Assembly: GCA_021817325.1 (NCBI GenBank)
Contig: JAKAVK010000021.1
Coordinates: 1-59,621 of the forward strand
Length of the DNA stretch: 59,621 nt
From: Microcaldota archaeon
GTDB taxonomy: Archaea; Micrarchaeota; Micrarchaeia; Micrarchaeales; CABMGC01
Reading direction: 5' to 3'
Position numbers and translations under genes: made by a program
Notes under the pieces: model-generated
The model's database searches: none
The model's input: the letters and a program-made list of their open reading frames with translations, nothing else
What the model was told of the DNA's origin: nothing
Shown: positions 1 to 59,621 of the stretch, in pieces
Layout: each line of letters begins with the position of its first letter
Position numbering within the stretch: the stretch's first letter is position 1

Positions 1-2
1 TA

Positions 3-104
3 AAGGATGGTAATTTACTGAGACCTTACGAAGCGTTTATACTTAAAGGGGGCAAAATGAAAGAGATGTATATAAATGAACAAGGAGAAATCCGTTTGTC
101 GTGA
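3..104 (+). CDS. C-terminal fragment of an unidentified CDS truncated by the window edge
   Basis: Open frame from base 3 (KDGNLLRPYEAFILKGGKMKEMYINEQGEIRLS*) to TGA at 104. Confidence 0.4.
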   Translation, partial: KDGNLLRPYEAFILKGGKMKEMYINEQGEIRLS

Positions 105-200
105 GAACCTTAATTCAGGACAACACAAAAGCCTGCATGATGGCAAGGCTTAAAAGCTATTGCCTGCATAATAATTATTGCTAAATCCTAAGTGATTCAG

Positions 201-737
201 ATGAAGCTAAGACCTGCAAGATCAGTGAGGAGCATACACAGCCAGGCATGGGCAAGGTACTCTGTTAAAAAACCAAGGAAGAACTACATAAAGGCGCTTC
301 CGCACACGAGCCTGCTGATATTCAAGATGGGGGTAAACAAGCCTGGCTATGACCTGGTGCTAACCCTCACCTCAAACCAGTATGTGCAGCTCCGTTCGAA
401 TTCGCTAGAAGCCGCAAGGCAGGTAGCCAACAAGTACCTTGAGAGGGAGCTGATAAACGACTACTTCCTCAGGCTCCTTCCATATCCGCATAGCGTGATA
501 AGGGAGAAGAAGAGGGCCACAGGAGCCGGAGCAGACAGAATTTCGCAGGGGATGAGCCTCTCCTTCGGGGGGCCGTCATCAGTAGCGGCGAGGGTCAAGG
601 AGGGCCAGACGGTTCTCGAGCTTAAGACAGTCTCCTCCAACAAGAATATAGCAAGGGAGGCGCTAAGCAGGGCCTCAAAGAAGCTATCCGGCACTTATAA
701 CATCACCATTAGGCCTCTTGAGACCAAGAGCGGCTGA
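201..737 (+). CDS. rpl10e: 50S ribosomal protein L10e (uL16 family)
   Basis: MKLRPARS...PHTSLLIFKMG...GADRISQGMSLSFG typical of archaeal L10e; ATG at 201 preferred over GTG at 192. Confidence 0.9.
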   Translation: MKLRPARSVRSIHSQAWARYSVKKPRKNYIKALPHTSLLIFKMGVNKPGYDLVLTLTSNQYVQLRSNSLEAARQVANKYLERELINDYFLRLLPYPHSVIREKKRATGAGADRISQGMSLSFGGPSSVAARVKEGQTVLELKTVSSNKNIAREALSRASKKLSGTYNITIRPLETKSG

Positions 738-887
738 TTTTAGAGCAGGCCTGCCATAGAATACGCTTAAGCACAGTCCGCATCCGGGCTGCCGCTTCTT
801 ATACATGATGCTTCTTCTGCATGATTGCCGAGTTTTAAGTCATCATTTATTAATACTATCCGGACTTATATTCTTGGAGGATTACCA

Positions 888-2372
888 ATGGACAATGACG
901 AGCTTGTGGGCTTTGCTAAGAGGGTTGGCCTCTTCTGGCCTGCTGCGGAGATATACGGAGGGGCTGCAGGCATATACGACTACGGCCATCTGGGCGCCGC
1001 GATAAAGAGGCGCTTTGAGGATCTCTGGATAGCGTATTTCATCGAGAGGAACGACAACTACTTCCTGATAGACGGCTCCAACATGCTTCCTGAGAAGCCG
1101 CTTGTGGCATCCGGCCATGCAGCGCGTTTCAATGACATAATAATATCGTGCACCAGATGCAAAAGCTTCTACCGCGCCGACGTTCTTCTTACGGAGCTGG
1201 GTGTTGAGATAAACGAGGGTGCAGACGCAGGACAGATTGACGAAGCCGTGCAGAAGAAGGGCGTAAGATGCCCAAAGTGCGGCGGCGCGCTTGGTGCGGC
1301 GAAGGCATTCAACATGATGATAGACGTGGCACTTGGGCCGGAGAAGAAGGAGAAGGGCTACCTTAGGCCCGAGACCGCGCAGTCGGTCTACCTCAACTTC
1401 TACAGGGAGTTCACCATACTGAGGAAGAGGCTGCCGCTGGGCCTTGCGATAATAGGCAGGGCATACCGCAACGAGATCTCGCCCAGGCAGGGGCTATACA
1501 GGATGCGCGAGCTGATACAGGCGGAGCTGCAGATCTTCTTCGACCCGGACAACTGGCAGAAGGAGCTCTCCGATCCCGGAGCGGAGCTCAACGTGGTGCC
1601 GTATAGCACCGGAAAGCAGGTTCGCATCAGGGCTGATGAGCTGGCCAAGATGGGCTACCCGCCCTTTTACGTGAACCACATGATACTCATAGACTCGTTC
1701 TACAGGCAGATTGTACGCGTGCCTGAGAAGAGGCTGCGTTTCTTCGAGAAGGGAGGCAACGACAAGGCCTTCTACAACAAGGTCCACATGGACATAGAGG
1801 TTGATGTTGAGAGCTGGAACGGCTTCAAGGAAGTCGGCGGGCTCCATTACAGGGGCGATTACGACCTTACCGCACACGCGAAGGGCTCCGGCCAGGACCT
1901 CTCGGTAAGCGCCTATGGCAGGAGATTCGTGCCTAACGTCCTTGAACTGAGCTTTGGGGTCGACAGGAACATGTGGCTGCTTGCGGACCTCTTCTACAGC
2001 AAGACGGAGGAGAGGGATCTCTTCTCCGTGCCGTCGCATCTGGCACCCTATGCCGCAGCCGTCTTCCCGCTCCAGAAGGACGAAGTGCTTGAGAAGAGAG
2101 CTACCGAGATCTACGGCGCGTTGGGCAGGAGGTTCAGGGTCTATTACGACACCGCAGGCTCAATCGGAAAGAGATACGCAAGGATGGACGAGATAGGTAC
2201 CCCGCTGTGCGTCACTGTCGATTTTGAGACGGTGGACAGCAAGTCTGACAACCACGGAAAGGTGACGGTAAGGATGAGGGATGACAAGAGCCAGGTGCGC
2301 GTATCGATGGAGGAGCTACTTGACATGGTCGCAAAGTACAGGGCAGTTCCTACTGCGGAGGGACGGGCATGA
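888..2372 (+). CDS. glyS: Glycyl-tRNA synthetase
   Basis: Class II aaRS motifs (LRPETAQSVYLNF, GRAYRNEISPRQGLYRMREL); N-term AKRVGLFWPAAEIYGG; start ATG at 888 after TTGGAGG RBS. Confidence 0.93.
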   Translation: MDNDELVGFAKRVGLFWPAAEIYGGAAGIYDYGHLGAAIKRRFEDLWIAYFIERNDNYFLIDGSNMLPEKPLVASGHAARFNDIIISCTRCKSFYRADVLLTELGVEINEGADAGQIDEAVQKKGVRCPKCGGALGAAKAFNMMIDVALGPEKKEKGYLRPETAQSVYLNFYREFTILRKRLPLGLAIIGRAYRNEISPRQGLYRMRELIQAELQIFFDPDNWQKELSDPGAELNVVPYSTGKQVRIRADELAKMGYPPFYVNHMILIDSFYRQIVRVPEKRLRFFEKGGNDKAFYNKVHMDIEVDVESWNGFKEVGGLHYRGDYDLTAHAKGSGQDLSVSAYGRRFVPNVLELSFGVDRNMWLLADLFYSKTEERDLFSVPSHLAPYAAAVFPLQKDEVLEKRATEIYGALGRRFRVYYDTAGSIGKRYARMDEIGTPLCVTVDFETVDSKSDNHGKVTVRMRDDKSQVRVSMEELLDMVAKYRAVPTAEGRA

Positions 2373-3238
2373 TAGATGTCAAAGACTTCGACCTTGGACT
2401 GAGTTTTGAGAGCGGCCAGCCGCTCACCTTTCACGCAGACTATTCCAGAAAGGGCCATGTTGAGTCGCTCACTTATTCTACGATCAGCGGGGAGATACGC
2501 ATAAGGAGCATGGCGCGGGGGAGGAGCACTAGAGTATATGCTATTGGCAAGGGATACAGTTGCGCGGCAGCTGAGGAGGAGGTTGTGAGGAGGTTCGGGC
2601 TTGACGAGGACCTTGGCAGGATATACGCGCGCATGAATACGGATCCATTCATGGAGAGGGCGATAGCAGAGATGGCAGGCATGAGACTGACCAGGAACGA
2701 TCCGTGGGAGACGACACTCTGCTTCATTATATCGCAATTCAACAATATAAAGAGGATAAGGCTAATTGTTGGCAATATGAAGGGCGCGTTTGGAGAGAAG
2801 GTCGCCTTGGATGACGGCAGGCCCATCAGGCTCTTTCCCAGGCCCGAAGCCCTTGCGCGCGCAGGCCTGGGGAAGATAAGGGCATGCGGGACAGGATTTC
2901 GCGACAGGTACATACAGAATGCGGCAAGGGAGTGGATTGCAAGGCCTTGGCTTGCCGAGCTTTCAAAGCTGCCTTATGATGAAGCCAAGGAGGCGCTGCT
3001 CGAACTCGACGGGATAGGGGACAAGGTCGCAGACTGCATACTGCTCTTCGGCTACGGGAAGAGGGAGGCATTCCCTATAGATACCTGGATAAAGAGGATT
3101 GTCGAGCATGTATATTTCAATGGGAGGAGGAAGAGAGTAGAGCAGATACACAGGTTTGCTGACAGACGCTGGCCAGGGGTGCAGGGGTATGCACAGCAGT
3201 ATCTTTTCTGGTTCGGCAGACAGAGCAAGGTGGGATGA
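2369..3238 (+). CDS. HhH-GPD DNA glycosylase, OGG1-like (8-oxoguanine glycosylase/AP lyase)
   Basis: HhH-GPD signature LLELDGIGDKVADCILLFGYGKREAFPIDTWIKRI. Confidence 0.85.
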   Translation: MIDVKDFDLGLSFESGQPLTFHADYSRKGHVESLTYSTISGEIRIRSMARGRSTRVYAIGKGYSCAAAEEEVVRRFGLDEDLGRIYARMNTDPFMERAIAEMAGMRLTRNDPWETTLCFIISQFNNIKRIRLIVGNMKGAFGEKVALDDGRPIRLFPRPEALARAGLGKIRACGTGFRDRYIQNAAREWIARPWLAELSKLPYDEAKEALLELDGIGDKVADCILLFGYGKREAFPIDTWIKRIVEHVYFNGRRKRVEQIHRFADRRWPGVQGYAQQYLFWFGRQSKVG

Positions 3239-3795
3239 TGATACCCAACGTCGCGGATATGGAAAGGGAGATGCTCGCGCTTGAGGCAGACATGGCGAAG
3301 GTGATGCAGCAGTCCAGGGTCATAGTCAAGGAAGCCGGAAAGTGCATCGTAACAATGCATTCGGGCAGGATGGCAGATGCAGAGTCAATGCTTGGTGAGC
3401 TTGGTAAGAAGGTGCGCGGGCTCTGGGAGGTTGATGGTGGGTTTGGGCATTACTCGCTTGAGGCGTACCAGGAGTACGCCGAAGCGTATATAGTATATAC
3501 ATATCTAAAGGAGGGAAGGATAGCGGGCAGGGATGAGATCGGCGTCGGTTCAAGGCCGTACATACTGGGCATGCTTGACGCAGTAGGTGAGCTCAAGAGG
3601 CGCGCCTTCAACCTGCTCAGGGCCAACAGGACCGATGACGCAGTGAGAGTTTGTGATGTCATGCAGGGAATAGTTGACGATACAAGCAGCATGCGCTTTC
3701 CTGAAGGCCTGCTTCCGGGCCTCAGGGTAAAGCAGGATATGGCGAGGAGGCATGTGGGAGACCTTGTTGAGCAGCTGGTAAGCAGGAGGGCATGA
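3235..3795 (+). CDS. Translin family (archaeal translin/TRAX-like) protein
   Basis: All-helical ~186 aa; EAYQEYAEAYIVYTYLKEGRI, YILGMLDAVGELKRRAFNLLR are translin-like; overlaps upstream stop. Confidence 0.65.
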   Translation: MMIPNVADMEREMLALEADMAKVMQQSRVIVKEAGKCIVTMHSGRMADAESMLGELGKKVRGLWEVDGGFGHYSLEAYQEYAEAYIVYTYLKEGRIAGRDEIGVGSRPYILGMLDAVGELKRRAFNLLRANRTDDAVRVCDVMQGIVDDTSSMRFPEGLLPGLRVKQDMARRHVGDLVEQLVSRRA

Positions 3796-3876
3796 CGTTA
3801 CGACGTCACAGGGCTGAATGCCGCATGAATAGGTTTAAATACTTATGCATCTTATTAAAGAGCAAGGTCGATTAGA

Positions 3877-4479
3877 ATGAAAGCAAGACGAGGATTCGGA
3901 TTTAGACTGCAGTCAGCTATGGAGTATCTGATGACGTATGGATGGGCCATCCTGATTATCGCAGTCGTGTTGGCAGTGTTGTTCTCTCTGGGAATATTTG
4001 GAGGAGGAAACCTCCTTGGCACATCGTGCCTTGGATCTCCAGGGTATTCTTGCCAGACGCCTTTGCTGAACAGCAGCGGACTGCTGAGCTTTACGCTCGG
4101 TGAGAGCACTGGTACGACGATCTATAACGTGCAGCTTGCATGTGCCGCAACGGCAACGAGCACAGGAATGCCTTACGACACTAACGCGCTCTACTCGAAC
4201 CCATTCCAGAGCGTCAACGCGCTTACAGGCAGGGCAACGGCGTCAAACGCTGTTCCAACCAATCCGTTGACAATGGCAAGCGGGCAGACAGCGCAGGTGT
4301 CAAATGTGGTGTGCTTCAACGCACAGGGACAGCCTATGAATGCGGCGCCTAACAACGCACTTGGAACAAGCTTCAGTGGGACGGTGTACGTAAACTACAC
4401 CACGGCAGCCACTACGCCTGGTTCGACAAACCCTTGGCAAACCACCAAGCTTGCGACACTTACGATAAAGGTAACGTGA
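3877..4479 (+). CDS. Type IV pilin-like protein with class III signal peptide
   Basis: LQSAMEYLMTYGWAILIIAVVLAVLF matches archaeal Q-S-x-E class III signal plus hydrophobic helix. Confidence 0.75.
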   Translation: MKARRGFGFRLQSAMEYLMTYGWAILIIAVVLAVLFSLGIFGGGNLLGTSCLGSPGYSCQTPLLNSSGLLSFTLGESTGTTIYNVQLACAATATSTGMPYDTNALYSNPFQSVNALTGRATASNAVPTNPLTMASGQTAQVSNVVCFNAQGQPMNAAPNNALGTSFSGTVYVNYTTAATTPGSTNPWQTTKLATLTIKVT

Positions 4480-4506
4480 TTGCCTTTTAAGTTCGCGATC
4501 GGATCA

Positions 4507-4541
4507 GTAAGGAGGGATTTTCCCTCCTTACTCTTTTTTTA
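4507..4541 (+). terminator. Intrinsic-type terminator hairpin
   Basis: Perfect 11-bp stem GTAAGGAGGGA-TTT-TCCCTCCTTAC followed by CTCTTTTTTT. Confidence 0.8.
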
Positions 4542-4601
4542 TCTTTATCACACATCCTGATAGCAGGCAACAGGAAGTAATTTAAGCTCTAGTAGTCCAT
4601 T

Positions 4602-5198
4602 GTGAATGGTGAAAATAAGATGGTCTTTCCAAGGCTTCAGAGCGCTATGGAGTATCTGATGACTTATGGATGGGCAGTACTGATCATAGCAATCATACTT
4701 GTAATGCTCTATTTCCTAGGGGTTTTCAATCTTGGTACCCAGACAACGACAGTATGCCAGAGTGTTCCGGGCTACTCGTGCCAGGGACTCACGTTGAACA
4801 GGAGTGGCTATCTGAGCTTTGAGCTGACGCAGAATACCGGCTCCGTATTCCACAATATGCAGATTGCGTGCAGTTCATCGCAGGGAAGCTCTGGACCTTA
4901 CATAGACGGGATCAACCCGTTTCAGTATGTGGATTCGGGCAACGGAAACCGCGCGCAGCCAAATGCGCCATCCGCAGACAATGTGCTGGGCATGAGCTCC
5001 GGCGCTAGCGCCTTCATAGGCAACATTGTCTGCTACAACATCAATGGCGCCGCCACAAACGTTAACCCGCAGGCGATAGGTGCAGTGTATACAGGATCGA
5101 TATTCATTAACTATACAATAGCAGGAGGGGCGCCGTCCCAGACCACCAATCCCTGGCAGACGGCCAAGGTTGCTACAATCTCAGTTAAGGTAACGTGA
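4602..5198 (+). CDS. Type IV pilin-like protein (paralogue of 3877-4479)
   Basis: LQSAMEYLMTYGWAVLIIAII and matching C-term INYTIAGG...TNPWQTAKVATISVKVT. Confidence 0.75.
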   Translation: MNGENKMVFPRLQSAMEYLMTYGWAVLIIAIILVMLYFLGVFNLGTQTTTVCQSVPGYSCQGLTLNRSGYLSFELTQNTGSVFHNMQIACSSSQGSSGPYIDGINPFQYVDSGNGNRAQPNAPSADNVLGMSSGASAFIGNIVCYNINGAATNVNPQAIGAVYTGSIFINYTIAGGAPSQTTNPWQTAKVATISVKVT

Positions 5199-5209
5199 GC
5201 TGCGCACGG

Positions 5210-6148
5210 TCAGCGCTGCATGCTCTGGGCCTCGATCCCTTTCTGCTCGGCTTTCATGCGCAGCACTTCGATCAGCTCATTTGCGCTCAGCAGCGGCTTT
5301 CTAGTCCTGCCTGTATCGTCTATTGCTATGCGCGGGCAGGCGGTATTCACGAAGGCATCGAATTCACGCATGTTGTCAAGGGACTCGAAGTCGAATGTGC
5401 TTGCAACCAGTATCTGCGCGGTGAGGCCATCCTTCTCTATGCGCGCCTTGAGCAGCTTGGCCAGGGCGAGGTTGTGCTGTCCGTTCTTGGTAGTCATCAG
5501 TATGCCGAAGTTTCTCGCGCCTGACGACGCTATAATCTTGCCCCTGCGCCTCTTCTCGTAAAGCTCCCTGTACGAGTCTATGAAGGAGATCTTATTGTTG
5601 AAAGGATCGACCACGAGGAAGGGCTTCTTTGTGGAGAGCAGTGCGCCGATTGGATGGAAGATGCCGCCACCGAAGTATACGTGAGCGTCGACCCTGGAGT
5701 CTATGCTCGCAGCGCTGCCGATGTCGCAGCCCAGTAGCTGCCCGGCCATCTTGGCAAAGCCGTATGGCCTGCCTATCAGTATCTTCTTGCCATTCTTCTC
5801 GTAGAAATCCTTTACCGAATCGAGTTGGTGCATGTGCTGTATTGTTGTAGATATGCCTATGGTGTCATAGGCTTTTAGGTACACGAGGGACTGCGGAAGC
5901 AGGCCCAGCGGCGCATCTATCTGGTAGTTCACGTATTCCACATTGAAATCCACATGGCTGAACTCCGCGTGCCCGAAGTGCACAAGCTTGTCCACCTTCA
6001 GGTTCCTTGCCTCGTCGAGGGCCAGGTCGCATGCGCCGAACGTTGGCGACGCTGAGATGAAGACCTCGTTCCCCTCGCCTTCAAGCTTCTTTGCATGCCT
6101 GAGGGCCTCCTGCTTGAGCCCTTCTGGAAATTGTAGCAGTACTCTCAT
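5210..6148 (-). CDS. dph2: Diphthamide biosynthesis enzyme Dph2 (radical 3-amino-3-carboxypropyl transferase)
   Basis: LLQFPEGLKQ, SPTFGACDLA, GCDIGSA, NTACPRIAIDD (three conserved Cys positions). Confidence 0.85.
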   Translation of the reverse strand: MRVLLQFPEGLKQEALRHAKKLEGEGNEVFISASPTFGACDLALDEARNLKVDKLVHFGHAEFSHVDFNVEYVNYQIDAPLGLLPQSLVYLKAYDTIGISTTIQHMHQLDSVKDFYEKNGKKILIGRPYGFAKMAGQLLGCDIGSAASIDSRVDAHVYFGGGIFHPIGALLSTKKPFLVVDPFNNKISFIDSYRELYEKRRRGKIIASSGARNFGILMTTKNGQHNLALAKLLKARIEKDGLTAQILVASTFDFESLDNMREFDAFVNTACPRIAIDDTGRTRKPLLSANELIEVLRMKAEQKGIEAQSMQR

Positions 6149-6226
6149 GGTGACACTGAAGAATCCTTATTCGGATATTTGCCGGCTCTGGTATAAATAT
6201 GTTGCATTCCAATCCAGACTGTTGGC

Positions 6227-6760
6227 ATGGAGGAGTATGTAGTCCTTGTGGATGAGAAGGACAGGAAGGTGGGCATTGAGGAGAAGATCAAGGCGCACAG
6301 CAATGGCGGCATGCTGCATCGCGCCTTCTCAATATACATATTCGATGGCAGGGGCAGGCTGATGCTGCAGCACAGGGCTGGCTCCAAATATCATGGCGGC
6401 GGCCTGTGGACGAATACGGTCTGCGGCCATCCTAGGGATGGGGAGGCGAATGAGGAAGCTGCGCACAGGAGGCTTTTCGAGGAGATGGGCTTTGACTGTA
6501 GGGTTGAGGAGGCCTTCAACACTATATACCGCACCTATGTAGGTAACGGCCTGAGCGAGAACGAGTTCCTGCACGTCTTCTTCGGGCGCTATGACAGGGA
6601 CCCTGTACCGAACCCGCTTGAGGCCCAGGGCTTCAGGTGGATCTCGCTCTCAGAGCTTGAGAAGGAGATCGCAGAGAGGCCTGAACTCTACTCGCCATGG
6701 ATGAGACTCATACTTGGTAAAGTAATAGATGCAAGGAAGAAAAACAGCGGGCAATGGTGA
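6227..6760 (+). CDS. idi: Isopentenyl-diphosphate delta-isomerase, type I (Nudix)
   Basis: HRAFSIYIFDGRGRLMLQHRAGSKYHGGGLWTNTVCGHPRDGE, EEMGF, SENEFLHVFFG. Confidence 0.92.
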   Translation: MEEYVVLVDEKDRKVGIEEKIKAHSNGGMLHRAFSIYIFDGRGRLMLQHRAGSKYHGGGLWTNTVCGHPRDGEANEEAAHRRLFEEMGFDCRVEEAFNTIYRTYVGNGLSENEFLHVFFGRYDRDPVPNPLEAQGFRWISLSELEKEIAERPELYSPWMRLILGKVIDARKKNSGQW

Positions 6761-7050
6761 CATCCTCCAACGACTGAAGGTCGTTGGCTTCCCGACAGAA
6801 AACCAATTATATGTGAGACAAAAAGGTATATATATGTTTGCGATAGAATCCTTTTATACGGCTGGACACGCCGAAATCCACGCTCAGGGAAATGGTGTAA
6901 GACCTCAGTTTTCCAGTGGGGCAGTTGTCAATGAACTGAGAACATACCGACAGAAAACCAAGTATGAAGTCCACGAACCCCTGATGGAAAAATGGGGTTC
7001 TCCTTTTTACGCCCCTAACCCACCATTGAAATGATGGGTTTGCGGGGCGA
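6758..7050 (+). mobile_element. Degenerate IS200/IS605-type element: left-end hairpin, TnpB C-terminal remnant, right-end hairpins
   Basis: TGACATCCTCC + CCAACGAC-TGAAG-GTCGTTGG hairpin + CTTCCC; TnpB-like tail TAGHAEIHAQGNGVRPQFSSGAVVNELRT; hairpins at 6975-7000 and 7010-7049. Confidence 0.65.
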
Positions 7051-7058
7051 ATCATTTA

Positions 7059-7748
7059 TCAGGCTCCGTGAAACCAGTAGCCCTTGTCGCTATTGGCTCC
7101 CTTCTTTCCGAAGAGCTTCTCCTTCAGAGTAAGTTTGCTCGGCCCAAGCTTCACGCCAAGCTCGGCTGCAAGTTCTGGATGCTGCCTGAGATACGAGTCC
7201 TGCCACTCGTGGAACTTCCTGACCTTCTCAGCCTCGTACTCCTTGCTGTTCTTCTCCCACTCGTCCCTCATGGCTACCCACTGCTCCTTTGTGTAGCTGT
7301 ATGGCGGGTGCTCGCGTATTACGGCAGGATTGAACTGGTAGGCGTACATCTCCTTGTAGTAGTCATAGTCTGTGAGCTCTATATGATTCCTGTCGATACT
7401 CACGCCCTCGCCGGAAAGGAAGCTTATCAACCCGTCCACGTCTATCTTCTCCTTGCTGTTGCTTGCGGAGAGGGGATTGAAGACGACAGTTATCTTTAGC
7501 TTTGCGAATTCGACCTTGGCCTTGAGCACCGAATCCATCAGCAGCAGCCTGTACTGTAGCCTGGCAGAGTGCTCCAGATCAAGCAGCTCATCCCTCCTGA
7601 TGTTAGAGAAGACCACCTGCTTGACCATCTTATATGGTATCCTGTACTCCCTGCCGTTCTCCACTACCTTGTCGTCGTATGCGGCGTCCTGCCTCTTTAG
7701 GTCCTGCTGATACGCGCTCTCGGTACGATGAACGTCTCTGCGATCCAT
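7059..7748 (-). CDS. Conserved hypothetical protein, likely co-transcribed downstream of the tetraether-synthase-like gene
   Basis: 229 aa ORF 30 bp downstream of the radical SAM stop, same strand; no family recognised. Confidence 0.7.
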   Translation of the reverse strand: MDRRDVHRTESAYQQDLKRQDAAYDDKVVENGREYRIPYKMVKQVVFSNIRRDELLDLEHSARLQYRLLLMDSVLKAKVEFAKLKITVVFNPLSASNSKEKIDVDGLISFLSGEGVSIDRNHIELTDYDYYKEMYAYQFNPAVIREHPPYSYTKEQWVAMRDEWEKNSKEYEAEKVRKFHEWQDSYLRQHPELAAELGVKLGPSKLTLKEKLFGKKGANSDKGYWFHGA

Positions 7749-7778
7749 TTATAGCTCACTTGCAACACTGATGAACAG

Positions 7779-9740
7779 TTATTGGCCTGCACAGCCGCAG
7801 CTGCCTGAACCAGAGTCGCAGCCGCAGGCGCCTTGGTCTGCTTCCTGCGCACCGCAGCCGCAGCCTCCTGAACCTGAGCCGCAGGCGCAGCCAGGCTCGT
7901 CGTGTGCCTCATGCTCCTGCTTGGGCGATGGGGCGGTAGCCATGGTCACAGGCGCGGCCTGCTCGCTGCTGGACTGCTGTCTTTGCGCCCTGATGTTTGC
8001 AGCCTCAAGGACGTTTGCAGGCAACTTGAAGTAGTCGACTGACTTTGCGTACGTCCTCTGATAGGCTTCGGATGCCTCTAGCTCCTTGACATTCCTTATG
8101 TACTTATCTGCGGAGTATGCCCAGTTAGGATGCTGCTCCTCCCACTCCTTTGAAGGTATGCTGTACTGCCTCTGTATCTTGTCACGGTAGACCTCTGGGA
8201 AGACATTGAAGGTGCAGAAAGGAAGCACCCTGCCGTCAGGCATGGCGTAGTGTATATCGCACTTCTCAACCCTCTTGATGTCGTACGTGTACTCGTCCTG
8301 GAAGTGCATCATGCCCAAAAAGAGGGATTTGAGCTGGAATGCGCCCATTGTCTGGAAGTCGTGCTTCAGTATGACGCTTGAGAGCAGCTTGCCGAAGTTG
8401 ACTGTACCAGGCTGTTTCTCTTTGTCTATGAACTTGTTTATGCCAACGAGGGTCTTCAAGGCTATTATCCTGCGCTGTATCCTGTTCTTGCCTTCCATCT
8501 CGTTCACCCCGTTCTGCAGGTGCTCAAGCAGGCCTGCCGCATCGACGAACCTTGTCAGCGGTATGATCTTGTTGTTCTTGTCTATGAAGATGTATGAACC
8601 GGCACCGCATGCAAAGTGTATGGATAGATCGTACTTGTACTCCCCTGTCAGCGCCTCGATGAACTTGTTTATCCCGCCGACATAAGGCACGGAGAACCAG
8701 TCATCCTTGGTTATAACACCGCCGGTCTGCTCCTCTATCAGCTTTATGGCGCCTGGTATCGAGATTCTCTGCTTCTCCCTCATCTTTGCAGGCATCCTCC
8801 CCACCAGCGAGACCGGCTGGAAGTTTACCGCTTTTATCACATCGGAGTTGTTGAGTGCGAAATTGACTATCGAGCCTAGCTCGTGGTCATTTATTGTGCG
8901 TATTACTGTGGGCACAAGGACTATGCCTATGCCTGCCTTCCTTGCTGCATCTAGAGTCTTTGGCGCTTCCCAGTGGTTCTTTGGGTTGGCGCGCTTTGAT
9001 ACTCCGTCAAAGCTCATGTAGAGCGTGCTTACTCCCGCATGCCTTAGCTTTGCGGCCATCTCTGGGTGCTCAGCCAGTATTATCCCTGTGGTGTTGAGCT
9101 GTATCTGGTCGAATCCCGCATCCTTTGCGTTCTGGACTATCTGGACCAGGTCCTTCCTCATCATCGGCTCTCCACCGGTTATCTGCAGGGCGTTTGTTGC
9201 TATAGGCTTCTGGTGCCTTAGCACATAGAAGATCTTGTTGAGTTCGTCGACTGTCGGTTCGTATATTGACTCTCCCTCTTTCGCGTAGAAGAAGCAGTAC
9301 CAGCACGAGAGGTGGCATCTGTTCGTTATGACCACGTTGGCAAGGCCTGTGTGGGACTTGTGCCTCTCGCATATACCGCAGTCGAAGGGGCAGTTCTCCC
9401 CCTTATTCAGGAAGTTAGGGTTGTCGAACCCCCTGCCGTAGTAATTGTAATTCTTCATCTTGACATACATCTCGTAGTCCTCCCAGTACTTCTCAACGGT
9501 CCAGTTATGCTCAGGGCAGAACTTCCTTATCATCACATTCTCCCCGTCCTTGTATATTGTCCCGTCAACGATCAGCTTGCACTCGGGGCAGACTGTCTTA
9601 GTCCTCTCCAGCACAGGCATCTTCTCCATCTCCTCCATGGTCCTGTGGTACGGCGCTAGTATGGGGTTGTCTACATATTCATTCTTGGCAACAGTACTTG
9701 CCTTTCCTATTACGCTCTCTTTCTCATTGATTGGACTCAC
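7779..9740 (-). CDS. tes: Radical SAM protein, tetraether synthase (Tes/MJ0619-like) family, with Cys-rich C-terminal tail
   Basis: CPECKLIVDGTIY...FCPEHNW..YWEDYEMY, CPFDCGICERHKSHT, radical SAM CHLSCWYC, ITGGEPMMR; tail GCACGSGSGGCGCGAQEADQGACGCDSGSGSCGCAGQ. Confidence 0.8.
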   Translation of the reverse strand: MSPINEKESVIGKASTVAKNEYVDNPILAPYHRTMEEMEKMPVLERTKTVCPECKLIVDGTIYKDGENVMIRKFCPEHNWTVEKYWEDYEMYVKMKNYNYYGRGFDNPNFLNKGENCPFDCGICERHKSHTGLANVVITNRCHLSCWYCFFYAKEGESIYEPTVDELNKIFYVLRHQKPIATNALQITGGEPMMRKDLVQIVQNAKDAGFDQIQLNTTGIILAEHPEMAAKLRHAGVSTLYMSFDGVSKRANPKNHWEAPKTLDAARKAGIGIVLVPTVIRTINDHELGSIVNFALNNSDVIKAVNFQPVSLVGRMPAKMREKQRISIPGAIKLIEEQTGGVITKDDWFSVPYVGGINKFIEALTGEYKYDLSIHFACGAGSYIFIDKNNKIIPLTRFVDAAGLLEHLQNGVNEMEGKNRIQRRIIALKTLVGINKFIDKEKQPGTVNFGKLLSSVILKHDFQTMGAFQLKSLFLGMMHFQDEYTYDIKRVEKCDIHYAMPDGRVLPFCTFNVFPEVYRDKIQRQYSIPSKEWEEQHPNWAYSADKYIRNVKELEASEAYQRTYAKSVDYFKLPANVLEAANIRAQRQQSSSEQAAPVTMATAPSPKQEHEAHDEPGCACGSGSGGCGCGAQEADQGACGCDSGSGSCGCAGQ

Positions 9741-9852
9741 TCAAAACACCTAATCCTCAACCTATTAACAACACTTAAAGGCTTATAAAGCTTAGCCTAT
9801 AACCCTGTTATAAATATACACCGCGGCCTTTGGTGCTGTCTTGCAGCCCTAA

Positions 9853-10962
9853 CTAAGCGCGCGCAAGGGCTTGCAGCTGCCTGTCTTTGTACCCGTAGCT
9901 GTACCACGAGACTGCGGGATTACCCATTGTCACGGTTATGCTGCCAGAGGGAAGCAACGCACTCTGCAGGTCAGTCACGCTCTCCCCTGTTGAGTATGCC
10001 ACGGTATGGCCTGATACAGAAGCCGACTGCACCTCGGTGTATGGCAGCAGGCCTTTCCTAGTGCCGTAGAAGATTGAGAGAGAGGCGCTCATCGAGGAGA
10101 AGCGCGCTGCCTCGTGCCCTCCTGGGCCTGCGAAGAGCAGGGCGGTATATATACCGCCAAACTCGTATTTTGGGGCTCTGGAATCTCCAGAGGTGAAGAA
10201 GCCTTCCTCGGTATGTGGCATTGTGATCGTGAGCCTGTCGTACGTGACAGGGGCAGAGCCTCCGATCTCGTACTGGAAGCTTATCGCCCCGTTGATAATC
10301 CTGTCAGCCAGCGTCAGCTCAAGTGGCACCCGGTACGCAAATGGGCGGTCAGTGCCGTAAATGTAATAGTAGGCGCCTTGGCTTGCAGGGAACGCATAGC
10401 CGTTCTGTCCATGCATGCTCCTGTATTCGTAGGCAAGCGCCGGCTTTTCACTGTCCGAGGTGCCGTTCGTCCATGCGTTGTCCATGAAGTAGAGAGTGCT
10501 CTTTGAGGTATCGAACTCAGCGATGTTCTGTATCCAGTAGAAGTACCGCCTGCCGGCGTGCTCAATAAAGAAATGGGCATTCAGCTGCAGACTGGCCTCG
10601 CTGCCCTGAAATGCGGTGCGCAGCGTCTTGTCCCTGTACTCGCCTGAGACCGACATTGCGCGGATCAGCGCCGTGCCGCCAATAGTGCCTGCAAGGACAG
10701 GGTCTGTGTCCAAGCCAAGCGGCTGCAGCCTGCCGTCAGGCGCTCTGACGCAGCCGGAAGCCGGAGCAGCGCATATGCCTGCACCGGACCTGGTGCCTGC
10801 AGGCAGCGCATTGCCGAAACTGATAACCCCTACAGGATAGGCAGATACTGTATTAGCCTCTGCAGGCGATCTGATACTCTGTGCTGCAACTACCGCAGGC
10901 AGGGTTGTAAGTGCAGCGCAGGCTGCAATGTGGGCGAGTTTGGCATCCCTGAACATGATCAT
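9853..10962 (-). CDS. Thermopsin-like acid protease (peptidase family A5), secreted
   Basis: N-terminal signal-like segment; LQLNAHFFIEHAGRRYFYWIQNIAEFDTSKSTLYFMDNAWTNGTS resembles thermopsin core. Confidence 0.65.
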   Translation of the reverse strand: MIMFRDAKLAHIAACAALTTLPAVVAAQSIRSPAEANTVSAYPVGVISFGNALPAGTRSGAGICAAPASGCVRAPDGRLQPLGLDTDPVLAGTIGGTALIRAMSVSGEYRDKTLRTAFQGSEASLQLNAHFFIEHAGRRYFYWIQNIAEFDTSKSTLYFMDNAWTNGTSDSEKPALAYEYRSMHGQNGYAFPASQGAYYYIYGTDRPFAYRVPLELTLADRIINGAISFQYEIGGSAPVTYDRLTITMPHTEEGFFTSGDSRAPKYEFGGIYTALLFAGPGGHEAARFSSMSASLSIFYGTRKGLLPYTEVQSASVSGHTVAYSTGESVTDLQSALLPSGSITVTMGNPAVSWYSYGYKDRQLQALARA

Positions 10963-10992
10963 TAATATTCCAAGCTGCTATAAAAACAGTGC

Positions 10993-11919
10993 TTACTTCC
11001 TATGCCTGCCGGCTCTATTGAAATCGCGACCGCCATGCTGCCATCTTGGCGGGCGGCTGCGGCTGTCGTGCCCCCTTGGATACTGCTCCCGGCCAGCCTG
11101 CCTCTGGGCATCAGTGCGTTCAGGCTCCTTGGCTATGCGTTCAAGGCCTGATGCCAGATCCTTCTTCAGCTTCTCCGCTATGAAGTTCTTTGTGAACGCG
11201 TCGGCCTTTGCTGCTATGCATATCTTGGTAGCGTAGAGCCTGGCTATCCTTCCCCTCTTGAAGTGGGATGCATTGGTTATCTGGGGCAACTTGAAGAGCA
11301 CTCCGTACTTGGGCGGTCTTGTATGGAACTTGATGTGCTTGAAGAGCGCCTTCTCAGCGCCTAGCAGCTGTATTGTGCTTGCCGGCATGAACCCCAATTT
11401 TGAGAGAGAGCCTGCCTTCGCGAGGAGCTCAGCAGCTATCTTGTAGTCGACCAGATAGGAGATGTTTGGCATCAGCTTCTTGACCTCTACTGCAAGGTAG
11501 GAATCCAGCTTGAGCTGGAGCTCGTCAAGATAGAGCTCTGACTCGGCCACCTGCTTTAGCATCAGGTACTCTGCCTCGCTTGGCTCCCTTCCTATAGACT
11601 TGGATGCCTTCTCGGCAGCCGCCTCGGCACCTGCACCCAGCATGCTGGATAGTCTCTCTTTGTCGGCAAGCTTCTTATCCATCCCGAACTCGACAACGAA
11701 CCTTGCATATGTGAGCTGGCTGGTAAGCCTTAGCTCCGGGAAGAAGATCCCGTACCACTCCTCAAGCTTCTCGTATATCAGGTTCTTGGCATGCTCTATC
11801 TCGTTATATGTGTTTATCGCCAGTATGACAGAGTGCTCCCCGGTGGAATAGGCGGTCGTGACGCTAGCCTTTGCCAGCTCCAGCAGCCTTCTTCTCTTCT
11901 CCTCGGGGCTCTCTTTCAA
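10993..11919 (-). CDS. nop5: Nop5/Nop56/58-family C/D box RNP protein
   Basis: Nop domain MPASTIQLLGAEKALFKHIKFHTRPPKYGVLFKLPQI; basic RG-rich C-tail. Confidence 0.85.
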   Translation of the reverse strand: MKESPEEKRRRLLELAKASVTTAYSTGEHSVILAINTYNEIEHAKNLIYEKLEEWYGIFFPELRLTSQLTYARFVVEFGMDKKLADKERLSSMLGAGAEAAAEKASKSIGREPSEAEYLMLKQVAESELYLDELQLKLDSYLAVEVKKLMPNISYLVDYKIAAELLAKAGSLSKLGFMPASTIQLLGAEKALFKHIKFHTRPPKYGVLFKLPQITNASHFKRGRIARLYATKICIAAKADAFTKNFIAEKLKKDLASGLERIAKEPERTDAQRQAGREQYPRGHDSRSRPPRWQHGGRDFNRAGRHRK

Positions 11920-11981
11920 GGAAACGCCTACCAGATAGATGCTCCCTAAAGGATATTAAACCTTGATATTGATTTAGATAC

Positions 11982-13067
11982 ATGGCGGCTGACAGGAGGA
12001 TGCAATCTGCTATAGAGTACCTGCAGACCTATGCATGGGCGTTCATCATACTTGCAATTGTCGTCGCGGTACTGGCCTATTTCGGCATCTTCGGGATGAA
12101 CACAAAACTGAGGCTGCCTCCGGGATCCTGCTTTGTCAACAGGCCCTATGGGCCCAACACCACGCAGTTCCTCTCGTTGAGCGGCAACTGCAACGGCGAT
12201 CTGCCCGAGTATGTCATACACTTCAACGGGCAGCTGGCCGGAGGCTACGAGGGGGACTGGTTTACCGACGTTGATTACTGCGCATCTAGCGGTTACTGCG
12301 TTGGATTCCCCTCTCCGCTCCAGTGGCCGCAGCAGGTCGGATGCAATCTGACGATGAATGCATGGTCATATGATATAGGAATGGGTTCCAGGGGTGCGCC
12401 CAGCGGCTTCCCCACTGCGACAGGCGATGCGCAGTGGCAGGCGAGCGATTGGCCGCCAGGCGTCTACTCTTTAGGAGGCGTTGTTGCTCTTTGGAATACT
12501 ACATGGGATCCGATAAACAGCGGGGAGGACTATGCAGACTTCGACATAGAGTATAACGATACCATAATGAGGTTTGAAGCCGCAGACAGGCCGGATCTTA
12601 ATCAGTTCTTCGTTGTTTCTAATTCTTTTTTCGTGCCGTCGAATGGCTTCACCAACGGGGGGAATTTCAAGGACAGGTGGGTCATGACCACGCTAACCGT
12701 CGATAACGGCGTAGCCATGGCCTACATAGACGGCATACCGGTCTCTCCACCGAGCCCTCAGATCGACTGCTCTTATCTTGTATCGAATTATATGAATCAG
12801 GGCGTGATAGGCATGTGGGACAGGGCATTCAACGGCACCATAAGCAATGTGCAGATATACGATATCGCGCTGGGTGCGAACACGGTGCATGCGATGTATA
12901 CGGACGGGATGGGACAGGTGCCGCTGGATCCTATCCACTTGATAGGGTGGTGGCAGCTGAATGGCAATGCCAACGACTCGAGCGGCAACGGAAACAACGG
13001 ACAAGGAGCAGGCTGGGCGCAGCTTACATATACCGACATATATCCGGAACCGCCTTCTGGCGGCTGA
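11982..13067 (+). CDS. Pilin-like surface protein with LamG/concanavalin-like domain
   Basis: MQSAIEYLQTYAWAFIILAIVVAVLAYFGIF then LamG-like LIGWWQLNGNANDSSGNGNNGQ. Confidence 0.75.
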   Translation: MAADRRMQSAIEYLQTYAWAFIILAIVVAVLAYFGIFGMNTKLRLPPGSCFVNRPYGPNTTQFLSLSGNCNGDLPEYVIHFNGQLAGGYEGDWFTDVDYCASSGYCVGFPSPLQWPQQVGCNLTMNAWSYDIGMGSRGAPSGFPTATGDAQWQASDWPPGVYSLGGVVALWNTTWDPINSGEDYADFDIEYNDTIMRFEAADRPDLNQFFVVSNSFFVPSNGFTNGGNFKDRWVMTTLTVDNGVAMAYIDGIPVSPPSPQIDCSYLVSNYMNQGVIGMWDRAFNGTISNVQIYDIALGANTVHAMYTDGMGQVPLDPIHLIGWWQLNGNANDSSGNGNNGQGAGWAQLTYTDIYPEPPSGG

Positions 13068-13106
13068 AAGAAATAGAAATATAAGATTTAACTTCCACTT
13101 ACCCAT

Positions 13107-14093
13107 ATGGCGCCAGAGAATAAGATGCAATCTGCTATAGAGTACCTGCAGACCTATGCATGGGCGTTCATCATACTTGCAATTGTCGTCGCGGTACTGG
13201 CCTATTTCGGCATCTTCGGGATGAACACAAAACTGAGGCTGCCTCCGGGATCCTGCTTTGTCAACAGGCCCTATGGGCCCAACACCACGCAGTTCCTCTC
13301 GTTGAGCGGCAACTGCAACGGCGATCTGCCCGAGTATGTCATACACTTCAACGGCAGGGGCAGCGCATGGAACATGTACGCCTGCGGTGTAAGCCTTAGT
13401 ACGTGCATAGTCGTCCCAAGCCCGTTTGCAGGCCAGTTGGTATGCAACGCTACAGTTTCGCTCTGGTCCTACGATCTTGGCATCGGAGGCAACGGTGGCG
13501 GATGGAGCCCTGGCGAGTACGGCGCATCTTATGGCCAGTGGTACGATGGCGGCGGTGCAGCCCAGCCTGCAGAGGCCACGCTCGGTGGCACCTTTGCGCT
13601 TTATAACGGAGTCGTCGTTCCTGGAGATATTGACATAGAGTATAACGATACACTGGTCAGATTCGAGGCACGAAATTATCAGAACAGGAACCAGGCATTC
13701 GTGCAAGGCAATTTCAAGGGCAGGTGGATAAACACAGTAGTGACACTCGACAATGGAATCGCTGTAGGCTACATAAACGGAGTGCAGGTTACGCAGAACA
13801 GCCCAGACATAGGCTGTATAAACCTAAACGGTGGCGTTGTCGGCACGTGGGATGCGCCGTTCAACGGCTTTGTCACGAATATACAGGTGTATAACACAGC
13901 GCTGGATGCGAACACAATAGCTTCCATGTACAAGTATGGTGCAGGTGGTGTTCCGCTTGACCTTCTGAACCTAGTCGCATGGTGGCAGCTGAATGGGAAT
14001 TCGAATGATTCGAGCGGAAATCAAGGCTCTGGAACGGTAAATGACTTATCATACAATAACAATTATCCCGCCCCGCAGGGTTCTGGGGGTTGA
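13107..14093 (+). CDS. Pilin-like surface protein with LamG-like domain (paralogue of 11982-13067)
   Basis: N-terminal region nucleotide-identical to upstream gene over 231 bp; LVAWWQLNGNSNDSSGN. Confidence 0.75.
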   Translation: MAPENKMQSAIEYLQTYAWAFIILAIVVAVLAYFGIFGMNTKLRLPPGSCFVNRPYGPNTTQFLSLSGNCNGDLPEYVIHFNGRGSAWNMYACGVSLSTCIVVPSPFAGQLVCNATVSLWSYDLGIGGNGGGWSPGEYGASYGQWYDGGGAAQPAEATLGGTFALYNGVVVPGDIDIEYNDTLVRFEARNYQNRNQAFVQGNFKGRWINTVVTLDNGIAVGYINGVQVTQNSPDIGCINLNGGVVGTWDAPFNGFVTNIQVYNTALDANTIASMYKYGAGGVPLDLLNLVAWWQLNGNSNDSSGNQGSGTVNDLSYNNNYPAPQGSGG

Positions 14094-14101
14094 TCCGGAC
14101 C

Positions 14102-15055
14102 TCACTTGATGATCAGATTTGCGATTATTGCAATTGCATATATGAGCGAGAGCGCTATGCCGTCCCTGTAGGTCAGTCTGCCCTTACGCATCACAAGCAG
14201 TGCAATCAGGTTTACGATTATTACGGTGGCGAATGCAATAGTTGAACTCGAGAGCAGCACAGGCTCTGCGGAGAGTATGCCGATCAGGCCTATCAGCACC
14301 GTGTTGTTCTGCAGCTTGCTGCCTATGAAGCTTACTATTGCAGTTGAGCCGCCGCCTCGCGCACGCGTTGATATGCGGTATGCAGTTAATAGCTCCTCCA
14401 GATCTGATGCTATTGGTGTTATCACGAGCGCAAGCCAGAGCGCAGGTATGCTGAGAGCACCGGCAATGCCCGAGAGCGCGCCGATGAATGCATCAGAGAA
14501 GATTGCTATCACGGCTATGCCTATGGCCATCAGTAGCAGGCCCTGCGTGATCGACCTTTTGCCTACCGTAGTGGACATGTGGTGCATGACATCCTTGTGA
14601 GCCTTGGAGTATCTGTATGCTACGTATACAACGTACGTGAGCAGCATCAGCGTGCCAGTTATCGCATCTAGCCTTCCGTATGCGAGCAGTGCGAACAGCA
14701 TCAGCGTGGAGAACAGCAGGAAGCCGTACTCGACGTGGTAATCCTCCTTCATTACTACCTCCCGCTTCCATTTTGCGAAGTAGGCCATAGCGATCAGGCC
14801 CAGACCCGCTGTGAAGAGTATTATATTGCCCCCAAGGGCTGTGCCTATGGCTATCTGAGTAGACCCATGGATGGTGGCTATTATCACAAATATGGTCTCT
14901 GGAAGCGCAGCCATGAAGCCCAGTAGGACACCGCCTGCAAAGCCCTGGCCGGCAATGCTCTCGAGCTTCTCTGTGCCCCTGGTCACGAGTTCTGCGGCTA
15001 AGCCGAATATTACCAGTGTGCCGAGTGTGACCAGTACATCGTAGAACAACGACAT
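14102..15055 (-). CDS. Sodium/calcium exchanger family (CaCA, YrbG-like) membrane protein
   Basis: GFMAALPETIFVIIATIHGSTQIAIGTALGGNI and second alpha repeat ALVITPIASDLEELLTA.. Confidence 0.8.
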   Translation of the reverse strand: MSLFYDVLVTLGTLVIFGLAAELVTRGTEKLESIAGQGFAGGVLLGFMAALPETIFVIIATIHGSTQIAIGTALGGNIILFTAGLGLIAMAYFAKWKREVVMKEDYHVEYGFLLFSTLMLFALLAYGRLDAITGTLMLLTYVVYVAYRYSKAHKDVMHHMSTTVGKRSITQGLLLMAIGIAVIAIFSDAFIGALSGIAGALSIPALWLALVITPIASDLEELLTAYRISTRARGGGSTAIVSFIGSKLQNNTVLIGLIGILSAEPVLLSSSTIAFATVIIVNLIALLVMRKGRLTYRDGIALSLIYAIAIIANLIIK

Positions 15056-15145
15056 GTCCTTCTAGGGTCTATTTGCTGGAAACTATCTAAACCTATGCCT
15101 GGCATTGGCAAAGCTAGGGAACTAAACATTCTGCCTACCTGCCTC

Positions 15146-15466
15146 TCAGAATCCTGCCAGACGTCCAAGTGCCTCTGAGATGGCCATCCTGTTTATCTGG
15201 CCTGTCACGCTGTCAGCGATCCCGTAACCCTTTGGTATTACAAGGATCCTGCGAAAAGTGCTTATGCTAATGTCGCCGTTGGCGAGCCTGCCCACCAGCG
15301 CCCCGGCCTCCCGCACGCCGCGCAGGACGTCGTCGAAACTCAGTGGCTTGGGCTCGTTCTCGATGATGATCTGCAGATTGATTAGATTAATGTCTATCTT
15401 CGCGCCGCCGAGCTTCTCAATCGCACTTACGTCGTCGCGTTCGATGACTCGTATTTCCATAGCCAT
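15146..15466 (-). CDS. Hypothetical protein, 106 aa
   Basis: ORF with start just upstream of divergent thrS; no family recognised. Confidence 0.5.
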   Translation of the reverse strand: MAMEIRVIERDDVSAIEKLGGAKIDINLINLQIIIENEPKPLSFDDVLRGVREAGALVGRLANGDISISTFRRILVIPKGYGIADSVTGQINRMAISEALGRLAGF

Positions 15467-15601
15467 CGTTTGTTATTCCCCTTCGGTTTATTTAAATATA
15501 ACGTTGTATTTTGTATTATTCCAGTTCATGTGCTTCATCCGCTTAAAGGATGGCACCAGCCGCAGGAAAGGGTTAAATATTCGACTAAGAATATCTATTT
15601 C

Positions 15602-17506
15602 ATGCGAATACTCCAGCTTGACGTAGATGAGATAGAGTTCGAACTGGTTAGGGAAGAGGCAAGGCTCTTTGAAAAATACGACGAGAGGAGAGTAAAGGTA
15701 TCCGATGCGCTAGTGCTTTTGACCTCTATAGAGAAAGGGGACAGTGAGGGTACAGTGGAGCAGGCGGTAACGGAGGCCTCCGAATTCGCCCGCAAGCAGA
15801 AGATAGGCGTTGTTGTAGTCTATCCGTTTGCCCATCTCAGCGGCAACCTCGAGAAACCGGACAAGGCGCTGGAGCTTCTGGTACAGATGAGAACAGCGTT
15901 CAGGGACCGCGGCTTCAAGGTGATTTCTGCCCCTTTCGGATGGAACAAGAAGCTGAAGCTCGACATTAAGGGGCATCCACTTGCCGAGATGTCACGCCAG
16001 TATGCGGGCACGTCGGCAATGGGCGCTGCTTCTGCAGGCAGCGCACATGCAGGGGCTGGAATCACGGCGGCTGCGGAATCGGCAGCTCTGAGCGAGGAGG
16101 ACAGGGTAAAATCCACATGGTACGTACTCGACACTGACGGTAAACTCACTGAGGCGGGCAAGTTCAACTTTGAGAAATACAAGAACCTCAAGAAGTTTGC
16201 TGATTATGAGATCAAGAAGGTGCGGGTATACCAGCAGGCACCGCCCCATATAAAGCTGATGCAATCACACCAGCTGATAGATTACGAGGCCGGTTCGGAT
16301 GCCGGTAACTTGCGCTTCTATCCGAACGGAAGGTTGATCAAGAAGTTGCTTGAAAACTACGTGACTGCGAGGGTTATAGACTATGGTGCGGTAGAGGTTG
16401 AGACCCCGATAATGTATGATTACAGCCATCCGGCGCTTAAGGAGTACCTAAACAGGTTCCCCGCACGCCACTACGTGGTGTCATCCGATGACAAGGAGTA
16501 CTTCCTTAGATTCTCAGCTGACTTCGGACAGTTCCTGCTGATGCATGATGCTACGGTATCGTACAAGCAGCTGCCCTTCAGGTTTTACGAACTTACACGA
16601 TACAGCTTCAGGAGGGAGAAGAGCGGGGAGGTCGTCGGCCTTAAGAGGCTGCGTGCATTTACGATGCCGGATATGCATACGCTCTGCAAGGACCTGGACG
16701 AGGCGAAAGGCGAGTTCAGTAGGCAGTTCGAGTTTTGCCAGACGGTACTGGCAGACATAGGCATAGGCGCCGGGGAGTATGAGGCCGCAATAAGGTTCAC
16801 AGAGGACTTCTGGAAGGAGAATAGCGCCTTTGTGATTGGTGTGGTTAAGAACCAGCTCAAGAAGCCGGCGCTTATAGAGATGTGGAATTTCCGCTACGCG
16901 TACTTTGACCCCAAGTTCGAATTCAATGTGATAGACTCGATGGACAAGGCAACTGCGCTGTCCACGGTGCAGATAGATCATGAGAACGGGGCGCGCTATG
17001 GCATGTCGTATACAGACAGCGACGGCCAGAAAAAGTATCCGATAGTAATGCACTGCTCCCCTAGTGGCGCGATAGAAAGGATCATATATGCCCTTCTTGA
17101 ATTTGCTGCGCTGAAGCAGGCCCGCGGGGAGACGGCCTCGCTGCCCCTCTGGCTAGCTCCGACGCAGGTGAGGCTCCTCTCAATGTCTGACAAGCACGTG
17201 AGTAGATGCCTCGAGATTGCAGAAGAGTTCAGGCAACGCAAAATCAGGGCTGATGTTGACGATACAGACACCACAATCGACAAGAAGATACGCACCGCTG
17301 AGCAAGAGTGGATCCCTTATATCCTGGTAATAGGGGACAGGGAGGCTTCGTCAACTGAACTCACTGTGAGGATAAGGGGGGAGAAGGTGCAGAAAAAGAT
17401 GACCGTGGATGATTTGTCAGGCATCATATCTGGCAGTGTGAGGTCGATGCCGGATGCACCCCTTTCCCTGCCGGTGCTTCTCAGCAAGAGGCCTTCCTTC
17501 AGATGA
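15602..17506 (+). CDS. thrS: Threonyl-tRNA synthetase, archaeal type with N-terminal editing domain
   Basis: MRILQLDVDEIEFELVREEARLFE editing domain; RFSADFGQFLLMHDATVSYKQLPFRFYELTRYSFRREKSGEVVGLKRLRAFTMPDMH. Confidence 0.92.
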   Translation: MRILQLDVDEIEFELVREEARLFEKYDERRVKVSDALVLLTSIEKGDSEGTVEQAVTEASEFARKQKIGVVVVYPFAHLSGNLEKPDKALELLVQMRTAFRDRGFKVISAPFGWNKKLKLDIKGHPLAEMSRQYAGTSAMGAASAGSAHAGAGITAAAESAALSEEDRVKSTWYVLDTDGKLTEAGKFNFEKYKNLKKFADYEIKKVRVYQQAPPHIKLMQSHQLIDYEAGSDAGNLRFYPNGRLIKKLLENYVTARVIDYGAVEVETPIMYDYSHPALKEYLNRFPARHYVVSSDDKEYFLRFSADFGQFLLMHDATVSYKQLPFRFYELTRYSFRREKSGEVVGLKRLRAFTMPDMHTLCKDLDEAKGEFSRQFEFCQTVLADIGIGAGEYEAAIRFTEDFWKENSAFVIGVVKNQLKKPALIEMWNFRYAYFDPKFEFNVIDSMDKATALSTVQIDHENGARYGMSYTDSDGQKKYPIVMHCSPSGAIERIIYALLEFAALKQARGETASLPLWLAPTQVRLLSMSDKHVSRCLEIAEEFRQRKIRADVDDTDTTIDKKIRTAEQEWIPYILVIGDREASSTELTVRIRGEKVQKKMTVDDLSGIISGSVRSMPDAPLSLPVLLSKRPSFR

Positions 17507-17508
17507 TG

Positions 17509-17796
17509 CTATATAATACAGATTACCTTTCCTGCTACCGCTGCACGGTCCACATATCCAAAAGACCTGCTGTCCTCGCTCATCTCCCTGTTGTCGCCCA
17601 GCACATACACGGAATTATCACTCAGCGCGGATATCCGCTTTACAATCTTAATGCGCCTTGCAGGGTGCTCGAGCACCACAATGTCGCCAGGCTTTAGCTT
17701 TCCAAACCATCCGGTGGCTATTAGGTACTCGCCTCCCTTGATTGCTGGCTCCATGCTCCTGTCAGCCGCCTTGAATATGCGCAGAGGCATTCTCAT
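17509..17796 (-). CDS. sodX: S26-family signal peptidase-like protein, candidate Ni-SOD maturation protease
   Basis: Ser motif DRSMEPAIKGGE and Lys motif KIVKRI, GDNREMSEDSRSFG; ATG overlaps (ATGA) the stop of the NiSOD gene. Confidence 0.8.
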   Translation of the reverse strand: MRMPLRIFKAADRSMEPAIKGGEYLIATGWFGKLKPGDIVVLEHPARRIKIVKRISALSDNSVYVLGDNREMSEDSRSFGYVDRAAVAGKVICII

Positions 17797-18308
17797 ATCT
17801 TTGGATAGACGAATGTCCTCTCTGTCGGATAGTAGGACTTGACCCTCACGGTCTGCACCTTCTTCGTCTTCCAGAAGGCCTCGGCAAACCTCTGCACGTT
17901 CTCGAGCAGGGCGTCAGCATCCTTTATGTCTGTACTCTGCTTTGCCTTTCCGGCAAGCTTGAGGGTGTTCCATACTAGCTCGTTCAGCTCGGGGTTCTCT
18001 TTGGCGTGCTCCGGCTTCATGTAGTCGCCCCAGATGACTGTTATCTCATGCTTGCATATCTCGGCGTGCTCCTCCTTGACCTTTACGTAGCGTATGAGCT
18101 TGTTCCTGTCCTCCACGGAGCTGCCTCCGCCCTTCATGACATCGGCTATGAGCATGTCCATGCGCACAACAGTGTGGGCTGCAAGCTGCGCCGCATGAGG
18201 ATCGTATATACCGCATGGTATGTCGCAGTGCGCGTATGCAGTCTCGAAATGCAATACCCTGTCCGCGAAGGCCAGTGTCTTCCCCGCAGTGATTCTTATC
18301 TTATCCAC
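17793..18308 (-). CDS. sodN: Nickel superoxide dismutase precursor
   Basis: Ni-hook HCDIPCGIYDP after a 26-residue leader MDKIRITAGKTLAFADRVLHFETAYA. Confidence 0.9.
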   Translation of the reverse strand: MDKIRITAGKTLAFADRVLHFETAYAHCDIPCGIYDPHAAQLAAHTVVRMDMLIADVMKGGGSSVEDRNKLIRYVKVKEEHAEICKHEITVIWGDYMKPEHAKENPELNELVWNTLKLAGKAKQSTDIKDADALLENVQRFAEAFWKTKKVQTVRVKSYYPTERTFVYPKI

Positions 18309-18429
18309 TATATCACCAGATAGTATTATTCGCTAGAATTTATAACGTTTCTCATTGCGCGCGGCATGGCTTTCGCAGACGCGCATGTGGCTTTATAAGC
18401 GTTGGTCTCCATCCTATGCAATTGATCGG

Positions 18430-18891
18430 ATGGAAAAAGGAAGTTCTCAGGGCTTTCCGCTCATAGGCATCATAGCAGGCGCTGCTGTGGGCATACTGCT
18501 GGCCAACCTCTTCCTGAGCGTCATAGGCGCAGCCATAGGAGGCGTTGTGGCGGTAGTGCTTGATGGAAGCATTAGTATTAAGAGGGCGGTGGGCATAGGA
18601 ATTGCTGCAGGAGTCGTCGTAGGGGTCTTTCAGGCGTACCTGGTAGGCGTGCTATTGCCAGAATATTATTCGGCAAATGCGCAGCTCCTCGGGTCCGCGG
18701 CAGGCAATGCGCCTCTCCTGTCAGCAGTTATAGAGCTTGTCCAGGCAGCCACAGTGGTAATATATGCTGCGTCATGCACAGTTGGCAGCGTGATAGGGAA
18801 ATTCCTCTTCGTGAAGAGCATGGACGGGGGCGGTGGATCGGATGTGCAGGCAAGATCAGGAGGGGACGTTGGCCCGATTAACAGGTATTAA
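18430..18891 (+). CDS. Small membrane protein, Gly/Ala-rich helices (DUF5518-like?)
   Basis: ATG at 18430; hydrophobic segments LIGIIAGAAVGILLANLFLSVIGAAIGGVVAVVL and RAVGIGIAAGVVVGVF. Confidence 0.55.
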   Translation: MEKGSSQGFPLIGIIAGAAVGILLANLFLSVIGAAIGGVVAVVLDGSISIKRAVGIGIAAGVVVGVFQAYLVGVLLPEYYSANAQLLGSAAGNAPLLSAVIELVQAATVVIYAASCTVGSVIGKFLFVKSMDGGGGSDVQARSGGDVGPINRY

Positions 18892-18899
18892 GCGCAGGC

Positions 18900-19997
18900 T
18901 TATCCGAAGTCAACTATCCTCCTGTACTTTTTCATGACATTGTCGAAGTTGAACTTCTTTACATAGGAATAGGCGTTGCTGGCCAAGGCATCCCTGAACT
19001 CCTTGTCAGTGTACAGCCTATAGAACCTGTTGGCAAAATCATCCACATTGCAATGCCGGTACACGACCCCGTTGTCGCCATCGGAGATGAGCTTCTCGTC
19101 AGGATCCATCGTAACAAGCGAGTTGTTGCTCGTGTTTATCATTACTGGCAGCCCGCAGGCCATCGCCTCAAGGAAGACCCTGCCCGGGCTTTCCCATTCC
19201 GAGGTGCATACGAAAAAGCCTGCGTTGTTATATGCCCGCACTAGCTTCTCTTCCCTTAGGAATCCAAGGAACTTTATGTTCCTGTCCAGTTGCAGCGCCT
19301 TGGCGAGCTCCCTATAATGCTTCTCATCGGGACCGGTACCGACTATCCTAAGCAGCTCCTTTTTGGCCAGCTCAGGGTGGTTTGTTATGACCCTTGCTAT
19401 CCCGTGTATCAGGAAATTTAGCTTCTTCTGCCTCTCGTCCAATCTGCCAACGTACAGCGCGCCGCGGTAGTTCTTCTTGATCCTGATCTTCCTGTACTCC
19501 TTGTGCGGGGCTATGTTGATGTAGTGAAGCTTGGTCTTCCTTCCCCTGAAGAATTCCCTCGCATAGGCATACTGCTCTGCGGTTATGGCAACGTAGTGGT
19601 CAAGCAGGCCCTTCATTAATTGCGAGTACGCATACCTCAGCAGCATCTTTGGAAGCAGCTTCTTGTTGCCAGCGTTCCTGAAGTTCACAAGCACGTTGCC
19701 CCTGTCAACATACAGGAACTTTGTGCCCTTCCCCTTCCTATACCTGTACACCAGAGCTATCGGCACGTCGCGTATCGAGTTTATGAGTACGAAATCATAT
19801 TTCTTCTCGTATATCTGCTGCATGGTGACCGGCTTTGCGCTCTTTGACACTCTGGACAGGTCGGCAAATATATCTACGTCGTAGCCGGCCTTGCGGAATG
19901 CGAGATACATGTTGTACGTGTCTATCAGCGCCCCTCCGACGGCCTTGAAGGAGCCAGACTCTACAAGCAGTATCTTCTTGATCCAACCACCCGGCAT
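18900..19997 (-). CDS. Glycosyltransferase, GT4/GT1 family
   Basis: YVGRLDERQKKLNFLIHGIARV, LLRIVGTGPDEKHYRELAKAL, STSEWESPGRVFLEAMACGLPVM-like motif (CTSEWESPGRVFLEAMACGLPVM). Confidence 0.85.
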   Translation of the reverse strand: MPGGWIKKILLVESGSFKAVGGALIDTYNMYLAFRKAGYDVDIFADLSRVSKSAKPVTMQQIYEKKYDFVLINSIRDVPIALVYRYRKGKGTKFLYVDRGNVLVNFRNAGNKKLLPKMLLRYAYSQLMKGLLDHYVAITAEQYAYAREFFRGRKTKLHYINIAPHKEYRKIRIKKNYRGALYVGRLDERQKKLNFLIHGIARVITNHPELAKKELLRIVGTGPDEKHYRELAKALQLDRNIKFLGFLREEKLVRAYNNAGFFVCTSEWESPGRVFLEAMACGLPVMINTSNNSLVTMDPDEKLISDGDNGVVYRHCNVDDFANRFYRLYTDKEFRDALASNAYSYVKKFNFDNVMKKYRRIVDFG

Positions 19998-20019
19998 TTA
20001 TCTAAATCGATGCGCATGT

Positions 20020-21528
20020 TCAATAACCTTGCCTCGCTGGCAACCTTGCCAGCCTTGAGCCAGCCACCTTGCCTGATGTGGCGCCGAAGTAGTCTAGGAT
20101 CGTTGGTGCCACGTTGAGGACGCTGATGCCATGTGCGTCTACACCCGTCCCTTTGGAATAGTAGCCGAAGATCCCATGCATTAGGTGGTCCCCGCTCTTC
20201 GCCCCCTCTGGCCTTGCGAAAAAGTCATTCGAGTAGTTGAAGATGTCGAACGTGTAGCCTTCCTTGGCCTCCACAAGCAGGTCTGGATGGATGAACTTTC
20301 CCCCTCTTCCATAATATGAATCCCCGTCTATCACCTTCGCTACAAGCGGGCTGCCATCCCTGCTGCGCAGCAGCTTAAGCTTTCGTGCAAGCTCATCCTT
20401 CAAGAGATTGCGGCCTCTGCTGCCGACGATCCCGGATGCAAACCTTTTGTCGTTTATCCAGATCGTAGCGACAGGGTTGTTTGATATCGCGGCGAACGCC
20501 TTGGTATGCCCCATGTCGAAATCGAAGAGGTGTAGCCTCCCCGCACCTGCCGGCAATGGAAACAGAGCGCCAAATCCCCTGAATACTGCCCTCTTCATGC
20601 CGTATGGCAGCCGGTCATACGTCCTCCTAAGCAAGTAGTTTCCGATTATGCTCTCCCTGAGCTGGTTGCGCCTTGCAGCCTGCTCCTTTGCCGCATTGCG
20701 CCCACGCGCGGGCTTTAACCTGACATAGCCGTTCTCTATCAGCCAGGCATTGAGAAGGAATTTGTATCTGATTGGCTGCGCACCGTGGTCAGATACTATC
20801 ATCATTGCCGATCCTTCATCGTCGACCCTCTTCATTATGCGCTGGACGAAACTGCCTATCTCAGTGTATATCTCCTTGAGGTACCTGCGCCCGCCACTTT
20901 TGCCCATTACAAAATGCTGCATCCTGTCCGTCTCCGTGAAACATACGTATACGAGGCCGTACTTGTGTTCTGCTATCATCGCCTCGGCTATGGCTATCCT
21001 CGATCGTATGCTCTTTAGATAGTGGCTTAGCGCTTCCCTCTCGCTCATCCTGCCGCTCTTCATCTCCACCTCGACATCAGGCTCGCCATAGAAGTCGCGT
21101 TTCTTCATGAGCTGCTCGAGCGCCTTGCTGTTGGTCCTTGCAGGAAGGGGGAAGCCGGTAATCATATCGACATTTCCGTATTCGGGAAGATCTATCACGG
21201 TTGCAGGGGTTATCACAAGGCACCTGATGCCTTTTTTGGATAGCTTCTTCCAGAACGGCGGCACTTTCCTTGAATCGTAATACACTATGTCTGGCGTGTA
21301 ATCCTTTTTCATCACAAAGAAGTCAGGAACCCCGTGTTGCGCTGGGGAAAGCCCAGTGTATATTGTGGGCCATGCAGGCCCGGTGAGAGGGGGCAGGGTA
21401 GATTTCATCTCTGTGATCAGGCCCCTGTCTAGCAGTTTTCCAAATCCGGCTATCCCGCCGTTCTCTGACATCTCCCTAAGTATCCATAATGGTGCGGCAT
21501 CGATACCTATCAAGTAAAGTCTCCTCAT
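20020..21528 (-). CDS. Alkaline phosphatase superfamily protein (type I phosphodiesterase/nucleotide pyrophosphatase-like)
   Basis: LIGIDAAPLWIL, STLPPLTGPAWPTIYTGLSPAQHGVPDF, MIVSDHGAQP. Confidence 0.8.
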   Translation of the reverse strand: MRRLYLIGIDAAPLWILREMSENGGIAGFGKLLDRGLITEMKSTLPPLTGPAWPTIYTGLSPAQHGVPDFFVMKKDYTPDIVYYDSRKVPPFWKKLSKKGIRCLVITPATVIDLPEYGNVDMITGFPLPARTNSKALEQLMKKRDFYGEPDVEVEMKSGRMSEREALSHYLKSIRSRIAIAEAMIAEHKYGLVYVCFTETDRMQHFVMGKSGGRRYLKEIYTEIGSFVQRIMKRVDDEGSAMMIVSDHGAQPIRYKFLLNAWLIENGYVRLKPARGRNAAKEQAARRNQLRESIIGNYLLRRTYDRLPYGMKRAVFRGFGALFPLPAGAGRLHLFDFDMGHTKAFAAISNNPVATIWINDKRFASGIVGSRGRNLLKDELARKLKLLRSRDGSPLVAKVIDGDSYYGRGGKFIHPDLLVEAKEGYTFDIFNYSNDFFARPEGAKSGDHLMHGIFGYYSKGTGVDAHGISVLNVAPTILDYFGATSGKVAGSRLARLPARQGY

Positions 21529-21531
21529 CCG

Positions 21532-22539
21532 CTAGTCCACCTCTGCAGACACTGTCAATCCGTTGGTCACAAGCACCGGCTCTATCATTCTTAGCTTCTC
21601 CTTGGAAAGCACGCCAACGAGCCTGTCCCGTTTGTCCGGGTCAAGCACAAGCAGCATGTGGCCGCCTCCGCCTATTCCAAGCAGCTTTCCTCCAGTTGCG
21701 CCGTTCTCCATGGAGAGCTTGAACAGAGCGTCTATCCGCTTGCTGCTTATGTTGTCAAGCAGCGCACGCTTGTTAAGCCATTCGTTGTATACCAGCTGGC
21801 CAACCTGTTCGAAGCGGTTTGAGGCTATCGCGTCTCGGATGCTCTCTGCATAACCCTTCATACGTTCCATAAGCTCGAGAGCATGCACGTCGGATGCGGC
21901 TATGAGTTTCACCAGGGTCTTTAGAGGGCTTTCCACGGGCCTTGGAGTTGCAGTATTCACAAGCATGAGCATCGAACCGAGATGCTCCAGCCGGCTCTTT
22001 CCCAGCCCAATTCTTTTGACCTCGACCCCAGCGCCGCTAAACTCGATGTAGTTCAGCCCTCCGAAGCTCGTTGCGTAAGGGTCCTGCTTCCCTAGGTGTA
22101 TACCCAGTTTTGTCCTCTCAAATTTGTGCGCAAGCTCTGCTATCTCGCCTTTTCCCATGCCTGTGCCGAGCCATCCGTCAAACGCGCCTATTATAGAGAC
22201 TATCGACGCGGATGAGGAGCCCAGACCTGATCCGTATTCCGTATCCGTGTCCATGGACAGCTCGAATCCGGAGCCTGGAGAAAAATGCTCTATTATAACC
22301 CTGTAGAAATCGCGTATGCCATGCAGGTTGCCTATGCTCCCCTCTTCCTCTATCCCTAGCCGCGCCTGCTTTATAATGATCCTGCCATCCTGTCGCGGTT
22401 CGATCGACGCGCGGGCATACGTCCCTATGGCTGACTCTATTACCGCGCCGCCGTATCTTTCGTAGTATTCGCTCAGGTCCGTAAAACCGCCGGCGAAGCT
22501 AAGCCGGTATGGAGATATTGCACGTATTGTCGATGCCAT
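21532..22539 (-). CDS. GHMP kinase (heptose/sugar-7-phosphate-kinase-like)
   Basis: SPYRLSFAGGFTDLSEYYERYGGAVIESAI, YGSGLGSSSASIVSIIGAF, LLGIGGGGHMLLV. Confidence 0.8.
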   Translation of the reverse strand: MASTIRAISPYRLSFAGGFTDLSEYYERYGGAVIESAIGTYARASIEPRQDGRIIIKQARLGIEEEGSIGNLHGIRDFYRVIIEHFSPGSGFELSMDTDTEYGSGLGSSSASIVSIIGAFDGWLGTGMGKGEIAELAHKFERTKLGIHLGKQDPYATSFGGLNYIEFSGAGVEVKRIGLGKSRLEHLGSMLMLVNTATPRPVESPLKTLVKLIAASDVHALELMERMKGYAESIRDAIASNRFEQVGQLVYNEWLNKRALLDNISSKRIDALFKLSMENGATGGKLLGIGGGGHMLLVLDPDKRDRLVGVLSKEKLRMIEPVLVTNGLTVSAEVD

Positions 22540-22547
22540 GTTACCAG

Positions 22548-23327
22548 CTATTTAGAGTTTTTGAAGGTGTATTCGAGGGCCTTGAAGTAGCTGTCCGGAT
22601 CTCCGACATTGAGCCGTTGCTCGTCCTTCATCAGTATGCCATATACCTTCCCGCCTGCCTTCACCAACGTATTTATACCGGACGTCAGTGCCAGCTCCAC
22701 GCCTTCCTTGTGGTCGCTCCTCAGGGCCGTGAATATTTTCGGGGAGAATGCATATACCCCGACTATTGCAAGGTTCGATTCCGTCTTCCCGGGTTTCTCC
22801 TCTGCGCTGGATATCTTGTAGACCTCGTGACCGTCTATCTTCTCCGATCCTGAGGCATTCACTATGCCGTACTTGCTTGGGTCGCTCACCTTCCTTAAGA
22901 AGAAGACCGCATTCGCATCCTTCTGCTCAAATACCTTAAGCAGAAGCGCATATCCGCCGGTAAGCGTTATGTCATCAGTATGCAGTATTATCGGGTCGCC
23001 TTTCACGAACTCCTCGGATACGAGCACTGCGTCGCCGAATCCTCTCGGATTCTTCTGCTTGAGGTACGACACCCTCTCGTTTTTGAGGTGATCCTGCAGC
23101 AGCCTGCTTCTCTTGCTGGAATCGATAACCACGCAGAACTCTTCTACGCCTATGCTCTTTAGGGATCTCATTGTGTGGTTTACTATCGGAACCATCACTC
23201 TGGTTCCGTCCTCGTTCTCGAAAATCGGGAGCAGCGCCTTGGGCAGCACATTGGTTATATACCGCATCCTTGTTCCACGGCCGGCACTCGTTATTACAGC
23301 CTTTCGTATGGTCATATGATTACCCAT
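22548..23327 (-). CDS. Sugar-1-phosphate nucleotidyltransferase (GalU/RmlA-like)
   Basis: KAVITSAGRGTRMRYITNVLPKALLPIFENEDGTRVMVPIVNHTM; PIILHTDDI. Confidence 0.85.
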   Translation of the reverse strand: MGNHMTIRKAVITSAGRGTRMRYITNVLPKALLPIFENEDGTRVMVPIVNHTMRSLKSIGVEEFCVVIDSSKRSRLLQDHLKNERVSYLKQKNPRGFGDAVLVSEEFVKGDPIILHTDDITLTGGYALLLKVFEQKDANAVFFLRKVSDPSKYGIVNASGSEKIDGHEVYKISSAEEKPGKTESNLAIVGVYAFSPKIFTALRSDHKEGVELALTSGINTLVKAGGKVYGILMKDEQRLNVGDPDSYFKALEYTFKNSK

Positions 23328-24528
23328 TGACTATTCCAATTCCTGAAAATTCCTTTCCGCTATATATAGTGAACCTGCTCAACTCGGCAGGCTTGCCCAC
23401 AGGTATTGGCGCGTCCACCTCCATCTCTGCATCTGCAGCACGTAGCGGTGCCAATGTGCCATTGCGCAGCGTCTTCCCTGTTGTTGGATCGATAATGTCC
23501 AATATCTTAAATCTCGCCTTGTATTCGTTCCCGATAAACCGTATCCTTGCCTGCTGCCCTATTCTCCTTGTGGCAAAGATAAGCGTTAGCATCCGCCTCC
23601 TTGCACGGAGGGATTCATTTGCACCATAAAGGACCGCTCCCCTAGGCAGCCTTAATCCATCGCCAAACCTTATCGCCACATTCTCCCCGGCAATTGCAGT
23701 TTTCACCCTGGTTCCCTTAACAAAGATCTCGCTGACCGGATGCCTGCCCCTGCCCATCGTAGATCTCAGTACCTGCCCCACGTGCATATTTCCCTGGATT
23801 ATCCTGCCGCTCGAAAGTGCGCCGCTTCCAGTTTCGATGCGGCCTTGCATTAGCAGGCGCAGCTGGCCTCCGGCTGGCTTTCTCGCCCTGCTTAGCATCC
23901 CGTATGCGGTTTCTAGCAGGCTACTTCCGTGATACCAGTCCATCAGGGTTGATCTCGCAACGAGATTCTCTGTCCTGTATGCCGAGATTGGAACGAAAGC
24001 GATGTTTGCCTCCTTGTAGCCTATCGCCTTCAGGAATGCTGTCATCTGCGATTTTATCCTCTGGAACACCTCTTCGCCATAGTTTACGGTATCCATCTTG
24101 TTTACCGCAACGACTATGCTCTCCATCCCAAGCATCTTTGCAATAAAGACGTGCCGCTTTGTCTGGGCCATTATGCCTTCGCCACTCATTGCGGAAACGA
24201 GCAGCAGAGCCAGTTCGCCATACGATGCGCCGCTTATCATGTTCTTTATGAGCTCCTCGTGGCCGGGCACATCGATTAGGGCTAACGCAGCGCTGCGGTA
24301 TTTTATCTCGGCCCTGGTCGTATCGTAGGTCATGCCGCGCGCTCTTTCCTCTGAAAAGCTGTCCAATATGAATGCAGGCTCGAATGGCCTGTGCAGTTTT
24401 TTGCTGTAAGCCTCGGCTTCCATCACCCTTACCTTTGTTGCAGCCCCTGTCTGCATGAGAAGGCTGCCGATAAGGGTTGACTTACCGTGGTCCTTGTGGC
24501 CTAAAAGCGCAATATTTCTTACCTCCAT
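23320..24528 (-). CDS. cysN: Sulfate adenylyltransferase subunit 1-like translational-type GTPase (CysN family)
   Basis: GHKDHGKSTLIG, SEERARGMTYDTTRAEI, IDVPGHEELIKNMISGASYGELALLLVSAMSGEGIMAQTKRH, NKMD; adjacent to cysD. Confidence 0.75.
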   Translation of the reverse strand: MEVRNIALLGHKDHGKSTLIGSLLMQTGAATKVRVMEAEAYSKKLHRPFEPAFILDSFSEERARGMTYDTTRAEIKYRSAALALIDVPGHEELIKNMISGASYGELALLLVSAMSGEGIMAQTKRHVFIAKMLGMESIVVAVNKMDTVNYGEEVFQRIKSQMTAFLKAIGYKEANIAFVPISAYRTENLVARSTLMDWYHGSSLLETAYGMLSRARKPAGGQLRLLMQGRIETGSGALSSGRIIQGNMHVGQVLRSTMGRGRHPVSEIFVKGTRVKTAIAGENVAIRFGDGLRLPRGAVLYGANESLRARRRMLTLIFATRRIGQQARIRFIGNEYKARFKILDIIDPTTGKTLRNGTLAPLRAADAEMEVDAPIPVGKPAELSRFTIYSGKEFSGIGIVNG

Positions 24529-24535
24529 GCGAACA

Positions 24536-25324
24536 CTACATATAGCCCAGGGCCCTGAGCTTTGACATCACGTACTCTCTCTCCTTGTCCATGCTCCTTC
24601 CCGATCTTTCCTCGTCTTTCGTGGTCTCCAACTCCCTTATTATGTCGTTTACGCCCCTTGCGTCTGACTTCAACGGGATTGTGCAGTGGGTGCAACCCAG
24701 GCTCCTGTACCTGTACCCGTTTCTTGAGAAATAGAGAGGGTTGACAGGTATCTTTTCCTGTTTAATGTAATTCCATACGTCGATCTCGTTCCAATCCAGC
24801 AGCGGATGCACCCTTATGTGCCCCCTTACATCGAGTTTCGAGGAGTAATCATCCCACAGTTCGGCCGGCTGGTTCTTGTAGTTCCATCTGAAGTTCTTGT
24901 CCCTTGGGCTCATGTACCTCTCCTTGGCCCTTATGCCGTGTTCATCCCTGCGTATGGAGACTACAAGGGCATCGAAGCCGTAGGTTGCCATCAGCTTCTT
25001 CAGCGTCTCAGGCTTATTCTTCCCGCAACATGCGGATCCTACAAGGTCCGGATTTATCTCACTTTCGCCAACGATCAGGTCCAGCTTCCATTTCTTTGCA
25101 AGCTCATCCCTGAACCGGTACGTTTCTGGGAAGTCGATTGAATTGTCAATGTGGATTACAGGAAACGGTACCTTTCCAAGGAACGCCTTCCTGGCAAGTG
25201 CCAGCATTGTGGTGGAATCCTTGCCCATGCTCCAAAGCGCTGCTACGTTGTTGAATCTAAGCTTCGCTTCTCTTAGCAGATATATGCTCTTCTCCTCCAA
25301 AATTTTAAGGTCTTGTGGTATCAT
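24536..25324 (-). CDS. cysD: Sulfate adenylyltransferase subunit 2 (CysD, PAPS-reductase-like fold)
   Basis: SMGKDSTTMLALARKAF, PVIHIDNSIDFPETYRFRDELAKKW, SLGCTHCT. Confidence 0.85.
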   Translation of the reverse strand: MIPQDLKILEEKSIYLLREAKLRFNNVAALWSMGKDSTTMLALARKAFLGKVPFPVIHIDNSIDFPETYRFRDELAKKWKLDLIVGESEINPDLVGSACCGKNKPETLKKLMATYGFDALVVSIRRDEHGIRAKERYMSPRDKNFRWNYKNQPAELWDDYSSKLDVRGHIRVHPLLDWNEIDVWNYIKQEKIPVNPLYFSRNGYRYRSLGCTHCTIPLKSDARGVNDIIRELETTKDEERSGRSMDKEREYVMSKLRALGYM

Positions 25325-25325
25325 C

Positions 25326-25652
25326 TCAATCCGCCGTGTTCCATACCTGCAGCCCGGACAGGTAGATAGTTGCGCCCCTCACCCTCTTCCCCTCCCTCAG
25401 TGAGAGTGGCACCTTTGTGACAATAGTGTGCTTAGAATCGTACAACTCTATGTGCGACTTGGTGAGGTCCTGCATCCTGTTAAGCCTGCCACCGTTTGCA
25501 AATATTATCCTGTAGTACCTTATACTGCTCCTCCTTAGCGCACCGGAGAAGCGCTTCCAATTCTCCTCGCTCTGATCCCTCCACAGCGCGTCGGCAGCCA
25601 TACGCATCTTAGATTCGACAGCCAATGTATCACTCCATGTATCCAAGCGCAC
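25326..25652 (-). CDS. Hypothetical protein, 108 aa
   Basis: Compact ORF overlapping the RHH gene end and abutting cysD. Confidence 0.5.
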   Translation of the reverse strand: MRLDTWSDTLAVESKMRMAADALWRDQSEENWKRFSGALRRSSIRYYRIIFANGGRLNRMQDLTKSHIELYDSKHTIVTKVPLSLREGKRVRGATIYLSGLQVWNTAD

Positions 25653-25875
25653 GCAGCTTTTCTATCACTGCGCTGCCCTTGTTGCTCTTAGAACCCTTCT
25701 TGCCCTCTAACTCCGCGGTGGTCTCCCTAAGTATGTAAGTAACGTAATCGGAGACAGAAGAGAACCCCGTATCCCTTATTTTGTACCTTATTTTTTCGAA
25801 TAGTGGCGCAGGAATCGTTATCGTGGTATACTTTCGCTTTGCACCGCTTGCCTGTCTTGCCATAGCATCACTCAC
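25630..25875 (-). CDS. Ribbon-helix-helix (CopG/ParD-like) protein with C-terminal KLRALGYME tail
   Basis: KYTTITIPAPLFEKIRYKIRDTGFSSVSDYVTYILRETTAELE. Confidence 0.75.
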   Translation of the reverse strand: MSDAMARQASGAKRKYTTITIPAPLFEKIRYKIRDTGFSSVSDYVTYILRETTAELEGKKGSKSNKGSAVIEKLRALGYME

Positions 25876-25944
25876 TACCTTAATGTTGTGACATTATAAT
25901 ATATAAATGCGATTGCATGCTGGCTGGCGCCATTTTCATACGAA

Positions 25945-26919
25945 ATGATTATTAAGCGTGCAAAAATACTCTTTTATATCGATATGCGAGTTTGGCCATC
26001 GCCAGGCTGCGGTAATGTAATGTTTACAACAAGAGGAAGCGTGATGAGGAGGCGGATAGGCGAGCTTGGCATTAGCATGGACCAGAGATACATTGAGCTC
26101 TCTGCTGTGGCTAGGACAGAGAGGCCGGATTATGAAAAGAATATAGTAGTTCTGACAAAAAGGCAACGCGGCAGGGTGGAGGAGCTTCTCGCACAGGTTG
26201 ATGGGCTTGACCTCTCGCTTGGGCCGTGGGACAGGTTAGTAGGCAGGCGCACCAATGCGCTATCCAGGCAACTGAAAGCACTGACCAGACTGAATGGTGA
26301 ACTTGAGACCGCGCTGCGGGAATTTGGGCCAGGCGGAACCAACAGGAGCTACAGGCAGCTATCTCAAATTAAGAATGGCACTGCGGCAGGCAATGCGTCT
26401 GCTGTTAAGGCGACAGCAGAGAATGGCGACTGCGGCAATGGGAAGGTCAAGACGCGGCCTATACCGACGCATACGCTTGCAGAAGCGCTTGAGGATACAG
26501 TACATAAAGCCAGCCTTGCTTTTGTAGGGGGCGGTGGAATTGAAGATAGGATAACAAAGGCATTTGTATCGCTGAAGAACATGAGGCAGATGTCGATTGT
26601 TAAGACCTTTGAGAAGCTTAACGAGGAAGATAGGAGGCTAGAACTGCTTGGACTGATGATCAGAAGGCGCGGCATCACTATGTCAAGGAAAGACTTCAGG
26701 TGTGCTCTTGAACTTTGCAATGTGCGCGTTGAGGATATGGCAGGCAATGGGGACTGGAAGCTGATGTACAAGGCGGGGGATGGCACGGTTACCAGAACGA
26801 TGATGAGCGGCGACCATAGCCACAGGGAGATTGGCCCGCATTACTCCCTGCCGGTCATAAGCAGACTGCTTGGCAAGAGTAGCTGCGGGAGGGATTTTGA
26901 GACTGCATCAGTCTGCTAA
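25945..26919 (+). CDS. Hypothetical protein (start may be 26044)
   Basis: Long ORF, 324 aa; alternative start MRRRIGELGISMDQRY; no family recognised. Confidence 0.55.
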   Translation: MIIKRAKILFYIDMRVWPSPGCGNVMFTTRGSVMRRRIGELGISMDQRYIELSAVARTERPDYEKNIVVLTKRQRGRVEELLAQVDGLDLSLGPWDRLVGRRTNALSRQLKALTRLNGELETALREFGPGGTNRSYRQLSQIKNGTAAGNASAVKATAENGDCGNGKVKTRPIPTHTLAEALEDTVHKASLAFVGGGGIEDRITKAFVSLKNMRQMSIVKTFEKLNEEDRRLELLGLMIRRRGITMSRKDFRCALELCNVRVEDMAGNGDWKLMYKAGDGTVTRTMMSGDHSHREIGPHYSLPVISRLLGKSSCGRDFETASVC

Positions 26920-27111
26920 GGCATGCACTGCGCAAGGATTGCACCATCCGGTTGCCCTACTTCTCAAGATCGGCAATAACCGGCGCTGCGATGGTTATGA
27001 TTGCCGCAAGCATTGCAGAATAGGGATATGTCTCGATCCCGGCACACTATACATGTGTCCATAGGCATATTGCAAGCTATTTGAGGCAGGAATCCATTAA
27101 CCTCTGAGCGC

Positions 27112-28491
27112 TCACTGCAGCGTTCCCTGATCCTTCGTGTATAATATTATGCCGCGCTCCCTTCTCTGGAACGGGTTTGCCCTGTTTCCATATATAGCCT
27201 TTACCCCCTTTGAGAGTGCGAGTTCCACGAGCCTCTGCGTTATTACGCCGTCAAGCACTATGGCGTAGACTCCTGAAGTATCCTGAACCTCGACCAGAAG
27301 CTCCCTTATTGGCATCTCCTTGATAATGTTGCCTGCTGGATCATAAAGCCTGGAGCGCAGCGAACCGGAAAGCTCATCCAGACCGGAGCCAAGCTGCGAG
27401 AGCAGCGCTGATTTGAGCGCAGGTTCGGCCATTGGCTGCTGCACCTCTTCCTTCCTTTGAATCTCTGCCTTCATGCCCTCATCATTCCTTACATCTAGGC
27501 TAATACTGGGCGCAGGCTTGGCTGCGGGAAGTGGCTGCTTGGCCACTTCGGGCTGCATCGGCTGGGCCACCTGGGCCTGCAGCGACGAGCCCCTGTCCAC
27601 CTGAAGAGGAATCGGCCTTTGCGGCTGGCTTGACGCGGATCTTGATCTCTGAACCCTTGATGCGATTGGATCCATATCCACAGGGGATCTCGATCTCATT
27701 GCTTTTATTATCTCCTTTCTCGTGAGATCCTCGACCTCCTTCCCATCCGGCGCCCTTGCGACATAGTCTATCTCGGCAACGTTCATGAGCGATCTGAGTA
27801 TCAGGTCGCCGCCGCGGTCGCCGTCGAGGAAGACGGTGACCTCTTTCTGGTTGCACAGCGCTATCAGACTCTTTGGTATGTTGTTTGTTGCGCCGCCGAC
27901 TGCCACAGCGTTGGTTATGTCGTTCCTAAGCAGGGTTAGGACATCGGCCCTGCCTTCGACTATTATTATCTCCTCCATCTTTGCGACATCAGGGCCCGCT
28001 GGCAGCTTCTCAGGCCCGTAGGCTGTAACCTCGGCTGCGCGCACGTCTGACTGCACTAGCTCTGCAATCTCCCTGCTGTCAGGCAGCTCAGTGGTAAGGA
28101 GTATCTTTACCAGCTCCTTTGCCCTTATGAGTATCTTCCTCCTCTTCTCTGACCTTGTGTCCTCCACCTTCTCAACGCTGAACTGGGCCTCGTAGGGGCC
28201 GACCCTGTCCACAGCCTCTACGGCCGCGGCTAGTATGCATGTCTCTATCCTGTCCAGCGAAGCCGGAAGGTAGAGCCGTCCGTGCGTCTTGTTGCCATTC
28301 TGCTGCAGCTCTATCTCTATCCTGCCTATCTTACCGTTCTTCTGCAGCTCGCGCAGATCAAGCTCGTTTCCAAGAAGCCCTTCAGTCTGCCCGAAGACAG
28401 CCCCTATTATGTCAGGCTTGTCAACCATGCCGTCAATCGCAAACTTCGATTCAACCATGTACTTTACTATCTCTAGATAAGTTTTTGCCAT
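27112..28491 (-). CDS. dnaG: Archaeal DnaG primase-like protein (TOPRIM)
   Basis: MAKTYLEIVKYMVESKFAIDGMVDKPDIIGAVFGQTEGLLG; EEIIIVEGRADVLTLLRNDI..AVGGATNNIP; DGDRGGD. Confidence 0.92.
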   Translation of the reverse strand: MAKTYLEIVKYMVESKFAIDGMVDKPDIIGAVFGQTEGLLGNELDLRELQKNGKIGRIEIELQQNGNKTHGRLYLPASLDRIETCILAAAVEAVDRVGPYEAQFSVEKVEDTRSEKRRKILIRAKELVKILLTTELPDSREIAELVQSDVRAAEVTAYGPEKLPAGPDVAKMEEIIIVEGRADVLTLLRNDITNAVAVGGATNNIPKSLIALCNQKEVTVFLDGDRGGDLILRSLMNVAEIDYVARAPDGKEVEDLTRKEIIKAMRSRSPVDMDPIASRVQRSRSASSQPQRPIPLQVDRGSSLQAQVAQPMQPEVAKQPLPAAKPAPSISLDVRNDEGMKAEIQRKEEVQQPMAEPALKSALLSQLGSGLDELSGSLRSRLYDPAGNIIKEMPIRELLVEVQDTSGVYAIVLDGVITQRLVELALSKGVKAIYGNRANPFQRRERGIILYTKDQGTLQ

Positions 28492-28873
28492 AATATCTAC
28501 CTTTTTCGTTCTCACGAATCTCCTCTATTGGTCTGGTCAGCTGCTCTACGCTGGTGAGGTTCAGCATCTTTAGCAATTTCTTCGAGACATCGCTGTTTAT
28601 AGTGTATCTCTTGTCGATCGTCAGCAGTGCATCCATTATCTTCTCGCTCTTCTGGTCGCCGCCCTTGTCGCTGTCCACCATTATGTAGACGGTCTCGTTT
28701 GGATCAGGTGCCTCCTTCATGTTAACTATCCTTTCATATGGTATTGCCCTGATTCCCAGCATCGAGAGCACCCTTATATCGTGCCTGCCTTCCACTATCA
28801 CGGTGCCTCCCTTTAGAAGTTCGAGTATCTGCTCAACCTTCCTCTTTCGCCATTCTGCTGCCTGCCGGTTCAC
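28451..28873 (-). CDS. TOPRIM-domain protein (RNase M5/DnaG-type toprim)
   Basis: GTVIVEGRHDIRVLSMLGI, VYIMVDSDKGGDQKSEKI; overlaps the dnaG start. Confidence 0.75.
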   Translation of the reverse strand: MNRQAAEWRKRKVEQILELLKGGTVIVEGRHDIRVLSMLGIRAIPYERIVNMKEAPDPNETVYIMVDSDKGGDQKSEKIMDALLTIDKRYTINSDVSKKLLKMLNLTSVEQLTRPIEEIRENEKGRYYGKNLSRDSKVHG

Positions 28874-29091
28874 TTCGATCCACTAGGAAAAGCCGCACTA
28901 GACAAGCCTGGCAGTGGCTTCTCTCCAGTCAAAAAAGACAATTCTATAAGTATAAAGTGCCATGCTTACTACCTGTTAAAGTGCGACCTCATTCCCGTTA
29001 ATTATTTAATATGGAAACATTAATATAGGTTTCATGCAAGGGAAAGTCGTATCTTTGAACATGCGGCTTTCAAGTGGTTGCGGGCGATCGG

Positions 29092-29517
29092 ATGCGTAGA
29101 TACGTGAAGGGTGCCAGGTCGGAGCGGGAGCTTCTCAACATATTTTACAATATGGGCTATTCGGTGGTGAGAGCTGCTGGAAGCGGCGTAAATGCCCTTG
29201 GGCCAGACATCCTGGCCATACGCAAGGGCATGTGCATAGCGATAGAGTGCAAGGCCTGGGACAGGGGCAGCCTGAGCCTAGACTTCGACCAGTTCGACAA
29301 GCTGCTGGAATGGGAAGCCAACACCCAGTTTCCCACATTTGTCGCATGGCGCATGAACAACAAGGGCTGGTTCTTCATAAAACTGAGCGAGTTCACGAAG
29401 AACGAGCATAGCTACACAGTCACAATGAAGAAGACCATTGAGGTGGGCAGACTACTTGAGCACGTGGCTGCAGAGCCTGCGAATGTGAATGCTGTTTCTG
29501 CAGCCACAACAGGCTGA
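29092..29517 (+). CDS. hjc: Holliday junction resolvase Hjc
   Basis: KGARSERELLNIFYNMGYSVVRAAGSG...PDILAIRKGMCIAIECKAWDRG. Confidence 0.85.
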   Translation: MRRYVKGARSERELLNIFYNMGYSVVRAAGSGVNALGPDILAIRKGMCIAIECKAWDRGSLSLDFDQFDKLLEWEANTQFPTFVAWRMNNKGWFFIKLSEFTKNEHSYTVTMKKTIEVGRLLEHVAAEPANVNAVSAATTG

Positions 29518-29625
29518 CAGATGCGGCAGTCAGTGGTATTAGCTCCTTGCGCAGAGAAGCTGCGCTTGGCTGGTGTTCTGCAGCCCAGCTGACTGCTGAG
29601 GCAGCCGTATTGGCGCATGAACAGC

Positions 29626-30273
29626 TCACGCGAATTCTGCGGCTATCGGGCATGCGTTGTAGTAGCTCTCATTTGCATTTATGTACAGGTGCGTCGGCGT
29701 TATCGTTGTCCTGTTGTATGTGCTACTATAGTTTAGGTATATGCCAGGCTCGTTCTGAGCAGTGGCAAGGCATGCACCTGCGCTCTTTGTTATGTAGTTG
29801 GCGGAATGGCCAAGGCCGGTAGGCGAATAGGTGCATGAGGTCTGGTTGACCAGGAAGAAGTCTATCGTGCTTGCCCCCCTCACCCCGCTGAGGATGTCTA
29901 TCAGCCGTGTGAAGCACGGCTCTTCAAGGGGCCACTGGGTGTTGTTGTGGTAGATGACCGTGACCGCCACTCTTGGCGCATTGTCAAAGTTGTTCTTAAA
30001 CGACGAGAATGATGCACCGGACAGGCTGGGCAGCTGGAAGAGCACAAGGTACACAACGGCAGCGGCCAGCAGCACTATGATCGCTATTGCTAGATATCTC
30101 TGGCCCAGCTGCGATCCGCGCTGCGCTGACGGCTCTGCCTTCCTGGCCGCCTGTTCCTCATGCCTTATTGGGCGGTGCTCTATTTGAGGTATCTGCTCGC
30201 CATCCACATTGGGGGTATGCTTCTGCTTTCTCTCTCCGTTCCTTCCATTGCGCGTCCTCTTCCTCTCTGCCAT
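29626..30273 (-). CDS. Single-pass membrane protein with extracytoplasmic Cys-containing domain
   Basis: Basic N-term, TM LAIAIIVLLAAAVVYLVLFQL; C-terminal domain similar to the end of the upstream 695-aa protein. Confidence 0.6.
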   Translation of the reverse strand: MAERKRTRNGRNGERKQKHTPNVDGEQIPQIEHRPIRHEEQAARKAEPSAQRGSQLGQRYLAIAIIVLLAAAVVYLVLFQLPSLSGASFSSFKNNFDNAPRVAVTVIYHNNTQWPLEEPCFTRLIDILSGVRGASTIDFFLVNQTSCTYSPTGLGHSANYITKSAGACLATAQNEPGIYLNYSSTYNRTTITPTHLYINANESYYNACPIAAEFA

Positions 30274-30277
30274 GCGA

Positions 30278-32365
30278 TCATCCTACAAGCAGCGCTGCGG
30301 GGCAGCTTGCCATTGAGCTGGAGTTGCCGCGTACGCTGAGTACCGTTCCGTAGTACGAGTACAGGTGTATACTTGTCGTGTTGCCATTTGATAGTATTAT
30401 TACTGGCACATTCCTTGATGCATATGCTGCAAGGCATGCGCCGGTCGCTTCGATGCCAGAAGCGCTACTGCATCTGTCGCCGAGAATTGTGATGCTCTGG
30501 ACTGTCTTGTTGAGCGAGGACGCCTGCGAGCTCACCTTGGCTGCGCATGATAGCATGCCCTGCGTAGAGGTGCCGTTTAGCGCTATTACAATCGTGTTTG
30601 AGGATGCCACTGCGGCGGTGAATGACCCGAACGGAGCCGATGAATTTGCAAGGCTTGCATATGCGTACGAGCCTATGATGAAAGCAAGTGCGAGTATCGC
30701 CACCAGCAGGTATATGTTCCTGTTTATGGCCTTGTGGTTGTGCTTCCTTGAAGCGAGATTGGTCTGCTTATGCTGCCTGCCGCCTGCCCTCAGGTACATG
30801 ATCACGGCAAACGCGAGGACTACGAGCCCTACTATTATATTAGGCAGGGACCCTGCAAGAGGCGCGATTGAGACCGACTGACTGTACTGCTCCCTGAATG
30901 CGGGCAGTATGGCAGTTGCAATTGAGGCACTGAGCTGGTGCAGCACGTCTGCCGAGTCCACTGAGCTGCCTGCAGCTGCGACAAGCTGCTGGTGCAGCTG
31001 CGCAAGCTTCACATCGCTCTGTGAGATGTTGCTTACCCTCCCGTTGAGCTGCGCGCTGAGCTGCAGCTGGTCGAATGCCAGTGCGGCTATGCGCTGGTTG
31101 TTATTTCCCTCAAGCTGCAGCGCTATAAGCAGGGCCGTGTTGTTCCTTGCTGTATTGACAGCGCTTCCATATGATGCGTTGAGCTGAAGGTAGCTAGCGA
31201 GAAGAGCGCTCTTCTGGCTTGCCATAGAGCGGTTCTGCTCTGTCATGTTTAGCGAAGCGTAATCAGATACAAGATGCGAATAGTTAGACTCGAAGGCAGA
31301 CAGCCTGGCGGAGAGGCTGGCATTTGAGATGTGGGAGAGCAGCGCATTCACCGAAGACACAGTGGAGTTGTACCCCCGCAGCGTGGTATTGAGCATTATC
31401 GCAAGCTGCTCGCCTTTCTGCCTGGTGACTATAGGAGTCACGTATAGATCGGCATTCGAGGCTGCGCCTGCGGCCACCTGGTTTATCTGCGCGCTTGTGA
31501 ACGGAAGCGAGAGCATCGAGGAGAGGGTCGACTGCACGTTGCTCAGTGCGGTATTGTTGAATGTTAGCGACTCGCAGAAGCCGACTGACGCGCAGTACCA
31601 TGGAGCGCTCAGGAGGTTTGAGCCATAGCCTATGCACGTGTTTACCTGCGACGGAGTCAGCTGTGGTGGCGGGAAGATGGGGTTCTTGCCAATTGTCGAG
31701 GTTATCTGCGATATACGGCTGATGCTGTTGTTGAGCTGCGGAACGAGCTGGCCGATGTTGGTCTTGTTTATCGATGAGACAGTCGCATTGAAGCCCATAT
31801 AGGCGTCGCTTAGCTGGGTGTAGTTTGTGTAGAAGTTCATAAGGCCGAAGCCGAACGCGCTGTCCGGGCCTCCAAGCGCAGCCAGCGCCTTTGAGCAAAC
31901 GGGCACGGTGGCGCACGAGCGGCAGTAATTATCAAGAGTGCACGTGTTGTTGGTATGATAGTATCCGGCCTCGACAAGGCAGTCGGTGATCGGACCTGAG
32001 GACGACGATTCAAACTTATGCATCTGGCTCTCGAGCCTGCTGAAGTTGGCCTGTGCGTAGCTCATTGCAAGGGTCTCGTTGCTTATCACTGCTGCGATGC
32101 TAGACTGGTTTGTCACGATGGAGTAGCCGCTTGTGACGTTGACAACGAACTCAAGCGTATTGCCTGCCGAATACAGCAGCACATAGCTGCCGCTGCCGTA
32201 GGTCACGTTTACTGGATGCAGATGCATGGCTATCGCGTTAGGCACGCTGTAGCTAGCAAGCAGTGAATTTACTGATGCCATTGAGTATGCATCTGCGCCG
32301 CCGGCAACAGAGGCGAGAAACGCAAACGTTATAAGTAGTGCCACCCTCGTATTCATGCAAAGCAC
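30278..32365 (-). CDS. Large secreted/membrane protein with coiled-coil region and C-terminal TM domain
   Basis: Signal-like N-term, many N-glycosylation sequons, TMs IIVGLVVLAFAVIMYL and NIYLLVAILALAFIIGSYAYAS. Confidence 0.65.
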   Translation of the reverse strand: MLCMNTRVALLITFAFLASVAGGADAYSMASVNSLLASYSVPNAIAMHLHPVNVTYGSGSYVLLYSAGNTLEFVVNVTSGYSIVTNQSSIAAVISNETLAMSYAQANFSRLESQMHKFESSSSGPITDCLVEAGYYHTNNTCTLDNYCRSCATVPVCSKALAALGGPDSAFGFGLMNFYTNYTQLSDAYMGFNATVSSINKTNIGQLVPQLNNSISRISQITSTIGKNPIFPPPQLTPSQVNTCIGYGSNLLSAPWYCASVGFCESLTFNNTALSNVQSTLSSMLSLPFTSAQINQVAAGAASNADLYVTPIVTRQKGEQLAIMLNTTLRGYNSTVSSVNALLSHISNASLSARLSAFESNYSHLVSDYASLNMTEQNRSMASQKSALLASYLQLNASYGSAVNTARNNTALLIALQLEGNNNQRIAALAFDQLQLSAQLNGRVSNISQSDVKLAQLHQQLVAAAGSSVDSADVLHQLSASIATAILPAFREQYSQSVSIAPLAGSLPNIIVGLVVLAFAVIMYLRAGGRQHKQTNLASRKHNHKAINRNIYLLVAILALAFIIGSYAYASLANSSAPFGSFTAAVASSNTIVIALNGTSTQGMLSCAAKVSSQASSLNKTVQSITILGDRCSSASGIEATGACLAAYASRNVPVIILSNGNTTSIHLYSYYGTVLSVRGNSSSMASCPAALLVG

Positions 32366-32493
32366 GTGGAAGTTTTTGGTCAGTTATGATGCTCTGATAA
32401 TGTATTTAAAGGTATCCAGTCATTTCGCGCAGGTGCAGCATTTTTTGCAACGCTAGGCTGGAGGATTATAAACAATAAAGAAAAAGAAGAGCG

Positions 32494-32514
32494 GGCGGTG
32501 CAAAACGCACCGCC
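32494..32514 (-). terminator. Hairpin terminator of S-layer gene
   Basis: GGCGGTGC-AAAAC-GCACCGCC, with minus-strand CTCTTCTTTTTCTTT downstream. Confidence 0.7.
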
Positions 32515-32553
32515 GCGCCCATTGATCACTTGTCGCTTGTTCCTTCAAGCCAG

Positions 32554-35541
32554 TTACGTCGAGCCCGCGGCTGAGAGCAAGTCGTTTATGAACTGGTTGC
32601 CCGCAGTCACTGTCTGGTTCGCAGTATAGCCTGCTACCAGGATCCTTGAGGCACCGCCGTTTGCTCCGGAGAACGCCTGTACGATCACCGCATTAGGACC
32701 GCTTGCTCCGCCGCTTGTGAAGCTCTGCGCGAGCTGTGGGTTCTGTGCGAAGATCTGGGCTGCCACAGAGTTGACATAGGCGCTGCCCACCACTATGAGG
32801 GATGAGGCGTTGTTTGCGTTCGTGTCAAGCACTGCGAGTGGCGTTGTTGCAGTGTCGAGATGGCTCGAGACTACCGCTTTCGTCACTGACGGCGTAGCTG
32901 TCAGGTTCGTGAGGCCGGTCACATTGCAGCTTGTGGCTGTGAATGTGCACTTCGCGCTCACGTTAGCTATCGTCACGTTGGCGAGGTTTGTCTGCTGGCC
33001 GACACCGTATGGCCCGTAGACGCTCGTAGTCGTCACGTTGCTCGTCGAGTTCGATGCCGCCCCCACCAATAGCTCCAGCGTGTCAACAGACTTTGCGAGG
33101 TTGACAGTCACTGTAGTCGGCGAGATCTTGGCGATCTGCGATCCGCGCTCTGTCCTGAAGCCCTGCCCCACGTTGAACGCGTGGTTCTGCGTGGACGTGT
33201 ACGTCATGTTGTTGTGCGTACCCGTTGTAGAGTAGTTCAGGTAGAACATCGGCTGCGTGTTCGGACCTCCAGTTGAGTTGAAGATTCCGAAGCCAAGCTG
33301 GTCTACTGCCTGCGTGTTCGTAGGCACCGCAACCTCACCGAAGCTGTAGGTGTAGTACTCACCTGCACCGGTGTTCGGATTAGGCGCAGCAGATCCCAGC
33401 GATGACAGCACAAAGTTGGACTGTGGCTGTCCGTTCTGCTGGTTGTAGATCACGTTGACGCTTGCCGCAGTAGCCGCAGGGGTATAGCTCGATGGCCATG
33501 TCAGCTGGTAGTTCGTCCCAGTCTGGGAGTACAGGATCATAGGCGCAGTCGAGACCAAGTTCGCCAACACGTTTGCGGGCACCAACACGTTTGCGGTGTT
33601 GGAGGCCTCAGCGATCACGTTTACTGCTCCAGGTAGAGCCCTGTTGAGCTTTATCGCTGTGACGTTGTACAGCGGGGTCGACAGTGGCTGCGTGTTGCTC
33701 GCCGCGGTGAAGACTACAGTCTCACTTATTGGCGATGGCGACGTAGATGTCTGGTACCCTGTTATCTGGGCCTGCAGCTGGTTGGTATTGTTCACCCACA
33801 GGTTGACGTTTGCCGCGTTCGATGTGAGTGAGAGCGCCATCTGCACTGCATTTCCTACCGTTGCAGCATTGGCATTCTCATTGAGCGCATACGGCGTGAG
33901 GTCGTATGTCACCGTGCTGCTGGTCTGGCCCGCATAGCTGAATGCGTTAGGTATTGAGCTTGTTACAGTCAATTCCTCTGCAGGCTCAGTGACATTTGTT
34001 ATGTCAAGACCAGAAACGGTGTGCGCTGACAACACGTTCTTGTAGCCGCCACTTACTGAAGCGGTGTAGCTGCTTGCAGCCGATACGGCATCGTAGTTGT
34101 TTCCAAGAGTGTCACCTACGAACTTTACGCTCCAGGTCTTGGGGTTCTCAATGAAGTTGAAACCCTGTCCCGGAAGCAGTGTCACAGGTGATGCATTCCA
34201 TACAACCAGGCCCTCGAGGGCATGTGCAGCTCCGCCTCCTGAGGAGGTGTTGGTCCACAACAGGTTGACGTTCCAGCCAGGATCTCTCGTCTGGTTGAAT
34301 GACTTACCATTGGTCAGGTTGAAGAGGTTGCTGAACAGCTGCATCTTCGCCCACTTCTGGTATGCATACAAACCTGCGAAGGTCTGGTTCACTCTGACGA
34401 ACAGGGTGTGTCCGGATACGTTGAACTCCTGCGTTGAGAAAGGAGACAACTGCGTGGTGTTTGTCAGCACGCCGTTATAGAATACCTCTACTGCGGCATT
34501 CGACAAGCCATTCGCGTTAGGCTGGCCAAGGTCGGTCAGTTCCACGTTGAACCCGCCGACGGATGAGTTGGTTACGTTGTGGCCCACATATACCGTTGTC
34601 AACGGCAGAAGTGATTCCGCAAGCGTTACCTTTCCGCCATACGTAACGTTGGTTGACGCTACTGTTGCAGTAGGCGCAGTCTCATTCAGGATCGTCCAGT
34701 TCTGCCCGAGCAGCTTTATTGGCACGTTTATGTTCCTGCTGCCTCCGCTCGAGTACTCCTGTATAGGGGAGCTGAACGTTGCCTCATATGCTCCGCCGGC
34801 GTTTACAACTGCGAAGTTGTTTGTGCCTGATGCCTGGTCGAATACAGGGAAGCCGCTTAGCCAGAGGCTCTCCGTCTCTCCGTTGCCACCGTAGTTGCTG
34901 AGCAATCCAGGCAGACTTGAAGTCGTAACCTGGAGCAGGTTGTCACCGCCGCCTGTCGCTGCGAATCCTGTGAAGGATACTCCGCCTCCATTATAGTTAT
35001 ATACAACAGAGCCTGATGTAGGCACTGAGCCTGACGCGGAGAACGCAGACGCTGCAGGCGAAGCCGTCAGCGATGTTGTCTCAGGGAACGCGTACTGGCT
35101 TGCAGAGGTCTGCAATGCCTTTGTCTGAGCAGGTTCGTTTAGCGAGACCGCCCTGTTGAGCACTGAGCCGATCAATGCAGTGAATGCATATGATCCGCTA
35201 GGCGCAGCGAGGCCCTTTTCGCCAAGCCAGACCTGCTGGTTTGTTAGCGTGCAGGAAGGCGTTGTCACGACGCACGAGACAGCCCGTCCGCCGCCTCCGG
35301 TTACCGTCGCGCTGACGTTCACGGTTGTGAGCGCCATGTTGCCTATGACAGCAGCTATGTTCGCTGCGACGACTCCGTCGCTAGGTTGAGCTGCGTGTCC
35401 CACCACTATCTGCACTACAGGTTGCCCTTGGTTGTTAACTATTGGCACATTGCCAAAGCTTACTCCCTGCCCTGCGACGGCAAGTCCCATCAAAAGACTC
35501 GCTCCCAGAGCGGCTATTCTCTTCGCGTTTAGACTTTTCAT
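32554..35541 (-). CDS. S-layer protein (archaeal S_layer_N/S_layer_C type)
   Basis: MKSLNAKRIAALGASLLMGLAVAGQGVSFGN; C-term SLIVVGSAYVNSVAAQIF...SRILVAGYTANQTVTAGNQFIND; Thr/Ser/Asn-rich 995 aa. Confidence 0.8.
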   Translation of the reverse strand: MKSLNAKRIAALGASLLMGLAVAGQGVSFGNVPIVNNQGQPVVQIVVGHAAQPSDGVVAANIAAVIGNMALTTVNVSATVTGGGGRAVSCVVTTPSCTLTNQQVWLGEKGLAAPSGSYAFTALIGSVLNRAVSLNEPAQTKALQTSASQYAFPETTSLTASPAASAFSASGSVPTSGSVVYNYNGGGVSFTGFAATGGGDNLLQVTTSSLPGLLSNYGGNGETESLWLSGFPVFDQASGTNNFAVVNAGGAYEATFSSPIQEYSSGGSRNINVPIKLLGQNWTILNETAPTATVASTNVTYGGKVTLAESLLPLTTVYVGHNVTNSSVGGFNVELTDLGQPNANGLSNAAVEVFYNGVLTNTTQLSPFSTQEFNVSGHTLFVRVNQTFAGLYAYQKWAKMQLFSNLFNLTNGKSFNQTRDPGWNVNLLWTNTSSGGGAAHALEGLVVWNASPVTLLPGQGFNFIENPKTWSVKFVGDTLGNNYDAVSAASSYTASVSGGYKNVLSAHTVSGLDITNVTEPAEELTVTSSIPNAFSYAGQTSSTVTYDLTPYALNENANAATVGNAVQMALSLTSNAANVNLWVNNTNQLQAQITGYQTSTSPSPISETVVFTAASNTQPLSTPLYNVTAIKLNRALPGAVNVIAEASNTANVLVPANVLANLVSTAPMILYSQTGTNYQLTWPSSYTPAATAASVNVIYNQQNGQPQSNFVLSSLGSAAPNPNTGAGEYYTYSFGEVAVPTNTQAVDQLGFGIFNSTGGPNTQPMFYLNYSTTGTHNNMTYTSTQNHAFNVGQGFRTERGSQIAKISPTTVTVNLAKSVDTLELLVGAASNSTSNVTTTSVYGPYGVGQQTNLANVTIANVSAKCTFTATSCNVTGLTNLTATPSVTKAVVSSHLDTATTPLAVLDTNANNASSLIVVGSAYVNSVAAQIFAQNPQLAQSFTSGGASGPNAVIVQAFSGANGGASRILVAGYTANQTVTAGNQFINDLLSAAGST

Positions 35542-35585
35542 TCTATCACGTTAGTATACTTTTTCTGAATAAGACATTAGGTGTA

Positions 35586-35600
35586 AAGTATTTAAATCCT
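35586..35600 (-). promoter_or_regulatory. TATA-box promoter candidate for the S-layer gene
   Basis: AT-rich TATTTAAAT ~45-50 bp upstream of the S-layer ATG. Confidence 0.5.
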
Positions 35601-35767
35601 CGCTTTTGTTTCACTTTTTTTATGCATATTAAAGATTAAAATTCGTTGATTGTTGTAAATTGTTTCTTTTGTAGACGTATCATTACGACGGAAGGCTATA
35701 TCGGTGCCTATCTGCCCGCCGGATGCACGGCAGCCGAAGTTATTAGACAATTGGCTAACATCAATGC

Positions 35768-37264
35768 TCATGCGCTCACATTTGCCACAACAGTGGTGCC
35801 GCTGATGACCGAGACGTTCTGCGGCGAGCTGCTTACGTAGAGGTAGTCATTCGAAGGGTTGTAGGCCATGTTGGTGAAGTAGTACAGGTTCATGACGTGC
35901 GTTGCTGTGCCGTTCTTCACCGCAAGCAGGTTGAGCACGTCTCCCTCTGAGAAATTATCTACCACGGCATAGAGGTAGCCGCTGGAGGGATTGTATAGCA
36001 TGCCCTCCACAGGACCGCTCACGCCTATCGTTTCTATCACAGAAGTGCCGTTAATCGCAGTTATCGACGTGCCTGTGCCGTTCATGCCTCCGCTGTCCAC
36101 GAAGAGTACGCCGTTAGAGGCGTTGTATACTGAGATGACAGGTGCAGGCAGCGTGATCTTTCCGGCTAATGAGTAGCCGCTTAAAGCCAGTGCGACGCCG
36201 GTTAGGCTGGAGTTCGCATTTGATGTATATACTGCGTACGCATACTTGCTTGCAGGGCTTCTGACGACCCATCCTGTGATGTCCTTGTAGTATACTGCCG
36301 GTATTGATATGTTCTCTATTGAGCTGCCCTTTATGGCCCATATCCGGCTGTCGGTCAGGCTGAGTGCATAGACTATCCCGCTCTGGGGGTCGGCCATTAT
36401 GTCGGCCGTCCTTATGCCTATCGTTGGATTTGACACTACCGAGTCGCCAGAGAAGACGGTCGCATTGGTGGTATATACGTATAATGAACCGTTGCCAGAG
36501 GCGTAGTATGGCGAGGCATAGACAAGCCCATCCTGAGGGTTGTAAGCAAGGCTCGATGGAGAGTATCCGGCAGTTCCTACCGAACTCACGCCTGTTCCAT
36601 TGATTATGTACGTGGTATTGGAGTTGGAGTTCGCTATGTATACATAGCCACTGTCAGCATCTACGGCAGTGGGATTGTTTATGTATGACGCATTGCCAAA
36701 ACCTGCCTGCAGCGTCGCTATTATCGTATTTCCGCTAATTACATAGGTATAGGAGCTGCCTATCAGATACAGGTACCTGTTGACAGGATCGTATAGCGAG
36801 AACTGGTAGCCTATCGCCGGCGCAGCGGCAAGATATGCCGATGTGTTGAGCTTCCCTGTGACGTTGATGCCGCTTATGATCGATATGTTTGTATTGTACC
36901 CTGATTCGGTAAACCCGCCCAGATTCTCGACATACATGTTGCCGTTGGCTGGATTGTAAGCCAAAAAGCCAGGGTAGTTGTAGATGGCGTTAGCGGTGGA
37001 GTTTGCCTGGCCTTGCGAAAGGTTCAGCGTTGTGCCCGGTATCGGTGCGGTATTGTTTAGGTATGGTGCTGGTATTGTGGTGTTTGTGCCGCTGCGCCCT
37101 TTCACATTATTATTGCCAGGTGCGCCGCCTCCTTGCGGCCTCGTATAGAAGTATAGAACTGCTGCCAGGACGATTACAACAACAGCTATTACCAAGATGC
37201 CACGCAGCGCGGAAGACCGCGCAGCTGTTCCGGACTGCTTCAGTGCCATGAGGTGGCTTCTCAT
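35768..37264 (-). CDS. Membrane-anchored YVTN/YncE-like beta-propeller protein
   Basis: N-term TM ALRGILVIAVVVIVLAAVLYFY; repeated YNPANGNMYV / YNPQDGLVYAS / YNPSSGYLYAVV / YNPSNDYLYVSS motifs. Confidence 0.75.
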   Translation of the reverse strand: MRSHLMALKQSGTAARSSALRGILVIAVVVIVLAAVLYFYTRPQGGGAPGNNNVKGRSGTNTTIPAPYLNNTAPIPGTTLNLSQGQANSTANAIYNYPGFLAYNPANGNMYVENLGGFTESGYNTNISIISGINVTGKLNTSAYLAAAPAIGYQFSLYDPVNRYLYLIGSSYTYVISGNTIIATLQAGFGNASYINNPTAVDADSGYVYIANSNSNTTYIINGTGVSSVGTAGYSPSSLAYNPQDGLVYASPYYASGNGSLYVYTTNATVFSGDSVVSNPTIGIRTADIMADPQSGIVYALSLTDSRIWAIKGSSIENISIPAVYYKDITGWVVRSPASKYAYAVYTSNANSSLTGVALALSGYSLAGKITLPAPVISVYNASNGVLFVDSGGMNGTGTSITAINGTSVIETIGVSGPVEGMLYNPSSGYLYAVVDNFSEGDVLNLLAVKNGTATHVMNLYYFTNMAYNPSNDYLYVSSSPQNVSVISGTTVVANVSA

Positions 37265-37351
37265 TTAAAGTTTAAATATTGATAACATCAACCAGGGCAC
37301 GGCAGCCTGCTCTTATTAATATGTATATTGCCATTGCTTTATGGGATTTAT

Positions 37352-37597
37352 ATGGCATCTAGGAGAAAAGCAGATGACAAGGAGCTCCTGCGCGATTACT
37401 TCATGATGGAGAGCATGGCGAAGGAGCTGAAGTGGCACCAGGACAGGATCAGGGCCATAGGCAAGCGCGTGGTCAAGAAGGCTGCAAAGACGGACCTCAA
37501 GGACGGCATAATAGAGAACCTCGACGTAGTCGTAACGCACATGAAGAATGCGCAGAGGGAGCTTGACAGGGCTATGGGCAAGCTCAAGATGATATGA
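37352..37597 (+). CDS. Small conserved hypothetical, charged helical protein
   Basis: MASRRKADDKELLRDYFMMESMAKELKWHQDRI; directly upstream of pth2. Confidence 0.55.
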   Translation: MASRRKADDKELLRDYFMMESMAKELKWHQDRIRAIGKRVVKKAAKTDLKDGIIENLDVVVTHMKNAQRELDRAMGKLKMI

Positions 37598-37601
37598 TAA
37601 G

Positions 37602-37970
37602 TTGATAGCGGTGGAGGAGGAGATCAAGCAGGTAATCATTGTCAGGACAGATCTTGAGATGGGCAAGGGCAAGCTGGCCAGCCAGGTCGGGCATGCAGTC
37701 ATGCTCAGCTACCTTGAGGCCCTGAAACTGGATAGGGAGGTTGTAGAGCAGTGGCTTGGGAGCGGGGAGAAGAAGATAGTCCTCAAGATAGAGGACTACA
37801 ACGCCATGAAGAAGCTCTACGACGCCTTCAGATACAAGAAGATACCCTGCGCTCTTGTGAACGATGCAGGCCTTACGCAGCTGCCGCCCGGAACCGCCAC
37901 CGCACTGGGCATAGGACCATGGAGGAAGAGTGAGATAGACCAGTTCACGTCCTCGCTCAAGCTTCTGTAA
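37602..37970 (+). CDS. pth2: Peptidyl-tRNA hydrolase, archaeal Pth2 type
   Basis: KQVIIVRTDLEMGKGKLASQVGHA, VNDAGLTQLPPGTATALGIGP. Confidence 0.93.
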   Translation: MIAVEEEIKQVIIVRTDLEMGKGKLASQVGHAVMLSYLEALKLDREVVEQWLGSGEKKIVLKIEDYNAMKKLYDAFRYKKIPCALVNDAGLTQLPPGTATALGIGPWRKSEIDQFTSSLKLL

Positions 37971-38004
37971 TGGCCCAATGGCAATGTATTTCTTCACATG
38001 CGCG

Positions 38005-41000
38005 CTATCGTTTTCTGGTGCGCATGTACACCGCATAGAGCAGCACCAGGATGATTGCCGCTGCGCCGGCGACCAGAAGATAGCTTTCCCACGCTGGCGA
38101 AGCAGCCTGCGGCACTGTAGGTGGACTTATTGCATTGGCAGTATTGCTGGTAATATTGGAGGCGGTTGTGTTTATTTTGCGTGTACTGTTTACTGGAAGT
38201 GCATTTGATGTGGCAGACGCATTTGAAGATGTGGTGCGCCGTGCGGTTGAATTTGCTGCAGTGCTGTTTACCGTGGCGGTCTTATTTGAAGATTGAGCGG
38301 ATGGCGGTGCGACGATGCTGTTGCTTGTAGTCTGGGATGCCTTGCCATATATCACCTCATATGTTGCGGACCCGTATACCGTGTAGTTCTCGCCGCAGGC
38401 GTGGCCTGACCCGATGCCGTAGACATCGCCTTCGTAGACGAATACACCTGCCGGGGAAGTGAATGAGCAGGCGAAGCTGAAATTGAGATAGTCCGACTGC
38501 GGCACGGTGACCGCCGCGGGAAGCTGACTCTGGCTGAATTCCGATGCATTTGCCGCGCCAGACCCTACAACATATGCGTATATTACAGCAGCATTTGAAG
38601 TTTCAGAACCAACCAGATTGTCACCGAGTACAACAGTCTGTGCTGAAGGCTTGCCTGCCCCTCTGCTGGAAGGAGCCGCAACTATGGCGAGTTCTCCGGC
38701 GGGAGCGCTGTTCGCCGTGGCCCCTGTAGCGTCAACTACCAAAACATTGGCATTTAACGTGTCTCCTATAAGATTGGCGTTTGGGGTGAATGCAAAGGTA
38801 TTGCCTGAGGCGGACAGTCCGGAGTATATTGTGCTGTTTACCAGTGTGTTTGTTACGCTGTTGTAGATCCTGAATGAGTATGAGAATGGTTCCGTACCGC
38901 CAGTGACAGTCGCCGTATAGGCTATCGTACCGTAGGCATATACGTTTCCAGAGGACGGTGTTTCGCTCAGGAATACGGCAGGCGCCGGGTTTATCGCGAC
39001 ATAACTATCTGCGCTGTTTGCCGTGCCCATAGAGGTATTGATTATGGTAATGCTATTGGACAGTTGATTGACTATGTAGGCGTATGCGCCCGATGGCGAG
39101 AAGGCTATTCCTGTCGGGCGGGCCATATCTGCACTGCTTACGCTGCCTTGCGCCGAGTTTGCTGCGGCGTATATTACTGACAGATTATCGGTTTGCTGGT
39201 TGGTGACGTATGCGTATGCGCCCGATGGCGAGAAGGCTATACCGGCCGGGGAGGAGAAGGCGCCGCTGACCGCACCGATCACAGAGTTTGTTGCGGTGTT
39301 GACTATTAGCGCGTTGCCAGATGCATAATTTATGACGTAGACGTAGGTTCCGGATGGGGAGAAGGCGGCCCCTATCGGACGGTCCATACCGCCTGCAATA
39401 GAGCCAACCACGGTGTTGGTCGCGGTGTCGATGATCACCACGTTGTTGCTTTCGAAGTTGGCCACATATGCATATGCGCCCGATGGCGAGAAGGCTATAC
39501 CGTAAGGATAGGAAAAGCCATTTGAAATAGTGTTTACCACAGTGTTGGTCGCGGTGTCGATGATTGATATGCTGTTTGAAGCGGCATATGACGCGTAAGC
39601 ATAGGTGCCCGAAGGGGAGAAGGCGATTCTCGTAGGGGCGCCAATTGCATTGGATACCGAAGCTGTCACTGCGTTTGTCTCTGTGTCAATGATTACGATG
39701 TTGCCTGAACCGTTGCCATAGTTCAGCACGTAGGCGTAGGTTCCGGATGGGGAGATGGAGGCTCCCAACGGCGTATACATGCCGCTTGCAATGGTGCCGA
39801 TGACAGGCACCTCTTCTGGCGTATTATCCGCAACGAATGCACAGTAATATGTGTCATAAACAGGATACAGAGGCGAGAAAGTTGCGGATGTTGAGGTGAT
39901 GCCAATCCGCTGCTGGAGCAGGGTCGATCCTTGATTGCATGAAGGGGTAGACGAAGAGTATAGCGAGGCGGAGTATGGCTGCGAACCGCCGGACCATGAT
40001 GCAGCGAATGTCACTGATTGCCCCATATCTATTGCCGTATTTGAAGGGGTGAGGGTCACTGCGGATAGCTTGGGATTTATTGTAATAACACCAGTGTAGG
40101 GACTGTTGACTGTTGTAGGATGCGAGTCGGTAACAAGCACGTTCACCTCGATGGTATTGCCCACATATGCGGATGGCGCAGTCCACACGAACGCATTTGT
40201 GGTCGATTGGTTTGTGTATTGTTGCGAAAATACAATGGCATTTGTTATCGTATTTGTGAATAGGTAGTTATAGGTATACGGCGCCGTGCCGCCAGACGAG
40301 ATGTGTGCGGTTAAGGTGAGGCTCTGCCCCGCGTCCATCTGGGCTGGCGATAATGGCAGGGAGTTAACTGATGGAGTCGCTGGAGGTGAGTACAGGCCTG
40401 TTCCCCATAGCCCACCAGAGTATACGGCACTGGAAACCGCAACTGCACCTGAATTCGAGAGTGTGGCGATTACATTGTATGTGTTCTGGCCCGTCTGGTT
40501 GCACAGTGCGAGCGCAACGGTCTCGAAGTTATCGCCTCCGGATTGCAGGAACTGTTGCGTGCAGCCGCTCGGCCATGCAATGCTCGTACATTCATAGAAG
40601 CCGCAGCTGACCATCAGCGCGGTTGCAGCAGGCTGGCCAGAGGCGATACTGTTTGTTGAATATGAATACGTGTAGCTTGTAGTGGCCGATTGGGCCGCTG
40701 CGCCGGCGAGGTTGCTTAGCTGCGGAGTACCGCTTGTAGTCATCACCTCAAGCCCTGCGACTGCTATGTCGCTTTGGGTGGAGGAGTCGCTGCAGCTGGA
40801 CGAGGCGTATGTGTTACCTACTTCGGCATATGAACCGGCACTGGCTGCCAGAACAGGCCAAGAAGGAGTGTTCAAGGCTGCATTCCCGTCACCTCCCCAG
40901 CAGAAGTTGCCCGGTGAGGAAACGCCAGGCAGATTGCATGAAGCTGATTTAGATCCTGTTGCGTTACAAGAGGCAATATAGTATGTCTCAGTCTTGACTG

Positions 41001-42114
41001 CTGCACCTAATGTCGTGCCTGGCATTACCCCGTTGGGCGGGTAGGCACGGGTGCGAGCCCATTGAACTACATCTGTTGCTGTTCCAGAACTAGAATACGC
41101 AAGCCATATACTCGGATATGAAGTAGAAGCCCATGTATATTGCGTATTCGTTCCAGACAATTCATTTGCATAGTTTTCGTAAGCTTGTTCGCTTCCTGTT
41201 GCAGACCATATTAAAGTTTGTATATATCCTCCTGAAGTGTATTGTTGTGTGCCTGGACTAATACCAAACGAGCCTAATGCGCTTTCTATGCTCCATCCAT
41301 TAATAGCTCCTAGAGTATCGTAATTTGTTGCATCACCTTGGGTCAATGACCATCCATTTCTTATCTGCCAGCTCCCTGAAACAGAAGACGGTATGTACAC
41401 CTCGAATATGCTTGTGGGCACCGCAATCTTGCCATATAGCCACATAGATGGGTCTGAACCTGTAAGTTCAGCGCCATTATCTACAGAAAATGTCCCAGTC
41501 ACGGAACCTTGCGACCATTTGCTTGTGTTGAGGCTTGTTCCAGCAAAGTTGTCGTAGAAGCTGAACACGTTTGCGCCGTTATCATATTCCGCATATGTTG
41601 AAGATAACTGCGGGGCCTCTCCGGTAATGGTATTTGAGAGCGTAGGCTGCGAGTTGAGTACATTGCTTGTCCATCCTAGGTATATGGTATTTGCAGCGGC
41701 GATCCCTGTATTTGCGGGCAGGAACGAAGAGGGCCAGTTGTACTCCACCCAGTACAGTATGTTCGCGCTGCCTGCCAAAGCGTTTGCAGAGGCGTCCGAT
41801 GTGCATGTCGAATTTGCCGTATTCTCATTGAGCATGTTGCCTTCCATCCATGAGTTGATTATGGTGCCGTTTGCAAAGAAGAATTCAGCATTGTTCAGGT
41901 TGCAGGTCTCGTACTGCTGATACGCTATCGCATTTACCCCTATAATCCCTCCTGTGCCTGTTGCTCCAATTGCAATAGGTGTATTAGGAGCTACCGCTGT
42001 ACTTTGGTAATTTGTCAGCGTTATGGGTGCATACGCTATTATGCCCTTGGGAGTCGTGACTGCAAATGCTGGCGAGATCGCAGCAACAAACAGCACAAGC
42101 CATTGCATCCTCAT
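38005..42114 (-). CDS. Giant surface protein: DUF2341-like N-term, Ig/PKD-like modules, YVTN beta-propeller, C-terminal TM anchor
   Basis: 1369 aa; N-term signal; six SPSGxYxY repeats; C-term SYLLVAGAAAIILVLLYAVYMRTRKR. Confidence 0.75.
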   Translation of the reverse strand: MRMQWLVLFVAAISPAFAVTTPKGIIAYAPITLTNYQSTAVAPNTPIAIGATGTGGIIGVNAIAYQQYETCNLNNAEFFFANGTIINSWMEGNMLNENTANSTCTSDASANALAGSANILYWVEYNWPSSFLPANTGIAAANTIYLGWTSNVLNSQPTLSNTITGEAPQLSSTYAEYDNGANVFSFYDNFAGTSLNTSKWSQGSVTGTFSVDNGAELTGSDPSMWLYGKIAVPTSIFEVYIPSSVSGSWQIRNGWSLTQGDATNYDTLGAINGWSIESALGSFGISPGTQQYTSGGYIQTLIWSATGSEQAYENYANELSGTNTQYTWASTSYPSIWLAYSSSGTATDVVQWARTRAYPPNGVMPGTTLGAAVKTETYYIASCNATGSKSASCNLPGVSSPGNFCWGGDGNAALNTPSWPVLAASAGSYAEVGNTYASSSCSDSSTQSDIAVAGLEVMTTSGTPQLSNLAGAAAQSATTSYTYSYSTNSIASGQPAATALMVSCGFYECTSIAWPSGCTQQFLQSGGDNFETVALALCNQTGQNTYNVIATLSNSGAVAVSSAVYSGGLWGTGLYSPPATPSVNSLPLSPAQMDAGQSLTLTAHISSGGTAPYTYNYLFTNTITNAIVFSQQYTNQSTTNAFVWTAPSAYVGNTIEVNVLVTDSHPTTVNSPYTGVITINPKLSAVTLTPSNTAIDMGQSVTFAASWSGGSQPYSASLYSSSTPSCNQGSTLLQQRIGITSTSATFSPLYPVYDTYYCAFVADNTPEEVPVIGTIASGMYTPLGASISPSGTYAYVLNYGNGSGNIVIIDTETNAVTASVSNAIGAPTRIAFSPSGTYAYASYAASNSISIIDTATNTVVNTISNGFSYPYGIAFSPSGAYAYVANFESNNVVIIDTATNTVVGSIAGGMDRPIGAAFSPSGTYVYVINYASGNALIVNTATNSVIGAVSGAFSSPAGIAFSPSGAYAYVTNQQTDNLSVIYAAANSAQGSVSSADMARPTGIAFSPSGAYAYIVNQLSNSITIINTSMGTANSADSYVAINPAPAVFLSETPSSGNVYAYGTIAYTATVTGGTEPFSYSFRIYNSVTNTLVNSTIYSGLSASGNTFAFTPNANLIGDTLNANVLVVDATGATANSAPAGELAIVAAPSSRGAGKPSAQTVVLGDNLVGSETSNAAVIYAYVVGSGAANASEFSQSQLPAAVTVPQSDYLNFSFACSFTSPAGVFVYEGDVYGIGSGHACGENYTVYGSATYEVIYGKASQTTSNSIVAPPSAQSSNKTATVNSTAANSTARRTTSSNASATSNALPVNSTRKINTTASNITSNTANAISPPTVPQAASPAWESYLLVAGAAAIILVLLYAVYMRTRKR
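39000..39790 (-). repeat. Tandem beta-propeller-coding repeats, period ~129-135 bp
   Basis: Recurrent (GCG/GTT)CC(C/G)GATGG(C/G)GAGAAGGC units near 39086, 39218, 39347, 39476, 39605, 39740. Confidence 0.75.
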
Positions 42115-42157
42115 ATTCTCTGAATTAACCTAGCCACTCTAAACCTTAAAAATCGAT

Positions 42158-42975
42158 ATGTTACGCATTCTCATTGATAACATGAAGAACAACGTAACAC
42201 TACCATTAGGTAGTTTATCCGTGATTGATAAAATAGAATCGGATTACGGCCTGATATCGGGTATCTCCGGAAAGGTGGGCGGCAAGTCCCGTAATTTTGT
42301 AGGCATGGTAAAACCCCTCCTCTGCAACAGAATGGATGACGCCGTATCCGTTCACCAGATATTGCCGATGTCTTCTGAAGAAAGATTTGGCCTTCTAGGC
42401 ATCAACGGGAGTATTGCAGGGAGGTCCCTTTACAGAGCACTGCAAAAGGTCGGCAGAGAATTTCCTATCCTTCCAAAGGGCGACGAACTAATCAAAAAGG
42501 CGAAAAGGCACAAGGCAGTCCAGATGTTTCCATCGAAAGAGGGATGGATTGGACTTTACCCCGAAATCCAACATTCTCTTGTCGACAGACACAACCTTAC
42601 ATAACTGGGATAGAGGGATTCTTCATTCTTGAGAACTCCTTGGATATCGAACCGCAGAAGATACTCTAACTCTACAAACAAAGAGATGTTGCGGAGAAGT
42701 TCATAAGAGGAATGAAGGAAGGCGGTGAGCTCAGACCAATCAGGCACTGGAATAAATACGCAATCATAGGTGCTTTGTTCAGCTGTTTCTTTGCAACTGC
42801 CATGATAAATTTGACACTGAATTCATGCAAGGATCCTAATGTCAAAAATTTCAAGTTACTCAGAAAGTACCTTGGAATTTGACATTTACTGTGATTTATC
42901 CGCAAAATGCATTCAGAATCAGGGTCGTAAGCAATCTTTCACCGCCAATCAGGGCGGTTTTGGGCGATTTTCCCC
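42158..42975 (+). pseudogene. Degenerate IS1634/IS4-like DDE transposase remnant
   Basis: ORF 42158-42604 then in-frame stop-containing [60 protein letters not shown] and VIYPQNAFRIRVVSNLSPPIRAVLGDF. Confidence 0.65.
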
Positions 42976-43159
42976 CAAATATGGGGATAATGGGGATAAA
43001 AACTTCAACCTGCGCTGGTAAAAGTCGATTTGGCGAATCGAGTTGGGTCAAAAGGTTAGAGACTTCGCTACTCAAAGTGGCGAACTTAAGTCTCTGAGAG
43101 GATTTCAAAGCTAGACTTAATATACCTTAGGCGTTCCCCGCTCTGTATCTAGTAGCGAG

Positions 43160-43198
43160 ACTGCTGTGTCTGGCGGCTTGCATCCGCCCATCAGCAGT
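43160..43198. terminator. Two-tier hairpin at the 3' end of the 43191-45968 gene
   Basis: ACTGCTG...GGCGG-CTTGCAT-CCGCC...CAGCAGT. Confidence 0.45.
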
Positions 43199-45968
43199 GG
43201 TACTCAAGCGCGCTAACCTGCACTGAATTCGGGGAGACCACATTGTTTGGGTAATAGTAGTTCCCGAAATTTACAATCTCTATCGGTGTACAGCTGTTAA
43301 ACCAATCATTTTCGCTGCCGAACTGGCTCCATGCTTCTGTGCTGTCTATGGGACTCGTGGTGAACGTGCCTCCGAACTCGAAGACCGCAGGTAGCGATGG
43401 GGTAATCCAGAATAGATAGTCATTGTAGTGCGAGCCGCTATACGCGGTCCCTCCTTTCATAATGAGTCCATTGTCGCTTGATATGCTCCCAAAACTCAGG
43501 TTTACACTAGTACTGCCGGGCAGCGTAGTCCCGGCAAAATCCGTGTAGTTGACAAACACCCTGCTGCCATCATCATAATAACCATAGGAGTTTGCACCGT
43601 AGCCGCACCCACTGCCCGTGTTCCACGGCTGCGGGCAGGAGAGCTGCGGAGCCTCACCAGTTACGGTATTGCTAAGCAGGTCAGCCGAAGGGCTAGCCCA
43701 CCCCAAATAGATGACATTCTGTGTCGGGGTCCCAGTATCCGCAGGCAGGAAGGCGTTCGTTGGTATTCTTATCCAATAGAGCACGTTCGCGCTGTCTGCC
43801 AAAGCGTTTGCAGAGGCGTCCGATGTGCATGTCGAATTTGCCGTATTCTCATTTAGTATGTTGCCCTCCATCCAGCTGTTCAGCACCATTCCATTTCCAA
43901 GGAAGAACTCTACATTGGCTAAGTTGCACGACTCGTATTGCTGATAGGCTATCGCGTTGAAGCCGATCACATCTGACGCCACTACTCCAACTGCCAGCTG
44001 AGAGTTTGCGGTCACTACGGCATCCTGGCTGTTTGTGAATGTTATCGGAAGGTATGCCACTATATTTGCAGGTACGGATGGGGAGCCGCTGTTGACCGTA
44101 CCTAAACTGGTCTGCGGCAGCATGCCGTTAGGTGGGTAGCTCCTGATCCTGAACCAGTATATCATGGTGCCATTAGGCGCGTACAAACCCTCCTCATCGC
44201 CCATAGACATCCCTACCTGCCATATTCCAATTGCGTTCGCAGATCTGCCCACAGTCGAATATCCTACCTGGGCGGTAGCGCTGTTTGTGGTGATATAATC
44301 GCTGAATGCCGCCGCGGCTCCGCGTGCCGGTACATAATTCAGCGAGGTATTGATTATGTTGATGTCGCCGCAGGCGCCCCCCAAAGAGATCCCAGCAGGA
44401 TCCGAAACATTGCCAAACACGCTGCTCCTATCCTGGCCATAAGTTGTCTGCCATATTGTATAGTTGAGCATACCCCCCTGGTCGCAGGGGGAGAAGAGCC
44501 ATGGTCCCACATAGGTATTGTTGTTGAAGTGGTTGTTGAAGAAGAAGGTCACGTTAGATGCAACAGCACTCCAAGTGTATTCAGGATCGCCTATCGAATC
44601 GGCGAACAAACCCTGCGTGCCGCACACATCCCTTGCACCAAGATTGCACCCCGATTTTGTGTAGTTGAACTGCAGATAGTTATTCTCAACCTGCACGTTC
44701 CTCACATTCCAATGGCATTCCCAATATAATGTATTTCCGGGATTCCGATCCACTATTGTTGCATTAGTGCACACTGAGCCGTTCAGCCCAAGGCTCACAG
44801 CGGCATTGTTGCAATAGGTTCCCGGGGTAGCGTGTCCGCAGTATCTTGCCGGGCTTTCTGCAAGCACCACTCCTCCGTAATTGCCAAGGAATGTGTTGTT
44901 AGTGATATTGAACGTGTTATTGGAGGGAGAGTGCACATACCGGTCAGAGCCGCTTTCAGAGATATATATGGCACCAGCCGCAAAGTCAGCGCCCCCAGGC
45001 CCGCCTACCTTCTCATTTCCTATAAACGTGTCGTGGTGTATTTTCGCGTTGTAACTGACCTCATATGTGATCCCCTCGTCGTAGTTGTTGATTATATAAT
45101 CGTTGCTAAAGTTGAAGCCTGCGTTGTCAGTATCGGCCCAGAGGCCTACCTCGTAATTGTTATGAACATAGTCATCCGTTACGATGCCATTGCTCACATC
45201 CCAGAACTTGCCGCCCCCTGCGCAGCCGCATCCATAGGGAGTCCCGCCGTCTATGTTATCGGTACCGTCGAATGATATCTCGTCATGGCTTAGTGTTATG
45301 TTGGTGCTTCCCCCAGCCCCCTGGAAGCCGTACTGCCCATTCTGCGTAAGACAGTCGTAACTGTCGTTATTGTAACTTGCATCGAATACGCCTGCGCCGT
45401 CCGTATCTCTTATGGTGGAGTGGAGCACCTTCCATCCCCGCGACGCTCCTTGGTTGACCTCGCCTGCCTGAAGTGAGGCGTAAGGCGCGCCGAAGTTCTG
45501 TATAGTGAGGTACTCAATTGTTACGTTTGTCGCACCGCCTGAAAGCGCGTAATCGTTATAGTGCTGGCCGTCTATTATGGCGTTGGGAGCGCCTATGAGC
45601 GTGTCGTAGGATCGAAGGCCTACCTGGGAGTATATCCCAGGGCCCAGATAGTATATTCCAGGCTCCAACCAGAAGGTGCTCCCATTCGGGTAATCTGCTA
45701 TCACCTGCTCCAGATTCTCCGATGCATTTACTGCGATTGAGCCTGGAGGTTGTGTCGATGGACCGGTTAGCTCAGAGGCATTGCCGCAGATGTGCACAGG
45801 CGGGCTTGTAATGGCGCCTGTAGCAAGCGCATTTGCAGGCGGAGGAGACGCAAGGGCGGGGGTGTATGTAGCCGAAGCGAACAGGAAAAGTGCAACCGCG
45901 ATGATCCTAAGCGGTCTCCCTGCCTTCTCTGCACCATGGCATAGCAACACGATCGTCTCTTTCTTCAT
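43191..45968 (-). CDS. Surface protein: right-handed beta-helix (pectate-lyase-like) plus DUF2341-like domain, no C-terminal TM
   Basis: NGSTFWLEPGIYYLGPGIYSQ, ATNVTIEYLTIQNFG, STNITLSHDEISFDGTDN, NFSNDYIINNYDEGITYE; C-term domain matches N-term of the 38005-42114 protein. Confidence 0.75.
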   Translation of the reverse strand: MKKETIVLLCHGAEKAGRPLRIIAVALFLFASATYTPALASPPPANALATGAITSPPVHICGNASELTGPSTQPPGSIAVNASENLEQVIADYPNGSTFWLEPGIYYLGPGIYSQVGLRSYDTLIGAPNAIIDGQHYNDYALSGGATNVTIEYLTIQNFGAPYASLQAGEVNQGASRGWKVLHSTIRDTDGAGVFDASYNNDSYDCLTQNGQYGFQGAGGSTNITLSHDEISFDGTDNIDGGTPYGCGCAGGGKFWDVSNGIVTDDYVHNNYEVGLWADTDNAGFNFSNDYIINNYDEGITYEVSYNAKIHHDTFIGNEKVGGPGGADFAAGAIYISESGSDRYVHSPSNNTFNITNNTFLGNYGGVVLAESPARYCGHATPGTYCNNAAVSLGLNGSVCTNATIVDRNPGNTLYWECHWNVRNVQVENNYLQFNYTKSGCNLGARDVCGTQGLFADSIGDPEYTWSAVASNVTFFFNNHFNNNTYVGPWLFSPCDQGGMLNYTIWQTTYGQDRSSVFGNVSDPAGISLGGACGDINIINTSLNYVPARGAAAAFSDYITTNSATAQVGYSTVGRSANAIGIWQVGMSMGDEEGLYAPNGTMIYWFRIRSYPPNGMLPQTSLGTVNSGSPSVPANIVAYLPITFTNSQDAVVTANSQLAVGVVASDVIGFNAIAYQQYESCNLANVEFFLGNGMVLNSWMEGNILNENTANSTCTSDASANALADSANVLYWIRIPTNAFLPADTGTPTQNVIYLGWASPSADLLSNTVTGEAPQLSCPQPWNTGSGCGYGANSYGYYDDGSRVFVNYTDFAGTTLPGSTSVNLSFGSISSDNGLIMKGGTAYSGSHYNDYLFWITPSLPAVFEFGGTFTTSPIDSTEAWSQFGSENDWFNSCTPIEIVNFGNYYYPNNVVSPNSVQVSALEYHC

Positions 45969-46013
45969 AATAAATGGGTCGTGTAAAAGTATAAAAATGT
46001 TGAACTAAACCAT

Positions 46014-49000
46014 ATGATGGATTTAATGGGCAAATCCTATCTCCGAGTGTTTACCAATTCAAATATTCCCCTCCGGTCCCTGTACATTGCACTATCATTA
46101 ATCGCTCTTGCCGGTATACTGCATGCAACGAGCTATGACCAGATCAGCGTCAGCACGGCTACCGACTACAAAGCATACCAGAACCTGGGGCATGCAGGCC
46201 CTGATGCGACCGGTCTGAACATATCCAACATCTCCGAGTACTCGCAGACCCTCCTTCTAATCAGTAATGTGCCAGGCTCATTCCAGTATCCAGGCCAGAA
46301 ATCACTTAGCGTATTCTACGTACTGAACCCCTTCGAGCTGAACGAGGTTGCCAACGCAATGCAGCCGAGCGCGAATACCATATACGCCCCGGCAAACACA
46401 CCGCCTTCCCAGGCTTACACGCTCATAAACGTGGCATACGGCGGTCCAAGCAACACCGTCTCTAGTACTTATCCCCTCAGGGTGTTCGTTACCGGGTACA
46501 CTAACACATCATCAAGCTATGGTGGCTTTGCGCCATACACCACCACCTATTCAAACGTCATAACCACAAATTCCGGCACGCTGATCATACCTGAACTCTA
46601 CAATGTCACCGGCATATACCTAAACAGGCCGCTAATGGGCCAGGTAAATGTGTCTGTATGGGATGTCTCCTACAAAAATCCCAGCAATGCCGTGGAGCTG
46701 GCGTACCTAAACAGCATTCCCGGAGGCCTGATCCTATACGGCCCAGACTCATCGCTTCAGGATTATTATTCGGTAGATCCTGGAAATATGCCTATACGAT
46801 ACGACAACAGCGGATACTCGTCTGTAAATTTCACGCTGGTTCAAAATGCAAACCCCCCTGTAATCAATGCCGCGCAGCAATTCTATGCGTATTACATGAA
46901 CACCATAGTTAACAACACCACAGCTCCGGCGACTTTTGCATTCGGCATAGTCAACTCCTCGGTAGGTGCATGGAGCGGCATTGCCCCAACAGATATAAAC
47001 TACACTGCCTCGTCAAGCAATACCCCTGGCGCAGGCAACCATGTGACCTACATCTCCCCAGGAGGTCCATCAACCAGCGTGCAAGCGGCATTTTCGAACC
47101 CTGCCGGAAGCAATGTCGTTACTATAAGCCCGCAAGCCCTTACCTTCAACCTGGCAGAGATCAACGAGTCATACATAAGTCCGCAGTCTGCTACGCTAGT
47201 ACCTCAACCATCCTCCGCAACTGTTGATTCCCGTATCTCGCTCAATGCCACAGTCGAATACGGCAAAGCCCCGTATGCCTATGACTATATAGTATTCAAT
47301 GCGATGAGCAACTCGGTGGTTGCCAACATAGTACAGGCTAACCAGCTGGCTTCCAATACTTACATCTGGATTCCAAGCTCCACAGGCATATTCTATGCAA
47401 ATGTGGTGGTAACGGACGCGGATTCGAACTCGGTCAGTTCAGCACATACCGGCAGCATCACCGTGGACGCATATGCACCAATGTCTACCCCAACCATCTC
47501 GTCGAGCGCTACTGCGCTGGCAGTAGGCCACAGTGTTACCTTCAATGCAGCTGTCAGTGGCGGGGCGGTGCCGTACACATACAATTTTGCAGTATACAAC
47601 TCCGCCTCCGGAGCGCTATTGGCGGACAGGCAGTACAATGGCATTTATCAAGGTGCTGAGACCTTCGTCTGGAACGCTACCTCCCCAGGCACGGTCTATG
47701 CAAATGTGGTAGTTACCGACTCATACCCAAATACTGTAAGTTCCGCGCACACTGCAGGCATACTTATCGAGAACCTGACAACGCCAGCGGTTACCGAATC
47801 TCCAACAGTGGTGGATACCGGCCATACCGTAGACATCACCGCCAAGGTATCAGGCGGCACCCCTCCATACACCTATAATTTCATTGTGGTAAGCAATCCG
47901 CTTACAAATGCCACTCTTACAACGCTGCTTGTGACCAACTCACTGCCGCAGTACACTTTTACATGGTATGTGCCCTCAACGTATCCGCATACGCCTGCCA
48001 ATGTGAGGGTGACAGTTACCGATGGACTAGGAGTAAGCGTAAATTCTATATGGTCGCCTTATGCGTTTGTGACCAACGTCATTCAAGTGGGCGGAAGTCC
48101 GGACGGCCTTAGCCTCTACCCTTCCGGAAACACGGTGTATGTGAATGATTATAATAGCGACACAATCAATGTGATCAACACTTCATCCGCAAGTCTCACA
48201 GGTTCCTTAACAATACCGGCTGCCTTAACCTCGCCACTAATGTTCAACCCATCAGGCTCCACTGCCTACGGAATAAGCTACTGGGGCGGCTCTGTGTATG
48301 TGATTAATACTACAACAATGTCGGCGAATGCGATAGATGTTGGATTACGCCCTAGTTCAGAGGTGCTAAACCCCGCAGACACCCTCCTATACGTGACTAA
48401 CACTGATAGCAACACCATAAGCGTTATCAGTACCGCTACCAACACCATAATCGCCACCATCTCCGGTCTGTGGTATCCTGGTGGAATAGCAATCAGCCAA
48501 TCCGGTTCCACCCTCTACGTCTCCAACGGCGGAGCCGGGACGGTCAGCGTAATAGACACATCTACAAATTCAATAACAAATACGATCAGGGTAGGCAGCG
48601 ACCCGGGATCACTGGCAATCTCCCCATCAGGTACCCTCATGTATGTAACGAATTATGGTTCAGGCACGGTGAGTGTGATCGACACTGGCACCGATACCGT
48701 GACAAACACGATAGGTGGACTGTACCAGCCTTATGGTGTGGTGTTCAACCCTGCAGGCACTTTTGCGTATGTAACCAATCCTGGAAGCAGCCTATACATA
48801 ATAGACACCGCAACAAGCACGATTGTATATGCGCTTACGGTAACCGAGGGTGGCTTCGGAAGCATGTCCAACCTCCTGTTCAACCGGTCTGGCTACACCG
48901 CATACATAGCAGACAGTCTAGCGGGGGTCGTGAGGGTAGTGTCCCCGCTCCCATATCTGGTGATAGAGATGGCCCCGAGCATCTCCCTGGCTCCTACGTC

Positions 49001-49955
49001 CGAATCAATTTATGCTGGGCAGTCAATAAATTTCGCAAACACAATAGTAGGCGGCACCCCTCCATACAGCGGGTATAACTATACTGTCTTCGAATACGGG
49101 AGCGTAGCAGCCGGTACGGCAAACGCGGTGGTGGCGGGCAACAAGATTACCTTCAATTCCACTGGCACATACGATATCCAGGAGCATGCGATTGACGACT
49201 ACGGAATCAAGATCTCCTCTGCAAATAGCGTCATCACAGTCAGTACTCCGCCGCCATCAGGCGGCGCAGGCAGTGGAAGCTCCGCAGGCTCCGGAGGCGG
49301 AGGCGGCGGAGGTGGCGGAGGTGGCGGTGGAGGAGGCCAGTTCCTGCCAAGTGTGATCTCATTCAGAACCAACAATGAGATAGGATACAGGATATTCAAC
49401 TTCACGCAGCACAACCAGGAGAAGGTGGGCATAAATGGGATACCTTTCACCATAGTGGAGAACTTCATCTCTCCAAATGCCGCAGGGATAACGGTCAATG
49501 GCGCATCATACACGCTAGGTGACGGTGAGACGGCAAATCTTACCAACTATCCTGGCTATCATATCGGCCTTCTCAACATCTCATACCTGCCCATAATAGA
49601 CCTGGTGGAGGTTGAAATATACCAATTTACCATAGCAAACGCTTTAAACGTCACGGTAAACCAGACAAAGAATACAACAATAAGTAATGCAATTACAAGA
49701 AATACGACCCCGCCTCCGCCATCACCGGTAAATGTCACCAATCAAACAAAGGCCGCGCAAAAGACAAAGCCGCAGTTTGCTACAGAGGATTACCAATATG
49801 CCGCTGCGATCGCAGCAGTGATCGCAGTCCTGCTAGCATTATACTTCATAAGGAAGAGAAGACCCAATTATGGTAGCGGCATCATGCGCCCGCCAGAGGC
49901 GCAAAGCCAAGGTGCCATGCAGATACAGGATAAGCCAGGTCAAGACCCGCTGTAG
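46014..49955 (+). CDS. Giant chimeric surface protein: S-layer-like module, Ig/PKD-like modules, YVTN beta-propeller, poly-Gly linker, C-terminal TM
   Basis: 1313 aa; NVPGSFQYPGQKSLSVFYVLNPFELNEVANA mirrors S-layer SIPNAFSYAGQTSSTVTYDLTPYALNENANA; VSVIDTSTNSITNTI repeats; C-term YAAAIAAVIAVLLALYFIRKRR. Confidence 0.75.
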   Translation: MMDLMGKSYLRVFTNSNIPLRSLYIALSLIALAGILHATSYDQISVSTATDYKAYQNLGHAGPDATGLNISNISEYSQTLLLISNVPGSFQYPGQKSLSVFYVLNPFELNEVANAMQPSANTIYAPANTPPSQAYTLINVAYGGPSNTVSSTYPLRVFVTGYTNTSSSYGGFAPYTTTYSNVITTNSGTLIIPELYNVTGIYLNRPLMGQVNVSVWDVSYKNPSNAVELAYLNSIPGGLILYGPDSSLQDYYSVDPGNMPIRYDNSGYSSVNFTLVQNANPPVINAAQQFYAYYMNTIVNNTTAPATFAFGIVNSSVGAWSGIAPTDINYTASSSNTPGAGNHVTYISPGGPSTSVQAAFSNPAGSNVVTISPQALTFNLAEINESYISPQSATLVPQPSSATVDSRISLNATVEYGKAPYAYDYIVFNAMSNSVVANIVQANQLASNTYIWIPSSTGIFYANVVVTDADSNSVSSAHTGSITVDAYAPMSTPTISSSATALAVGHSVTFNAAVSGGAVPYTYNFAVYNSASGALLADRQYNGIYQGAETFVWNATSPGTVYANVVVTDSYPNTVSSAHTAGILIENLTTPAVTESPTVVDTGHTVDITAKVSGGTPPYTYNFIVVSNPLTNATLTTLLVTNSLPQYTFTWYVPSTYPHTPANVRVTVTDGLGVSVNSIWSPYAFVTNVIQVGGSPDGLSLYPSGNTVYVNDYNSDTINVINTSSASLTGSLTIPAALTSPLMFNPSGSTAYGISYWGGSVYVINTTTMSANAIDVGLRPSSEVLNPADTLLYVTNTDSNTISVISTATNTIIATISGLWYPGGIAISQSGSTLYVSNGGAGTVSVIDTSTNSITNTIRVGSDPGSLAISPSGTLMYVTNYGSGTVSVIDTGTDTVTNTIGGLYQPYGVVFNPAGTFAYVTNPGSSLYIIDTATSTIVYALTVTEGGFGSMSNLLFNRSGYTAYIADSLAGVVRVVSPLPYLVIEMAPSISLAPTSESIYAGQSINFANTIVGGTPPYSGYNYTVFEYGSVAAGTANAVVAGNKITFNSTGTYDIQEHAIDDYGIKISSANSVITVSTPPPSGGAGSGSSAGSGGGGGGGGGGGGGGGQFLPSVISFRTNNEIGYRIFNFTQHNQEKVGINGIPFTIVENFISPNAAGITVNGASYTLGDGETANLTNYPGYHIGLLNISYLPIIDLVEVEIYQFTIANALNVTVNQTKNTTISNAITRNTTPPPPSPVNVTNQTKAAQKTKPQFATEDYQYAAAIAAVIAVLLALYFIRKRRPNYGSGIMRPPEAQSQGAMQIQDKPGQDPL
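49290..49341 (+). repeat. Poly-glycine-coding low-complexity GGN repeat
   Basis: GGAGGCGGAGGCGGCGGAGGTGGCGGAGGTGGCGGTGGAGGAGGC. Confidence 0.8.
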
Positions 49956-50064
49956 GTGGCACGCCAGACAAATGGCAAGTTCGCGCTCAAGGCAGAGCAA
50001 AGAGTAATAGATTAATTGTAAAAAACCAAGAATCCGAAAATCGGAGAAATCGAGTGGATTCTGT

Positions 50065-50237
50065 ATGGCCAGGATATATGGGGTATTGATCATGCTTCTG
50101 CTGGTCACTCCTCTAACGGTTCGCCTTCAGGAGCCCACCAATGGCGTGTACCTGCACTGACATGCGTTGCAGTGAGCGTAGCCGTCCTGATTCTTGCAGT
50201 AACTTACCTATATATAATCTGGAGAAGAAAGAGATGA
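50065..50237 (+). pseudogene. Frameshifted short secreted/membrane ORF: signal-peptide-like start and separate TM tail
   Basis: Frame 1 MARIYGVLIMLLLVTPLTVRLQEPTNGVYLH*; overlapping frame ...VAVSVAVLILAVTYLYIIWRRKR*. Confidence 0.4.
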
Positions 50238-50317
50238 TGGCGCTGCCGGCAGGTATTCAAGTCATCTGCGCGCAGCAACATGGAGAAATTTAATATAAAG
50301 CCCTGCTGGAATCAGAT

Positions 50318-51364
50318 ATGTTGTACATTGTCTTCACCTCCTCGATATTCAGGAAGAGCTCGCTTGACGAGCTTGGCAGCATTGCGCCGTTCAAGATTAT
50401 CGGGGAGTTCGGCAACTTTCTGGTGATAGACTCAGACGACGATGCGCTGCACGAGAAGTCAAGCAGTTCGCTATTGACATACTGTGCCCTCCCGATCCTG
50501 CTTCAGGGAAGCATTGCGGAAAAGCGATATAGGGAATCCATCCTGGCACTGATAAGGAATGCCGGCCTGGCCAAGGGGCAGACAATAAAGCTCGAGTGCG
50601 TGAACCTTAACAGCAGGACCGTGTACTCTGCAAAGGACCTTGAGGTCTGGCTTGGCCTGCAGCTTGAGGGCCTCGGCTATCTACCTGACCTGCAGGACCC
50701 TGACATCCTTGTATATCTAGTGCTACTCGACATGAGATGCTACGTAGGGTATATGGAGACGGCCAAACTGCAGAGGCCATTTGTCAATCCGCTGAGATAC
50801 TATCATAGGAAGAGGCTGGTGAGCAGGTCCGAGCTCAAGCTTGAGCAGGCATTCGACGATTTCAAGGTACCAAAAGGCGGCATAGCCATAGATCTGGGTG
50901 CGGCACCAGGAGGCTGGAGCTGCTATCTTGCAAGGATGGGGTTCAAGGTTATTGCTGTTGATAGCGCAGCTATGGACTACGAAGCTATAGACAAGACTGG
51001 CATTAAACTTAAGAGGTCAAGTGGTTCAGGTAAAATACGCGCAAGGGAGCTTGAGGGGTGCGACATACTGCATGTAAAAGAGACTTCGGAAAGCGCTGCG
51101 AAAAGGATAGCAGTGCATGGGATTGATCTGATCACTGACGACATGAATACCGACTGCAACGGCACGTATGCAGCGATAAAACCATATATTGGGATGCTCA
51201 GGCACAGTGCTGCAGCAATAATCACCGTAAAATGCATAAGTAAGAACATACCAAAATACACGAGGCAGGCGGCTGCCCTATTCGGCAAGGAGTTCGTCGT
51301 CATGGGGATGAGGGTGCTCCCGTCCAACAGGCAGGAGTTTACTCTATTCGCTAGGCGAAAATAG
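50318..51364 (+). CDS. SAM-dependent RNA methyltransferase, FtsJ/RlmM-like with THUMP-like N-terminus
   Basis: SELKLEQAFDDFKVPKGGIAIDLGAAPGGWSCYLARMGFKVIAVD. Confidence 0.75.
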   Translation: MLYIVFTSSIFRKSSLDELGSIAPFKIIGEFGNFLVIDSDDDALHEKSSSSLLTYCALPILLQGSIAEKRYRESILALIRNAGLAKGQTIKLECVNLNSRTVYSAKDLEVWLGLQLEGLGYLPDLQDPDILVYLVLLDMRCYVGYMETAKLQRPFVNPLRYYHRKRLVSRSELKLEQAFDDFKVPKGGIAIDLGAAPGGWSCYLARMGFKVIAVDSAAMDYEAIDKTGIKLKRSSGSGKIRARELEGCDILHVKETSESAAKRIAVHGIDLITDDMNTDCNGTYAAIKPYIGMLRHSAAAIITVKCISKNIPKYTRQAAALFGKEFVVMGMRVLPSNRQEFTLFARRK

Positions 51365-51459
51365 GAAAAATTCCTGCCAGAAAGGTATACGGATTAGGGA
51401 AACGCGAAACCTTTAAATCTTAACTCACGCATACCTTATTTGGCTCAAGAGGCGGCGAA

Positions 51460-52902
51460 GTGCAGCGTGGCAAGAAGAAAACGTCTATGCGTGGGCAGTC
51501 AGCAATAGAGTACCTGATCACCTATTCATGGGCGATCCTCATCATTGCAATAGTGGCTGTGCTGCTGTACATCTATGCTGCTGGGTCCACTGCCATAGTC
51601 CCTTCCCGGTGCAGCTTCACCAACGATGTTGACTGCTCCGATGTGGTGTTCGGTGGCTCCGCAGGCGCGAACGCCATGCTTCTGCTCTCCAATCCGCAGC
51701 CTTATGTGCTGATAAATCCGTCGATAATTACAAGCATCGGGAATTCGGGAAATGCGACAGGCACGTGCACGCCAAGTTATATCCTCCCAGGAGGGGCATT
51801 CTATTGTGTAGTCTCGGTGCCCGGTACATACGTTCAGGGCAGCACGCAGTTTGCAGACCTATACCTGAAGGGCATACCATGCACAAGCGGCAACGCCATG
51901 CAATGCGATTTGCTCTCCCCGCAGACCTACACCGGCACATTCCAGACACAGTACCAGGCAAAAGCCCCTGTCCTGCAGCCAGTTATACTCCTTGCAATTG
52001 CAAACAGCACCACGCCAGTGTCCACTGAAGACCTTCTCAAGGCGCACGTGATTTTCTCAAATACGGTAATACAAGGGGCGGACCTCAACTTTACATCCAA
52101 CGATCAATACATGACTTTCTCACCGCAGAAAGAGGCAACAGACAGTAGCGGCAATGCATATACCTATCTAGAGGCCAACCAGCCCGGATTGGCGACTGTA
52201 ACAGTCTCATTCGGAGTCTACTCGAATTCGATAACCGTGAACGTGATCTCCGGTGACACAGTCACTTTCGCAGAGAGCGGCGGCTGGTCTACAGACAACG
52301 TGCTCATCGTCGATGGCCAGGACTACGGTACAGACCAATTGCCGCTTACCTTCACATGGCAGCCCGGCAGTTCGCACGCCTATGTGTTTGAAGACGACCC
52401 CTACGCACCTAACGCAATAGGGGGCTGCGGAACGGCGTCTGCAAGCGGCATGCTTACGATGGTGGTCAACTGCACTGTTACTGCGACCTATGTCAGCCCA
52501 CAGCAATTAGGTATGGCGGAAGAGGGCTACCCAAACAGCAATCCGCCGCCTACCTATGTAGATAACTATGTCATAACTCCCAGCAGCGATTCCGCCAACC
52601 TCATCTGGTGCGGCAGTGCGGCCCCTAACAATGCCCTTTGGACAGGGGGCAGCAGCCCAAGCGTCAACTGCCCAAGCCAGGCCCCGTATCTTCTCACAAC
52701 AGGGGCAGTAAACATAAATCCCCTTGCTGTATACAGCCAACCTGGTACCTACTTTTTCTTCGGCTGTGACAAGGCTACAGCAATGCTGGATTGCACACAG
52801 GATAACGGTGCTGGTGTTGCCGGAGTTACCACGATACCAAGCAGTGGCTCGCCAACAATAACAATCGCCATAGGCGCTCCATGGGGCCCTGGCACAGGCT
52901 AA
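51460..52902 (+). CDS. Type IV pilin-like surface protein with Ig-like domains
   Basis: GQSAIEYLITYSWAILIIAIVAVLLYIY class III signal; 480 aa. Confidence 0.75.
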   Translation: MQRGKKKTSMRGQSAIEYLITYSWAILIIAIVAVLLYIYAAGSTAIVPSRCSFTNDVDCSDVVFGGSAGANAMLLLSNPQPYVLINPSIITSIGNSGNATGTCTPSYILPGGAFYCVVSVPGTYVQGSTQFADLYLKGIPCTSGNAMQCDLLSPQTYTGTFQTQYQAKAPVLQPVILLAIANSTTPVSTEDLLKAHVIFSNTVIQGADLNFTSNDQYMTFSPQKEATDSSGNAYTYLEANQPGLATVTVSFGVYSNSITVNVISGDTVTFAESGGWSTDNVLIVDGQDYGTDQLPLTFTWQPGSSHAYVFEDDPYAPNAIGGCGTASASGMLTMVVNCTVTATYVSPQQLGMAEEGYPNSNPPPTYVDNYVITPSSDSANLIWCGSAAPNNALWTGGSSPSVNCPSQAPYLLTTGAVNINPLAVYSQPGTYFFFGCDKATAMLDCTQDNGAGVAGVTTIPSSGSPTITIAIGAPWGPGTG

Positions 52903-52954
52903 GCCGGTAGATCAATGCCGCGCGCCGTGCCAGTTGCTGTAATGCCTCATACTA

Positions 52955-54451
52955 ATGATATATAAATCATATGGTAGAAATAAGATTGGGATTGAACTGG
53001 GTATGGCGGGCAGCAAGCACACAAAAAAAGGCAAGAAGATGCACGGCCAGTCAGCAATAGAGTACCTGATCACCTATTCATGGGCAATACTGATCGTTGC
53101 AATAGCAGCCGTACTAATCTACTTCTATGCAACAAGCCAGACAGCGGCAGTGCCGACGCGCTGCAGCTTCTCGCAGAATGTGCAGTGTTCAGATATTGAA
53201 TTCGGCGGCATCTCTGGGGAATCAAACGCTGTACTGCTCCTGTCAAACCCTTCGTCCTATCCGATCGTCAATCCTCAATTGATTGTCAATGTTGGAAATG
53301 CGGGCAATGCAACAGGTACATGCTCGCCAAGCTATGTCCTGCCAGGAGGGACATTCTACTGCACAACAACCGTTCCCGGCAAATTCACCGTAGGCTCGAC
53401 TCAGTTTGCCAATATATACCTGAAGACGGTGCCATGCCAGAGCGGCAATGCGCTCCAATGCGGATCCGAGACTCCTCAGACATACTCAGGTACGTTCCAG
53501 ACACAGTACCAGCCCAATACAGCCTCAATAAGCCCGGTAATAATACTTAGCATCGCCAATACGACAACATATGCATCAATCCCCGATCGGCTCAGCGTGC
53601 ATGTCATGATAGGAAATTCGATAGTGGAAGGCGCAAGCCTTAGCTTTACCGCAAACACGCCTGGGATAAGCTTTTCGCCCAGCATGGCTACGACAGACAG
53701 CAACGGCGATGCATATTCATATCTGAATGCAAGCCAGTCGGGCAATTCGCTAGTCACAGTATCATTCGGCACCTATTCAAACGTAATACTTGTAAATGTG
53801 CTAAGCAGCGGTTACACTGTGACCTTCCAGGAGAACGGCGCATGGTCGTCAAGCAACATCCTCACTATAGATGGCGTGACCTACAGCACAAGCCAGCTAC
53901 CTGTCACGCTCACATGGCAGCCCGGCAGTTCGCATGAGTATTCCTACGGCTCGTCTCCAACGCCTCCAAATTCAATAAGCGGCTGCGGCATAAGCTCTAT
54001 CAGCGGCCTGCTTGCGCCTAGCTTCAACTGCACAGTAAATGCGATTTATATTACGCCTCCGCCTCCGCCTTCGATTGGCCTCGAAGAGGTAGAATTTCCC
54101 CAGGGGAACGGCTTTCACGAAGTGTCTACTGAATATTCGGGCAATATAATCTGGTGCGGCAGTGCGGCCCCTAACAATGCCCTTTGGACAGGGGGCAGCA
54201 GCCCAAGCGTCAACTGCCCAAGCCAGGCCCCGATAATGCTCACTTCAGGGCCATCTCTAATTCCATTCTATCCATACAACCAGCCGGGCACCTATGTAAT
54301 GTTTGCATGCGACAAGGTGACTACCCAGTTGGATTGCAGCACCGACAATACTGGCGCAGGAGAAGCGGGCGTACTGCAAATAGGCAGCAGCGGCAATGTA
54401 GCGCTTACTGCACTAGAAGTAGGCGCTCAATGGGGCCCTGGCACAGGCTAA
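52955..54451 (+). CDS. Type IV pilin-like surface protein (paralogue of 51460-52902); start may be 53003
   Basis: GQSAIEYLITYSWAILIVAIAAVLIYFY; shares IIWCGSAAPNNALWTGGSSPSVNCPSQAP and QWGPGTG C-term. Confidence 0.75.
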   Translation: MIYKSYGRNKIGIELGMAGSKHTKKGKKMHGQSAIEYLITYSWAILIVAIAAVLIYFYATSQTAAVPTRCSFSQNVQCSDIEFGGISGESNAVLLLSNPSSYPIVNPQLIVNVGNAGNATGTCSPSYVLPGGTFYCTTTVPGKFTVGSTQFANIYLKTVPCQSGNALQCGSETPQTYSGTFQTQYQPNTASISPVIILSIANTTTYASIPDRLSVHVMIGNSIVEGASLSFTANTPGISFSPSMATTDSNGDAYSYLNASQSGNSLVTVSFGTYSNVILVNVLSSGYTVTFQENGAWSSSNILTIDGVTYSTSQLPVTLTWQPGSSHEYSYGSSPTPPNSISGCGISSISGLLAPSFNCTVNAIYITPPPPPSIGLEEVEFPQGNGFHEVSTEYSGNIIWCGSAAPNNALWTGGSSPSVNCPSQAPIMLTSGPSLIPFYPYNQPGTYVMFACDKVTTQLDCSTDNTGAGEAGVLQIGSSGNVALTALEVGAQWGPGTG

Positions 54452-54777
54452 GCCGGTCGATCGTTATAGTGGTGTGCCGTAGCCTCCCTTCTGTTTTAGA
54501 TGGCATTCGACTAAGCGGCGTTTATAGCCTTGCATGCTCCTTGTATGCACATCGGCGCGTTTCATCCGTACCGGCACGCTCGTCGTGTCATTGCCCATGT
54601 GCCGCAACGGTCTCGTTTCTGTTCCGAATCAGGCCTTAGGCCACGCATACTCTGCATGGGGAGAGCTTCCTCAATCATATAGACCGTAAGCCATCCGCAC
54701 ACCACTAGCTATACTAATGCCTCTTCTGATATATAAATGGTTGCGCCTGCAGGGCTTTGCTAATTAATCCCTTTCTG

Positions 54778-54829
54778 CTAATAAATTCGCTATCTTGCTA
54801 ATAAATTCGCTATCTTGCTAATAAATTCA
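54778..54829. repeat. Tandem 20-bp repeat, 2.6 copies
   Basis: GCTAATAAATTCGCTATCTT x2 then GCTAATAAATTC. Confidence 0.85.
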
Positions 54830-55020
54830 TAATTTGAGGTTTTTCTACTCTTTTTCCTCCTGCCCTGATGTAAAGCCACTTACAGGTTTGACATATCCAA
54901 TATCCCTGCAAGGTCTCAAATTCTGCGTATTTTGCGCATCTGATTCCAGTTCTTAGTATCGTTTGACATTTATAGGTTCTCATGTTAGGGTTTTTAAGAC
55001 TTCAAGATACATGTTTAGGT

Positions 55021-55731
55021 ATGCCAATAGACACAGCACGATTTCAAGCTATGCTTAAAGAAATGAAAGAGATTTACGATAAAGACCCAGTAGGCGCTGT
55101 TAGAGGAAAGAGTTTTATCAAAATTTTAGATGCCTATTGCCTTTACGAACTGAGTAGGTTAGGTATAAAGCCAGAGGCAGATATGACTATAGGAACTGGA
55201 GAAAAAGGACACAAAAAGACAAAGGTTATAATGAAGCAAGAAGTCACGATTTTTGGAAGTCATAGACCAAAGGATATAGACGTTTGCGTCTACAGTAGTG
55301 AATCTGGAGCTTTGCTTGCTGTTTCTACAAGAAGTCAAATGAGTTCTGTAGGTAAGAATATAATTAATTATTACGAGGGCATAATTGGCGATGTAATAAG
55401 TTTGCATCAAAGGTCTCCTTGCCTTGTTATAGGGGAAATATATCTATTGCCTACAGCACCAATTAAGTTAAAGGATGGGAAAGTAATGAAAGAAAAGATT
55501 GACTATAATGCAATTGCTCGCTTATTTAAGAACATAACAAATAGAAGTAGTTCAGATGCACCACCAGATAAATATGAACAGTTTGCCTTTTTGGTGGTAG
55601 ATTTCAGCAAACCACAACCAGAGCTAATAGATTTAGGAAGTAAATACGAAGACCTTAAGATAGACGATTTCTTTGATAAACTATTGGAGACATATAATGA
55701 ACGTAATCCATTTTTACGTTTAGGAACTTAA
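55021..55731 (+). CDS. Probable type II restriction endonuclease
   Basis: HRPKDIDVCVYSSESGALLAVSTRSQMSSVGKNIINYYEGIIGDVISLHQRSPCLVIGEIYLLP; convergent and overlapping with a DNA methyltransferase. Confidence 0.65.
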   Translation: MPIDTARFQAMLKEMKEIYDKDPVGAVRGKSFIKILDAYCLYELSRLGIKPEADMTIGTGEKGHKKTKVIMKQEVTIFGSHRPKDIDVCVYSSESGALLAVSTRSQMSSVGKNIINYYEGIIGDVISLHQRSPCLVIGEIYLLPTAPIKLKDGKVMKEKIDYNAIARLFKNITNRSSSDAPPDKYEQFAFLVVDFSKPQPELIDLGSKYEDLKIDDFFDKLLETYNERNPFLRLGT

Positions 55732-57656
55732 ACAATCTGATTTGTTTCCAAATTCAAATCATACTTCTTTATTAGGAACTTGGTTATGGCGTCTCTATCA
55801 GTTTCCTTATGCAAAAAGTTCTTTTCTTCTTCTGTGAATTCAGGTATAGAGAAATTCTTTATGAATGTCTTTGCAAATGACATAAATCCTCCTGCATAAG
55901 GCTTTCCTGTCTTTTTGATATAGTACCACATTATCTGAGAGTTAAGAACTTTCTCCAAGATTTCCATATCTCCATTATAGCAAATCTCATATCCAGAATA
56001 GACGAGCATGTGTGGTTTATAGCATGGGATAAAGTGAGGATTTCCATATATCGTTGGAACTAAAAGTTTTTGACCATAGCAACCAGCTATACCTTGTGTT
56101 CTACCATAGGCATACCATGTTGGATACTTCTTCGTGCCTTTATCTCTTTTTTCGAGTTCATTTCTTATTGCCAATAGATAATCATAACAATATGGATATT
56201 TCTCTTTGAGTTCTTTCTCTGGTATCAGTTCGTACTTGCTTCCATTAACCCTATATGGAAATATGATTCTTGCTTTATTATTCTCTACTTCTTCCACATC
56301 TTTTACATTTCCTGCATTTATTATCCCTCTCGTTATCTCCTTCTCTATCCTGTATTCTTTGTTTCCATAACTCTTCAAGTAATAACTATTTTCTTGGTTT
56401 GGACTTTCCAATACATACAAATCATTTCTAAGAGTTGCTATACCTGTCTTTATTTTGGCTAATACTCCAAGTCTAACTCCAGTATTCTCTATTTTCTTTA
56501 TATTCTCTTTTTCTTTTCCAACCAAAAACCTCCAACCTTCAGGTTTAAGTTCGGGGAATTTTATCTGGTCGAATTTTAATGAGTTAAGGGATTCAAAATA
56601 TTTAGGGTCGTGGATTATAGCATAGGATACCATATCCTTTTGCTTCTTATTCAATATTGTAATGCAAATGTAGGTCGATACGTCAGGGAATACTTGCAAA
56701 TGATTAAAGTCCAGATACTCCTTTAGGAGCTTCTTATTCTGTATTACTTCACGTAGTTTTCGTGCAGAATATGAAGTAGCATAGGTATTAGGCAATACAA
56801 AACCTATTTCACCATCCTCATTAAGCAATAAGAGTGCAAGTTCTACGAAAGGTATATAGAGGTCTATATTTCCAACTGAAGCTGTATACCACTTTTCTTT
56901 TATCTTCTCTCTTATTTTAATAGGTAGATTCTTAGCCCTTACATATGGTGGATTACCAATTATTGCGTCGAAGCCTCCATTCTCAAATACATCTGGAAAT
57001 TCATTTTCCCAACTTGCAGTCAGACTATCTCCACTAAACAAATTGAACTTAATTTCTGCCTTGTCCTCTCCATTATCTAATGCTATAAGAGAGAGTATTA
57101 TTTTTGTTTTTCTTACGCTTGATTTGAGTATGTCTGCTCCATAAATGTTTTTTTCTATAACTTCAATGTATGACCTATGAGTAAGATGTGCCAAACGTCT
57201 GACTGCATAGCTAAGGAACGCTCCACTACCACAAGCAGGATCACATACTTTACCCTCTTTTTTCACTACATTATTAGTTATATATTCTAAAAGAAAATCT
57301 GGAGTATAAAAACTTCCATTAATCTTTCTCTCCTCTGGAGTAAGGAGCAGTTCAAATATCTTTTCTATTGTCTTTATGTTAAGGCTTATTCCCTTTTCAT
57401 TTAAGTAATTAGTTAGATAGTATTCTGTTTCAGAAGTCGAATTATCCAGAATGCTCTGTATAAGATTATTCTTGACTTTGACAATTCCGTTTGATTTACA
57501 ATAAATAGATACTATGCCGTTCTCTATGTCATTAGGCGAATACTCTTTTAGTAGTGTAATTATATCTTTCTTTTTTATCCCATTAGTTGATTCTTTCTTG
57601 GCTTGATACTCTTCGCTAAGTCGCATTTTTTGAATATTATACATATAAACACCCAA
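55728..57656 (-). CDS. N6-adenine DNA methyltransferase, Eco57I/TaqI-like
   Basis: VCDPACGSGAFLSYAVRRL, FDAIIGNPPYVRAKNLP, TaqI-type C-terminal specificity region (PTIYGNPHFIPCYKP). Confidence 0.85.
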   Translation of the reverse strand: MGVYMYNIQKMRLSEEYQAKKESTNGIKKKDIITLLKEYSPNDIENGIVSIYCKSNGIVKVKNNLIQSILDNSTSETEYYLTNYLNEKGISLNIKTIEKIFELLLTPEERKINGSFYTPDFLLEYITNNVVKKEGKVCDPACGSGAFLSYAVRRLAHLTHRSYIEVIEKNIYGADILKSSVRKTKIILSLIALDNGEDKAEIKFNLFSGDSLTASWENEFPDVFENGGFDAIIGNPPYVRAKNLPIKIREKIKEKWYTASVGNIDLYIPFVELALLLLNEDGEIGFVLPNTYATSYSARKLREVIQNKKLLKEYLDFNHLQVFPDVSTYICITILNKKQKDMVSYAIIHDPKYFESLNSLKFDQIKFPELKPEGWRFLVGKEKENIKKIENTGVRLGVLAKIKTGIATLRNDLYVLESPNQENSYYLKSYGNKEYRIEKEITRGIINAGNVKDVEEVENNKARIIFPYRVNGSKYELIPEKELKEKYPYCYDYLLAIRNELEKRDKGTKKYPTWYAYGRTQGIAGCYGQKLLVPTIYGNPHFIPCYKPHMLVYSGYEICYNGDMEILEKVLNSQIMWYYIKKTGKPYAGGFMSFAKTFIKNFSIPEFTEEEKNFLHKETDRDAITKFLIKKYDLNLETNQIV

Positions 57657-57785
57657 AAATGCGTAAAGCTGTCGCTAATGAAACATCTCTTCTCCTCACC
57701 CAGAAAACGAGGCTGTTTGTATAGCGAAGCCTATCCGCAATTTTTGTAAGAATACTAACAGCATTAAAAGATATATAGCTTATGC

Positions 57786-57977
57786 TCATTTCTTCACCTT
57801 GCCATTTTTGCCCTTGTTCATTCTGGGCTTGTTCCAGTAAGGACTTTTGCATTTAGGATTAGGGCATACTGTTGGTAGCTCATCATTTCTCGGTGTCCAT
57901 GTATGACCGCAACGGGTACATTGTAGTTCATTATGAAAGACAAAACCACAGTGCGGACACTTAACCATATTAGACAT
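57786..57977 (-). CDS. Small double zinc-ribbon protein
   Basis: CPHCGFVFHNELQCTRCGHTWTPRNDELPTVCPNPKCKSPYWNKPR. Confidence 0.7.
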   Translation of the reverse strand: MSNMVKCPHCGFVFHNELQCTRCGHTWTPRNDELPTVCPNPKCKSPYWNKPRMNKGKNGKVKK

Positions 57978-58096
57978 TTCAAAACCACCCTTTATATCCT
58001 TTTTGCATAGGTATATACCAATAACTACCCTTTATAATAAACCCTTGAAAGTATATAAACCTTGCGTTTATATATCGCTATCCATAGACTATACTG

Positions 58097-58114
58097 ATAG
58101 GTATATATACCTAT
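58097..58114. promoter_or_regulatory. 18-bp perfect palindrome, candidate operator
   Basis: ATAGGTATATATACCTAT; related GGTATATACC at 58010-58019. Confidence 0.55.
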
Positions 58115-58147
58115 AAGTATATAGTATATGTAGAGGAAAGTGATTGT

Positions 58148-59359
58148 ATGGAACTACAAAAACAAATCCAAATAAGGAGACAGAAGGGTCAAGAAATCGC
58201 AAAGACAGGAAGGGTAAAGATGGACGGCAAGAAATGGGTAGTGCCATCACAGAGTAGTAACAGATACTACGAAGTAATATTAGGTCTTGGAACGTCAAAA
58301 TGCACCTGCCCCGATAATACTGAAAGACAGATGAAGTGCAAGCATATCTTCGCTGTTGAGATAACAGTTTCAAAGACCATAGACAGCAAAGGTAATGTAA
58401 CGATTACAGAGACAAAGAAGGTTTATGTGCAGGACTGGCATAACTATACACTTGCGCAGAACCAAGAAGGCAGGCTATTCAGGGAGCTTCTAAAGGACTT
58501 GGTAGAGAACGTAGAAGAGCCAATACGAACTGGAGCAGGGCGACCAAGCGTTCCGTTAAAGGAAGCCTTATTCTGTGCAATAGAGAAGGTATACAGTATG
58601 CAGTCAAGTAGAAGGGCTTATTCCTTGTATCTTGAAGATGCAAAGAAGCAACAGATAAGCAAAGCCCCTAATTACAATGTAATAAACATACTCTTGAATG
58701 ATGCTGAGGTAAGACCAATATTGTATAGGCTCTTGCAGATTACAGCTATGCCTCTAAAGTCGGTAGAAACACAGTTTGCCATAGACAGCACAGGTTTTAG
58801 GACTACACAGTTTAGCCAATACTGCAAGGAGAAGCACAATACCAAGAGAGAGCATAGCTGGGTAAAGGCTCACTTATGCGTAGGTGTCAAGACCAACATA
58901 GTAACAGATGTAGAGATAACAGAGGAAAATGGAGCAGACAGCCCTATGTTCATACCACTCACAGAAGGAACTCGCAGTCTTGGTTTCAATATGCAAGAGG
59001 TAAGTGCGGATAAAGCCTATTCTGCAAGGGCTAATCTTGATGCAGTTGCAGAGAACGGAGGCGTAGCATACATACCATTCAAGGTTAATGCAAGCCAACA
59101 TTCACACGGAGGGAGAGTATGGAACAAGATGTTCTACTACTATCAGATGTGCAGAGACGAATTCATGGAGCATTACCACAAAAGGAGCAACGTAGAGACT
59201 ACTAACATGGCTATTAAGATGAAGTTTGGAGACTGCCTAAAGAACAAGAACTTTGTATCTCAAACAAATGAACTGCTATGCAAACTGATAGCCTACAACA
59301 TTACAGTTCTGATAAACTCAATGTATGAATTAGGGATTAAGCTTGAACTGATAGCTTAA
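58148..59359 (+). CDS. IS5-like DDE transposase with N-terminal SWIM zinc finger
   Basis: SWIM CTCPDNTERQMKCKHIFAVE; DDE-like AIDSTGFRTTQ, VSADKAYSARANLDAVAENGGVAYIPF, YHKRSNVETTNMAIKMKFGD. Confidence 0.75.
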   Translation: MELQKQIQIRRQKGQEIAKTGRVKMDGKKWVVPSQSSNRYYEVILGLGTSKCTCPDNTERQMKCKHIFAVEITVSKTIDSKGNVTITETKKVYVQDWHNYTLAQNQEGRLFRELLKDLVENVEEPIRTGAGRPSVPLKEALFCAIEKVYSMQSSRRAYSLYLEDAKKQQISKAPNYNVINILLNDAEVRPILYRLLQITAMPLKSVETQFAIDSTGFRTTQFSQYCKEKHNTKREHSWVKAHLCVGVKTNIVTDVEITEENGADSPMFIPLTEGTRSLGFNMQEVSADKAYSARANLDAVAENGGVAYIPFKVNASQHSHGGRVWNKMFYYYQMCRDEFMEHYHKRSNVETTNMAIKMKFGDCLKNKNFVSQTNELLCKLIAYNITVLINSMYELGIKLELIA

Positions 59360-59418
59360 TACTACAATACTACAAAAATAATACATAACTTCTTAAATAT
59401 AATACTACAATACTACAA
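59358..59418. repeat. Direct repeat AATACTACAATACTACAA, two copies (59358-59375, 59401-59418)
   Basis: Exact 18-bp copies flanking CTTAAATATA, immediately upstream of the RHH ATG. Confidence 0.8.
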
Positions 59419-59419
59419 C

Positions 59420-59566
59420 ATGGAAGAAACAATAGTTACAAGCCTGCGTATAAGCAAAGAAATATGGAGGGAGGCTAAAAAACAGGCATTTGAACTCGAT
59501 TTGACAACTGCGCAATTTGTAGAAAGTGCAATAGTGCATGAAATACAAAGAACTAAACAGAAGTAA
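59420..59566 (+). CDS. Small ribbon-helix-helix (CopG-like) regulator, 48 aa (not in supplied ORF track)
   Basis: MEETIVTSLRISKEIWREAKKQAFELDLTTAQFVESAIVHEIQRTKQK. Confidence 0.65.
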   Translation: MEETIVTSLRISKEIWREAKKQAFELDLTTAQFVESAIVHEIQRTKQK

Positions 59567-59621
59567 TATAAACCTCGTTGCCTAAATAGTTGCGTGGTAA
59601 TATGAACCTCGAATGGATAGC

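Follow-up and report, generated by a model that had tools for sequence, protein, structure and literature searches.

Two short genes on the minus strand of a 59,621-nucleotide stretch of Micrarchaeota DNA (hereafter the window) raise the question of whether an archaeon of this phylum relies on a nickel superoxide dismutase (NiSOD) matured by its own protease and, if so, what this enzyme replaces and where the gene pair came from. The answer favoured here, and held to be highly likely, is that the two genes form a bicistronic sodN-sodX cassette in which SodX cuts the SodN precursor after Ala26 and the nickel-loaded SodN replaces Fe/Mn-SOD as superoxide defence. SodN would be synthesised inactive, as a cytoplasmic precursor, and SodX, a Ser/Lys protease that is small, soluble and akin to signal peptidases, would cut after Ala26 (AYA before HCDIPCG), thereby freeing the N-terminal His. 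The hook would then bind nickel via the amine and imidazole of His1, the amide and thiolate of Cys2 and the thiolate of Cys6, and the folded enzyme, presumably a hexamer, would dismutate superoxide. The cassette would have been gained from bacteria and later moved or lost inside the order.

The sodN gene and its nickel hook

The first gene, sodN (18308..17793, minus strand), has a GTG start and encodes a NiSOD precursor of 171 aa. HMM searches placed its product in Sod_Ni (PF09055; 4e-42, 144.2 bits for a cutoff of 25) and in TIGR02753 (9.9e-45, 152.3 bits for a curated cutoff of 90), and six solved NiSOD sequences aligned by phmmer from SodN residue 27 or 28, which corresponds to the mature N-terminus. 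The AlphaFold model (pLDDT 88.8) is predicted to have the four-helix-bundle NiSOD fold, with a TM of 0.90 by target length to the NiSOD crystal structures 1t6u and 1q0d. The nickel hook, HCDIPCGIYDP (residues 27-37; 18198..18230, minus strand), includes His1, Cys2, Asp3, Cys6 and Tyr9. In the alignment, H1, C2, D3, P5, C6 and Y9 are identical in all sequences compared (45 archaeal, 34 bacterial), while the first-sphere ligands, Asp3, Tyr9 and Tyr62 do not vary across the 45 archaeal SodN. Since the hook is invariant in orthologues from dozens of genomes, the SodN of the window is not a chance occurrence. Sequence, HMMs and fold all agree with the initial annotation, which had recognised a NiSOD with a His1/Cys2/Cys6/Tyr9 hook behind a 26-aa leader, and the identity of the gene, its ligands and its fold are established by sequence and model.

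Outside the first sphere, the alignment shows Ala17 and His47 in the window SodN where Streptomyces has Glu17 and Arg47, a difference that counts against the main reading. In the Streptomyces enzyme, axial His1 is held in a network of hydrogen bonds with Glu17 and Arg47 (PMC5722923), and a protein devoid of Glu17/Arg47 might have changed function, binding nickel with weak or no dismutase activity; these second-sphere residues differ in 45/45 archaeal sequences. Yet the same change is widespread in NiSODs of Chloroflexota: all 45 archaeal SodN and nearly all Chloroflexota sampled have Ala or Ser at position 17 and His or Tyr at position 47. Glu17/Arg47 were found, among the sequences aligned, only in the two actinobacterial ones (Streptomyces and Nonomuraea), so that it is the solved NiSODs that are atypical at these positions. 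Combined with the invariant first-sphere ligands, Asp3, Tyr9 and Tyr62 and with the replacement of Fe/MnSOD by NiSOD genome by genome (see below), this leaves a change of function extremely improbable and favours an active dismutase. Ala17/His47 was rejected as an archaeal invention because the change is common in Chloroflexota.

SodN ends in a C-terminal tail, VQTVRVKSYYPTERTFVYPKI (17796..17855, minus strand), which was delimited by alignment and has predicted strands at residues 153-157 and 165-169. The tail is missing in the Streptomyces and Dormibacterota enzymes; Novosphingobium and some Chloroflexota have a homologous tail, which led to its rejection as an archaeal invention. Micrarchaeota and tail-bearing bacteria might tentatively be viewed as a distinct NiSOD class, characterised by Ala17-His47, an added C-terminal beta hairpin and a D-R/K...F..A-Y-A leader read by its own SodX, although we regard this as rather unlikely. 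If true, the class would perhaps represent a differently tuned enzyme for metal-rich acid habitats. More generally, the two-gene cassette, its strict cleavage signal and the natural Ala17/His47 variants offer material for probing the axial-histidine network.

The leader and the SodX protease

The 26 residues that precede the hook, MDKIRITAGKTLAFADRVLHFETAYA (18231..18308, minus strand), constitute a leader or propeptide according to positional counts and hydropathy, with a predicted helix at residues 2-19. Cleavage is expected after Ala26 (AYA/HCD), between 18231 and 18230 on the minus strand, where A/V-x-A before the hook His conforms to the classical -3/-1 rule of signal peptidases: among 45 distinct Micrarchaeota proteins, position -1 is Ala in 45/45 and position -3 is Ala or Val in 45/45. 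Archaeal leaders further display Asp at -11 (43/45), Arg or Lys at -10 (35/45) and Phe at -6 (39/45), which suggests a lineage-specific recognition motif, whereas bacterial leaders have the -3/-1 pattern in common with archaea but carry Pro at -7 (30/36). Bacterial SodN precursors are processed by a cognate peptidase, exposing the Ni-binding hook (PMC3919588, PMC8346466), and the archaeal leaders are in keeping with such processing. Hydropathy revealed neither a secretion-type hydrophobic segment in the SodN leader nor a transmembrane anchor in SodX and, consequently, both proteins are read as cytoplasmic.

The second gene, sodX (17796..17509, minus strand, ATG start), encodes an S26-type Ser/Lys peptidase of 95 aa with no transmembrane segment that is most likely the NiSOD maturation protease. 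It matches Peptidase_S26 above cutoff (1.5e-17), and its model (pLDDT 93.4) gives TM values of 0.82-0.88 by query length to signal peptidases, the best PDB matches being SipA and type I signal peptidases, among them SpsB and E. coli signal peptidase; a profile search of solved structures also returned signal peptidases. Ser14, the predicted nucleophile (codon 17755..17757, minus strand, DRSMEP motif), and Lys53, the predicted general base (codon 17638..17640, minus strand, IVKRI motif), are both invariant in the SodX alignment. The Ser/Lys dyad is established by sequence and model, and the presence of the S26 fold bears out the earlier assignment of this small ORF to S26-type peptidases. Neither of the two outcomes that the initial annotation had set as refuting it, a failure to place 17793-18308 in Sod_Ni or an absence of this fold from the small ORF, was obtained. 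Its length, previously seen as unusual, is not: TIGR02754, the model of the NiSOD maturation protease, spans 90 positions and a compact SodX also exists in Chloroflexota, which rules out compactness as a novelty.

SodX could instead be a general small peptidase or a housekeeping signal peptidase located beside a genuine sodN, the SodN precursor being trimmed by another enzyme. It scores 64.5 bits with the generic signal peptidase I model TIGR02227 versus 62.3 bits (4.4e-17) with TIGR02754, about 1 bit short of the curated cutoff of the latter (63.25), and this shortfall counts against the main reading; that cutoff is passed by the SodX of 15 of the 20 relatives having the gene. Gene distribution, however, argues for a dedicated enzyme, as initially annotated, since SodX was found in precisely the 20 of 60 relatives having SodN (20/20 genomes with SodN, 0/40 without), a co-occurrence that is established on the same basis as the dyad. 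In all 20, sodX is on the same contig as sodN and within a few hundred bases, and the two genes remain neighbours also where one of them is on the opposite strand. SodX also lacks the transmembrane anchor, and a separate, weak candidate for an archaeal-type signal peptidase occurs in the host genome (G000:C27). A housekeeping function for SodX is thus very unlikely, and maturation of SodN by SodX remains the preferred reading.

Organization of the locus

The stop of sodN and the start of sodX overlap by 4 nt (ATGA; 17793..17796, minus strand), so that translational coupling of the two genes is likely in the window, although an alternative sodX start is possible at an in-frame ATG 6 nt downstream. 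Spacing between the two genes varies among relatives from -4 to about +19 nt and hence ATGA coupling is no general rule. Upstream of sodN, a GGTGAT sequence located 3 nt before the GTG (18312..18317, minus strand) may act as a Shine-Dalgarno-like signal, and a TATA-like TTATAAA detected by pattern search ca. 34 nt before the start (18339..18345, minus strand) is a likely promoter, the pattern being weak alone with 8 matches in the window versus 5.1 expected. A search of 17400-18500 gave neither a bacterial-type promoter nor an intrinsic terminator.

In genus g15 (G023, locus L161, and G235, locus L160), sodX lies on the opposite strand, tail-to-tail with sodN. The operon structure is therefore not universal, which counts against the main reading, and linkage of the two genes persists without an operon. 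A different situation was encountered with two Micrarchaeota contigs, L032 (4489-4776) and L033 (4471-4764), which have 97.5% DNA identity over 3.3 kb through sodN, then diverge abruptly ca. 28 codons into sodX and continue with unrelated flanks; this break reflects either recombination within sodX or a chimeric assembly.

On one side of the cassette, a gene for a small membrane protein, with its ATG at 18433, runs divergently from sodN. This gene (18433-18891, plus strand), which has the intergenic region in common with sodN, weakly matches the S component of an ECF transporter (E 0.0024) and was not kept next to sodN across the loci compared. On the other side, the end of sodX abuts the convergent thrS (15602-17506, plus strand), whose stop is at 17506. 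Among the ThrRS compared (loci L151, L152 and L154 besides the window), those of G000, G006 and G007 are 71% identical throughout, while for those of G003, G004 and G005, which belong to the same genus and occur in the same neighbourhood, identity is 55-60% in the N-terminal editing domain and only 26-28% in the core. The divergent-core ThrRS score best with the general thrS model (TIGR00418), unlike that of the window, which fits the archaeal model, and the pattern looks like a domain-level replacement. Elsewhere in the window, five ORFs (3877-4476, 4602-5195, 11982-13064, 13107-14090 and 51460-52899) share an N-terminus of the type MQSAIEYLxTYxWAxxIIAV, reminiscent of the class III (pilin-like) signal peptides of archaea.

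NiSOD and Fe/Mn-SOD in Micrarchaeota

The main new fact is that a Micrarchaeota genome hardly ever combines NiSOD with Fe/Mn-SOD, an exclusivity established by sequence and model. Among 60 relatives of the host, NiSOD is present in 20 and Fe/MnSOD in 31 without a single overlap, and the other 9, mostly incomplete genomes, lack both enzymes; the overlap of 0/60 corresponds to a p of 2e-9, a value that ignores kinship. When 295 Micrarchaeota genomes were considered, NiSOD was found in 52 and Fe/MnSOD in 166, with a single genome having both versus 29 expected (statistics which also ignore kinship). The host genome, G000, is 90% complete and contains one SodN, one SodX and no Fe/MnSOD. Superoxide reductase was absent from all 60 relatives and was rejected as a backup on that ground. 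The sole genome of the 295 with both enzymes, G235 (contig C56, locus L160; 77% complete), counts against the main reading, and its double SOD may be real or a binning error.

NiSOD and Fe/MnSOD states each occur within a single genus in two instances (g1 and g31), indicating that a single ancient divergence does not account for the switch. NiSOD was not seen to have taken over the chromosomal site of Fe-SOD, the Fe-SOD genes of G003 and G005 being located elsewhere. Almost all NiSOD genomes (51/52) fall within two families of one order. The NiSOD cassette is itself ordinary, and the lineage in which it occurs, though unexpected, is well populated with it: the initial annotation was correct in suspecting a DPANN archaeon, the host lineage being Micrarchaeota, but not in viewing the pair as rare, with 52/295 Micrarchaeota genomes having NiSOD, nor in viewing a compact pair as unusual in such an archaeon, with the pair common in the host's archaeal order. 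The oxic and acidic lifestyle that it had proposed finds indirect support only, at least some named relatives having come from acid mine drainage (FK is the site code for Fankou AMD; PMC5864196).

A survey of Micrarchaeota genomes has reported Fe superoxide dismutase for the phylum (PMC5864196), and a study of acidophilic archaea described SODs and mentioned nickel enzymes only in classification (PMC8773360). NiSOD has already been reported in archaea, including some DPANN (PMC10783094); no paper describing it in Micrarchaeota was found in a literature search of papers available without subscription. With ca. one sixth of the 295 Micrarchaeota genomes, and one third of the close relatives of the window, having NiSOD and its protease in place of Fe/Mn-SOD, the order is a natural test case for how, and for what reasons, an archaeon that is reduced and probably a symbiont exchanges the metal in an essential antioxidant enzyme.

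Origin of the cassette

The cassette is bacterial in type, as would be expected if a bacterial contaminant contig had been binned into an archaeal genome. It is flanked, however, by archaeal genes, including a thrS with an archaeal editing domain, and the conserved order thrS-sodX-sodN in G007, which belongs to the window's own genus, rules out a binning error. The closest SodN relatives (54-84% identity) also come from archaea, on 17 independently named MAG contigs (16 labelled Candidatus Micrarchaeota, one Marsarchaeota), so that the probability of contamination is negligible and the cassette is assigned to the archaeal host. The contig labelled Candidatus Marsarchaeota (L029) carries a NiSOD that is 73% identical to that of the window and falls inside the Micrarchaeota clade; it represents either a mislabel, a misbinning or a transfer.

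In the SodN tree (145 columns), the 45 Micrarchaeota sequences form one clade (support 100/95 and 99/96) that adjoins bacterial NiSODs with a homologous tail (support 78-90), and a clade uniting Micrarchaeota with tail-bearing bacterial SodN was not rejected (p-AU 0.385). Chloroflexota, including Dormibacterota, make up most of the bacteria in this tree, the others being Novosphingobium, Nonomuraea and Streptomyces; Thermoplasmatota and Cyanobacteria are missing. A single Micrarchaeota clade beside tail-bearing bacterial NiSODs makes acquisition as a bacterial cassette most likely, and the archaeal sodN-sodX pair is, on tree topology, probably a transferred bacterial cassette. SodN from the window's own genus are scattered over the tree, whose resolution is low with 145 columns, and this scatter fits movement within the order. 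SodX, which is short and fast-evolving, provided too few columns for a decisive tree of whether it followed SodN once. No relatives of the window NiSOD branch were found in IMG/VR contigs or phage records and just two records, both megareplicons, in the plasmid collection; on these results, the idea that viruses, phages or plasmids carry the branch was rejected.

Comparison with known NiSOD systems

The SodN of Streptomyces coelicolor (1t6u, 1q0d) and that of the window have in common the hook HCDxPCGxY, Asp3, Tyr9, Tyr62, the fold and a leader before His1, whose removal is predicted for the window enzyme; the latter differs by Ala17/His47 for Glu17/Arg47, a 20-residue C-terminal tail and an insertion between helices 1 and 2. 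SodX resembles the proteins described by TIGR02754 (see sodX, SCO5255) in its size, Ser/Lys S26 core, sodN-adjacent gene and lack of anchor, the window member being 1 bit below the curated cutoff. The NiSOD of marine group II (PMC10783094) is likewise archaeal, mostly exclusive of Fe/MnSOD and attributed to bacterial transfer, but it belongs to marine Thermoplasmatota, which are absent from the present sampling, and Cyanobacteria were named as its source. Finally, the NiSODs of tail-bearing Chloroflexota (G499, locus L094, and G467, locus L096) and of Novosphingobium (L072) have a C-terminal tail homologous to that of the window SodN, and the two Chloroflexota loci also encode a compact anchorless SodX as in the window; these tail-bearing bacterial enzymes are about 50% identical or less to the window SodN, and their leaders have Pro at -7 where archaeal ones are marked by Phe at -6 and Asp at -11.
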